In this document: positions 1 to 31,620 of the stretch, one piece after another
Layout of the letters: the number at the start of each line of letters is the position of its first letter
How positions within the stretch are numbered: position 1 is the stretch's first letter
IMG/VR virus record: IMGVR_UViG_3300044546_000352
Location: 1 to 31,620 of that record
Origin: a virus
Direction: 5' to 3' (one strand)
DNA: 31,620 nt
Position numbers and translations under genes: made by a program
The notes under the pieces: generated by a model
The model's input: only the letters and a program-made list of their open reading frames with translations
The model's database searches: none
Told to the model about the DNA's origin: nothing

Positions 1-114
1 TGCGTTTCGTATAAAGAAGAAAATAGTTATTACTTAGAAATATTAAAGGAAAGCACCCCTATTGTATCAGAGGTTATCTGTAATAGACCAAGTCCGCAGC
101 TTTCAATTTTTTAA
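1..114 (+). CDS. 3' end of a small early protein (partial copy)
   Basis: This is an open frame from the first base to a TAA at 112-114. It is the same sequence as codons 44-80 of the complete gene at 31338-31580, and is partial only because the circular molecule was opened inside the gene. It should not be counted as a second gene. Function is unknown. Confidence 0.85.
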   Translation, partial: CVSYKEENSYYLEILKESTPIVSEVICNRPSPQLSIF

Positions 115-126
115 ACAACCCTAAAA
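1..126. repeat. terminal direct repeat, left copy
   Basis: Bases 1-126 are identical to 31467-31592. This is the signature of a circular or terminally redundant molecule cut open by assembly. The copy holds the last 38 codons of the gene complete at 31338-31580, plus the spacer behind it. Identity stops exactly at the end of the spacer TAAACAACCCTAAAA. After it the left copy continues into the ORF at 137-313, while the right copy jumps to sequence matching 363-391. Confidence 0.95.
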
Positions 127-136
127 ACAAAATAAT

Positions 137-313
137 ATGACACGTTTATTAATTCAAAAAATTAGCGATAACCCATTTGGAGGAGAACTTGAAGAAAAGG
201 GTATTTTTAAAACATTTAACGAAGCTGTTGATGCTTCTTTGACTTTGATTGATGATATTACAATAAAGGCAATACTGGTAAATGATGGTCCACAATGGGT
301 ACGCATTAAATAG
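137..313 (+). CDS. small hypothetical protein, 58 aa, in a variable segment
   Basis: The ATG at 137 follows an A-rich leader (AAAACAAAATAAT) typical of genes in this early operon. The product starts MTRLLIQKISDNPFGGE and ends GPQWVRIK. It has no membrane segment, cysteine motif or recognised domain. The whole gene lies inside bases 127-362, which are missing from the copy of this locus at the right end of the window. It therefore appears to be a dispensable cassette present in only part of the phage population. Function unknown. Confidence 0.6.
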   Translation: MTRLLIQKISDNPFGGELEEKGIFKTFNEAVDASLTLIDDITIKAILVNDGPQWVRIK

Positions 314-364
314 TTTTCAACTCACGCAATGCGTAAACCCCGAAATAAACGAAATAAATTGTAT

Positions 365-700
365 ATGAAAATAGAAATTGCGAATAAAATCGAAACAATG
401 ATTAGAAATGAGGAGAAGCATTTTGATTGGCTGCAAAGCAACAACGCACCTCAGGAATTCATTGAACTTTCTAAATGGCATATTATTCATTATGCTGAAA
501 GGCTTAAAGAATATCGAGAATCTTTAGCAACACCACAAAAAGAATGGAAAACTTTTATGATTGAAACATTGAGCCAAAAAACAGATATTCCTTATAAATT
601 CTTTTCGCAGTATTATTCTATGGAAGATGCAAAAGAGCATCATAAACGAGCAATTTCAATTATGGAAGTGAAATTAAACATTGAACCAGTAAATAGTTAA
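365..700 (+). CDS. hypothetical early protein, 111 aa
   Basis: The frame is open from an ATG at 329, but the ATG at 365 is the better start: the 21 bases at 363-383 around it are identical to those around the start of the gene at 31338, so both proteins begin MKIEIA. The rest is charged and probably helical, rich in Glu, Lys and His, with no recognised domain, signal peptide or membrane segment. In the circular molecule it is the sixth or seventh gene of the rightward operon, depending on whether the 58-aa cassette is present. Function unknown. The shared 5' end hints at recombination between neighbouring small genes. Confidence 0.7.
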   Translation: MKIEIANKIETMIRNEEKHFDWLQSNNAPQEFIELSKWHIIHYAERLKEYRESLATPQKEWKTFMIETLSQKTDIPYKFFSQYYSMEDAKEHHKRAISIMEVKLNIEPVNS

Positions 701-712
701 ACAACCCCAAAA
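698..712 (+). repeat. second copy of stop-codon spacer repeat
   Basis: TAAACAACCCCAAAA at 698-712 matches TAAACAACCCTAAAA at 112-126 in 14 of 15 positions. Both copies begin with the stop codon of the gene in front. The same spacer behind two unrelated small genes suggests modular gene cassettes or a conserved A-rich translation leader. Confidence 0.6.
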
Positions 713-739
713 TGGAAGATAAAATTTTAAAACAATAAT

Positions 740-976
740 ATGAAAACAGCAGAAGAAATAATGAACAAGCACTTCAAAGAATGTTTTGAAACTCATAACG
801 AAACGGTTTCCGAAAAGTACAAACTTTACTTTCACAAAGCGATGAAGGAATACGCCAAACAAGAAAGCGAAAAGGCGGTGAATGAGTTTAAGGAGAGGTT
901 ATTAAAAATATTTAAAGATGAAGATGGATATTTAAGTTGTGGCGTTGTTGAATCTATTATCGATAAACTAAAGTAA
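740..976 (+). CDS. hypothetical early protein, 78 aa
   Basis: The ATG at 740 follows the leader TTTTAAAACAATAAT, the same A-rich type used by the other rightward genes. The protein is small, acidic to neutral and predicted helical, rich in Glu and Lys (KAMKEYAKQESEKAVNEF), with two cysteines and no recognised domain. It precedes the zinc-ribbon gene at 978 with a gap of one base, so the two are probably translated together. Function unknown. Confidence 0.7.
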   Translation: MKTAEEIMNKHFKECFETHNETVSEKYKLYFHKAMKEYAKQESEKAVNEFKERLLKIFKDEDGYLSCGVVESIIDKLK

Positions 977-977
977 T

Positions 978-1130
978 ATGCCTCAAAACTATTGCGCTCG
1001 ATGTGGAAAACCTATTGCGGTCGATAAATGGTATCTGTGCGAAGATTGTGATAGGTTACAACCTCGCTACTTAGCCAGCATAACACCACCAATAACACCA
1101 GCAACAAATAAAGCACCTTTGAATTTATAA
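978..1130 (+). CDS. tiny zinc-ribbon protein, 50 aa
   Basis: ATG at 978, TAA at 1128-1130. The product MPQNYCARCGKP... has C6-x2-C9 and C21-x2-C24, a classic two-knuckle zinc ribbon, followed by a Pro/Thr-rich tail without charge. Such mini zinc ribbons usually bind nucleic acid or a protein partner. It is the last gene of the rightward operon, and its 3' part overlaps the end of the leftward spanin-like gene by 64 bases. Transcription from both sides collides here. The overlap means the Pro-rich tail may be fortuitous read-through. Confidence 0.55.
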   Translation: MPQNYCARCGKPIAVDKWYLCEDCDRLQPRYLASITPPITPATNKAPLNL

Positions 1131-1714
1131 CTATTGTACCACTTAGGGGAAGGCTTGAAGGTGTACGCTCTCAGGCTTTCGCCTTTTATGTTGGGATTGC
1201 TATTCTCAACTATTACAGATAGCGAATCTTCTTTAAGCCAACTGCTCTTTTTTTTTGCTATTATGAAAGTCTGCTCGTTGGGGACTTGAATATTGTATAG
1301 GCTAAAATTCTTTTCCGTTATAACAGCATCAAATTTAAAGAATGTGCTATCAATACTAAATGAATCAATGAAGGCAGTACAAGGCAGCTGTTCGCGAAAT
1401 ACGTGCTTGATTGTGTCGTACTTAAATATTGATTTATACTTTATCAACACCTCCGTATCTTTTAACTTTAATCTTTTTTCCATTGCCAGCACCTCATCGC
1501 TCTTTTGGTCAACAAGTAATTGCATCGCAGCATTGTACTCAATTAGATTACCGTTTGCATCTTCGTACTCCCTCACCTTATCGCTATAATTCTGCAAGTC
1601 AATAACAAGCGATGTACTTCTTTTTCTGTGGTTGCACCCTTTAAATAGTAGCATGATAGTAAGGAAGCCTAAAACCAAAATTGTTATATCTCTTATTGCT
1701 ACCTCCTTATTCAT
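1067..1714 (-). CDS. spanin-like membrane protein, 215 aa
   Basis: The start chosen is the ATG at 1714. It overlaps the end of the endolysin gene as ATGAATAA, a usual coupling arrangement; an in-frame start at 1762 would overlap far more. A hydrophobic segment (about residues 9-25, DITILVLGFLTIMLLF) comes first. It is followed by a long charged, partly coiled-coil stretch (residues 40-95) and a second hydrophobic segment at the C terminus (GALFVAGVIGGVMLA). Last place in a holin-endolysin cassette fits an Rz/spanin-type or lysis accessory role linking inner and outer membrane. No lipobox is visible, so the assignment rests on position and topology. Confidence 0.6.
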   Translation of the reverse strand: MNKEVAIRDITILVLGFLTIMLLFKGCNHRKRSTSLVIDLQNYSDKVREYEDANGNLIEYNAAMQLLVDQKSDEVLAMEKRLKLKDTEVLIKYKSIFKYDTIKHVFREQLPCTAFIDSFSIDSTFFKFDAVITEKNFSLYNIQVPNEQTFIIAKKKSSWLKEDSLSVIVENSNPNIKGESLRAYTFKPSPKWYNSYKFKGALFVAGVIGGVMLAK

Positions 1715-2195
1715 TGCAATCTCCTTTCTTATACCCTCTACCGTTCGGACTTTCTTTGTCAACGGTCAATATCTGCATTCTATTTGCGCCCTCTTTGTAA
1801 CTAACATGAATCCAAGTTGGTTCACCGTTTACCGGATGCTCACAAATTAGCTGATCCCACTCTAAATTAGCTTTAATATGTTGAAACAGCAAAGAGTTTT
1901 TTATTTTGCCATTGCCAGTAAAGTCTATCGCTTCGCCTTTGCAGTGTTGCGACTTCGCTTGTCCGAACTTATCAACTGCACCACCGATGGCCTTATTAAG
2001 AATAGGTGAGCGATAAAATGAATTAATTTTTAAAGGTACGTTTGCAAATCTCCGCACTGGTTCAAAGCATTTCACAGCCACCGTTACCATTGCTTTCAGG
2101 TGCTCTAATGTTGGCTCGTTGCTTATTCCTTTAGCTTTTGCCGTTGGGCTGTTTGTCGCCTCGTCGTAAGTGATGTGTGTGCTTATCTTATCCAT
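1707..2195 (-). CDS. endolysin, M15-family D-Ala-D-Ala peptidase
   Basis: A zinc peptidase that cuts peptidoglycan cross-links at the end of infection. Counting from the ATG at 2195, the motif SQHCKGEAID gives zinc ligands H84 and D91, and WIHVSY gives H130, the third ligand; this H-D-H set defines the M15A fold. The N terminus (ISTHITYDEATNS) resembles other Bacteroidota phage M15 endolysins. The frame also has an ATG at 2204; 2195 is preferred because it makes an ATGGATAA overlap with the holin stop, as at the next gene. There is no signal peptide, so the protein needs the holin encoded just upstream. About 160 residues is normal for the family. Confidence 0.85.
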   Translation of the reverse strand: MDKISTHITYDEATNSPTAKAKGISNEPTLEHLKAMVTVAVKCFEPVRRFANVPLKINSFYRSPILNKAIGGAVDKFGQAKSQHCKGEAIDFTGNGKIKNSLLFQHIKANLEWDQLICEHPVNGEPTWIHVSYKEGANRMQILTVDKESPNGRGYKKGDCNE

Positions 2196-2421
2196 GTGTT
2201 GCATTGTTTTTTTCTTTGTCAGGAGTCTTCATAACGTGTTGAATGAACGCGCCAAATGATATGCTGAATGCTGTTTCTAATTTTGCTATCAATACCTCAT
2301 TATTTTTAGGGTACTCAACAAAAAAAGCAAGTATAAAAGCAAGCGCCAAAATAGCACCTATCATGAAGCCTATCACATAACGAGCCTTAGCCTCAGCCTT
2401 TATCTTTTCCCACATCGTCAT
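2188..2421 (-). CDS. holin-like membrane protein, 77 aa
   Basis: Short protein with a strong membrane segment (residues 15-34, YVIGFMIGAILALAFILAFF), a weaker second one (about 52-64, FSISFGAFIQHVM) and a charged C terminus (KTPDKEKNN). It lies directly before the M15 endolysin and overlaps it. Topology and place fit a holin that opens the cytoplasmic membrane for the endolysin. No sequence-level holin family is recognised, so the call rests on size, hydrophobicity and context. The ATG at 2421 forms an ATGA overlap with a possible 14-codon ORF in front. Confidence 0.7.
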   Translation of the reverse strand: MTMWEKIKAEAKARYVIGFMIGAILALAFILAFFVEYPKNNEVLIAKLETAFSISFGAFIQHVMKTPDKEKNNATHG

Positions 2422-2462
2422 AAAGTTATCTCGTAATTTTCAAACATTTCGGCTATGTTCAT
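2418..2462 (-). CDS. possible 14-aa micro-ORF between two lysis genes
   Basis: MNIAEMFENYEITL runs from an ATG at 2462 to a TGA at 2418. Its start overlaps the stop of the gene at 2459-2689 as ATGA, and its stop overlaps the start of the holin gene as ATGA. It thereby bridges the only gap in an otherwise tightly coupled cassette. It could be a real micropeptide or simply a device that carries ribosomes to the holin start. A 14-codon frame can arise by chance, so confidence is low. Confidence 0.35.
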   Translation of the reverse strand: MNIAEMFENYEITL

Positions 2463-2689
2463 TTTGCTACTCCGTTACGATGTACAACATATATGTCCCT
2501 TTCCATTGCGCTCAATCTTTTATCGATAGAGTAAAGTTCAACACTTAATTTTGTCATTGAATTTTCAATGCTATTCGCTTTCTCCGTCATCTTATCCACT
2601 TGCTGAATTAATCTATTAAGAAAGTAGGCTATTATTCCGACGAATGTTCCGCCAATGGTTAGAAATATTGTAATGCTTTGCGGATTCAT
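2459..2689 (-). CDS. membrane-anchored coiled-coil protein of the lysis cassette, 76 aa
   Basis: One N-terminal membrane segment (residues 6-27, ITIFLTIGGTFVGIIAYFLN) is followed by a heptad-like helix (VDKMTEKANSIENSMTKL...). The pattern resembles XhlA-type haemolysin or antiholin-like accessory proteins that sit beside holins. The ATG at 2689 directly follows the TAA of the tail gene at 2690. It could equally be the holin itself, with the 77-aa neighbour as partner; the sequence does not decide. Confidence 0.6.
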   Translation of the reverse strand: MNPQSITIFLTIGGTFVGIIAYFLNRLIQQVDKMTEKANSIENSMTKLSVELYSIDKRLSAMERDIYVVHRNGVAK

Positions 2690-3619
2690 TTAGCAGCGTC
2701 TTTTTCTTTGATTATTAAATGCGCTGTCGAAGTTAATATCAACTGGCAAAGCCTCCTTAATGTTGTGTCGTGGCTCAAAGCCTCCCGAACCTTTAACGTA
2801 AACACCAATAAACTCGTCAGGATTAGTATTGTTGTAATCTGTTACGATGATTTCATCGGCTTGCAGAATATCTGTCTTAACGAAGTTGCGCGTAGCTTGC
2901 TCAATAGGTTTCAACTTCAAAATGTACTTCTCCTTTTGCTCATCAACAACCCATTGTTTTTGCCCGTTGTTATATTCAACTTCTTCGCGCGTGTATTCGC
3001 TTGATGTGAAACCAAACATACCACTAAGTCGAATTTGATTGTACCAATTAATAGAATTAAAATCTATAAAGTCTGTTTGAGAACCAGCAGCGCCACGTAT
3101 GCCGTTTGTGTAAGTTTCTATTCTTACCGTTCCATTGATCAAAGCTGGAGAATATTCAGCTAAACAAAACTCGTTTGAATACAAAGATTTGTTTCCAAGT
3201 ATGGTAACAATTACATTCTTAACGCGATATAATCCAGCGCCATCGTCCAAGATAACTAAGCGCATATCTAAGAGATACCCGATGTACTTTCTATTGTCGT
3301 CATCGCTATTGAAGTTAAGCGCATAGAACGTGCCGTAATCATTGTCATTTAGTGTTTGAACATCAACAAAAGTTCCGCTCGCGTTTGCCTTTTGCAAAGT
3401 CATTTCAGCAGCAGAAACCAATGGAGAAAGCGCCCAAAGAAACGAAGTCTTATCATTTTTTAGAACATCATCGCTTGGCGTACTTGCGAAGAATGTAGTC
3501 TTAGCGCAACATTGAGCAACGGGTGAAGCCGGTATAATGCCACCAATACTCGGCACGTCCTCGATAGGGTTAGTGCCTATAATAATGAAATTACCTTTTA
3601 TGCATTCTCCCGTTGGCAT
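2690..3619 (-). CDS. tail-region structural protein, 309 aa
   Basis: Last gene of the tail block before lysis. It begins MPTGECIKGNFIIIGTNP, has a Cys-Cys pair near residue 38 and ends in a basic RKRRC tail. The body is beta-rich with many Asn, Asp, Thr and Tyr residues, as in receptor-binding or appendage proteins. No membrane segment or enzyme motif is seen. Its position after the fibre gene makes it a candidate adhesin or appendage protein. No family is recognised with confidence. Confidence 0.6.
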   Translation of the reverse strand: MPTGECIKGNFIIIGTNPIEDVPSIGGIIPASPVAQCCAKTTFFASTPSDDVLKNDKTSFLWALSPLVSAAEMTLQKANASGTFVDVQTLNDNDYGTFYALNFNSDDDNRKYIGYLLDMRLVILDDGAGLYRVKNVIVTILGNKSLYSNEFCLAEYSPALINGTVRIETYTNGIRGAAGSQTDFIDFNSINWYNQIRLSGMFGFTSSEYTREEVEYNNGQKQWVVDEQKEKYILKLKPIEQATRNFVKTDILQADEIIVTDYNNTNPDEFIGVYVKGSGGFEPRHNIKEALPVDINFDSAFNNQRKRRC

Positions 3620-3622
3620 CGT

Positions 3623-3790
3623 TTAATCTTCTTTAGTTTCTTCGACTTCGATTGATTCGATATGCTTCATTACTTCCTTTGCTGCTTCAAAACAAACATC
3701 GTGAGATTGTTTTTCAACTGCTGCTTTTGTGCTGATGCTGTAAATGTAATTCAATGCGTCTGCTAATTGTTTTTTTTGTTCTGCTTTCAT
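3623..3790 (-). CDS. small hypothetical protein, 55 aa
   Basis: ATG at 3790, TAA at 3623. The product starts MKAEQKKQLADALNYIYS and ends IEVEETKED. It is a short amphipathic helical protein with an acidic tail. It lies between two tail-region genes, with three bases to the next start. It may be a chaperone or a small appendage subunit. No domain is recognised. Confidence 0.65.
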   Translation of the reverse strand: MKAEQKKQLADALNYIYSISTKAAVEKQSHDVCFEAAKEVMKHIESIEVEETKED

Positions 3791-3804
3791 TTTGTTTTAT
3801 TTAA

Positions 3805-4197
3805 TTATATTGATTCTAAATTTAACCCGATGATTGAAAATAAGCCAGCTGTACTTGGTACATTCACCTCAAAGTAATTAACTGCTAAGAGTGATGCTTC
3901 ATAAATAGTATCTACGCGAAGTCCTACGCCTTTCAAACCGTTTTTGCTCAACTCATCATCGCCCGTTATTTCGATTCCTACGCTCTCTAATTGGTCTATT
4001 TTTGGTAAAGGATGATATGTGTTGGTTGTTACACCGTCAATCGTTTCAGATACTAACTTTTGAGGGAAAGCATTAATATTCATCACTCCATGATTTGAAT
4101 TGAAGTTCTCAATAAAGAAGTAAATATCTTGACCTATTGGCATTTCTATTCCGCTGAATGTAAATGCCGTTTCTGCTGTGTTGGTTATTTTTAACAT
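3805..4197 (-). CDS. small tail-region protein, 130 aa
   Basis: A beta-rich, soluble protein starting MLKITNTAETAFTFSGIEMP, with no enzyme motif or membrane segment. It follows the fibre gene by five bases and so belongs to the tail-tip or fibre group. Fibre-associated assembly factors and head or tail decoration proteins often look like this. The exact role cannot be read from the sequence. Confidence 0.65.
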   Translation of the reverse strand: MLKITNTAETAFTFSGIEMPIGQDIYFFIENFNSNHGVMNINAFPQKLVSETIDGVTTNTYHPLPKIDQLESVGIEITGDDELSKNGLKGVGLRVDTIYEASLLAVNYFEVNVPSTAGLFSIIGLNLESI

Positions 4198-4202
4198 ATT
4201 AT

Positions 4203-5471
4203 TTAAGTTAGATTGAATGTTCCTGTTTTTACCGTTCCGCTTGAATATTTTACTTTAACAACACAATGATTGGTTCCCTCGTCAATATAAAAACTCATTT
4301 CGTTGTTCGCTAAATCTCCGCTCGCTATTGCCGCGTTATTTGCTTTTAAAATACAATAGCCGTCATCTTTTACTTTTAATGCTGAAACGCTCGCTGAATT
4401 TTGAAATAATGCCGTTGTTGTTGCTGATGTTGCGCCGCTGCCTTTAACTTGTAATCTTGCTGAATAAGGTCCAAAAGCGCCTACACCAAAATCGCCAATA
4501 ATTCCAGCAGCAGCAGAATTTGCATCTATCGCAAATATATTTGCATTAGCGCTATTTCTATAAAGAATATAAGCGCCGTTTGAATCTAATCTCTGAATAA
4601 TGCTTTCTGTTCCTGTATTATTTAACGCAAAAAATCCAGAACTCGTTCCAGCAACCGATACTTGTCCAGCATCGTGGCTTAATACAATAATTTTTGACCA
4701 AGAAGATCCACGAAAATACGTTGTATAAGCCGCAACGTCGCTTTGAATGTAAACATCTGTACCACGTAATACATTGAAATTCGTATTCGTTGCTGGATTA
4801 CAATAAAAATTTGAAGTAATATAATTTGGTGAACTGCCAAAATCAATTGTATTGTTACCACTTAATTTCAATAAATTTCCACCGCCAGAATTTAAAAATT
4901 GCAAATTTTGTGTTGCCGTTCCGCCACTTTTAAGTGTGAATGTCCTTGCATCGTCTGCTGAGGTTAAATTTGCAGAGCCTAAGTTTGAACTTGATGAGGT
5001 TGCCCAAGTAGGAATACCGCCACCACTAACCGTTAATACTTGTCCTGCTGTGCCTATTCCAAGTGCTTGAACATTGCCTCCAGCATTTCTGTAATAAGTA
5101 TCTCCATTTGCATCACTGGCACTTAAATAAATCTGCAAAGCACCGTAAGTAGTTGCATTACCTATAACCACTCCACCGCTTCCGAATAAAGATAGCATTG
5201 GATTTCCTGCAAGGCTTCTAAATCTTAAAGAATCTGAGCCAGTATTGCCATATAAATAGAATGAACGCGCTGCCGCTGTTGAAGTTAAGTCTGCCTTAGC
5301 TAAATTGTTGATTGTTAAATCAGCATTCAACTCAGTAAGTAATACCGAGTAGTTTAATTTTTGCGATTGATAAACATCGGGAGAAGTCGAAATCAACTTA
5401 CTCACATCCATAAGGTCGCCACTCGCTAAGGCTGAAACGCTTGTTGTATATTCGCTAATCTTCTCGCTCAT
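4203..5471 (-). CDS. tail fibre protein, 422 aa
   Basis: The N terminus (MSEKISEYTTSVSALASGDLMDVSK) resembles the virion-anchoring start common in Bacteroidota phage fibres. It is followed by low-complexity, Gly/Ser/Ala/Asn-rich beta repeats. The segment NVQALGIGTAGQVLTVSGGG (about residues 129-148) is a typical fibre repeat module, and similar blocks recur with SFYLYG/TFTLKSGG and FAL/FQN turns. Such trimeric shafts recognise the cell surface. No C-terminal intramolecular chaperone motif is recognised. Confidence 0.8.
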   Translation of the reverse strand: MSEKISEYTTSVSALASGDLMDVSKLISTSPDVYQSQKLNYSVLLTELNADLTINNLAKADLTSTAAARSFYLYGNTGSDSLRFRSLAGNPMLSLFGSGGVVIGNATTYGALQIYLSASDANGDTYYRNAGGNVQALGIGTAGQVLTVSGGGIPTWATSSSSNLGSANLTSADDARTFTLKSGGTATQNLQFLNSGGGNLLKLSGNNTIDFGSSPNYITSNFYCNPATNTNFNVLRGTDVYIQSDVAAYTTYFRGSSWSKIIVLSHDAGQVSVAGTSSGFFALNNTGTESIIQRLDSNGAYILYRNSANANIFAIDANSAAAGIIGDFGVGAFGPYSARLQVKGSGATSATTTALFQNSASVSALKVKDDGYCILKANNAAIASGDLANNEMSFYIDEGTNHCVVKVKYSSGTVKTGTFNLT

Positions 5472-5510
5472 AAAGTCAAAATTAAATTATTTTTATACTC
5501 ACAAATTTAT

Positions 5511-7877
5511 TTATTCAAGTTGTTTTAGAATACCATCCTCAGTTGCTTTAAATATACCAGCTTCTGTTAATTTACCATCTGCTGGAGTGCCGTTGTATAT
5601 TCTCGCGTAAAGTGTTAAAGTTCCGCCCGTTGGTATCTTAGTGTTGTCTAAATAAGCCGTTGCTGTTATCTCGTTGCCGCTCAATACTAATTCAATCAAT
5701 CCAGCGTTGGCATCATTTTCAAACCATTCACTCGCAGCAACTGGATAAAGAGAGTCAATAGTATGCAAACCACTAATTCCACCGCTCTCGTACACCTCAG
5801 CAGCAAAGCGAACGAATACGCTTGGTAAATCTATCGGGTTAGTGTTTTCAAACACCGCAACTATTTTTGTTTTCGCAAAGCCTTGTACGAAACTTGTTGC
5901 CCCGTCTGTTAATTCGTTATTGCTAAGGTCGTACGCTTTTAAGGTCTTTACCGTCCAATCCGCACCAGTTGAATAGTTGTAAGCGTCTAAGGTTATTTTC
6001 TCCTCAAAACTTAAAGCATTCCCATCGTTTATTAAATCTAATTGAATCACCCCCTTGATATTGAATGGCGCTGCATCGTATCTGTACCATAAATTATTAT
6101 ACCCGTTGTTAGGTAACGAAGTGTTGAAAAAAGCAGCATTAACACCTAACAAAGAGCGCCAATATTCCCAGCGAAATAAGATAGGAAAATCAATCTCATA
6201 ATAATAAAGATTGCCGGCATCTAAATCACTCCTACGCTTAACAATTATGTTTTGAAAAAAGTCCTCGCCACTTGGTATAAACGGGCGCGGCTGGTTAATG
6301 TTTATTTGCATTATATCACTAACCTTCGGCTGTGTGCTTAAGTTAAAACTAAACGAATCTAAATCGAATGAGTCGCCCGTTGCGTTCTCAGCTATAATCT
6401 TTGCTGTTATACTTGTAAAGTCCGTATTGATTTCGTAATCAAAAGCAATGATTGAGCGAATCACAATAGCATCGGTCGGGAATGCCTCCGTAGTTAGTAC
6501 ACCCATTTGCGGCTGGTCTGCCATTGTTACAATCGTGGTATCAAATACAATTAATCCATCGTTTGAAGTATCAATATAAAGTTCGTTAGCATCGACTAAG
6601 AGCGTAACTCTATCTGCGTTATCAATAGTTAAAGAATCATCAACTACATCAAAGGTCATACAATAACGCTTACCACTCAAAGCACTTAAATAAGTAACAT
6701 CACCAGCAGAAAATTGAAAGTTACCCGTTACCCTTACTACGCTTGAACTGATGAACTCAACATTCACGTTTTCTATATAATTACCGTTAGCCAATGGCAC
6801 ATCGTCTGTAACCGTTGTTACAATCCTATCAATAAAAAAGTTTTGCTCTACGGTCTTAGCCGCATCGGTATAATCTACCTCATCACTTAATAAAGAGAAG
6901 CCTAATATGCAGGGGGTTGTATTCAATACGAATGGCGTATCTGTTGCGTTTGTTACATCGAATGTAAACGTGTTTAAATTTTGTGAAATCTCAACACTCG
7001 GCAAAGTTATATTGGTAGGTGTTTTGTGAACTATTGCCGTATGAGAATAGTTTGTAAGGTCGGTGTTAAAGTTCTCATCAAACCACCCTACGTTACCTTT
7101 ATTACTTACGAATGAACCTATTTGCTTTTTATTCGGGTCAGTCCTAAAATATAAGGCTTCAAAGTTTGAAATGTATTTTAAAGAATTAGTGTTGTCAAAA
7201 TTATAAGGCTTAATGCCGGCAATCAAATCATTGTATTCACCCTCGATGTAATAAGGTATAACTAAAAAGTTGTGTGTTATCTCGAAGTATTGAAAGTAAG
7301 CATCTACACCATCGCCTTTAATTGTTGCGCCTCCACATTGCCAAGACTTAGCACCAACACCAACGAACGGCACTACCGTACTTGTATCTGTTGCATCTAA
7401 ATCAAATGCTAAATACTTTTGCACGCTGCCATCTATTTGTGAAATGTAAGAAGGCGCGTTTGCGTTTTCGATTAAGTTATAAAAGTAGTTCAATGCTGTT
7501 ATCGGTGTTGTCCCTATAATCTCTGCTGTGCTGCTTAACTCATTAACAAGCGATGTTGTTAGTCTTATTTCATTTGCGCTTATAATAGCTGCTATCGTAT
7601 AGCTGCCATCGTTGGAAGTAGTGCCATTAACATCGATTGTATCGCCCAAATTAAACTCTGCAAATAAAGGACTATTGCATCTAATTACTTCATCAGGGTT
7701 AGGATAGCCCGTAGTAGGTGCGAATAGAATTTTAGTTGAAGCCGAAGCAAAAGCAAACCACCCCACCGATATATTGATAGTTGCTGTTACGCTGTTAAGC
7801 ACATTGCCTAAAAGGTAATCAGTTGAACCGCTTGTTAATTCGCTATTAAACGAAATGCTATCTACTCTTACTGCCAT
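5511..7877 (-). CDS. large tail-tip or receptor-binding protein, 788 aa
   Basis: A long beta-rich protein, poor in Cys and rich in Asn, Asp, Thr and Val, with no membrane segment. Near residues 88-115 the segment LGDTIDVNGTTSNDGSYTIA forms an Ig-like or carbohydrate-binding type of repeat found in many phage tail proteins. The central and C-terminal parts look like stacked beta-sandwich domains. It lies between the tail hub candidate and the fibre. A baseplate or tail-tip adhesin that carries the fibre is the best guess. No catalytic motif is seen. Confidence 0.65.
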   Translation of the reverse strand: MAVRVDSISFNSELTSGSTDYLLGNVLNSVTATINISVGWFAFASASTKILFAPTTGYPNPDEVIRCNSPLFAEFNLGDTIDVNGTTSNDGSYTIAAIISANEIRLTTSLVNELSSTAEIIGTTPITALNYFYNLIENANAPSYISQIDGSVQKYLAFDLDATDTSTVVPFVGVGAKSWQCGGATIKGDGVDAYFQYFEITHNFLVIPYYIEGEYNDLIAGIKPYNFDNTNSLKYISNFEALYFRTDPNKKQIGSFVSNKGNVGWFDENFNTDLTNYSHTAIVHKTPTNITLPSVEISQNLNTFTFDVTNATDTPFVLNTTPCILGFSLLSDEVDYTDAAKTVEQNFFIDRIVTTVTDDVPLANGNYIENVNVEFISSSVVRVTGNFQFSAGDVTYLSALSGKRYCMTFDVVDDSLTIDNADRVTLLVDANELYIDTSNDGLIVFDTTIVTMADQPQMGVLTTEAFPTDAIVIRSIIAFDYEINTDFTSITAKIIAENATGDSFDLDSFSFNLSTQPKVSDIMQININQPRPFIPSGEDFFQNIIVKRRSDLDAGNLYYYEIDFPILFRWEYWRSLLGVNAAFFNTSLPNNGYNNLWYRYDAAPFNIKGVIQLDLINDGNALSFEEKITLDAYNYSTGADWTVKTLKAYDLSNNELTDGATSFVQGFAKTKIVAVFENTNPIDLPSVFVRFAAEVYESGGISGLHTIDSLYPVAASEWFENDANAGLIELVLSGNEITATAYLDNTKIPTGGTLTLYARIYNGTPADGKLTEAGIFKATEDGILKQLE

Positions 7878-8094
7878 AACTTTGCATTTTATTTAGCGCG
7901 CCGTTTAATTTATCCATTGCCTTTCCTAAATCTTTTGTATTCACCGCCTTATTTACTTTTTCTTTGTCCTCAGGAGATAAAGTGTTTATCATGTTTTCAG
8001 CAAGGTTTTGAAATAAAGAAGCGTTCGATGATAAATCACTTAGAACCTTCATCGCCTTTTTTAAATCTTTTGGGTTAATTTCCTGTTGCTTCAT
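7858..8094 (-). CDS. small helical tail-region protein, 78 aa
   Basis: A helical, charged protein starting MKQQEINPKDLKKAMKVLSD, with repeated amphipathic helices (KAMKVL, KAMDKLNGALNKM). It overlaps both flanking tail genes by 20 bases, so translation is probably coupled. It may be an assembly factor or a small subunit at the tail tip. The family is not recognised. Confidence 0.6.
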   Translation of the reverse strand: MKQQEINPKDLKKAMKVLSDLSSNASLFQNLAENMINTLSPEDKEKVNKAVNTKDLGKAMDKLNGALNKMQSYGSKSR

Positions 8095-9952
8095 TTGTTG
8101 TCGGTGTTTTGAAGTTGTTGTAATATAGCTTGTTTACTCTGTACTTGATATTCGCGCTCTGTCTATACACGTTCCACTCTAAAGAATCAACAAGCGCGCT
8201 CTCTCCAAAATTAGTCAATATTCGATTATCTAATTTTACTTTTTGATAATCCTCGAAACAAAAAGGCACGTTATCAAAAGTGCGCTTAATATACTGATTA
8301 TGCTTTCCTGAGATTGGATAAAAGGAATTAATGAAATGATAATTATCCCAAAGATATTTCGCGTTAAGTGTTTCATCTACATCTGTTTTACGTGGTGTGC
8401 TTCCTTCTTGAATGATAAATATTTTAGGTACGTTTACAAAGTCGTTTTCAAGTAGTAACATTCCAAGTCTGTCGGTGATTAAAGTACCTAAAACAACTGG
8501 AGGGATATTCTCAGGTGCTTGTAAATTAAAATTAATAGGTATGCCAAATGTATTTAGAAAATCAATTAAATCATTTATCAAACCTATCACCGCTTGCAAG
8601 GCATCAATGGCGCCATTAATAATCAACACAAAGACATTCGCAACCGCGCTGAATGTATCTAATATTACTCTAAAAACTTGCTCAGGGAAAGTTAATGATG
8701 TTTTCTTTTTAGCGAGTGCAAAAGGGAAATCTACACGCTCATAGCCTTTGTATAATAGATTGAATTGATTGTTAACGATGTTAGGCTGCAACGTAATTTG
8801 ATACGCTGTACCCTCGTATTTATCTATCGTATTCTTATCGTTTAAATCAGTTTGAAACTTTAAGTAGTAACCGCTTTTAAATTCATCCGCATTAAAGCCG
8901 TTCCAATCGTTGCGAAGGTCAGGCAGTTGATAGGTAGTTGCAGGAAATAAATCGTAATCTCTACGCTCAATTATTAACGTACCATTGTTAATTATAATCT
9001 TCGCGTTAAACATCAATTTAATATCGCGTAATAACTGCCCGAACGTGCCTTTGTAATAACCTCTCATCTCAGGTTCATTAGGATTAAGAAAGCCTAAAAT
9101 ACCATCTGTATCAGGGTTTTGGTACTTCTCAGGTAATATCACCGCGTCTGCTAATTCACCACTAAATATTGAAGATTGAAAAGTGTAACCAAAGTGAGCG
9201 CAACCAATTTCTAAAAGGTCTTTTATCCTCATTGCTTGATGATACTTAACGGGCTGAATGATGTAATTAAAAGCATCATAAATTAATTTAATCAAAGTCG
9301 CCAAAAGCGTAATGAAGTAAATGATTTCCGCGATCAACTCAATGATACCACCCACCGCTTCCCAACCAGTGCCTATCTTGCTTATTGCTTTCGATATATC
9401 TTTACCGGTAACAATCAAAGAATTAGTAATAACGAACGCTGAAATGATTGCTAAAAATGCTTCGCCAGCTTTTGGTATTGTGTTTATAACATAAGGTATA
9501 TCAATAAATTTGTTATTGAATAATGATGGCTGTGTGTCGTATAAGAATTGAAAGTCTACGCTATCAGCACTTTCATTTAGCCAATCTATTTTGTGTGTTT
9601 CTTTTGCGCTCGCTGTTATATCGTTATCGCTAACCTCAACATTATCGCTCAAATCTAAATACCCATCAAAGATAACATCCGTTGTCCCTAAGTGCTCTAA
9701 TTCTATTTTAAAGGGCAAACCTTCAAAGATACCCGTCGATGTTGTGTAATTGCCGTAAATAGTATCAGCGCCCAATAGACCGCCATCGATGTAATCTTGA
9801 ATAGTGCCAGCGTTATCGCGCACGAATCGCCACTTGTTGATTGATACCTGAGCCGTTGGCGCATCTTTGTCAAAGTTAAGTTGAATAGATAACTCCTTTT
9901 GATTCGCTGGCGGTTCAATCGCTGCACCGTTTAAATAGAATATAGTCTTCAT
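8075..9952 (-). CDS. tail hub / tail-tip protein with hydrophobic inserts, 625 aa
   Basis: The protein directly after the tape measure is normally the distal tail or hub protein. The N terminus (residues 1-125) is beta-rich, as in tail-tip proteins. Two strongly hydrophobic stretches then stand out: about residues 164-182 and 200-232 (AGEAFLAIISAFVITNSLIV and IIELIAEIIYFITLLATLIK), and another near 425-470 (VANVFVLIINGAIDALQAVI). Between and after them are ordinary soluble segments. These inserts could be buried tail-lumen helices or act on the host membrane during DNA entry. No lytic enzyme motif is recognised. Confidence 0.65.
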   Translation of the reverse strand: MKTIFYLNGAAIEPPANQKELSIQLNFDKDAPTAQVSINKWRFVRDNAGTIQDYIDGGLLGADTIYGNYTTSTGIFEGLPFKIELEHLGTTDVIFDGYLDLSDNVEVSDNDITASAKETHKIDWLNESADSVDFQFLYDTQPSLFNNKFIDIPYVINTIPKAGEAFLAIISAFVITNSLIVTGKDISKAISKIGTGWEAVGGIIELIAEIIYFITLLATLIKLIYDAFNYIIQPVKYHQAMRIKDLLEIGCAHFGYTFQSSIFSGELADAVILPEKYQNPDTDGILGFLNPNEPEMRGYYKGTFGQLLRDIKLMFNAKIIINNGTLIIERRDYDLFPATTYQLPDLRNDWNGFNADEFKSGYYLKFQTDLNDKNTIDKYEGTAYQITLQPNIVNNQFNLLYKGYERVDFPFALAKKKTSLTFPEQVFRVILDTFSAVANVFVLIINGAIDALQAVIGLINDLIDFLNTFGIPINFNLQAPENIPPVVLGTLITDRLGMLLLENDFVNVPKIFIIQEGSTPRKTDVDETLNAKYLWDNYHFINSFYPISGKHNQYIKRTFDNVPFCFEDYQKVKLDNRILTNFGESALVDSLEWNVYRQSANIKYRVNKLYYNNFKTPTTNEATGN

Positions 9953-12579
9953 AATCTACGCTTTCCAGTTGTTACGTGCTTAATAACCGTCTTCATTCCA
10001 TCTTTAACAATCTCCTCCACTCGTTCACCTTGCGCGTTCCAATTCACTTTTATCTCTTGTTTGTTTTTAATTGCTTTCTCGAGGCTTTCAAGTTTAGTGT
10101 TAAGCGTGTAAATGATAGCAGCACTTTGAAAACTATTGCCGTTAGACTTCATTGGCGCGTCCATGTCAGGCAAAATCATTTGCTTCACGTAATCATCTAC
10201 CAAGCCTTTATTCATTGCCGTAACGAGTCCGCTGTATTGTTGTGTTGCCTTTGCCGTTACTACCGATTCACCATGAGAGAATGCAATTAAATTACTATCA
10301 CTCGTCCCCGTTCCTTTACCTTGAAAGTCCTCAACACCGCCAGCAAATGCACCCGCTATTGTTGAACTAATCGCCTTTGCAATTAAGGTATCAGCAAGCG
10401 CACCAGCTAAGGCTTGAGTAGTGTTCTGTTTATTATTTAACCTACTTTGATAACTACCTAAGAAAGCGCCAGCTAATTGTAAAGCCTCCTCGCGTCTTCT
10501 CTCTGCTTCCTTCTCACGCTCTAATTTCGCCTGCAACTCCTCACGCTTTTTCTCTTGATAAGCCAGCGTATTATCTAAACCTTTCGCAGCTAACTCTTGC
10601 TGTCTTTGCACAGCTTCATCTTGCTTTTTAATCTCAGCATTTAAACCATTTTGAACTATCTCGCTTCTCCGTCTTACACCTTGTTCAATGCCTTGTAAAA
10701 CTTGTTGCTGTACTTTTCTTTCCTCTGCTAATTCATCGGCTTTTAACTTCTTCTTATCTTCTTTTTCTTTTTCGTTAATACCTTTCAACTCCGCTGCTTT
10801 TTCACGCGCTAAATTCGCACTATCATTTTTATATTTTTCTTCAATTAACAACTTTTCATTCTCTGTCAAATCTTTGTTGCTTATCTCAAAATCCTTTTGC
10901 TTTTGTAGTTTTGTTTGCCTTGCTCTAAACTCAATATCTAAACCAGTTTTAATTAAATTAAAATCTTTGTTTGTGGCATCTTTTAATGCTTCGCTTTGCT
11001 CATTATATCCATCAATTAAGCCTTGTCTTTTCTCTTGGTCAAGTTGGTTACGGACATTATCATCTTTCAATCTCACTTGCTCTGCCTTTTCAAAGTCGCT
11101 CCTGCGTTTAGCCTCTGCTTTTTCTAAATCAGTTAACTTATCTCTATAATAATCAAAATAGGCTTGGGCTGCTTTTTTCTTTTCTTCAGCTTCTTTATTT
11201 GCTCTGTCTATTGCGTCCTTTTTTATCTGTTCATCAAATGCAGCCAGCTTTGCGTTGTTCTTTTTGTTTTCAGTAAAAAACTTCTCTTGTTCTTCAAACA
11301 CTTTTGCCCCAAATTCATTTAAGGCTTTAAACTCTTCTTCGTATTTATTCCTTGCAGTTTTAACTGCTTCGCTCGCATTCTTTTTTTGCTCCTCTGTCAT
11401 CTCTACATACAAAGCAATTTCTTCTGCTGTTAATCCAGTTAATGATGCTAACTTTTCTGCCTCTAAAACAAATCTTTCCTCTGCAAACTTCCGTTGCTCA
11501 GCTACTTCTTTTGAAGATAAAGCTATTGCTTCCTCTAAAAACTTTCTTCTTTCTTGTATGGAGAATCTTCTATCAGCAGCGTTAAATTCTGCCTCTGATA
11601 TTTTTAAATTAGCCTTAGCCGATGCCACCGCATAGTTGCTTATTCTATCCTCTAAGTCATCTAATGCTTCAATATATTTTCTTGCACCATCTGTTGCCCT
11701 TGCAAAATCATCACCGTTTGCACTAACCGCCTGACCAAACTTCTGCGCTGCCTCTGTAAAATCACCACTAAATAAAGCCACAATAGCATCAATTAACAAT
11801 AGTGCTCTATTTCTAACAACATCAATTATCGCGCTTACTTGCTCTAATCTAACCGCCCACTCAGTAGCACCGCTATCTGTTGAGGTGAACGCTTTAAACA
11901 AGCCATAAACAGCAGCAGCTACGGCAGCAATAGCCAGCGCAACGGGATTCAATAACAAACCTTTTAAGGCTTGCCCCATTCCACTAATACCATTTGCAGC
12001 ATTGCCCAGCGGTCCGCTCAAACCCGTTAACGCTTGCTTATAATTACCAACGCTTCTTTGATGCTCACCTACCGATTCTTCCGCTTTTCTTACACTTGTA
12101 TCTAATTTTTTGAACTCATCAGTTAAAGCCTTAGGCGCTTTGCCACCTTCCGCACTAATGTTCTTTAATTCTTTTTTGATTTGCGCCAGTCTAACAACTT
12201 GCTTTTCGTATGTGGTAGTAAGGTCTGAATTTAACTTTACTTGTTGTGTAATCTCTTGGCGTTGCTTTTGACGCGCCAAATTCTCTTGCGCCTGCGCAGC
12301 TGTCAAGTCCTTTGTTGCTTTCTTTTGTTTCTCTGTTACAGCTTCCAATGCTGCAATCTGCTTCTTTAAGTCTTCAATTTGCTTCGTTAGTTTTGCAACA
12401 TCATCAAGTGTTTGAGGTGATGCAATAGCGAAGCCGTCTGTTGATTGTTTAGCCTTTGTCTTTAACGCGTTTTGAATCTCGGTAACAACCTTTAATAATT
12501 CTTTTGCTTCCTCAACGGCAGATGTAAACGCGTCTTTAGCGATTATATCCTCTCTCGTTATTTTACCGCTTTCAGCCAT
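9949..12579 (-). CDS. tail tape measure protein, 876 aa
   Basis: Sets tail length and passes through the tail during DNA entry. Long coiled-coil segments occupy residues 1-180 and about 310-720, rich in Lys, Glu, Ala and Gln. A hydrophobic helix lies at about 207-230 (LLLNPVALAIAAVAAAVYGL), and a Gly/Ala-rich hydrophobic segment near the C-terminal third (ALADTLIAKAISSTIAGAFA). This architecture, the length and the place after the chaperone-like gene are typical. The start overlaps the end of the gene at 12572 by eight bases. Confidence 0.9.
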   Translation of the reverse strand: MAESGKITREDIIAKDAFTSAVEEAKELLKVVTEIQNALKTKAKQSTDGFAIASPQTLDDVAKLTKQIEDLKKQIAALEAVTEKQKKATKDLTAAQAQENLARQKQRQEITQQVKLNSDLTTTYEKQVVRLAQIKKELKNISAEGGKAPKALTDEFKKLDTSVRKAEESVGEHQRSVGNYKQALTGLSGPLGNAANGISGMGQALKGLLLNPVALAIAAVAAAVYGLFKAFTSTDSGATEWAVRLEQVSAIIDVVRNRALLLIDAIVALFSGDFTEAAQKFGQAVSANGDDFARATDGARKYIEALDDLEDRISNYAVASAKANLKISEAEFNAADRRFSIQERRKFLEEAIALSSKEVAEQRKFAEERFVLEAEKLASLTGLTAEEIALYVEMTEEQKKNASEAVKTARNKYEEEFKALNEFGAKVFEEQEKFFTENKKNNAKLAAFDEQIKKDAIDRANKEAEEKKKAAQAYFDYYRDKLTDLEKAEAKRRSDFEKAEQVRLKDDNVRNQLDQEKRQGLIDGYNEQSEALKDATNKDFNLIKTGLDIEFRARQTKLQKQKDFEISNKDLTENEKLLIEEKYKNDSANLAREKAAELKGINEKEKEDKKKLKADELAEERKVQQQVLQGIEQGVRRRSEIVQNGLNAEIKKQDEAVQRQQELAAKGLDNTLAYQEKKREELQAKLEREKEAERRREEALQLAGAFLGSYQSRLNNKQNTTQALAGALADTLIAKAISSTIAGAFAGGVEDFQGKGTGTSDSNLIAFSHGESVVTAKATQQYSGLVTAMNKGLVDDYVKQMILPDMDAPMKSNGNSFQSAAIIYTLNTKLESLEKAIKNKQEIKVNWNAQGERVEEIVKDGMKTVIKHVTTGKRRL

Positions 12580-13033
12580 TTTGCTTAGGTCTTATTTTTT
12601 TTAATGCTTTGAAATAGGTATAGTATTCTGCTACACTTACTTTTTTAATATCAATTTGAAACCCCATTTCATGTTCTAACACTCCTTTAATCTCGTAAAA
12701 GTCGGAACGGCTGTTTGTTTCTGCTCTTAGTGCCTCAATCTCTATTTGACAAATCTTAATAAACGCGCTCAAACTTCTATCCTCTGTTATTGCCATTCGT
12801 GCCTGTAACAATACTAATTCTTTTTCCTTCTCTAATGCCTTTATAAACGATTCACTAAAGCCAAAACGCTCAATAAATTGTGTCATTACCTTGTTGCCAA
12901 AGTACGAAGTAAGTAACCCAGCTTTGCCTTTCCTACTTAGCCACTTATCGTCCTTATCTTCGTGCCATTTTAACCAGTTATAGATTGGCATCTCCTCAAT
13001 ACTACACCAATAGTTCTTTGCGTATGCTTTCAA
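12572..13033 (-). CDS. probable tail assembly chaperone-type protein, 153 aa
   Basis: Lies directly before the tape measure, where tail assembly chaperones sit. The frame stays open up to 13162, but that extension overlaps the previous gene and reads as unlikely protein. The TTG at 13033 gives a start KAYAKNYWCSIEEMPIYNWL; the first in-frame ATG after it, at 12991, would remove the aromatic segment. That segment looks conserved in style, so the TTG is preferred. The body is helical and charged and ends KKIRPKQNG. No -1 slippery frameshift site joins it to the previous gene, because the frames differ by +1. Confidence 0.55.
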   Translation of the reverse strand: MKAYAKNYWCSIEEMPIYNWLKWHEDKDDKWLSRKGKAGLLTSYFGNKVMTQFIERFGFSESFIKALEKEKELVLLQARMAITEDRSLSAFIKICQIEIEALRAETNSRSDFYEIKGVLEHEMGFQIDIKKVSVAEYYTYFKALKKIRPKQNG

Positions 13034-13460
13034 TAAAATACGGTGTAATAAGTTCACTAACCATTTGCTTGCTCTCTTTAGAGAGCCCAAGAACATCGGG
13101 ATAAACTTGCGCCAAATCTGTGTTTTCTTTGATTGTGTCGGCTGTGATTTTGAACCCGTCATTTTCTACTTTTATTCTAAATGATTTGTAAAATTCTCCA
13201 GTATCTTTTAGCGTGATGTGGTCTGTTCTGCCATCGTTACCCAAACTTCGCGCTAAAGGCTTATAGTATTGAACCGTTATTGTTGCATACTCACCCAAAG
13301 AACGACCTTCACTATCTACACCACCCTCGTACATTTGCTCTAAATTGAAATCAATTATTTGCGCTTGTACGTTGCTATCTTTCAATATTTCAACAAACAA
13401 TTTATCCGCCTTGCTTTCTAAGCCGATTATTTTTCTCAACAAATCAGCCAGCGCTTTCAT
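13002..13460 (-). CDS. tail completion / minor structural protein, 152 aa
   Basis: A soluble alpha/beta protein (MKALADLLRKIIGLESKADK...) with the segment TLKDTGEFYKSFRIKVENDG, similar in style to gp10-like or virion-morphogenesis proteins that finish heads or tails. Located between the tail-tube candidate and the tape measure. It overlaps the next gene by 32 bases if the TTG start there is right. A neck or tail-terminator role is inferred from position only. Confidence 0.5.
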   Translation of the reverse strand: MKALADLLRKIIGLESKADKLFVEILKDSNVQAQIIDFNLEQMYEGGVDSEGRSLGEYATITVQYYKPLARSLGNDGRTDHITLKDTGEFYKSFRIKVENDGFKITADTIKENTDLAQVYPDVLGLSKESKQMVSELITPYFIESIRKELLV

Positions 13461-13463
13461 TGT

Positions 13464-13724
13464 TTACTTATCGCTTTTCTTTTTCTTCTTAGGCTTGATT
13501 TGTGCATCTGTGTTTGCCGGCGCTTCTTTTAACGCATCTTCTGCCCACACTATACCCTTCGCTTTGCACTCTGCTTTTAGAGTCGCCCAAATCTTATCTA
13601 AGCCATCAGTAAGCTGGGGAGTGCCTTTGTACATCGATACAAATTCATCTTTCGTTAAACCAGCCACACCATAAAGCGCGAAGGTTACACCGCCAACTTT
13701 TAAAAATTCATTTTCTGCTGCCAT
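13464..13724 (-). CDS. small tail-region protein, 86 aa
   Basis: Starts MAAENEFLKVGGVTFALYGV and ends with a lysine cluster (KPKKKKKSDK). It has one Cys and a GxT-type tail region without membrane segment. It sits just behind the terminator of the tail-tube candidate and three bases before the next gene. It could be the first tail-assembly chaperone half or a minor tail protein. The basic tail suggests contact with nucleic acid or with an acidic partner. Confidence 0.6.
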   Translation of the reverse strand: MAAENEFLKVGGVTFALYGVAGLTKDEFVSMYKGTPQLTDGLDKIWATLKAECKAKGIVWAEDALKEAPANTDAQIKPKKKKKSDK

Positions 13725-13734
13725 TGTTTTAGTT

Positions 13735-13762
13735 TTAAAAAGGGAGAGCCGAAGCCCTCCCC
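13735..13762 (-). terminator. rho-independent terminator with UUCG loop, after tail-tube candidate
   Basis: On the minus strand an 8-pair stem (GGGAGGGC with GCTCTCCC, one G-U pair) closes a UUCG tetraloop and is followed by TTTTTAAAA. This is a textbook terminator placed 9 bases behind the stop of the 13771-14700 gene. It would reduce transcription of everything further left unless read through. Confidence 0.85.
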
Positions 13763-13770
13763 TTAGTGTA

Positions 13771-14700
13771 TTATATTGTGATAGTATTCGTTGTTACCGC
13801 TGCGAAGTTGTAACCGTCTTTAGTGATGGTTAAACGAAGCACATCAGCAACCGTTTGCGAAGCAAAGTTGATTTGATAAGTGCCATCAGGACTTTCAGCA
13901 ATAGATGTAATAGTTACCGAAGCACTATCAGTTACATTGTAAAGAGCCATGTCGCCAGCTACTAAACCTTCCACTAAAATAGGATTCAAGAATGAACCGT
14001 ATTGTGTTTTTAAAGTAGCTTTAAACGATGTTTGACCGATTGCAGAATATGTTGAAGTAACATCTAATAAACCGTTTAACAAGCTAATATCTGTGCTCAT
14101 TTCGTCTGCTTCCAATGTTCTCAATCTCTCATCTTGTACATCTAAATGCCAATCGAAAGCTAAGTCAATTTTCTGAGTCGTTGCACCTGAACCCGTTTTG
14201 ATTAATCTTGCAGAGATTGAACCGTTGTCGATTCTAATTGGTGCTAAGTAACCAGTGTTAATCATTTCGCCTACTAATTGTTTTGATTTAGTAATACCAA
14301 ACAAGCCCGAAACTTTACATTTCTTATCGTTTATTTTACCAACCATTTGAGGAGAAACAGCACCAGCGTTATTACCTAAAGTAGTAATCATTGTTTTAAC
14401 TGAACGAATACCAACTTGTCTTTCGATTTTAGTCTTGTCATCAAAAGTTTCAAAGTCAGAATCTGCGCGCTCATCCACCATGTTCTTAACGAATGGTAAA
14501 GGATACCAACGCAAAGTTTCATCAGCGTTATTTACAAGCGCGGTAAAATAAGCTAAGTTGAATGTATCTGTCAAATCAATTTCATTGATAGTACCATCTT
14601 CCTTAAAGTAAGATACTTCGATGAATTTCTCTACCACTTCCATGATAGGGGTACAGCCAAACCCTGTGTTAGCGACTGTAAGACTGCAGCAATTTGCCAT
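13771..14700 (-). CDS. major tail tube protein candidate, 309 aa
   Basis: Beta-rich soluble protein with even composition. The N-terminal part (about 1-215) is followed by a C-terminal Ig-like module (about 225-309; SFKATLKTQYGSFLNPILVE, then SESP/YQINFAS-type strands), as often added to major tail proteins. Its place between head-tail joining proteins and the tape measure, plus its own terminator and a possible promoter box (14734-14741), fit a highly made virion protein. A second-capsid-decoration role is less likely because of gene order. Confidence 0.65.
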   Translation of the reverse strand: MANCCSLTVANTGFGCTPIMEVVEKFIEVSYFKEDGTINEIDLTDTFNLAYFTALVNNADETLRWYPLPFVKNMVDERADSDFETFDDKTKIERQVGIRSVKTMITTLGNNAGAVSPQMVGKINDKKCKVSGLFGITKSKQLVGEMINTGYLAPIRIDNGSISARLIKTGSGATTQKIDLAFDWHLDVQDERLRTLEADEMSTDISLLNGLLDVTSTYSAIGQTSFKATLKTQYGSFLNPILVEGLVAGDMALYNVTDSASVTITSIAESPDGTYQINFASQTVADVLRLTITKDGYNFAAVTTNTITI

Positions 14701-14733
14701 AATTTTAAATTTTAAAAGTTATTATTTATTCAT

Positions 14734-14741
14734 CAAATTTA
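14734..14741 (-). promoter_or_regulatory. candidate promoter -7 box before tail-tube gene
   Basis: Minus strand reads TAAATTTG, matching the Bacteroidota -7 consensus TAnnTTTG, 34 bases before the ATG at 14700. The expected TTTG at -33 is only weakly matched (TTGG near 14759-14762). AT-rich sequence makes chance hits likely, so this is a candidate only. Confidence 0.35.
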
Positions 14742-14770
14742 ATTCAATTTATAATTGCCAATTTTTTTTG

Positions 14771-15469
14771 TTAGCAATACCCACCGCAATCGGTCGGCTT
14801 TCTTAATTCAAGCGAAATTCTCAACTCAACACCACTCAATTTATCTTCAAACAATGTCGATTCAAAGCCTTTGTTATTCACGTACACTCCGAAGCGAGAA
14901 AGGTTAGTTAGTTCGTAATCTCTTATTTGCTGAACTCTCACTTGTTTGTTAAGCGTATCAATAAAGTGTTGCACCAATCTTTGCATCGGCTTGATGCTGT
15001 TATCGTAAAAATCGTCAATCTCCCAATCTTCAAAGTTAGCATGAGTAAGAAAGAATAAACGCAAATCACTCACACGCTCGAACTCATCTACATCTTCATT
15101 AAACCGTTCGCTAAAGATTTCAAGCAAATAGACAAGCGGTGTTTTATCAGTATCGAATTGGCGCTTAGTTAAAGTAATGTTTGTTTCTTTAACCGTCCCG
15201 TGAAAAAAGTAAACCGTTGGTAACGTGAATGAACTAACAACTATTGCAGCACTACCACTTAGAGTAATCACACAGCCCGAAATCGAACTTACGGTGTAAT
15301 TGTTACTGCCTATTGATAGCACAATGCTTGGTTGAATCCATTTAACATCATCAACGGTAATGGTATATACACCGCCTGAGGGGTTGGTAGTGCTTAGTAT
15401 TGTTATTGTTTTATCTACGGCAGTTAATACGCTGCTTAAATAGTCTATTATATCTGTTTTGTACATCAT
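14771..15469 (-). CDS. head-tail joining / tail terminator candidate, 232 aa
   Basis: Starts MMYKTDIIDYLSSVLTAVDK, has a beta-rich N-terminal half with an Ile/Val/Ser repeat (about residues 45-88) and a helical second half. It ends ELRKPTDCGGYC, with two Cys near the end. No membrane segment. It overlaps the preceding connector gene by four bases. The neighbours make it a neck or tail-terminator protein. No family name can be given from the sequence. Confidence 0.55.
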   Translation of the reverse strand: MMYKTDIIDYLSSVLTAVDKTITILSTTNPSGGVYTITVDDVKWIQPSIVLSIGSNNYTVSSISGCVITLSGSAAIVVSSFTLPTVYFFHGTVKETNITLTKRQFDTDKTPLVYLLEIFSERFNEDVDEFERVSDLRLFFLTHANFEDWEIDDFYDNSIKPMQRLVQHFIDTLNKQVRVQQIRDYELTNLSRFGVYVNNKGFESTLFEDKLSGVELRISLELRKPTDCGGYC

Positions 15470-16029
15470 AATATTGCGCTGTATTTAGGTGCTAATTGTA
15501 AACCATCGTACTCAGGATATGTTGCTGCGTTTACATGAATATAGTATTGAACCGCCTCCCAATCGGATATGATTCCATTGTGTCTAATCTCGCCCATACG
15601 CGCTGCACTCTCTCCCGTCATTACTATACCTACATCGCCCAAAGACTTAGCAACACCGCTTTGAGAATGATGCGCTTGAGTACCTTGCACGTATAAGCAA
15701 TAAATAATACCTTTCAATATTTCTTTCATTCCTCTACTCTCGAATATTCTACCCTCTGTGTAATACTCTTGTAATAGACTAACACCGTTATTTAAGCCAC
15801 TTACTTGAATTGCCAATGGATTAAAAACATTAACGTATCTCGCACCAACGGGCACGTTATTGACTACCGTTGCAATGAACAAATCACCAAGTGTTAAGCC
15901 TAACAATTTACGGATATATGTTTTTTCAAACTCATCAATATAGGCTTGCAATATTGGTGTAGTGTATGTTGTTTGAGCGATGTAATAAAGCCCAGTGAAG
16001 TCTGTTGTTTTTACTAAGATTGATGCCAT
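15466..16029 (-). CDS. head completion / adaptor protein, 187 aa
   Basis: Starts MASILVKTTDFTGLYYIAQT and has a helical core (TPILQAYIDEFEKTYIRKLL) like the adaptor proteins that dock to the portal in Bacteroidota phages (DUF6712-like in style). It follows the capsid region and precedes the neck genes. Soluble, no catalytic motif. The call rests on gene order and the helical adaptor-like start. Confidence 0.6.
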   Translation of the reverse strand: MASILVKTTDFTGLYYIAQTTYTTPILQAYIDEFEKTYIRKLLGLTLGDLFIATVVNNVPVGARYVNVFNPLAIQVSGLNNGVSLLQEYYTEGRIFESRGMKEILKGIIYCLYVQGTQAHHSQSGVAKSLGDVGIVMTGESAARMGEIRHNGIISDWEAVQYYIHVNAATYPEYDGLQLAPKYSAIL

Positions 16030-16047
16030 AATTATAAATTTATCTTT

Positions 16048-16078
16048 AAAAAAAAGGTGGGTTTTTTACCGCCCACCT
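16048..16078 (-). terminator. terminator behind the small gene after capsid
   Basis: On the minus strand a GGTGGG/CCCACC stem (bases 16072-16077 with 16056-16061) with a 10-base A-rich loop is followed by a run of eight T (16048-16055). It lies between the stop of the 59-aa gene and the start of the adaptor gene. Confidence 0.8.
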
Positions 16079-16103
16079 CCAAACAAAACAAACAAAGCGT
16101 TTT

Positions 16104-16283
16104 TTAGATTATTTCGGCAATGCCTTTCGCTACTAATAACGAAGCAATATCACCGCTTTCTTTATACACTTCACCTTTTTTAAGGTGTTGAGTGTCTTTG
16201 ATTATTTTAATTGACACGTTGCCAGTAATAGCAGCAACTTCTGCAACTTCGATAACCTCTACTTCTTTTACTTTCTTAGCCAT
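16104..16283 (-). CDS. small structural-region protein, 59 aa
   Basis: ATG at 16283, TAA at 16104. The protein starts MAKKVKEVEVIEVAEVAAIT and contains a small beta fold with KKGEVYKESGDIASLLVAKG, the KGxxY...A..L...G pattern seen in small proteins encoded behind capsid genes of many phages (often annotated as hypothetical or as head-fibre/decoration partner). Flanked by terminators on both sides. The role is not established; abundance close to capsid level is possible. Confidence 0.75.
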   Translation of the reverse strand: MAKKVKEVEVIEVAEVAAITGNVSIKIIKDTQHLKKGEVYKESGDIASLLVAKGIAEII

Positions 16284-16294
16284 TTTTTATAGTT

Positions 16295-16332
16295 TTAAAA
16301 TTAAAGGGTGAGGTGTTTTAATTCCTCACCCG
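16295..16332 (-). terminator. terminator behind the major capsid gene
   Basis: Minus-strand stem GGGTGAGG (16331-16324) with CCTCACCC (16313-16306), loop AATTAAAACA, then TTTAATTTTAAAA. The eight-pair stem is good but the T run is interrupted. It lies directly after the capsid stop and is likely a partial terminator. Confidence 0.7.
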
Positions 16333-16337
16333 ATTAA

Positions 16338-17570
16338 CTATGCGTTCAACGCTGTTTTCGCAGTTGTGAATGAACCAGTAACCAAAGATAACACTCTGTT
16401 AGACGGCACGTAGCAAACTAATCTCATTTCCGCAAGGATAGTGATTAAGTTTTTAGTGAAGTCATCATTTTCATGACCCATTGAGATAGTTGCATCTTGT
16501 CTCATTCTCACGTTAACTTGAGAGAAATCACCAAGCAAGAATGTACCAGCTGTGATGCCAGTGTTTTTAATAACTGGAATACCGGCGAAAGTAGTAACAC
16601 CATTGCTCACTACGAATAATGAAGGTGCAACATAACCATTGTCAGTTGCTTTAGTCAACTCCATGAAAGTAGCATCTGTTGGGTGCAATACGATTGCAGA
16701 AGGTAAGTAGTTAGCAGCCTCAACTTGGTTGATTGCAGTACGCAATACATCGAAGTTGTTTGCAGCAGTACCGAAAGTACCGGCAAATGAACCAGCAGCA
16801 TAAGTAGTTGATTGAGTGATGATACCATTCAAGTTCGGAGTAGTACCGTTACCGCTTAATACACCGCTATCAGCTTTCAATGCAATAAGTTCAATTAAGT
16901 TGTTTCTGATTTCTGCTTCCATGAAAGCAACATCATCTAACATTTCCATTGATACTTTAGTGTAAGCCGTTACTTTTTCTACTTTCGCAGATTTTTCGTT
17001 TACATCGAAATCTTCTTGAGTCTTAGCAGCGCCCTCAGCAGTCATGCCAGCAGTACCCGGGTCGTTGTTAGCCATTTCAGCCCATTGAACGTACATTTTA
17101 TCCGTACGACCAAAGTTAGTAAGGTCAATAATAAACGGTCTTCTTCTCTTAGTTGTTACCAATCCAGTTGAGAAAGAAGCTAATTGATAAGGAATTGAGT
17201 TAGTACCAACAGCATCGATGTTAGCAGTGGTCATAGTACCAGCAGCCTTAACATTCATCTGTGCGCTAAAACCTTTCTTTTTCATATTTGCGCCATTCTC
17301 TTTAACGATTGATTTGTAACCGTCAACGAATAAGTCAGCAAGTGATTTGTAAGACTCTGTTTTTTCAGAAGCCGCTTCGTTAGCTGCTTTCAATTTAACA
17401 ATCTCTCCATTCACTTCGCTTTTTAATTCTTCTTTAGCTGCTTTAACTGCCTCTAATTCGGCTTTTAAACTTGCTACTTCGTTTAATGATTCGGCTTTCA
17501 CCGCATCAAGTTTTTTACCAACTTCAATGTTGATAGCGTCTACTAACGCTTTTTGGTCTTGTGCTTCCAT
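16338..17570 (-). CDS. major capsid protein, HK97-type, 410 aa
   Basis: Builds the icosahedral shell. Residues 1-105 form a charged coiled coil (ALVDAINIEVGKKLDAVKAE, LKAELEAVKAAKEE), the delta domain that serves as internal scaffold and is normally removed by the protease. The rest shows typical HK97-family features: SIPYQLASFSTGLVTTKRRR, an AEGAAKTQEDFD E-loop-type segment, SNGVTTFAGIPVIKNTGITA and a C-terminal strand with RLVCYVPSNRVLSLVTGS. It follows the protease gene by three bases. It has its own terminator behind it. Confidence 0.92.
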   Translation of the reverse strand: MEAQDQKALVDAINIEVGKKLDAVKAESLNEVASLKAELEAVKAAKEELKSEVNGEIVKLKAANEAASEKTESYKSLADLFVDGYKSIVKENGANMKKKGFSAQMNVKAAGTMTTANIDAVGTNSIPYQLASFSTGLVTTKRRRPFIIDLTNFGRTDKMYVQWAEMANNDPGTAGMTAEGAAKTQEDFDVNEKSAKVEKVTAYTKVSMEMLDDVAFMEAEIRNNLIELIALKADSGVLSGNGTTPNLNGIITQSTTYAAGSFAGTFGTAANNFDVLRTAINQVEAANYLPSAIVLHPTDATFMELTKATDNGYVAPSLFVVSNGVTTFAGIPVIKNTGITAGTFLLGDFSQVNVRMRQDATISMGHENDDFTKNLITILAEMRLVCYVPSNRVLSLVTGSFTTAKTALNA

Positions 17571-17573
17571 TTT

Positions 17574-18443
17574 TTAGAAATTTAAGTTTTTAATAATTGA
17601 ATTTATATCGAATTTTGGTTTTATCGTTTCGCTTGATTTTGCTTCGCTCGGCACTTGTGAAAGTGTGGGCTTATCAAAGGTTTCGGCTACTTCAATCTCT
17701 TTTAATATTTGCTTGAATTGTTTAATTTGTAGTTCAAACGTGCTTAGCATTTCATCGCTTTGCATTCCGTTCTTCACCGTATATTCAAGCTGGTTTAATT
17801 TGCTTACAAGTGCTAAGGTCATTGATTCTTTACTACCGCTTTTCACACCTAAGAATGGTGTTAATGAATTTGCACCAAAGGCAACGGTTGAACCCTCGAA
17901 TAGGTTAATTTCTTTTACTAAGTATAAGTACCCGTATTTTTCCGCTTCCTCAGGGTTAAGTAATTTGCTCACTACTTCATTCCAAGCAACTGGATTCTTT
18001 TCCGATTCTATTAATGAAAGTTGATTGTACTTGAAACCGATTGAATGATTGTCGTATATACCCTCTTTATAATTAATAAGAGTATCATTCCCAAGTGTTG
18101 TATTGGCAATCTTAGACTCAAAATAAATACCAGTAATTCCATTCTTTGTGGTTTCTTCTAACACTTGTAACTTACCTACTAAGGTCGTAAGGTCGTGGTT
18201 CAATGCGTGTTTAATCTTCGCAACCGCTGTGCTGTTTACTCCGCGCTCATCAATTGATTTCTTAGCAGCGCCCATTATTAACACATCCTTATCTGAATCG
18301 AAAAAGTTATAAGAATTAAAGAAGCCCGTAACAATACGAGATGAAGTGCTAACATCTAAAATATTTGCATCAGCACTTTTAACTGAGTAATGAGCCGACT
18401 TTTTATCGACTTCACTTAGTATATGTTTTTTCGCTTCTTCCAT
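17574..18443 (-). CDS. prohead protease, S78-like, 289 aa
   Basis: Serine protease that matures the capsid. The N-terminal strands RIVTGFFNSYNFFDSDKDVL are typical. Catalytic candidates are H83 in HALNHDLTTLVGK and S134 in DNHSIGFK, the His and Ser motifs of the HK97 prohead protease family; a third acidic or His residue is not assigned. The C-terminal 100 residues are helical and charged and may act as extra scaffold. Located between portal and capsid as expected. Confidence 0.88.
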   Translation of the reverse strand: MEEAKKHILSEVDKKSAHYSVKSADANILDVSTSSRIVTGFFNSYNFFDSDKDVLIMGAAKKSIDERGVNSTAVAKIKHALNHDLTTLVGKLQVLEETTKNGITGIYFESKIANTTLGNDTLINYKEGIYDNHSIGFKYNQLSLIESEKNPVAWNEVVSKLLNPEEAEKYGYLYLVKEINLFEGSTVAFGANSLTPFLGVKSGSKESMTLALVSKLNQLEYTVKNGMQSDEMLSTFELQIKQFKQILKEIEVAETFDKPTLSQVPSEAKSSETIKPKFDINSIIKNLNF

Positions 18444-18488
18444 TTCTTTTCAAAAATAAATACAAAAAGTATTCGCAATTTTTTTTCT

Positions 18489-19751
18489 TTAATTGATGTG
18501 ATTGTTTACTTCCTCCACACCTCGCTTCATGACATCGCTTAATATGTTCACCGCCACATCACGACTTATCTCTCCATTTAAGACCGCTCTGTTCAAAGTG
18601 ATAATTGTATTTACGTTGATGCTGTTTTTTTCTGCTTCTGTTTTTTCGGATTGTTCTTCCTTTTGTTTGTCCTCTTGCAGCACTGGCAAATAAGAATAGT
18701 CAGCATATAAGTAAAGCCCTTGTTTCTCCAAACCAAAAGCATTGTTTAAGATGCTCATTAAGTCATCGGCTTGAGGCTGTATAGTGTTTTGGTAAGTTGA
18801 TTTAACCCCGTTGTTTTTGTTCTCGAATGTTGCGCCCTTCGTGCTTGGGAATATATCTCTATCAGCACCATAAGCAGCGCAGATAGTTTGAAAGTCGCTC
18901 TCTATGCACTCTAATAACATCAGGTCCTTAATAGGGAATGTCATCGGCTGCCACTTCAAAGAACTATTGGTGATGATTTTACGCTTCTGCCCGTCAAATA
19001 TGCCGTAGCTTTTACTCATTTCACGTTCTATTCTATCGCGTTCCTCTTTGCCTAAAGGTATCGCACCGCCATCGGCTTGGCTTTCATTGCTTAATATACC
19101 CTCAGCACCACGTTCAACTATTAACACATTTTCACTTTTAAGCGCACCTATGATATTAGATAAAGGCAACTGCAAAGAATCAATCTTGCTTTGTGATGTT
19201 ATAAGGTTGCCACCCACTCCCTCATTCTTATATATCATATCGGAAGGCTGCACATTAAAGTAAGTGCCTTGATCATATACCTTATAAGACTTAATAATTC
19301 CATCGACCGTTGTTTGATTGTATAGCTTACCCGTTGGAATAACCTTAACATCGCTTGGAAGTAAGTTCCACATTAACGAAGGTAACGCGCTTGGTAGTCC
19401 TTTAATTTCGTATATAAAAGCATTACCGAACACCGACTTAAACACATAGTATTCAAATAGAAACTCCTCGCGCGTTCTTAACGGGTTAGGTCTATTCAAT
19501 AGGTTTAATACCTCATGCTCTTTAATCTCTTCGCCCGTCTTTTTATCGTATAGCTTGATGTCCATATTCTTGAACATATCAGCTAACTGGTTGATTACAG
19601 ATTGAAGATGAGGAATGGTGTTATATATTCTTAGCTTGTTTTCCGTATCAATAAGAATCGGATTCTTACGGTCGTAAATAGATGTTGAGTACATACCGTT
19701 AAAGGTGCTAAGCCCGAACATTCGAGCCACTAAATTAGATACATAACTCAT
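18489..19751 (-). CDS. portal protein, HK97 family, 420 aa
   Basis: Forms the dodecameric ring through which DNA enters. The segment HEVLNLLNRPNPLRTREEFL (about 79-98) and the following VFKSVFGNAFIYEIKGLP, plus IKDLMLLECIESDFQTICAAYG (about 271-292), are the classic HK97 portal pattern. The C terminus is a charged helix (KQKEEQSEKTEAEKNSINVN). Between large terminase and protease, the standard place. Length is normal for the family. Confidence 0.92.
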   Translation of the reverse strand: MSYVSNLVARMFGLSTFNGMYSTSIYDRKNPILIDTENKLRIYNTIPHLQSVINQLADMFKNMDIKLYDKKTGEEIKEHEVLNLLNRPNPLRTREEFLFEYYVFKSVFGNAFIYEIKGLPSALPSLMWNLLPSDVKVIPTGKLYNQTTVDGIIKSYKVYDQGTYFNVQPSDMIYKNEGVGGNLITSQSKIDSLQLPLSNIIGALKSENVLIVERGAEGILSNESQADGGAIPLGKEERDRIEREMSKSYGIFDGQKRKIITNSSLKWQPMTFPIKDLMLLECIESDFQTICAAYGADRDIFPSTKGATFENKNNGVKSTYQNTIQPQADDLMSILNNAFGLEKQGLYLYADYSYLPVLQEDKQKEEQSEKTEAEKNSINVNTIITLNRAVLNGEISRDVAVNILSDVMKRGVEEVNNHIN

Positions 19752-19800
19752 CGTAATAATTTTTTTTAAAATTAAGTATTAAAATAATTGTCAATTTTTT

Positions 19801-21042
19801 TTATTCGAATATGTGCGGCAGTAAGGCTTGTATGAAGTTCGCCAGCCCAGCCATCGCATCGGGTGCATCATCGTGCTTACTCTTACCGTCCTTCTTATAC
19901 TCGTATATTTGCTGCATCATTGCCCTATATTCATCTGTCTGCTTCTCAGGGTGAACGTACACGAATTTATTTTTAATGATGTGGTACGCCATCAATATAC
20001 GCGTGTGCTTGTTTGCGGTGTTCTTTATGCTTAGTACCTTATCTTCTTGCACCGATTGACGAAGCAAGCGAATGAAACCACTCCCCTGATTGTTTGCCTC
20101 AATACGGGTGTAGTCAGCGTTTAACTCCTTTATCTTGCTTGATACCATCGGGCACGTTACATCGATTGTATCTTGCGTGAAGATTGCATCTGTGATGTAT
20201 ATCTTGCCATCGTATATCCTTGCCCACAACGCGCATAAATAATCACTACCTTCATCTGCAACATCGACATAACCTAACACGCTTTCTGCTTTTCCCGTTG
20301 GCAACTCATCAAAGTAATTGAACTCCGTCCGCTTGAACAACGAACCCGTTAAACTAACCTCCCAATTACCGTTAACGAATACATCGTACTCGTGCGCTGG
20401 CATATTTGCCTTCAATGACTCAACGTAATCTTTTGGAATATGTGGGTTGTCGCTAATCTTTGCTGGTATGTATGCCCACGTTGTAGGTAGTGTGTTATCC
20501 TTCCATTTATCGTATATCCTTGACTTCACCCATCCGCCTGATGGGTTACACGTTGCTAAGATTTGAATAGGGCAGTTGGGTGAACCCGTCCAACTTCCAC
20601 TTCTCTCGATTACCTTGTTTAGCGTTGCCTCTTGCAGTTCGTTTATTTCATCTAAGCCAGCACCGTTTATCTCTAACCCTCTAAAACGGTTTAACTCTTT
20701 GTCTGTGTCGAATGATTCAGCTAAGAAAATAATTTGCGAGCCGTTGGTGAAGGTAACGGTCATTGTCTGCTGATTGAACTCTTTAACGTATTGCTGAAAG
20801 CCGTCATCTAATAACCGCTGGAAGGTTACTAATATAGTTCTGCGAAGTGTTGGCAATGATTCGCGTACTACTAACCATCTGCTTTTATCGTATTTAAAGC
20901 AATTAGAAAGTAAACAAAGCAGCAACCAATAAGACTTGCCGCCTCGGATAGCCCCCCCGTATAAAGTAAAGGTCTTGGTATCGGCTACTCTCTTAGCTTC
21001 AATTTGTTTTTTAAACGGCAGTATCTTGGTCGCTTCCGCCAT
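19801..21042 (-). CDS. terminase large subunit, 413 aa
   Basis: DNA packaging motor with ATPase and nuclease. From the ATG at 21042, Walker A is GGAIRGGKS (29-37), Walker B ends AGLDEINE (128-135, D131 E132), and the coupling motif is LATCNPSGG. The nuclease half has GYVDVADEGSDYLCAL, a conserved Asp cluster, RIEANNQGSGF and HDDAPDAMAGL near the C terminus. The frame extends to a TTG at 21051, but the ATG is preferred. It overlaps the small-subunit gene by 32 bases. Confidence 0.95.
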   Translation of the reverse strand: MAEATKILPFKKQIEAKRVADTKTFTLYGGAIRGGKSYWLLLCLLSNCFKYDKSRWLVVRESLPTLRRTILVTFQRLLDDGFQQYVKEFNQQTMTVTFTNGSQIIFLAESFDTDKELNRFRGLEINGAGLDEINELQEATLNKVIERSGSWTGSPNCPIQILATCNPSGGWVKSRIYDKWKDNTLPTTWAYIPAKISDNPHIPKDYVESLKANMPAHEYDVFVNGNWEVSLTGSLFKRTEFNYFDELPTGKAESVLGYVDVADEGSDYLCALWARIYDGKIYITDAIFTQDTIDVTCPMVSSKIKELNADYTRIEANNQGSGFIRLLRQSVQEDKVLSIKNTANKHTRILMAYHIIKNKFVYVHPEKQTDEYRAMMQQIYEYKKDGKSKHDDAPDAMAGLANFIQALLPHIFE

Positions 21043-21310
21043 TCCAATCAATTATAATAGGTTTGTCGTTTAACTCTTTGCCGTTGCTGGTAACATCTGT
21101 CTTCTTAGGTATGAAGTAAGGGAATAGTTGAGCCAATAGTTTTAGGTATGTCGCGTGGTCTTCTTTTCTAACTTGGGCTAAAGACTCTTTAACTAAATCA
21201 ACTTCTCCCTCCATTATTTCAATAAAGCGTTCCTTAGCGTCTTGAGTAATTTTATTCTCAACACCCTTTTCCCTTCCTCCAGTCTTTGGTTTACCCTTCT
21301 TAAAAGCCAT
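21011..21310 (-). CDS. terminase small subunit candidate, 99 aa
   Basis: Starts MAFKKGKPKTGGREKGVENK, a basic Gly-rich DNA-binding tail typical of small Bacteroidota phage terminases. It then has a helical core (DAKERFIEIMEGEVDLVKES) and an acidic end that overlaps the large terminase gene. It recognises the phage DNA and loads the large subunit. Called from gene order, size and the basic N-terminal segment. Confidence 0.75.
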   Translation of the reverse strand: MAFKKGKPKTGGREKGVENKITQDAKERFIEIMEGEVDLVKESLAQVRKEDHATYLKLLAQLFPYFIPKKTDVTSNGKELNDKPIIIDWNGGSDQDTAV

Positions 21311-21328
21311 ATTCTATATTATTCTATT

Positions 21329-21433
21329 TTAGAATGGCTGCCTAAGCACCACCCCACACTTATAACAAAACACCTCAGCGTGGTCTATAACAGACTCGCA
21401 TACTATGCACTTTATTATTGTTAATTCGCTCAT
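21329..21433 (-). CDS. tiny zinc-ribbon protein, 34 aa
   Basis: ATG at 21433, TAA at 21329. The product MSELTIIKCIVCESV... carries C9-x2-C12 and C23-x2-C26, giving a complete four-Cys zinc ribbon in only 34 residues. Its start overlaps the stop of the gene in front (TAATG), so translation is coupled. It lies directly before the terminase genes. Nucleic-acid or protein binding is plausible. Too short for most gene finders. Confidence 0.6.
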   Translation of the reverse strand: MSELTIIKCIVCESVIDHAEVFCYKCGVVLRQPF

Positions 21434-21573
21434 TATATTCCAAATTGCTTTTTTATCTTCTTCTTTTCTTTTCTAGGTATTCTAGTGTAATATTTATCCA
21501 ATATTACGATTCCAGAAAACGAAGGTACGTTAGAGTATTTCATCTGACTCATCACTACATCAATTACACTCAT
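21433..21573 (-). CDS. small basic hypothetical protein, 46 aa
   Basis: ATG at 21573, stop TAA at 21433-21435. Starts MSVIDVVMSQMKYSNVPSFS and ends in a strongly basic tail (RIPRKEKKKIKKQFGI). Its start overlaps the previous stop (ATGA) and its stop overlaps the next start (TAATG), strong evidence that it is translated. A nucleic-acid-binding tail is suggested by the lysines. No family recognised. Confidence 0.6.
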   Translation of the reverse strand: MSVIDVVMSQMKYSNVPSFSGIVILDKYYTRIPRKEKKKIKKQFGI

Positions 21574-21665
21574 TTCTTTTTTGTTTTAGGTTTTGCTTTT
21601 TTCTTTACTTCCTTAATAGCCTCTTTAACTATCGTCGCGTAATACTCCGCTTCTTTACTTTTCAT
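21570..21665 (-). CDS. tiny lysine-rich protein, 31 aa
   Basis: ATG at 21665, TGA at 21570. MKSKEAEYYATIVKEAIKEV is followed by a run of Lys, Ala, Pro and Thr residues like a histone-type tail. It is linked to its downstream neighbour by an ATGA overlap and starts 10 bases upstream of the previous gene's stop region in the same chain. It may bind DNA or RNA. It could also be a translated spacer, hence moderate confidence. Confidence 0.5.
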   Translation of the reverse strand: MKSKEAEYYATIVKEAIKEVKKKAKPKTKKK

Positions 21666-21810
21666 CTTTCGCTAATAAATAATGCAGCGATATAAGCGTG
21701 TAAACTGCCACCCCTACCTTCCAATTAGTAAGATAAGATAACGACACCAACGAACCTATCAAGGCTACAAATAACACCGTTTGCACTACTGCTTTTAATT
21801 TTCTATTCAT
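21655..21810 (-). CDS. small membrane protein, two segments, 51 aa
   Basis: ATG at 21810, TAA at 21655. The protein begins MNRKLKAVVQ and has a first hydrophobic helix (TVLFVALIGSLVSLSYL, residues 11-27) and a second (VGVAVYTLISLHYLLA, 32-47) with a basic N terminus, predicting a helical hairpin in the cytoplasmic membrane. An ATGA overlap ties it to the 98-aa gene in front. Possible roles include superinfection exclusion or a holin-like function; neither can be shown here. Confidence 0.6.
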   Translation of the reverse strand: MNRKLKAVVQTVLFVALIGSLVSLSYLTNWKVGVAVYTLISLHYLLAKDEK

Positions 21811-22103
21811 CCTATTTGTTTTAACACCTCAATAAAGTAAGGTCGTTTATATGTTTCTCGTTTCGCTTGTATCACTTTCAACTTATTGATCGGGCAATCT
21901 ATCATCCACCATTTGCCTCTGCCGTAAAATCTTTGTTTAAGAACGTGCATTAAATCGCATTCTTTCGGGAGGTTGTAAATATAAAACTTGTCCCTAATAT
22001 ACTCGTAATATTCATTCACCTTCTCTCTCGTCATATCTTCAATGCAATCATTTAGCATCTTGTCAATTAGAACTCTTTTCTCTGCATCGAAATTGCCGCT
22101 CAT
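21807..22103 (-). CDS. hypothetical protein, 98 aa
   Basis: ATG at 22103. A charged helical N terminus (MSGNFDAEKRVLIDKMLNDC) is followed by an aromatic, basic core with FYGRGKWWMIDCPINKLKVI. The context is DNA metabolism. Two Cys and the RGKWW patch are compatible with nucleic-acid binding, but no family is recognised. Confidence 0.65.
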   Translation of the reverse strand: MSGNFDAEKRVLIDKMLNDCIEDMTREKVNEYYEYIRDKFYIYNLPKECDLMHVLKQRFYGRGKWWMIDCPINKLKVIQAKRETYKRPYFIEVLKQIG

Positions 22104-22114
22104 TCGTTTGTTTT

Positions 22115-22546
22115 TTACGAATTTATAAAAATTTCTTCATTCGGCAACGGTATGTGAATATTAAACCATTCTTTTGCAAAGTTTCTTATCTGCTCATGAT
22201 ACTGCTCTTGTTCAAACTTGCTGTTCTTGGTTGTACTTTTAGGTACTATTATAACCTCACCAGTTTCTTCGTTAATCAATTCCACGCTGTTGAACTTCAT
22301 CTTCATTATCTCGTGAACCTCCTCAATGGTAAACACTTCACCGCACGTTTCATAGAACTGCATTTTAACTAAAGGATAAACACACCCCCATAGGTATGAA
22401 TTTTGATTGTTGCTGCGCTTCCTTCTTTTCTTTTCAATGGTAATGGTTATCTCTTTGCCCTCGAATTGTTCAAAGGTTTTCGATATGCTGCCTTTATTCG
22501 TGGCGCACTTACCGTTAATCACTTTGCTGTTTACGCTTGCTTTCAA
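22115..22546 (-). CDS. NinB-like recombination protein, 143 aa
   Basis: NinB (Orf) proteins assist RecA/RecT-type recombination by binding single-stranded DNA. The motif KKRRKRSNNQNSYLWGCVYP (residues 39-58) is the RSxxQNxYLW pattern of the family, followed by helices with TIEEVHEIMKMKFN. The only sensible start is a TTG at 22546, which overlaps the TGA of the upstream gene by two bases (TTGA); the first ATG lies mid-protein. Fits well with the RecT and exonuclease pair elsewhere in the genome. Confidence 0.75.
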   Translation of the reverse strand: MKASVNSKVINGKCATNKGSISKTFEQFEGKEITITIEKKRRKRSNNQNSYLWGCVYPLVKMQFYETCGEVFTIEEVHEIMKMKFNSVELINEETGEVIIVPKSTTKNSKFEQEQYHEQIRNFAKEWFNIHIPLPNEEIFINS

Positions 22547-22719
22547 TTTAATCTACCTTGTATTTCTAACTCCAAGATGTCTTTAACATCCTCAATGTAT
22601 TCTTTTAGTTCGCCTTTAGCCTTTCCGCTTTTTAAGATGCTAAGCAAGTATTCAGCTGGTACATCGCCCAGTTCCCAGCCTTCATAATTGCCAAAAGGCA
22701 TCAAGTCGTAATCGCCCAT
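22543..22719 (-). CDS. DUF3820-type small protein, 58 aa
   Basis: ATG at 22719, TGA at 22543. Residues 7-25 read MPFGNYEGWELGDVPAEYL, the MPFGxYxG...L..lPxxYL signature of DUF3820 proteins, followed by a helix to the C terminus. This small domain is often found next to or fused to nucleases, including exonucleases. Biochemical function is not established. Here it stands between a VRR-NUC gene and a NinB-like gene, which supports a nucleic-acid role. Confidence 0.75.
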   Translation of the reverse strand: MGDYDLMPFGNYEGWELGDVPAEYLLSILKSGKAKGELKEYIEDVKDILELEIQGRLN

Positions 22720-22720
22720 T

Positions 22721-23011
22721 TTAAATCATTTTTATACCTATTATTCGACAAATATCATCTAACGATTCGCATTTATCAACTTGACCTCTCCAATCATTAA
22801 AAAACTTTTCCTCGTCTTCTGTTAGTGTTTTTCTGCTTTTACTTTTCGCGCCATCTTTCAATTCTATCATCCAATTTTTTCCCATGTAGCCACAAATAAA
22901 ATCAGGAAAACCTTTCCCCAGCATTGAAGTAATCGCAACACTTACACCTAACTTACGAAGCTGGCTAACTACTTCTTTTTGATTATCGTCAATTCTTCCT
23001 CTAACTCGCAT
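22721..23011 (-). CDS. VRR-NUC domain nuclease, 96 aa
   Basis: A stand-alone PD-(D/E)xK nuclease of the VRR-NUC type, which act on branched DNA such as Holliday junctions. Key residues: E13/Q11 in the first helix, GFPD (34-37, D37), then E50-x-K52 in WMIELKDGAK. At 96 aa it is normal for phage versions. The start overlaps the upstream gene by 43 bases; no later ATG keeps the first helix. Probably resolves recombination intermediates before packaging. Confidence 0.85.
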   Translation of the reverse strand: MRVRGRIDDNQKEVVSQLRKLGVSVAITSMLGKGFPDFICGYMGKNWMIELKDGAKSKSRKTLTEDEEKFFNDWRGQVDKCESLDDICRIIGIKMI

Positions 23012-23313
23012 TCGTCAAACTTATAACTAAATCCAGTAAATCGCAAATGTTGAGGCTTGTTAGCTGCTTCAATCATCAATTCGTTTATCTGCTTGGCTTT
23101 GCTTTTCCACTTTAAATACGAAGTTAACACGTATCGATTACCGACTGGTATCTCTGTGTCGATATGCCCTTCAATCCTAAAGGTTCTCACGTTCAAATCT
23201 AATTCACTCGCTACAAATCTCGATGCTGCGCTTATCGTTGGGCATACCATTTCCAAGTGTCTTTGTTCACCTACTATTCGGTAGATGTACGTTGTTCTTT
23301 CTGCTGCTTTCAT
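22969..23313 (-). CDS. hypothetical protein, 114 aa
   Basis: ATG at 23313. Starts MKAAERTTYIYRIVGEQRHL. A segment GHIDTEIPVGNRYVLTSYLK lies in a small alpha/beta fold, and the C terminus is acidic then basic (CELEEELTIIKKK). Its start overlaps the stop in front as ATGA. It belongs to the DNA-metabolism cluster by position. No family recognised. Confidence 0.65.
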   Translation of the reverse strand: MKAAERTTYIYRIVGEQRHLEMVCPTISAASRFVASELDLNVRTFRIEGHIDTEIPVGNRYVLTSYLKWKSKAKQINELMIEAANKPQHLRFTGFSYKFDECELEEELTIIKKK

Positions 23314-23582
23314 GCTTTTAATTTTAGATTGTAAAACTTTACTTTTGATTTGAATACGGTAGTAGGACGGGTGCGGAAGTAATAATCACCTATCATATCA
23401 CCATTCGGTCGGCATTGCATTTTTATTTGATTGTATCGCTTTAAACTTGCCATCAAGTCTATAAGCCCCTCGCTTGCATCAATGTAATCGAATACGCTGT
23501 TGAAGCCAACAAAAGGCTTTCCATTTACCAGCGTGCCTTTTGAATCGTAGCAATAGATTAATCTTGTGTCTTTATTTTCCAT
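23310..23582 (-). CDS. hypothetical protein, 90 aa
   Basis: ATG at 23582. Starts MENKDTRLIYCYDSKGTLVN, with the later pattern YNQIKMQCRPNGDMIGDYYF. A small mixed fold with a basic C terminus (FKSKVKFYNLKLKA). Follows the HNH unit by 19 bases and leads the chain of overlapping genes to the left. Resembles small NUMOD-type or DNA-binding modules in style, but no firm assignment is possible. Confidence 0.6.
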   Translation of the reverse strand: MENKDTRLIYCYDSKGTLVNGKPFVGFNSVFDYIDASEGLIDLMASLKRYNQIKMQCRPNGDMIGDYYFRTRPTTVFKSKVKFYNLKLKA

Positions 23583-23601
23583 TGTGTTTGTTTTTGTTTG
23601 A

Positions 23602-24042
23602 TTAATACTTTGTTAATTTTTCGTGGCTTAATATTTTATCAGCCCACTCTTTGTTAATTGATATTAACACATCAATATTTTTAGGTATCCATACCTTTTT
23701 CTTTTTCTTTGTGTTGCAAACCTGACAAGCGCAAACTAAGTTATATTCCTTTCCTAATCCCCCATAAATATATGGTATTACGTGTTCTATTATAATTTCT
23801 CCTCCAACTTCACCGCAATACTGACAAGTATTATTATCTCTTTTCCTTACATTTTCTTTTACTGATGGGCAAGGATATAAAGTTATTCCGGTTTTATTAC
23901 TGAGATAAGCAAAATCAGTATAACACGCACCATAAGAGCAATTAAACTCTTTCGCTATCTCCTTAAGTCTTTTAGTGCTAAATCCAGTTTTAATAACTTC
24001 TTCAACAGCTTTTCTTCTTTCATCAATATTTAGGTGTGCCAT
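23602..24042 (-). CDS. HNH endonuclease with N-terminal helix-turn-helix, 146 aa
   Basis: Residues 19-47 look like a helix-turn-helix (GFSTKRLKEIAKEFNCSYGA) that would choose the target site. The nuclease has C73-x2-C76, H87 in EHVIP, N101 and C106-x2-C109 with N110, a zinc-stapled HNH fold. The protein is free-standing, like homing endonucleases. It is the only gene in this operon headed by a full-consensus promoter (24144-24174) and a compact RNA structure (24056-24139). Overlap with neighbours, seen everywhere else around it, is absent, suggesting late insertion as a unit. A packaging-type HNH is less likely because it lies far from the terminase. Confidence 0.85.
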   Translation of the reverse strand: MAHLNIDERRKAVEEVIKTGFSTKRLKEIAKEFNCSYGACYTDFAYLSNKTGITLYPCPSVKENVRKRDNNTCQYCGEVGGEIIIEHVIPYIYGGLGKEYNLVCACQVCNTKKKKKVWIPKNIDVLISINKEWADKILSHEKLTKY

Positions 24043-24055
24043 AAATATAAAATAC

Positions 24056-24139
24056 AGCCGTTACAAAGGCAGTCCGAAGAGGTGAAACCCCAAAGGCAAT
24101 GTAACGGCTATGTTTTTAATATTTTTCATTTCGGACTGC
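24056..24139 (-). ncRNA. pseudoknot-type structured leader RNA before HNH gene
   Basis: Two perfect 10-bp inverted repeats are interleaved. Reading the minus strand: S1 GCAGTCCGAA (24139-24130), S2 AGCCGTTACA (24109-24100), S1' TTCGGACTGC (24078-24069), S2' TGTAACGGCT (24065-24056). Order S1-S2-S1'-S2' is a pseudoknot if both form together, or a two-state switch if not. Linkers are 20, 21 and 3 bases. The 21-base linker can form a small hairpin (GGGGT-TTC-ACCTC, with a G-U pair). Transcription from the promoter at 24144 would start about at the first base of S1. The HNH ATG follows 14 bases after S2'. No known RNA family is recognised. Confidence 0.75.
24061..24129 (-). CDS. possible 22-aa leader peptide inside the structured RNA
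   Basis: An ATG directly behind the first helix strand opens a 22-codon frame ending in TAA at 24061-24063, 18 bases before the HNH start. The product begins MKNIKNIAVTLPLGFHL and is hydrophobic. Its codons cover both second-helix strands, so ribosomes on it would unwind the RNA. It may regulate HNH translation or be fortuitous. Confidence 0.35.
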   Translation of the reverse strand: MKNIKNIAVTLPLGFHLFGLPL

Positions 24140-24143
24140 GTGG

Positions 24144-24174
24144 CTAAATTAGTAATTGTTTTTTAAGTACCAAA
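24144..24174 (-). promoter_or_regulatory. promoter of the structured RNA and HNH gene
   Basis: Minus strand: TTTG at 24174-24171, 19 bases, then TAATTTAG at 24151-24144. This matches the Bacteroidota consensus TTTG-N19-TAnnTTTG in 11 of the 12 boxes' bases counting fixed and free positions (TTAG for TTTG is the sole difference). The predicted start point falls at about 24137-24141, the 5' edge of the structured RNA. Confidence 0.75.
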
Positions 24175-24185
24175 CTTTTCCAAGA

Positions 24186-24398
24186 TTATTTTAAATATTT
24201 TTTAATTTTCGTGTATTCGTTGTTGAACTCAATATAAGTTAAATCACTACAATCGTGGTCAATATAACCTTTTACTATCTCAATAAACTTTTGCCTTCTC
24301 TCAGGTGCAACCTTCTCAATTATATTGAATTCATCACCCACATTCATTGAAATAAGCAGTCCCCACACTTTATCGTTATAATCCAAACTTTGCGACAT
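24186..24398 (-). CDS. hypothetical protein, 70 aa
   Basis: The ATG at 24398 is preferred; a TTG nine bases earlier is also in frame. Starts MSQSLDYNDKVWGLLISMNV and ends in a basic helix (YTKIKKYLK). It overlaps the gene in front by 23 bases. Last gene of the replication block before the separate HNH unit. Small, soluble, possibly a helicase accessory. Family not recognised. Confidence 0.6.
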   Translation of the reverse strand: MSQSLDYNDKVWGLLISMNVGDEFNIIEKVAPERRQKFIEIVKGYIDHDCSDLTYIEFNNEYTKIKKYLK

Positions 24399-24750
24399 AG
24401 TTATCAATTTGCGTTTTTAAATTCTCATTCTGTTTCATCAAACTTAAATTAAGCCTTTCTAAGCGCTTATTTTTATCGAGTAATGTAATTATATCACTTG
24501 GCTTCATATCGTTTATTAGATACTCTCTTTTTGCCTTAGAATGAATTTTATCGATGTAATCTTTATACGATTGAATTCTCAAAGCCATATTTTCCCAATT
24601 ATTCTTTTTCGCCCCAGCTGATTTTTTCGCCATCATTTCGCATAGTGCTAAGTCAAAAGATAAATCAATCATGATCTCTTCCTTAAATAAATCATTGAGG
24701 CTATCTGTTTCTCTTTCCTCTGCTATCTTAGAACGGGAAAGGGTCTGCAT
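24376..24750 (-). CDS. helical hypothetical protein, replication block
   Basis: Frame open to an ATG at 24783; starts at 24783, 24750 and 24672 are all possible, and 24750 is a compromise that limits overlap with the helicase gene. The protein is almost all helix. The last third is a coiled coil (LLDKNKRLERLNLSLMKQNE) typical of oligomerising or regulator proteins. A region with KKSAGAKKNNWENMALRIQ is basic. Position after the helicase suggests a loader, adaptor or regulator of replication. Function unknown. Confidence 0.55.
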   Translation of the reverse strand: MQTLSRSKIAEERETDSLNDLFKEEIMIDLSFDLALCEMMAKKSAGAKKNNWENMALRIQSYKDYIDKIHSKAKREYLINDMKPSDIITLLDKNKRLERLNLSLMKQNENLKTQIDNYVAKFGL

Positions 24751-25708
24751 CTTTTTGAACGCTCTCAGTTTCAAATTTTTCATTTTTAGAATGGTTTAAA
24801 GTTGATAATGTTTGTTGTACCGGTGTGCCTTGTCCTGTTTCGTTGGCTATTGGGTTTCGTTCTCCCACTTCAAACCTCGTAAAGTTCCACATCTTAAAAA
24901 TCAAAGGTCTGTCTAATGGAGTAACTGAACCGCCAGTAATAGTTTCCTTCACCTTCCTTACGTGAATCTCTGTAAAGTTCTTACGTGCCTCGAATTGAGT
25001 CATCCGGTGAATGGTTATAAAGTCATCGCATCTGTTAGCAAACTTTTGCCCTCCCTCCGTATCACTTTTACTTGGTGGCATTTGATGACCTTCGTATTCG
25101 TGGTCTTTAGCGTACTTCTTACGGGCTGCCTCTGTTACCAAGTGAGCATTAACATACACGCTCTTTTTCTTCGTGTTGCAAAATACCCGAATCTCTCCGC
25201 AGGCTTCGTAATCTTCTTCGTGCTTATTGCCTCCACTACCTTTCAAACTATTCCAAGGGTCAATTAGTAAACACTTGCTATCGCTCTGCGCACTTATCGC
25301 CAATAGTTCTTTGATGTTGTAAATAATATCATTACGAATGAATTTAAAGTAATGATTCATTTCATCAAATGCTCTACGATATTCTAAATCACTTAACTTG
25401 TTCAATGGCTTACCAGTCATGAACTGCATTATATCGCGCTTCAATGATGCTATTGAATTTTCAGCAGAATAAATATCAAAGGTGATTTTGTGTTTAAGTG
25501 CCAGCACAACGAAGTACCACAGAATCCAAGTAGTCTTCCCCGTATTGTCTGCGCCATTCACCATTACGAACTGCCCTTGTTTATATCTCAAATGATTATC
25601 AGATAGTTCGTCTCCAATACCTAACCCTAACTTAACTCTGCCTTCTCGAATGTTATCGAGCATATCTATTGCCTCGCTTGGCTCACAGAAATAATTTTTA
25701 ACGCTCAT
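24728..25708 (-). CDS. RecA-fold replicative helicase (DnaB/Twinkle C-terminal type), 326 aa
   Basis: Walker A is GADNTGKTT (52-60), preceded by GQFVMVN. An SAE motif (81-83) supplies the catalytic Glu candidate, and Walker B is KCLLIDPWNSL (D150). NAHLVTEA holds a sensor-type His. The DnaB N-terminal domain is missing, as in many phage versions. The last residues DADPFPF resemble the acidic, Phe-ended tail of single-stranded DNA-binding proteins. It follows the initiator-like gene by two bases. Its role is unwinding the phage replication fork; a KaiC-like ATPase is the alternative. Confidence 0.8.
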   Translation of the reverse strand: MSVKNYFCEPSEAIDMLDNIREGRVKLGLGIGDELSDNHLRYKQGQFVMVNGADNTGKTTWILWYFVVLALKHKITFDIYSAENSIASLKRDIMQFMTGKPLNKLSDLEYRRAFDEMNHYFKFIRNDIIYNIKELLAISAQSDSKCLLIDPWNSLKGSGGNKHEEDYEACGEIRVFCNTKKKSVYVNAHLVTEAARKKYAKDHEYEGHQMPPSKSDTEGGQKFANRCDDFITIHRMTQFEARKNFTEIHVRKVKETITGGSVTPLDRPLIFKMWNFTRFEVGERNPIANETGQGTPVQQTLSTLNHSKNEKFETESVQKDADPFPF

Positions 25709-25710
25709 AT

Positions 25711-26520
25711 TTATTTTTTTATACGTTTAGCCATTCCTTCATTAGTTCTTACCCAGCCATCGTTTAATAGTTCTTGTATAGCTTCCTTATCATTCGGTGT
25801 TGGCTTCAAATGAAAATCTATACCCCATTCACCTTGCAATAAATCAGCATATTTATTTTCGACTTTCTTGGGCTGATGTGTTGAAAGCCATCTAAAAAAA
25901 TGCTTACTCATTTTATCCATTGCTAATTCATTCAATTCTTTTTCGTGGTATTTTTCCGACATCAGGAAATTTAAAAAGGATTCTTTTAGGTTGTTTAAGG
26001 AAGTTGAGTAACTTGTAATTGCTCTGTCAACTCCCCAGTCGTCCGAAAAAACATATTTACCTAATTCAATAATTTTTTCAGAAAATTTATTTTCGTTATA
26101 GTCTTCTCTTTTCTTATCTTCTCTTATTGCCTTTTGATTCGCTTTCGTTTCGGTTAGCGAATTATAACCGATTGGGTTATTTTCGGTTTTAGTTTGGGTT
26201 TTTGGCCTACCTCCTTTGCTTCCGTTGTCTTTATTTGTAATAGACTTTAACTTTCTGTCGCTTTTCTGCTCATCTAAAAAGTTAATTATAACTAAATCAT
26301 TTACTGTCTTAAGTATATCATTTTTAATTAGTAAATCAATTAATTCAACATCTTTTTTAAATCTCTTTTTAAGTTTAGATAGTTCCACAACACATTCATT
26401 ACTCCAATAGTAAGAGCAAATGTTTATAAATAAGCCTTGTGTTTCGTATTCTTCTAACGTAATATCTCCATCGCTCCATTCGGAGCAAAAGAATTTAAAA
26501 TATGGTAATGCTTTAGCCAT
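25711..26520 (-). CDS. replication initiator-like protein, 269 aa
   Basis: The N-terminal domain (1-90) starts MAKALPYFKFFCSEWSDGDI and continues YETQGLFINICSYYW, the winged-helix-type start common in Bacteroidota phage and plasmid replication proteins (DnaD/DUF4373-like in style). A basic Gly/Lys/Thr linker (about 95-115, NGSKGGRPKTQTK) joins it to a helical C-terminal domain (about 140-235). It lies directly before the helicase gene, as initiators or helicase loaders do. It is a poor match to any single family by eye. Confidence 0.65.
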   Translation of the reverse strand: MAKALPYFKFFCSEWSDGDITLEEYETQGLFINICSYYWSNECVVELSKLKKRFKKDVELIDLLIKNDILKTVNDLVIINFLDEQKSDRKLKSITNKDNGSKGGRPKTQTKTENNPIGYNSLTETKANQKAIREDKKREDYNENKFSEKIIELGKYVFSDDWGVDRAITSYSTSLNNLKESFLNFLMSEKYHEKELNELAMDKMSKHFFRWLSTHQPKKVENKYADLLQGEWGIDFHLKPTPNDKEAIQELLNDGWVRTNEGMAKRIKK

Positions 26521-26743
26521 TGTTCACCTCCTCATCTTCAATAAGATTAATGTTTGTTCTTATTGTTTTAGCGAATTTTATAGCTGTGCTTTTATCGAAG
26601 CATATAAACGCTTTTAATGGTTCAAAATAAGGAATGCTTAACTCCAAATAAATTTCGTTTTTGTCGTTTACATAACAAACAACTTCGTGTTCATCAGTTT
26701 GACTTTTTTCAGTACCGTAAAAGATTAATTTTGTTCGTGCCAT
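26513..26743 (-). CDS. hypothetical protein leading the replication operon, 76 aa
   Basis: The ATG at 26743 is preferred over a further upstream in-frame codon because the protein then starts MARTKLIFYGTEKSQTDEHE, with a beta-rich small fold and an acidic tail (EDEEVNNG). It overlaps the initiator gene by eight bases. It is the first gene behind the structured leader at 26794-26881, so any control by the leader acts on it first. Function unknown. Confidence 0.65.
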   Translation of the reverse strand: MARTKLIFYGTEKSQTDEHEVVCYVNDKNEIYLELSIPYFEPLKAFICFDKSTAIKFAKTIRTNINLIEDEEVNNG

Positions 26744-26756
26744 AATAATAGAGGTT

Positions 26757-26822
26757 TTAAAAACCAATAAACTTTAATATAAACCTCCTCAGGAACTGGC
26801 GGTGAGGTGGTCGAATACCCAT
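26757..26822 (-). CDS. possible 21-aa leader peptide in the replication leader
   Basis: ATG at 26822, TAA at 26757, 13 bases before the start of the 76-aa gene. The peptide begins MGIRPPHRQFLRRF and is very basic, with an RPP motif that can slow ribosomes. The frame runs through the 3' helix strands of the structured leader, so its translation would disturb them. Could be chance; a similar ORF exists in the HNH leader. Confidence 0.3.
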   Translation of the reverse strand: MGIRPPHRQFLRRFILKFIGF

Positions 26823-26881
26823 ATACCAGTTGCCCGATTCGGTTGTTTTAATAATTTCTTAGTGATTTTCGACCTTTCACC
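26794..26881 (-). ncRNA. structured leader RNA of the replication operon
   Basis: The region is visibly richer in G and C than its surroundings. On the minus strand, GGTGA-AA-GGTCGAA (26881-26868) pairs with TTCGACC-ACC-TCACC (26815-26801): 12 base pairs with a small internal loop. From inside that loop AACTGG (26831-26826) pairs with CCAGTT (26799-26794) behind it, a pseudoknot with a 1-base junction. Rival helices exist: on the plus strand CCTCA 26787-26791 with TGAGG 26803-26807, and CGAAT 26812-26816 with ATTCG 26837-26841, which exclude the long stem. Such a set of exclusive helices is typical of regulatory leaders. Confidence 0.65.
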
Positions 26882-26892
26882 AAAGAGATACG

Positions 26893-26900
26893 CAAATATA
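26893..26900 (-). promoter_or_regulatory. candidate promoter -7 box of the replication operon
   Basis: Minus strand reads TATATTTG, a full match to TAnnTTTG, 12 bases before the first helix of the structured leader. No TTTG is found at the -33 distance, so activity may need an activator, or the match is chance. Its position at the head of the leader and behind the GIY-YIG gene favours a real promoter. Confidence 0.45.
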
Positions 26901-27004
26901 ACAAATTATTTAGAATAACCTTCCATCTTCTAAATTATTCTCAAAACATTTTTAATTGACTAACATGGTTTTTTATTCTTTCCATTGCTTTGTCGTAATA
27001 CTCT

Positions 27005-27658
27005 TTAATAAATACCTAATTTAATTTTAGATATTACTCTTTGAGATACGTTGTACTTTAATGCAATATCTTTTTGAAAAATTCCTTCTTTCAGCATTTT
27101 ATTGATTTCTAATAATTGCATATTATTTATTTTTTTTTGTTTTTCAGTTACCTTTGCTCTATGTTCTTTTGTTTGTTTTCTTCCAGTATTCGCTAAAATA
27201 GAAGCTTCTTTAAACTTAGGGTGCAAACCTCTTTTTTTAGCCGACTCACTCATTTTTAATATTGTTTCTTTTGAGTACTTTCTGCCTAAAGAGTTTTGTT
27301 TTCCTTTTCTTAATTTAGATAATTTTTCGGATTGTTCTTTCGTTATTTTTGCCCCTAAAGTACTTCCTGCTATTTTTGCTATATTGTAAAAAGGATTTAA
27401 ATTGTCTATATAAAACTGCTCTCTTTTTATTAAATTTTCTTTTTCACAAAATTCAACGCATTCAAAATATATGTTTTTAATACCATATTTATTTACAAAT
27501 CTTTGAAGTTTTGCGTTACAATGTTTGTTTTGTTTTAAATGCGTTAAATGCGTGTGTTTTCTATTATAAAGATTTATTGCTGAACCTATATAAACTCTAT
27601 TATTAATTTTTGTTTTAATAATATAAATTCCTGACTTATTTTTAAATGATATATCCAT
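27005..27658 (-). CDS. GIY-YIG homing-type endonuclease, 217 aa
   Basis: From the ATG at 27658, GIY is at 10-12 and YIG at 23-25, followed by NLYNRKHTH with the catalytic Arg R33 and the acidic residue in EKENLIKREQFYIDNLNPFYN. Behind it are NUMOD3-type motifs (RKGKQNSLGRKYSKETILKM and TGRKQTKEHRAK) and a C-terminal helix-turn-helix (KDIALKYNVSQRVISKIKL), the DNA-binding layout of free-standing homing endonucleases. The gene is clearly more A/T-rich in codon choice than its neighbours. It is probably a selfish insertion between the methyltransferase and the replication operon. Confidence 0.88.
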   Translation of the reverse strand: MDISFKNKSGIYIIKTKINNRVYIGSAINLYNRKHTHLTHLKQNKHCNAKLQRFVNKYGIKNIYFECVEFCEKENLIKREQFYIDNLNPFYNIAKIAGSTLGAKITKEQSEKLSKLRKGKQNSLGRKYSKETILKMSESAKKRGLHPKFKEASILANTGRKQTKEHRAKVTEKQKKINNMQLLEINKMLKEGIFQKDIALKYNVSQRVISKIKLGIY

Positions 27659-27692
27659 ATTGCAAATATACAAAATAATACTCTTAATCTAA

Positions 27693-28316
27693 TTAAAATT
27701 CTAATTTAGTTTGAGAAATGTGATTTTGTATTCTTTTTATAGCTGAATTATAATAAGATTCATCAAGTTCACAAGCCGTCAAATCAAATTTATAATCGTG
27801 GCATGCGATGGCAATACTTCCACTTCCTAAGTGCGTATCAAGTATCTTGTCGCCTTGCTTTGCGTATTTATCAAGTAACCATTTATATAACTCTGCAGGT
27901 TTTTGTGTCGGGTGTATTCTGTTTTTATTAGCTGCTGCATTAAAATCATATTTTTTACAACTGCTTTTAAATGAAGTCCAAGCCATTTCAAATTGAGCAA
28001 ATGTTACATCTTCACTAAACCCTTTATCCCATAGCAACCAGCAAGGAGATGGCTTTAAATATTCTGTCATATAGTTTCCTCCCCAAATTATTTGATTTTT
28101 TGACACCCTAAACAATTCGTTAAAATAATCTGCAGATGGAATTTGACTATCTCCCCCTTCAAATTTATGATAATCACTTTTTTTATCTCCTTTTCTTCTA
28201 CCCATCGAAACATTTACATTTATCCCATAAGGCGGGTCAACAATCGCAAGGTCGAAATACTTATCAGGGTACTTAGCCATTAATTCCATATTATCGCAGT
28301 TTCTTATATCTAACAT
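27693..28316 (-). CDS. DNA adenine/cytosine-N4 methyltransferase, beta class, 207 aa
   Basis: Motif IV DPPYG (27-31) precedes motif I LDTHLGSGS (159-167); this order defines the beta class of amino-methyltransferases. RIHPTQKP (133-140) and CELDESYY (182-189) are further family marks. It methylates phage DNA, most likely to escape host restriction; no partner restriction gene is present. The start ATG overlaps the stop of the 55-aa gene in front. Target sequence cannot be read from the protein. Confidence 0.92.
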   Translation of the reverse strand: MLDIRNCDNMELMAKYPDKYFDLAIVDPPYGINVNVSMGRRKGDKKSDYHKFEGGDSQIPSADYFNELFRVSKNQIIWGGNYMTEYLKPSPCWLLWDKGFSEDVTFAQFEMAWTSFKSSCKKYDFNAAANKNRIHPTQKPAELYKWLLDKYAKQGDKILDTHLGSGSIAIACHDYKFDLTACELDESYYNSAIKRIQNHISQTKLEF

Positions 28317-28477
28317 AACTTTACATCTTTTATATTCTCATCAAAATAAATATCTTGCACCGCGTTTTTATTCGTGCAAATTTTAACACCGTTGAAGAAC
28401 TCTATTAAGTAATGTGTCCTATCCTCTTGCAGAATAGTAACAAGTTCGCGCTGCTTACACCAGTATCCCTTCTTCAT
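28310..28477 (-). CDS. small hypothetical protein, 55 aa
   Basis: ATG at 28477, TAG at 28310-28312, overlapping the methyltransferase start. The product starts MKKGYWCKQRELVTILQEDR and has three Cys. Small SH3-like beta barrels with this layout (VTILQED...HYLIEFFNG) often bind RNA, DNA or a partner protein. It follows the exonuclease gene by three bases. No family is named with certainty. Confidence 0.65.
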   Translation of the reverse strand: MKKGYWCKQRELVTILQEDRTHYLIEFFNGVKICTNKNAVQDIYFDENIKDVKLC

Positions 28478-28480
28478 ATT

Positions 28481-29143
28481 TTAAAATTTAGTAAAGTATT
28501 CTAATTGTTCGTGAAAGTACTCGTTTGCCAGCTTGATTTTAGTTAGCATCAATTCAACATCTGCCGGAACTATGTCCCAAGTCTTAGTGAATAAACCAAA
28601 GTCATTCGGCACTCTACTATCAAACCAGCACAAAGTACACTTAGACGCGTTGCGAAGATAGGCATCACTTGTTATTTGCCAATATCTATTCGCTAAATTT
28701 TGTCTAATGCTTTCAACACTTTCTGCTGAACGAATCTCGGTTAAATGATTTGCTGTGTTCAAACACTTCACCTCCAAAGCAGAATCAATCTCACGAATCC
28801 AGCCGTCAGATGAACCCCCGTAGTTCATACCTTCGATATAGATAAACTTGGTTTCTATAATTTCAAAGTCGTGCATTTTTGAAAGCCATTGTTTAGCTAA
28901 CGGCTCGTTGTCAACCCCCCATTGCATAGCCTTATTAACTGGCACCTCCTCAACTATTCCCGTTAAACTTTCAGCAACTTTCTGCATGATGTAAGTCTTG
29001 GCGCCTTCACTTAAAGTTTCCGTTTTCTTTTTAGGCTCGCTCATCAGTTTATAAATTTCAGATGAAGTGAATAAACCTAAACGGGCAGCGTGCCACTCAG
29101 GGCTACGCTGTTCCGCTTCTACTATTATTCTGCTGTGTTCCAT
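28481..29143 (-). CDS. YqaJ-type (lambda-exonuclease-like) recombinase exonuclease, 220 aa
   Basis: Degrades one strand of double-stranded DNA ends to load the annealing protein. R13-SPEWHAARLG and TSSEIYKLM form the N-terminal motif. E80 in WGVDNEPLA, D113 in SSDGWI and E124-x-K126 in LEVKC are the PD-(D/E)xK active site. The helix RYWQITSDAYLRN (Q and Y motif) completes the YqaJ pattern. It overlaps the RecT gene by 19 bases, a typical two-component recombinase operon. Confidence 0.9.
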   Translation of the reverse strand: MEHSRIIVEAEQRSPEWHAARLGLFTSSEIYKLMSEPKKKTETLSEGAKTYIMQKVAESLTGIVEEVPVNKAMQWGVDNEPLAKQWLSKMHDFEIIETKFIYIEGMNYGGSSDGWIREIDSALEVKCLNTANHLTEIRSAESVESIRQNLANRYWQITSDAYLRNASKCTLCWFDSRVPNDFGLFTKTWDIVPADVELMLTKIKLANEYFHEQLEYFTKF

Positions 29144-29823
29144 TTTGTTGTTGGTTTAGATTGAATTGCTGTAATATCATATACTTCCTCTTGAGTCATT
29201 ATACCCATTGACACCTCAGGCGCAAATTGGCGCGTGAAGAAAGCAGCTGCCCTATATCTCATCATTAACTGAGGCATTGTTTTCCATTTGCTACCAGCTT
29301 TGTCAATCCACTTTTCAGCAGCAGCCATTTCCATCGTTACCCATACGCCCTCTACTTTGTCGCCCGTTGCCAAGTCAATCGCTACACCTCTGCATCTACC
29401 ACCATTCTTATCATCTTCTTCAAATCTAAGCGGTGAAAATTTACGGCTCGCGTTTAATGTAGCAATAAGAAACTGAGAACTCCACGAAGGTTTGCCATGC
29501 ACGATATAAAGGTTCTGCATTACCATCAACTCACTCGCGCCTATTCTCTTTGCTACATCGATAGCGATAAGGCAGTTGCTAATGTTATTCTTATATTGCA
29601 CTGGTACAAGGTCGCTAACACTTAAAGCCTTCGCTACTCTCATAGCGTGCTCAAAGCCTTCTTTGTTGCCGAATGTACTTAGTTCACCGCCCTGTTGAGG
29701 TGCTGGGTGCAATGTTATATTGCTTTCTGTTTGCTCACCTACTTGGTTCGCCTCGCCTTCATTCACCAATTCAATGATCGGTTCAATGTTGGCATCTGTG
29801 ATTGTTGTTTGTTTGTTTTCCAT
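29125..29823 (-). CDS. recT: RecT-family single-strand annealing protein, 232 aa
   Basis: Anneals complementary single strands for phage recombination. After a low-complexity start (1-50), the core shows AMRVAKALSVSDLVPVQYKN, CLIAIDVAKRIGASELMVMQ, LYIVHGKPSWSSQFLIATLN and WVTMEMAAAEKW, the recognised RecT pattern of phage annealing proteins. The C-terminal region includes the MMRYRAAAFFTRQFAPEVSM helix. Partner exonuclease lies directly downstream with translational overlap. The symbol is used for the family, not for a proven orthologue. Confidence 0.88.
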   Translation of the reverse strand: MENKQTTITDANIEPIIELVNEGEANQVGEQTESNITLHPAPQQGGELSTFGNKEGFEHAMRVAKALSVSDLVPVQYKNNISNCLIAIDVAKRIGASELMVMQNLYIVHGKPSWSSQFLIATLNASRKFSPLRFEEDDKNGGRCRGVAIDLATGDKVEGVWVTMEMAAAEKWIDKAGSKWKTMPQLMMRYRAAAFFTRQFAPEVSMGIMTQEEVYDITAIQSKPTTKWNTAE

Positions 29824-29833
29824 TTTGTTTGAT

Positions 29834-30037
29834 TTAGTAAATTTTTAACTTCTCCACTTGTTTGTTGTATCTCTCTTTTAGCCTTTCCAGCACCATCATT
29901 TGAATCTTCTCCTGATGCTCTATTGACTTCTTAAAGCTATTGTAATTCTGTTTAGCAATTTTCTGCTGCACCCATCTGATGTCGAAATCAATTTGACCTA
30001 TCGTGTCAAGCGTTTCTTGAATTTTAGTTTTTATCAT
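29834..30037 (-). CDS. helical small protein, 67 aa
   Basis: The ATG at 30037 begins MIKTKIQETLDTIGQIDFDI, one base behind the stop of the regulator gene; the frame extends further upstream but would overlap it. The protein is all helix with a coiled-coil pattern (KKSIEHQEKIQMMVLERLKE) and a basic end. Second gene of the leftward early operon, before the annealing protein. Could be an adaptor or a small inhibitor of host function. Family not recognised. Confidence 0.65.
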   Translation of the reverse strand: MIKTKIQETLDTIGQIDFDIRWVQQKIAKQNYNSFKKSIEHQEKIQMMVLERLKERYNKQVEKLKIY

Positions 30038-30038
30038 A

Positions 30039-30218
30039 TTACTTTCTTTTAGCGTTATGTGCCTTGCGATTAAACAATTCATTGTTGGCTTTACAATCAA
30101 CAACCATTTGCCTTCCATTCTCTTCTACCGTTTCAAGTTTACCAGCTTCTATAAGTTGGCTAATTCGTGAAGGATTAACCCCCTTTTTTTTTGCGTAATC
30201 AATTTTTAAGTAATTCAT
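30039..30218 (-). CDS. small DNA-binding protein, helix-turn-helix type, 59 aa
   Basis: ATG at 30218, TAA at 30039. Starts MNYLKIDYAKKKGVNPSRIS and continues QLIEAGKLETVEENGRQMVV: the layout YAKKxGVxxSRISQLIxxGKL is the MerR/excisionase-type winged helix-turn-helix found in small phage regulators. It is the first gene behind the leftward promoter and sits 28 bases from its -7 box. It is therefore the best candidate to bind the paired TTGCGCAA operators and control both early operons. Confidence 0.75.
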   Translation of the reverse strand: MNYLKIDYAKKKGVNPSRISQLIEAGKLETVEENGRQMVVDCKANNELFNRKAHNAKRK

Positions 30219-30245
30219 TTTATATTGTTTTTAAATGTTATAGGG

Positions 30246-30277
30246 CAAATATAAGGGCTTTATGTTAATTGCGCAAA
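30246..30277 (-). promoter_or_regulatory. leftward early promoter
   Basis: Minus strand: TTTG at 30277-30274, 20 bases, then TATATTTG at 30253-30246. Both boxes match the Bacteroidota consensus fully, with a spacer one base longer than the ideal 19. It would start the regulator gene and, by read-through, the whole leftward genome. The -33 box lies inside the operator at 30268-30278. Confidence 0.8.
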
Positions 30278-30278
30278 T
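30268..30278. promoter_or_regulatory. operator, left copy
   Basis: ATTGCGCAAAT contains the 8-bp palindrome TTGCGCAA and covers the -33 box of the leftward promoter. It is the exact reverse complement of the sequence at 30374-30384. A protein bound here would block the leftward promoter. Confidence 0.65.
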
Positions 30279-30325
30279 GTTTTTGTGTTTATTTTTATCT
30301 ATTTTCTGTAAATTATTTTTTAGTG

Positions 30326-30336
30326 TTGATTATCAA
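30326..30336. repeat. small palindrome between the promoters
   Basis: TTGATTATCAA is a 5+1+5 palindrome in the middle of the divergent region, between the two -33 boxes. It could be a third protein-binding site. In AT-rich sequence such a short palindrome may be chance. Nothing else is recognised in the 214-base gap between the divergent genes. Confidence 0.35.
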
Positions 30337-30373
30337 TGCTTTGCGTTTTAGATTTAAAAATACTTTAACATTT

Positions 30374-30384
30374 ATTTGCGCAAT
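30374..30384. promoter_or_regulatory. operator, right copy
   Basis: ATTTGCGCAAT, with the same TTGCGCAA palindrome, covers the -33 TTTG of the rightward promoter in the mirror position of the left copy. Confidence 0.65.
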
Positions 30385-30405
30385 GATATTTTCTTTCTAT
30401 ATTTG
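30375..30405 (+). promoter_or_regulatory. rightward early promoter
   Basis: TTTG at 30375-30378, exactly 19 bases, TATATTTG at 30398-30405: a perfect match to the Bacteroidota consensus. The leader behind it, CTAAACAAACAAACAAACAC, is A-rich without a Shine-Dalgarno site, and the first ATG is at 30433. Confidence 0.9.
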
Positions 30406-30432
30406 CTAAACAAACAAACAAACACTTATATT

Positions 30433-30633
30433 ATGAAAGCGCAAATTGAAAGCATTACCAAAACAGGATACGGTCATTGGAGAGTAACCGTAAAACTTGG
30501 GAACTACTCTTACTCTTTCACCACCACTGACAGCCAAGCGATTGACAATGAAGATGGCGAAGGTCATGAAACATTAATCAATGAATTTGTGCGCGTGTGT
30601 TATGAGCATATTTACGAAAATGAAAACAATTAA
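30433..30633 (+). CDS. hypothetical early protein, 66 aa
   Basis: The ATG at 30433 follows the promoter and the leader ending CACTTATATT; an in-frame ATG at 30376 would lie upstream of the predicted transcript start and is rejected. The protein starts MKAQIESITKTGYGHWRVTV and is beta-rich with an acidic tail (EHIYENENN). First gene expressed to the right, so a host take-over or defence-blocking role is possible; no family is recognised. Confidence 0.75.
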   Translation: MKAQIESITKTGYGHWRVTVKLGNYSYSFTTTDSQAIDNEDGEGHETLINEFVRVCYEHIYENENN

Positions 30634-30658
30634 AAACAAACAATTAAATACTTATATT

Positions 30659-30994
30659 ATGTACGACATTAACAAATTCTTAGAACACAGACGCTATATA
30701 GTTAGCGCGATTGACAAATTAGATTTTAACTTTGATGGTGTTGGCGATTACGATACCGATACCTTTGAATTTGAAATTGATATGGGTAATGTTAGCCTTG
30801 TGGTTAACGCAACTATAACGGAGACCTTTGTTGCGTATAGCAGAGAAACACGCTGGGAGCCAGCAGACTATTTACTTGAACGCGAATTGAGTGAAATCAA
30901 CGAGGCTTATTATATCACCAGCGAAGGCGATGAAATACCTTGTACCGATAACGAAATTGAAATTATTAAAAATGTAATTAAATCACTACTATAA
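30659..30994 (+). CDS. hypothetical early protein, 111 aa
   Basis: The ATG at 30659 follows the same leader end (ACTTATATT) as the first early gene; the frame extends upstream but without that signal. Starts MYDINKFLEHRRYIVSAIDK and is strikingly acidic (DGVGDYDTDTFEFEIDMG, EGDEIPCTDNEIE). Such acidic small early proteins can mimic DNA and block restriction or other DNA-binding host proteins. This is only a suggestion from composition. Its stop overlaps the next start (TAATG). Confidence 0.75.
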   Translation: MYDINKFLEHRRYIVSAIDKLDFNFDGVGDYDTDTFEFEIDMGNVSLVVNATITETFVAYSRETRWEPADYLLERELSEINEAYYITSEGDEIPCTDNEIEIIKNVIKSLL

Positions 30995-31149
30995 TGAAAG
31001 CAGATAAACAAACAACTAAAGAACCTCAATCATTAGCAAGCTACGAAAAAGGTTTATTAATTTTAGCCTTGCGCGATTACGATGCCTTTAGCAACAACAA
31101 AGAAATAACCAAGATGATTGAAGAAATTACAAAAAAACTAAAACTTTAA
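30994..31149 (+). CDS. small early protein, 51 aa
   Basis: ATG at 30994 overlapping the previous stop, TAA at 31147-31149. Starts MKADKQTTKEPQSLASYEKG, then a helical segment (LLILALRDYDAFSNNKEITK) and a basic end (KKLKL). Translation is coupled to its neighbours. Function unknown. Confidence 0.65.
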   Translation: MKADKQTTKEPQSLASYEKGLLILALRDYDAFSNNKEITKMIEEITKKLKL

Positions 31150-31152
31150 TTT

Positions 31153-31341
31153 ATGAACGCTTACCAAACCGAACGCGCTTACCTAAAGGTGATTGACACT
31201 ATTGTAAGTTGCACTACAAAAGACCAGTTAAGAACTGCTGAGAGAATGGCTGACTTTTTTATAAGCCGATTCAAGAAGCCAAGCGTTTTAAAATTGAACG
31301 TAAAAACACTTATTCAAAATCATTCGATAAATTGCATATGA
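31153..31341 (+). CDS. small early protein, 62 aa
   Basis: ATG at 31153. Starts MNAYQTERAYLKVIDTIVSC, is mostly helical (TKDQLRTAERMADFFISRFK) and ends with a short hydrophobic tail. Its stop overlaps the next start as ATGA. Function unknown. Confidence 0.65.
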   Translation: MNAYQTERAYLKVIDTIVSCTTKDQLRTAERMADFFISRFKKPSVLKLNVKTLIQNHSINCI

Positions 31342-31356
31342 AAATAGAAATTGCGA
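31336..31356 (+). repeat. 21-bp direct repeat at a start codon
   Basis: The 21 bases ATATGAAAATAGAAATTGCGA, given here as its ends ATATGAAAAT and GAAATTGCGA, cover the start of this gene and are identical to 363-383 at the start of the 111-aa gene. It gives both proteins the start MKIEIA and is a likely recombination site. Confidence 0.75.
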
Positions 31357-31580
31357 CTTTTAATTCGGGAACTTATAGCAAGCCTTGCGATTTGTATAAT
31401 GACATAGCAGTAGGCTCGGTACTTTGCGTTGGTCATTCTATTTTAAAGTCAAAAGGTTGTAAGTATTGCGTTTCGTATAAAGAAGAAAATAGTTATTACT
31501 TAGAAATATTAAAGGAAAGCACCCCTATTGTATCAGAGGTTATCTGTAATAGACCAAGTCCGCAGCTTTCAATTTTTTAA
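31338..31580 (+). CDS. hypothetical early protein, 80 aa
   Basis: The ATG at 31338 gives MKIEIATFNSGTYSKPCDLY; an in-frame TTG six bases earlier is less likely. Four cysteines lie in the first half (C17, C30, C41 and C44 as GCKYC), so a metal-binding knuckle or disulfide is possible. The rest is a small alpha/beta fold. Its last 38 codons are repeated at 1-114 because the molecule is circular. Function unknown. Confidence 0.75.
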   Translation: MKIEIATFNSGTYSKPCDLYNDIAVGSVLCVGHSILKSKGCKYCVSYKEENSYYLEILKESTPIVSEVICNRPSPQLSIF

Positions 31581-31592
31581 ACAACCCTAAAA
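31467..31592. repeat. terminal direct repeat, right copy
   Basis: Identical to bases 1-126. The following 28 bases match 364-391 instead of 127 onward, with a single shared base at the junction. The right end thus reads as the same locus without the 236-base segment 127-362. Confidence 0.95.
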
Positions 31593-31620
31593 TATGAAAA
31601 TAGAAATTGCGAATAAAATC

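Follow-up and report, generated by a model that had tools for sequence, protein, structure and literature searches.

Homing endonuclease genes of the T4 type (I-TevI, mobE, segB, seg43(25)) carry an RNA structure just upstream of the start codon and a promoter beside it; the sections of the report cited here describe hairpins, most of which hide the Shine-Dalgarno sequence, and which are absent from the late transcript (PMC2988022). In phages T4, T2 and RB69 the gene 32 leader contains a pseudoknot upstream of the AU-rich initiation region; the cited part of the source places it 67 nt upstream and has the gene 32 protein binding to it (PMC3014915). Phage HK022 has two putRNAs, structured nascent RNAs behind early promoters, with putL just behind PL and putR about 270 nt behind its promoter; the available portion of the description gives two stem-loops and mentions no interleaved helices (PMC9378689). 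In the terminator-embedded HMP-PP (thiS) aptamers, as far as the cited excerpt describes them, the fold is merged with the terminator hairpin, and the class belongs to metabolism (PMC6478431).

The window, that is the whole stretch of 31,620 nucleotides studied here, is an IMG/VR virus record, and the host group of the phage is Bacteroidota. Its minus strand carries a promoter match, then a pseudoknot RNA (RNA1), then an HNH endonuclease gene (Table 1). RNA1 resembles the T4-type RNAs in lying just upstream of a start codon and next to a promoter, but its pseudoknot is wholly inside the transcript, with the promoter upstream of S1, and we do not assign it to them. It shares with the gene 32 pseudoknot the position in a phage leader upstream of an AU-rich initiation region; however, the genes headed by leaders of the RNA1 plan vary. 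RNA1 and a second leader of the window, RNA2, are like the putRNAs in being structured nascent RNAs behind promoters, two per genome, yet their fold is different and they are not members of that group. Among the marine and cultured-phage leaders described below, many look like the HMP-PP case, but they head phage replication genes and have no known ligand.

Table 1. Features of the two leader loci in the window and of the related loci.
Feature	Sequence or arms	Position	Strand	Remark
−33 promoter box	TTTG	24171..24174	−	kept in L003
−7 promoter box	TAATTTAG	24144..24151	−	one mismatch to the consensus TAnnTTTG
RNA1, pseudoknot leader RNA	S1-linker-S2-P3-S1'-S2'	24056..24139	−	two perfect 10-bp repeats, 84 nt
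S1, 5' strand	GCAGTCCGAA	24130..24139	−	invariant across 3 contigs
AU-rich linker, 20 nt	ATGAAAAATATTAAAAACAT	24110..24129	−	
S2 (P2), 5' strand	AGCCGTTACA	24100..24109	−	
P3 hairpin, 5 bp	GGGGT-TTC-ACCTC	24079..24091	−	abuts S1'; GAGTG-TTC-CACTC in L003 (compensatory)
S1', 3' strand	TTCGGACTGC	24069..24078	−	
S2' (P2'), 3' strand	TGTAACGGCT	24056..24065	−	TGTAGCGGCT in L003, U-A to U-G
22-codon open frame	MKNIKNIAVTLPLGFHLFGLPL*	24061..24129	−	starts MKNI; ATG after S1 to stop overlapping S2'
HNH endonuclease gene, 146 aa		23602..24042	−	N-terminal helix-turn-helix, then HNH
RNA2, promoter-proximal pseudoknot leader		26772..26900	−	before 76-aa gene and replication genes
RNA2 S1 / S1'	GGTCGAA / TTCGACC	26874-26868 / 26815-26809	−	
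RNA2 P3 / P3'	AACTGG / CCAGTT	26831-26826 / 26799-26794	−	
RNA2 copies		L006:9174-9303, L008:4407-4539, L010:5122-5255, L011:4428-4556, L012:5051-5180, L018:4077-4206		
Gene after RNA2	MAEGKKS (L008, L010, L011); MAKELPYF (L012); MAKDPAFL (L018)			76-aa gene in the window
Gene after RNA2 in L006		from L006:9306		homing-type endonuclease; Pfam HNH_3 6.5e-9; NUMOD4 0.0027, under cut-off
Marine leader members		L020-L025, L028, L031, L035-L043, L045-L051 (e.g. L039:5314-5405)		
Cultured loci				L234, Cellulophaga phage phi19:3; L237/L240, Flavobacterium phages sniff9-2, tooticki6-1; L238, phage 11b; L235, elemoA

Structure of RNA1

The initial annotation had reported a promoter followed by two perfect 10-bp inverted repeats interleaved within 84 nt, and both are confirmed. 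The −7 promoter consensus of Bacteroidota is TAnnTTTG, and the two boxes of the RNA1 promoter are spaced by N19. The S1 and S2 helices interleave in the order S1-S2-S1'-S2'; the segment TTGCCTTT lies between S2 and P3, and CTT separates S1' from S2'. The HNH start is indeed close behind S2', but at 13 nt instead of the 14 nt given earlier. The P3 helix and the 22-codon open frame had been missed.

Interleaved perfect repeats of at least 10 bp inside 110 nt, with at least four G/C per arm, were found in 0/600 order-1 Markov versions of the window, and without the G/C condition in 3/300, in agreement with the earlier claim that such helices are very unlikely by chance. A folding program without pseudoknots yields P2 with P3 (−25.4 kcal/mol, z −2.2); it can show just one of the S1 and S2 helices because the two interleave. 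The nested alternatives are each stable alone, extended P2 with P3 at −21.0 kcal/mol (−17.6 kcal/mol without the AU extension) and P1 with P3 at −18.6 kcal/mol. The tail 3' of P2', GTATTTTATA, makes a poor terminator.

The 22-codon frame was considered as a conserved leader peptide and rejected. Three of its 22 residues are altered (GFH to SVP), exactly at the covarying P3, so the RNA structure explains the pattern better than a peptide does, and the frame may be fortuitous. The phi19:3 leader likewise has ATG AAA AAT ATT directly 3' of S1, as read from its DNA, so the frame may still have a role.

Conservation and covariation of RNA1

RNA1 precedes the same HNH gene in two further IMG/VR phage contigs. 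The HNH-bearing contigs are L002/L006/L007 (91% at the amino acid level) and L003/L011 (85%), and L004 and L005 match the HNH part only. RNA1 with its flanks is identical to the window at 103/103 nt in one contig and at 97/103 nt in L003. It is present in all three contigs with this HNH, the window included, and in none of three HNH-less syntenic loci, which upholds the proposed linkage to HNH. Between the window and L003, the HNH gene is identical at 360/441 nt and at 22/36 fourfold-degenerate sites, the neighbouring 135-aa gene at 14/27 fourfold-degenerate sites, and the promoter region at 30/40 nt, with the TTTG box retained.

The RNA1 differences from L003 occupy columns 56, 58, 59, 63, 64 and 85; all six are in paired columns and all six keep the pairing. 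They comprise two P3 pairs changed on both sides, one change from G-U to A-U and one from U-A to U-G. Since the sample of three contigs contains only two distinct sequences, the shuffle control was uninformative (121/500), and random substitutions were used instead. Every pair survived six random substitutions in 4.75% of 20,000 draws, but no draw (0/20,000) placed all six within helices with pairing kept. Uncompensated changes in the helix strands had been named as evidence against the structure; the observed changes pass this test, but S1 and S1' never vary among the contigs, so for S1 it is uninformative.

The one-sided changes give G-U on the HNH strand and A-C on the opposite strand, and the G-U states show that the selected molecule is the HNH-sense RNA. 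RNA1 is thus a real, selected 5' leader RNA. A DNA-site reading of the repeats was also considered and rejected, given the G-U changes and the compensatory P3, both of which point to RNA of the HNH strand.

Other leaders of the same plan

RNA2 lies behind TATATTTG at 26900-26893 and upstream of the 76-aa gene, a 269-aa gene and a helicase gene. Besides S1 and P3 it has a 5' hairpin P1, an outer S1b, P2 and P4, and its arm order is the interleaved plan of RNA1. In the alignment of seven phages, 16 of 27 pairs are changed on both sides, and pairing holds in 87.6% of cells. The observed values were reached by 0/500 shuffles on four of five measures and by 21/500 on the number of further pair types, and slid versions of the structure were 34–58% paired. 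Some helices in this alignment are one column off register (S1 in L011 and L006; P3 in L018, L008 and L010); RNA2 arms taken by hand pair from 5/6 to 7/7. The first gene behind RNA2 is of five kinds in the seven phages, and the persistence of RNA2 while this gene changes makes an operator dedicated to one protein unlikely. In L006 the combination of RNA2 and an HNH_3/NUMOD4-type gene is a second case of a leader RNA next to a homing nuclease.

We denote by R1, R2 and R3 the covariance models of RNA1, RNA2 and a group of marine leaders, respectively. The sources searched were the window and 49 loci; R3 matches 24 of these 50 at E<1e-3, and 19 of the 24 had gone into building the model. The marine leaders have a conserved CAATC, an AGTA/GAA internal loop, which we take to resemble the loop E motif, and usually a T-run. 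In the alignment of 19 leaders (A6), 14 of 20 pairs are changed on both sides, 97.6% of cells are paired, and 0/500 shuffles reached the observed values on any of the five measures. Six divergent leaders (L026, L041, L042, L045, L049 and L050) had been left out of A6; R3 afterwards recovered all of them except L026. In L021, L031, L039, L040, L041, L043 and L050 an ATG follows 6–11 nt past the end of the match, and the gene behind these seven leaders is either DUF6291-type (by Pfam in L039, by eye in the others) or a small MNILKEAN...-like gene. RNA2 and the marine leaders were noticed in the output of a loose 7-bp pseudoknot scanner, which gave at least 94 matches in its shuffled control, so their case rests on the covariation counts; their structures were derived from the same sequences as these counts.

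The same plan is found upstream of replication genes in four groups of cultured Cellulophaga and Flavobacterium phages. The phi19:3 leader has an S1 of 9 bp, a P2 of 9 bp and a P3 of 4 bp, followed by T8. Each of the cultured-leader pseudoknots was matched by 0–3 of 1000 shuffles, an S1 of 7 bp being allowed for elemoA. L234 was flagged by a search for perfect repeats, and so, with a different partner helix, was L235; inspection by eye with G-U pairs permitted gave the structures of L237 and L238 and the P2 of L235, which were then checked. Upstream stretches were inspected in L234–L238 and L240 (L237 and L240 being alike), and L239 and L241 were covered by the models only. No pseudoknot was found in the stretches searched in phage Panino (L236).

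The eight bases after P2' contain five T in RNA1, 5–6 in the RNA2 group and 6–8 in the cultured leaders. For 11 marine leaders the numbers are 7–8 in nine, two in L043 and four in L050, counted from the end of the 8-nt P2' core and hence including the last bases of P2'. In many relatives P2 and the T-run behind it look like a terminator whose loop is pseudoknotted. A generic terminator scan limited to loops of 3–8 nt made no call at RNA1, L039 or L234; this limit makes it miss P2 with the T-run, and the likeness to a terminator is a reading by eye.

Relationship between the leaders

RNA1 follows the general leader plan: a promoter, an S1 whose partner lies in the loop of hairpin P2, and a start codon soon after. 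By plan, we can state firmly that RNA1 works like these leaders. The third helix differs, being a hairpin beside S1' in RNA1 (P3) and flanking S1' in the other leaders.

Over the 50 sources R1 finds the three HNH contigs, their antisense (E 0.056–0.15) and one more match at E=2.4; it reports neither RNA2 nor the marine leaders, and RNA1 is absent from the R2 and R3 matches at E≤5. Kinship of RNA1 with these two groups is therefore unproven. Direct sequence comparison of RNA1 with seven RNA2 and six marine leaders likewise gave chance or weak values (best 7/400 shuffles). R2 itself finds 7/50 sources at E<1e-3, all of them members that built the model, and among the eight cultured loci only the 11b leader (E=0.0017); R3 has no match on a leader in these eight loci.

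The cultured leaders may stand nearer to RNA1. In 90 further loci (480,590 bases), which include 80 HNH-bearing genome loci and the eight cultured-phage loci, R1 gave four matches at E≤1, all on cultured-phage leaders and representing two distinct sequences. These matches, L237/L240/L241 (one shared match) and L234, are weak (E 0.33–0.37). On the eight cultured loci alone the same leaders are found at E 0.014–0.015, with linker aligned on linker and P2 on P2; the 11b and elemoA leaders have no R1 match. The phi19:3 leader shares with RNA1 13 identical linker bases right after S1 (7/2000 shuffles, in one of 17 comparisons), and AATGAAAAATATT, the last A of S1 with the start of the linker, is identical in both. 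Direct comparison of RNA1 with three other cultured leaders gave chance-level values. The leaders of sniff9-2/tooticki6-1/hemulen6-1 and phi19:3, which are the best R1 matches outside the HNH contigs, have the promoter-proximal S1-linker-P2-S1'-P2' plan of RNA1; unlike RNA1, they stand before replication genes, their P3 flanks S1' and their T-run is stronger. From these sequence matches we tentatively suggest that RNA1 and the cultured-phage leaders are kin by common descent. That R1 matches fall on these leaders gives more weight both to the leader explanation of RNA1 and to the existence of a leader class.

Searches for known families and further copies

As in the initial annotation, no known family was recognised for RNA1: at the gathering score, Rfam 15 gave no match for RNA1, the whole window, eight relatives, RNA2 or L039, the best Rfam match to RNA1 (E=0.069) being at chance level. 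On the eight cultured loci Rfam found only a tRNA, outside the leader. Exact RNA1 patterns retrieved from IMG/VR the two known contigs and matches judged to be chance. In blastn searches RNA1 had a best E=3 in INPHARED and E≥0.3 in plasmids, and RNA2 and one marine leader had no INPHARED match at E≤0.1.

In 395 genomes from the phylum of a Bacteroidia assembly, R1 had seven matches (E 0.04–0.43 per genome), which were taken as chance because six skip P3 and none keeps S1/S1'; R2 and R3 each had none at E≤0.01. The genome scans, which scored at most 8–10 candidates per genome under strict filters and without a positive control, show little. HNH matches were found in 13 INPHARED records and in 272/395 genomes, and the HNH search of genome contigs gave 80 loci, mostly covering the HNH part, with L090 and L137 covering the N-terminal part too. 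R1 found nothing at E≤1 in these 80 loci or in L004 and L005. Among the matches listed, titles and abstracts of the literature on Bacteroidota-phage leaders and structured RNAs held no description of RNA1, RNA2, the marine or the cultured leaders, and the leader RNAs of sniff9-2/tooticki6-1/hemulen6-1 and phi19:3 are unannotated in the public records shown.

Genomic context and the HNH protein

The slot after the 73-aa gene, where RNA1 and HNH reside, is not empty in the HNH-less syntenic phages L009, L010 and L012: it holds a TTTG-N19-TAnnTTTG promoter and a 54-aa-type gene, together with one or two small genes that vary. RNA1 was not found in these slots by blastn, and interleaved 7-bp repeats were absent from the 150 nt behind their promoters, as well as behind the window promoters at 30277 and 30375. 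The 3' end of the HNH gene resembles that of the 54-aa-type gene of L010 (AAGTATTAATC). Since the syntenic slots are filled with other genes, RNA1 and HNH sit in a variable-gene slot and interrupt no empty chain. The initial annotation, which had regarded the unit as inserted as a whole into a chain of overlapping genes, was thus only partly right, as a promoter and small genes occupy the site elsewhere.

In Pfam the HNH protein matches HNH (1.7e-8), HNH_5 (3.9e-8) and HTH_28 (0.014, under its own cut-off); the scan, which gave HNH and a weak HTH only, found no RuvC. A low-confidence structure prediction (mean pLDDT 52), of which only the N-terminal helices are usable, places these at residues 5–18, 22–31 and 36–50. 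Codons 22–42 (window 23917-23979), in the helix-turn-helix stretch, are hypervariable with respect to L002, with 36/63 nt and 11/21 aa identical, against 62/63 nt before and 293/312 nt after this segment. Judged from these identities, the DNA-binding part looks as if it had been swapped.

Discussion

Unrelated genes are headed by leaders that share one plan, and these leaders are placed between promoter and start codon, so a role in expression in cis is the best reading. Among the roles considered for RNA1, a cis-acting expression leader is most likely, ahead of a guide, a ribozyme or an operator dedicated to HNH. RNA1 is probably a structured leader at the 5' end of the HNH mRNA, and its action would be in cis, on the gene that follows. 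We infer that it works by attenuation, antitermination or translation gating, and likewise the direction and trigger of its control.

Judging from the −7 box, transcription would start at about the first base of S1. The nascent RNA would then fold into the pseudoknot: S1 would pair with S1' within the P2 loop, and P3 would form directly beside S1'. RNA1 would act in cis, as is presumed for the leaders of the same plan that head replication operons in relatives. Most likely the P2 hairpin would serve as the gate, terminating transcription or hindering the initiation of translation, with its state set by S1-S1' pairing; in many relatives a T-run and then the start codon come after P2. On this view the leader would be a general one, with HNH as one of its clients and not as a dedicated partner.

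A concrete form of the leader explanation is a translation gate as in the hairpins of T4 and Aeh1 homing endonuclease genes, for which the cited passages supply precedents (PMC2988022). Here the start region would be shut off by the structure, and HNH would be made from some transcripts or under some conditions only. P2 ends 13 nt before the AUG and its AU extension would reach about −7. In Flavobacterium johnsoniae, according to the cited part of the study, pairing is lower from −20 to +20 and initiation is tuned by structure (PMC6847099). Since the RNA1 tail is weaker and P2 or its AU extension reaches this region, translation gating is as plausible there. However, the promoter is upstream of the whole structure, so that each transcript from it carries the structure, and there is no Shine-Dalgarno sequence to hide. 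We regard this form as possible rather than probable.

The HNH protein might bind the pseudoknot of its own leader and repress its own translation, as T4 gp32 does, and the cited portion of the gene 32 work provides the precedent (PMC3014915). In the few known contigs RNA1 goes with this HNH, and the pseudoknot stands close upstream of the start codon; both agree with this. On the other hand, the same plan recurs in front of unrelated genes, and codons 22–42 of HNH change while RNA1 is identical, which would be odd if that part reads the RNA. Such autoregulation, suggested earlier alongside a leader function, is weakened by the unrelated client genes and now appears unlikely; of the functions suggested then, the leader fits best.

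We also doubt that RNA1 is a put-like antiterminator, in which the nascent leader would bind RNA polymerase and carry it past downstream terminators. The leaders are placed behind promoters of gene runs, their client genes vary, and this phage has two of them, as HK022 has putL and putR in the cited text (PMC9378689). But the putRNAs, as far as that text describes them, are two stem-loops with copies similar in sequence, whereas RNA1 shows weak similarity to RNA2 at best, and in many relatives the T-run behind P2' points to termination more than to antitermination.

Self-cleavage by an HDV-like ribozyme is very improbable. HDV-like ribozymes are nested double pseudoknots with P1.1, and their proportions are unlike those of RNA1. 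Minimal HDV-like ribozymes do share the helix order P1-P2-P3-P1'-P2', and the CUU that joins S1' to S2' in RNA1 begins with C, as does J4/2, where the first position is the catalytic C, in the cited part of the ribozyme work (PMC10879173). RNA1, however, has no Rfam match and no recognisable P1.1, and it has a 10-bp P1, a 20-nt J1/2, 8 nt before P3 and just CUU between P1' and P2'. The ribozyme and guide-RNA guesses gained no positive support beyond topology and adjacency. OMEGA or HEARO partners, IscB or IsrB, have RuvC-like and bridge-helix domains, and a guide or cofactor RNA of this kind is the least credible reading, for although the RNA adjoins an HNH gene, the Pfam scan of this 146-aa protein gave HNH and a weak HTH with no RuvC-like domain, which sets the pair apart from these systems, and the nearly invariant RNA1 has no variable guide segment.

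As for the wider picture, we propose tentatively, as a reading that may yet prove wrong, that Flavobacteriia phages have a widespread and so far undescribed class of pseudoknot leaders close behind promoters, in which a 5' strand pairs into the loop of a terminator-like hairpin. They may form a switch into the replication operon, RNA-only or with a host factor, onto which homing endonuclease genes have hitched (RNA1 with HNH; the HNH_3/NUMOD4 gene behind RNA2 in L006). As the leaders head DNA-replication genes and homing nucleases, they may set the timing of commitment to replication. The same plan in cultured phages (phi19:3, sniff9-2/tooticki6-1, 11b and elemoA) makes this testable in ordinary laboratory phage-host pairs.

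The same phage encodes another homing-type nuclease, a GIY-YIG endonuclease with a weak NUMOD3 match, at 27005-27673 on the minus strand of the window. It is separated by about 19 nt from the next upstream reading frame, which leaves little room for a leader.

Follow-up and report, generated by a model that had tools for sequence, protein, structure and literature searches.

A conserved kissing-hairpin RNA leader in front of replication operons in phages of Flavobacteriia

Does the segment in front of the replication operon of this virus act as a folded RNA and, if so, what would such an RNA control? The source is an IMG/VR virus record, all 31,620 bases of which were analyzed (the window), and the segment lies on the minus strand at positions 26900-26741. 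Sequence comparisons strongly support its assignment as the 5' leader of the replication operon, with a promoter first, then the hairpins P1 and P2 separated by an A-rich linker, and a small third hairpin (P3) ahead of the AUG. The parts of the leader and the genes behind it are as follows.

26893..26900, minus strand: putative promoter TATATTTG, matching by sequence the Bacteroidota -7 element TAnnTTTG
26857..26886, minus strand: P1, the 5'-terminal hairpin, TCTTTGGTGA (26886-26877) with TCACTAAGA (26865-26857), one bulged T
26868..26874, minus strand: A, GGTCGAA in the P1 loop, pairing with A' (sequence; covariation in relatives)
26877..26881, minus strand: GGTGA, an exchangeable segment that pairs in P1 or, extending A/A', with TCACC 26805-26801
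26837..26856, minus strand: A-rich single-stranded linker from P1 to P2; consensus of relatives AAAAATATTATA, kept in extra copies before other genes
26826..26836, minus strand: B, the 5' arm of P2, CGGGcAACTGG
26809..26815, minus strand: A', TTCGACC within P2, pairing with A
26801..26805, minus strand: TCACC, which pairs with GGTGA when the long stem is extended
26790..26799, minus strand: B', the 3' arm of P2, CCAGTTCCTG, not followed by a U-tract in the window subfamily
26753..26765, minus strand: P3, small hairpin GGTTTTTAAAACC, its end 9 nt upstream of the start codon; relatives have a covarying hairpin in front of their 70-aa gene
26513..26743, minus strand: 76-aa gene, the first of the operon; product predicted beta-beta-beta-beta-alpha, PUR/PC4/Whirly-like
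25711..26520, minus strand: gene of a 269-aa protein, in the operon's initiator position; its PHROG has no assigned function
24728..25708, minus strand: gene of a 326-aa DnaB-like helicase; DNA primase/helicase PHROGs

The -7 box TAnnTTTG of Flavobacterium occupies -12 to -5 (PMC6847099), and with this spacing the window transcript would start at about 26888, with P1 at +3. At the position of the 269-aa protein, relatives have a gene annotated as replication protein. Directly upstream of the leader lies a GIY-YIG/NUMOD3 homing endonuclease gene (27005-27673, minus strand), which recalls segG upstream of T4 gene 32 (PMC535899). A group I intron or an intron-borne endonuclease was considered and rejected, given the absence of an Rfam intron match and the presence of the leader without the GIY-YIG gene in relatives.

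By folding energy alone, the window leader is not significant (nested-fold z = -1.46), and 20 of 60 shuffles equal or exceed it on a simple A-B-A'-B' score. The window sequence by itself leaves room for chance, which the comparison with relatives excludes. Homologues of the 76-aa protein, which have the motif DKSTAIKFAKTLRTEINKI in common, occur in phages of Flavobacterium, Cellulophaga and Olleya and in many IMG/VR contigs, and the regions upstream of their genes yielded some 70 different leaders of Flavobacteriia phages. Nearly all of these follow one plan: TAnnTTTG, P1 a few nucleotides on, the A-rich linker, P2 with an inside complementary to the P1 loop, P3 and ATG. The leader was found in 38 of 38 phage records, and the A-B-A'-B' score lies above all 60 dinucleotide shuffles in 58 of the 70 distinct leaders. 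In a MAFFT alignment of 23 relatives, built without structure, 96.6% of cells are paired, against 84.7% in shuffled and about 40% in slid controls, and 19 pairs are changed on both sides. The kissing helix A/A' is paired in 99.4% of cells, with both-side changes at 5 of its 7 pairs; the corresponding values are 99.2% and 6 of 11 for P2, and 97.1% and 3 of 6 for P1. An all-against-all search of column pairs returned the proposed pairs as the top covarying ones. Wobbles fit the sense strand only (GU in 41 cells, AC in one), which argues for selection on RNA and not on a DNA origin. The structured RNA leader before the replication operon that had been posited from the window alone is strongly supported by this covariation and by the sense-strand wobbles; comparative sequence analysis, which the initial annotation had listed among its checks, finds that relatives keep the pairing in sense RNA while the letters change.

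The window itself has the promoter, P1, the A-rich linker and P2, in the order A-B-A'-B' and with A located in the P1 loop. A covariance model of P1, P2 and P3 (A/A' left out), derived from relatives with no window sequence, has its sole site in the window genome at 26741-26900 on the minus strand (E 8.9e-5), and a separate descriptor puts the leader site first in the window. The L004-type leader, which belongs to the window's subfamily, is present on four contigs, one of them that of the nearest relative, L004. Compared with the L004-type leader, 10 pairs of A/A', its extension and P2 are changed on both sides, one G-U has become G-C and none is broken: two of these double changes fall in A/A', four in the five pairs of the extension (GGTGA/TCACC to GCGAC/GTCGC) and four in P2, where the G-U to G-C change also lies. 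P1 differs by one mismatch. Rfam covariance models gave no match above the gathering score in the window, none at the leader in an E-value search and none at the leader in 20 relatives, a description of the kissing-hairpin leader was not found in the open-access literature, and relatives of the 70-aa protein or the primase were not found in the bacterial genome contigs scanned. From these sequence comparisons, the kissing-hairpin leader is a genuine conserved RNA element that is apparently undescribed. Elsewhere, in Flavobacterium phage morran9-1, a ParB-like gene is immediately preceded by an Rfam DUF805b RNA (RF02914; L001 1534-1568, 52.1 bits), and a weaker match lies at L109 1096-1127.

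Several elements of the fold had been recognized from the window sequence alone. The 12-pair long-range stem is present and conserved, being composed of GGTGA 26881-26877 with TCACC 26805-26801 and GGTCGAA 26874-26868 with TTCGACC 26815-26809. The same is true of the pseudoknot (AACTGG 26831-26826 with CCAGTT 26799-26794), the 6-pair part of which is conserved and which CGGG/CCTG with a bulged C extends to 10 pairs. The GC-rich island corresponds to 26787-26841 and has 56% G+C versus 37% in the window, a value reached by 0.3% of 55-nt stretches. The two rival hairpins, CCTCA/TGAGG and CGAAT/ATTCG, exist in the letters (at 26841-26812 and 26807-26787) but are broken in L004. As to mutually exclusive helices, the pair named by the initial annotation is not the right one; in the window subfamily it is GGTGA that can join either P1 or the long stem. 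As a duplex, the extended A/A' stem (-15.8 kcal/mol) outweighs P1 (-7.2) and GGTGA is common to both, so the exclusive helices of this subfamily are real. The suspicion of kissing loops came near the truth, but the partners of the conserved kiss are the P1 loop and the inside of P2, not the two rival hairpins. The 5' hairpin P1 (26886-26877/26865-26857) and the start-codon hairpin P3 (26765-26753) had been missed.

The position of the element relative to the promoter and the sequence behind P2 bear on its possible function. In most relatives, P1 starts 3-7 nt after the TAnnTTTG box; counted from the presumed transcription start, it begins at about +1 to +3. In most phages, a U-tract follows P2, in the manner of an intrinsic terminator: T is enriched around the P2 end in most leaders (0.63-0.85 from -3 to +6, versus roughly 0.3-0.6 further on), an enrichment that is moderate and occurs in an AT-rich genome. 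Hits with a promoter, a U-tract and a score of at least 52 number 22 in real and 0 in shuffled genomes. The U-tract is absent after P2 in the window and in the L004-type leaders, and a terminator search at the window P2 found none; termination at P2 therefore cannot be the mechanism in the window. A leader peptide was rejected, since upstream ATGs are not conserved among relatives.

The element is not confined to replication operons headed by the 70-aa gene. Extra copies precede HNH/NUMOD4 and GIY-YIG homing endonuclease genes, a methyltransferase-like gene, and primase-like, helicase and initiator genes, with the P2 end tight before the start codon (8-27 nt from ATG). A scan with the linker revealed more leaders, in front of primase-like, helicase, DUF6291 and Lin1244-like genes, in records, several of them fragments, where the 70-aa protein was not found; 12 leader-bearing records, partly incomplete, show no protein of the 70-aa type. 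Usually there is one leader copy per phage record, as in the window, with two to three in several phages. Within one genome, the A of a given copy finds its partner solely in that copy's own A', so P1/P2 acts in cis. By sequence, P1/P2 is a module independent of the gene behind it, and P3 goes with the 70-aa gene.

Among the extra copies, those in front of NUMOD4/HNH and GIY-YIG homing endonucleases come with their own promoter and leader (L150 4418, L139 11594, L161 3972, L160 14661 on the minus strand, L155 317, and L261), and there the start codon lies 8-12 nt after P2. Structures that resemble P1/P2, have a longer linker and lack a gene of at least 40 aa close behind occur in two related phages (L163 4855 and L165 7455, both on the minus strand); they may represent a separate RNA. 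In addition, a small protein with the motif LHSFIGxLLHVQ heads replication operons: its gene lies behind the leader in L209 and L268 and upstream of the 70-aa gene in L005 (2402-2638).

The best reading of these comparisons, to which we would give about even chances, is that of a cis-acting leader RNA that controls the passage of RNA polymerase into early operons. Transcription would begin at about 26888, as suggested by the promoter match and published spacing, and P1 would fold at the 5' end on leaving the polymerase. Once the inside of P2 has emerged, the P1 loop (A) would pair with A' and the P2 arms would close, resulting in a loop-loop pseudoknot, a pairing backed by covariation; in the window subfamily, A/A' would extend to 12 pairs and displace part of P1. 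The fold would then set how frequently polymerase continues into the operon, whose mRNA is presumed to be early. In relatives with a U-tract, it could serve as an attenuator or anti-terminator. The loss of the U-tract in the window subfamily suggests that the fold there acts directly on polymerase, as does HK022 put RNA, which makes the enzyme resistant to pausing and terminators, or that control is exerted further downstream. Any trans-acting factor would most likely read the A-rich linker, and P3 would be distinct from the module, belonging with the first gene. It speaks against this reading that P2 and A/A' are spatially compatible, so that most relatives show no obvious on/off pair of terminator and anti-terminator. 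A more far-reaching proposal, that the promoter and kissing-hairpin cassette on replication operons and homing endonucleases of Flavobacteriia phages forms a new, self-contained phage RNA class that directly reprograms the RNA polymerase of Bacteroidota, a put analogue in a phylum whose promoter logic is its own, is rather unlikely.

The main rival is autogenous control, perhaps acting through P3: the 76-aa protein would bind the leader of its own mRNA (pseudoknot, linker and P3) and shut off the operon, as a translational operator. This is considered unlikely, even with a protein model in its favor. AlphaFold predicts a beta4-alpha structure (pLDDT 86.7) for which Foldseek gave weak results, and the best VIA-align match is PURA repeat III (Z 7.0, rmsd 1.8, 60 aligned), other rows including Borrelia BpuR (Z 6.4), a PC4 homolog (Z 5.7) and the phage T5 PC4 homolog (Z 4.5). 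Rows with Z of at least 5 are mostly nucleic-acid binders of the PUR, PC4 and Whirly types. All of them are nevertheless below Z 8, where a match may mean no more than a widespread arrangement, and one row, at 6.4, is KhtT, which does not bind nucleic acids; no sequence match was found for the protein. A PUR/PC4-like nucleic-acid-binding fold is thus a predicted one, to be taken as a lead. Precedents are available, as BpuR represses its own translation (PMC9112904) and, in T4, gp32 acts in this way at the 5' pseudoknot that forms the operator of gene 32 (PMC535899), and P3 stands beside the AUG and goes with the 76-aa/70-aa gene. P1/P2, however, is also found before many other genes, including in the 12 records mentioned above, and autoregulation as the sole function is rejected, the module being present with no 70-aa gene nearby.

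The gene-independence of the module and the location of P1 at the very start of the predicted transcript would suit a 5'-end stabilizer, in which a kiss-locked terminal hairpin protects early phage mRNAs from 5'-end-dependent decay. We regard this as quite improbable, since a plain 5' hairpin would be enough for the purpose, and the conserved linker and the U-tract after P2 are left unexplained. Still less probable is a terminated small RNA, according to which transcription mostly halts at P2 and a compact RNA of about 110 nt works in trans: most relatives do have a promoter in front and an end that resembles a terminator, but no long conserved sequence is available for target pairing, the window subfamily has no terminator, and the extra copies end so close to an ATG. 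The ligand-binding riboswitch suggested by the initial annotation is very unlikely. A pseudoknot, a location in the 5' UTR and, in the window subfamily, helices that partly exclude each other would fit it, yet helices and loops drift freely in sequence with no conserved pocket seen, the A-rich linker alone is conserved in its letters, the genes behind the leader share no common pathway, and Rfam offers no match. Least probable of all is that the repeats act as DNA, as part of the replication origin or as a protein operator. The origin was the second proposal of the initial annotation, and both the adjoining replication genes and the usual single copy per phage record agree with it; it is disfavored by the strand test (41 to 1), by a position locked to the promoter and by the copies before unrelated genes such as those of homing endonucleases and the methyltransferase-like protein.

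The leader adds a strongly covarying RNA, common in phages of Flavobacteriia and absent from Rfam. Relatives occur in cultured phage-host pairs, namely Flavobacterium phages of strains LMO6/LMO9, the Olleya phage Harreka_1 and Cellulophaga phages, which opens the control of replication entry by a phage RNA to direct tests in Bacteroidota, a phylum whose phages are little understood in their control of transcription. Compensatory-mutation tests would be simplified by the separable loop code, in which every copy pairs with itself alone.

Known systems resemble the leader in part. In the repZ leader pseudoknot of ColIb-P9, which likewise precedes a replication gene, a loop pairs with a remote part of the leader under the control of an antisense RNA; loop-to-distant-segment pairing is common to both, and antisense control is a feature of ColIb-P9, no antisense promoter having been noticed for the present leader. 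The T4/RB69 gene 32 operator likewise places a 5' pseudoknot before a replication gene whose product is, here possibly, a single-strand binder, and a GIY-YIG gene adjoins in both (PMC535899), but that pseudoknot is of about 28 nt and serves one gene, whereas the kissing-hairpin leader is of about 100 nt, promoter-linked and located before many genes. Leader-peptide attenuation has been inferred in flavobacteria (PMC9723704). Intrinsic-terminator attenuators, under the control of a leader peptide or a protein, share a terminator-like hairpin in the leader before an operon with most relatives; in contrast to them, no leader peptide is conserved, the P1 loop pairs inside the terminator hairpin, and the window has no U-tract. 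HK022 put RNA (putL/putR), as described in the available text of PMC9378689, lies at the start of early transcripts and consists of two stem-loops present in several genome copies that act in cis and independently of the gene. Although that text presents put with neither a loop-loop pseudoknot nor a terminator-like second hairpin, the hosts differ and the effect of the present leader on polymerase is one that we infer, the two are alike as structured RNAs with two stem-loops that stand at the start of (here presumably) early phage transcripts, in cis and whatever gene follows.
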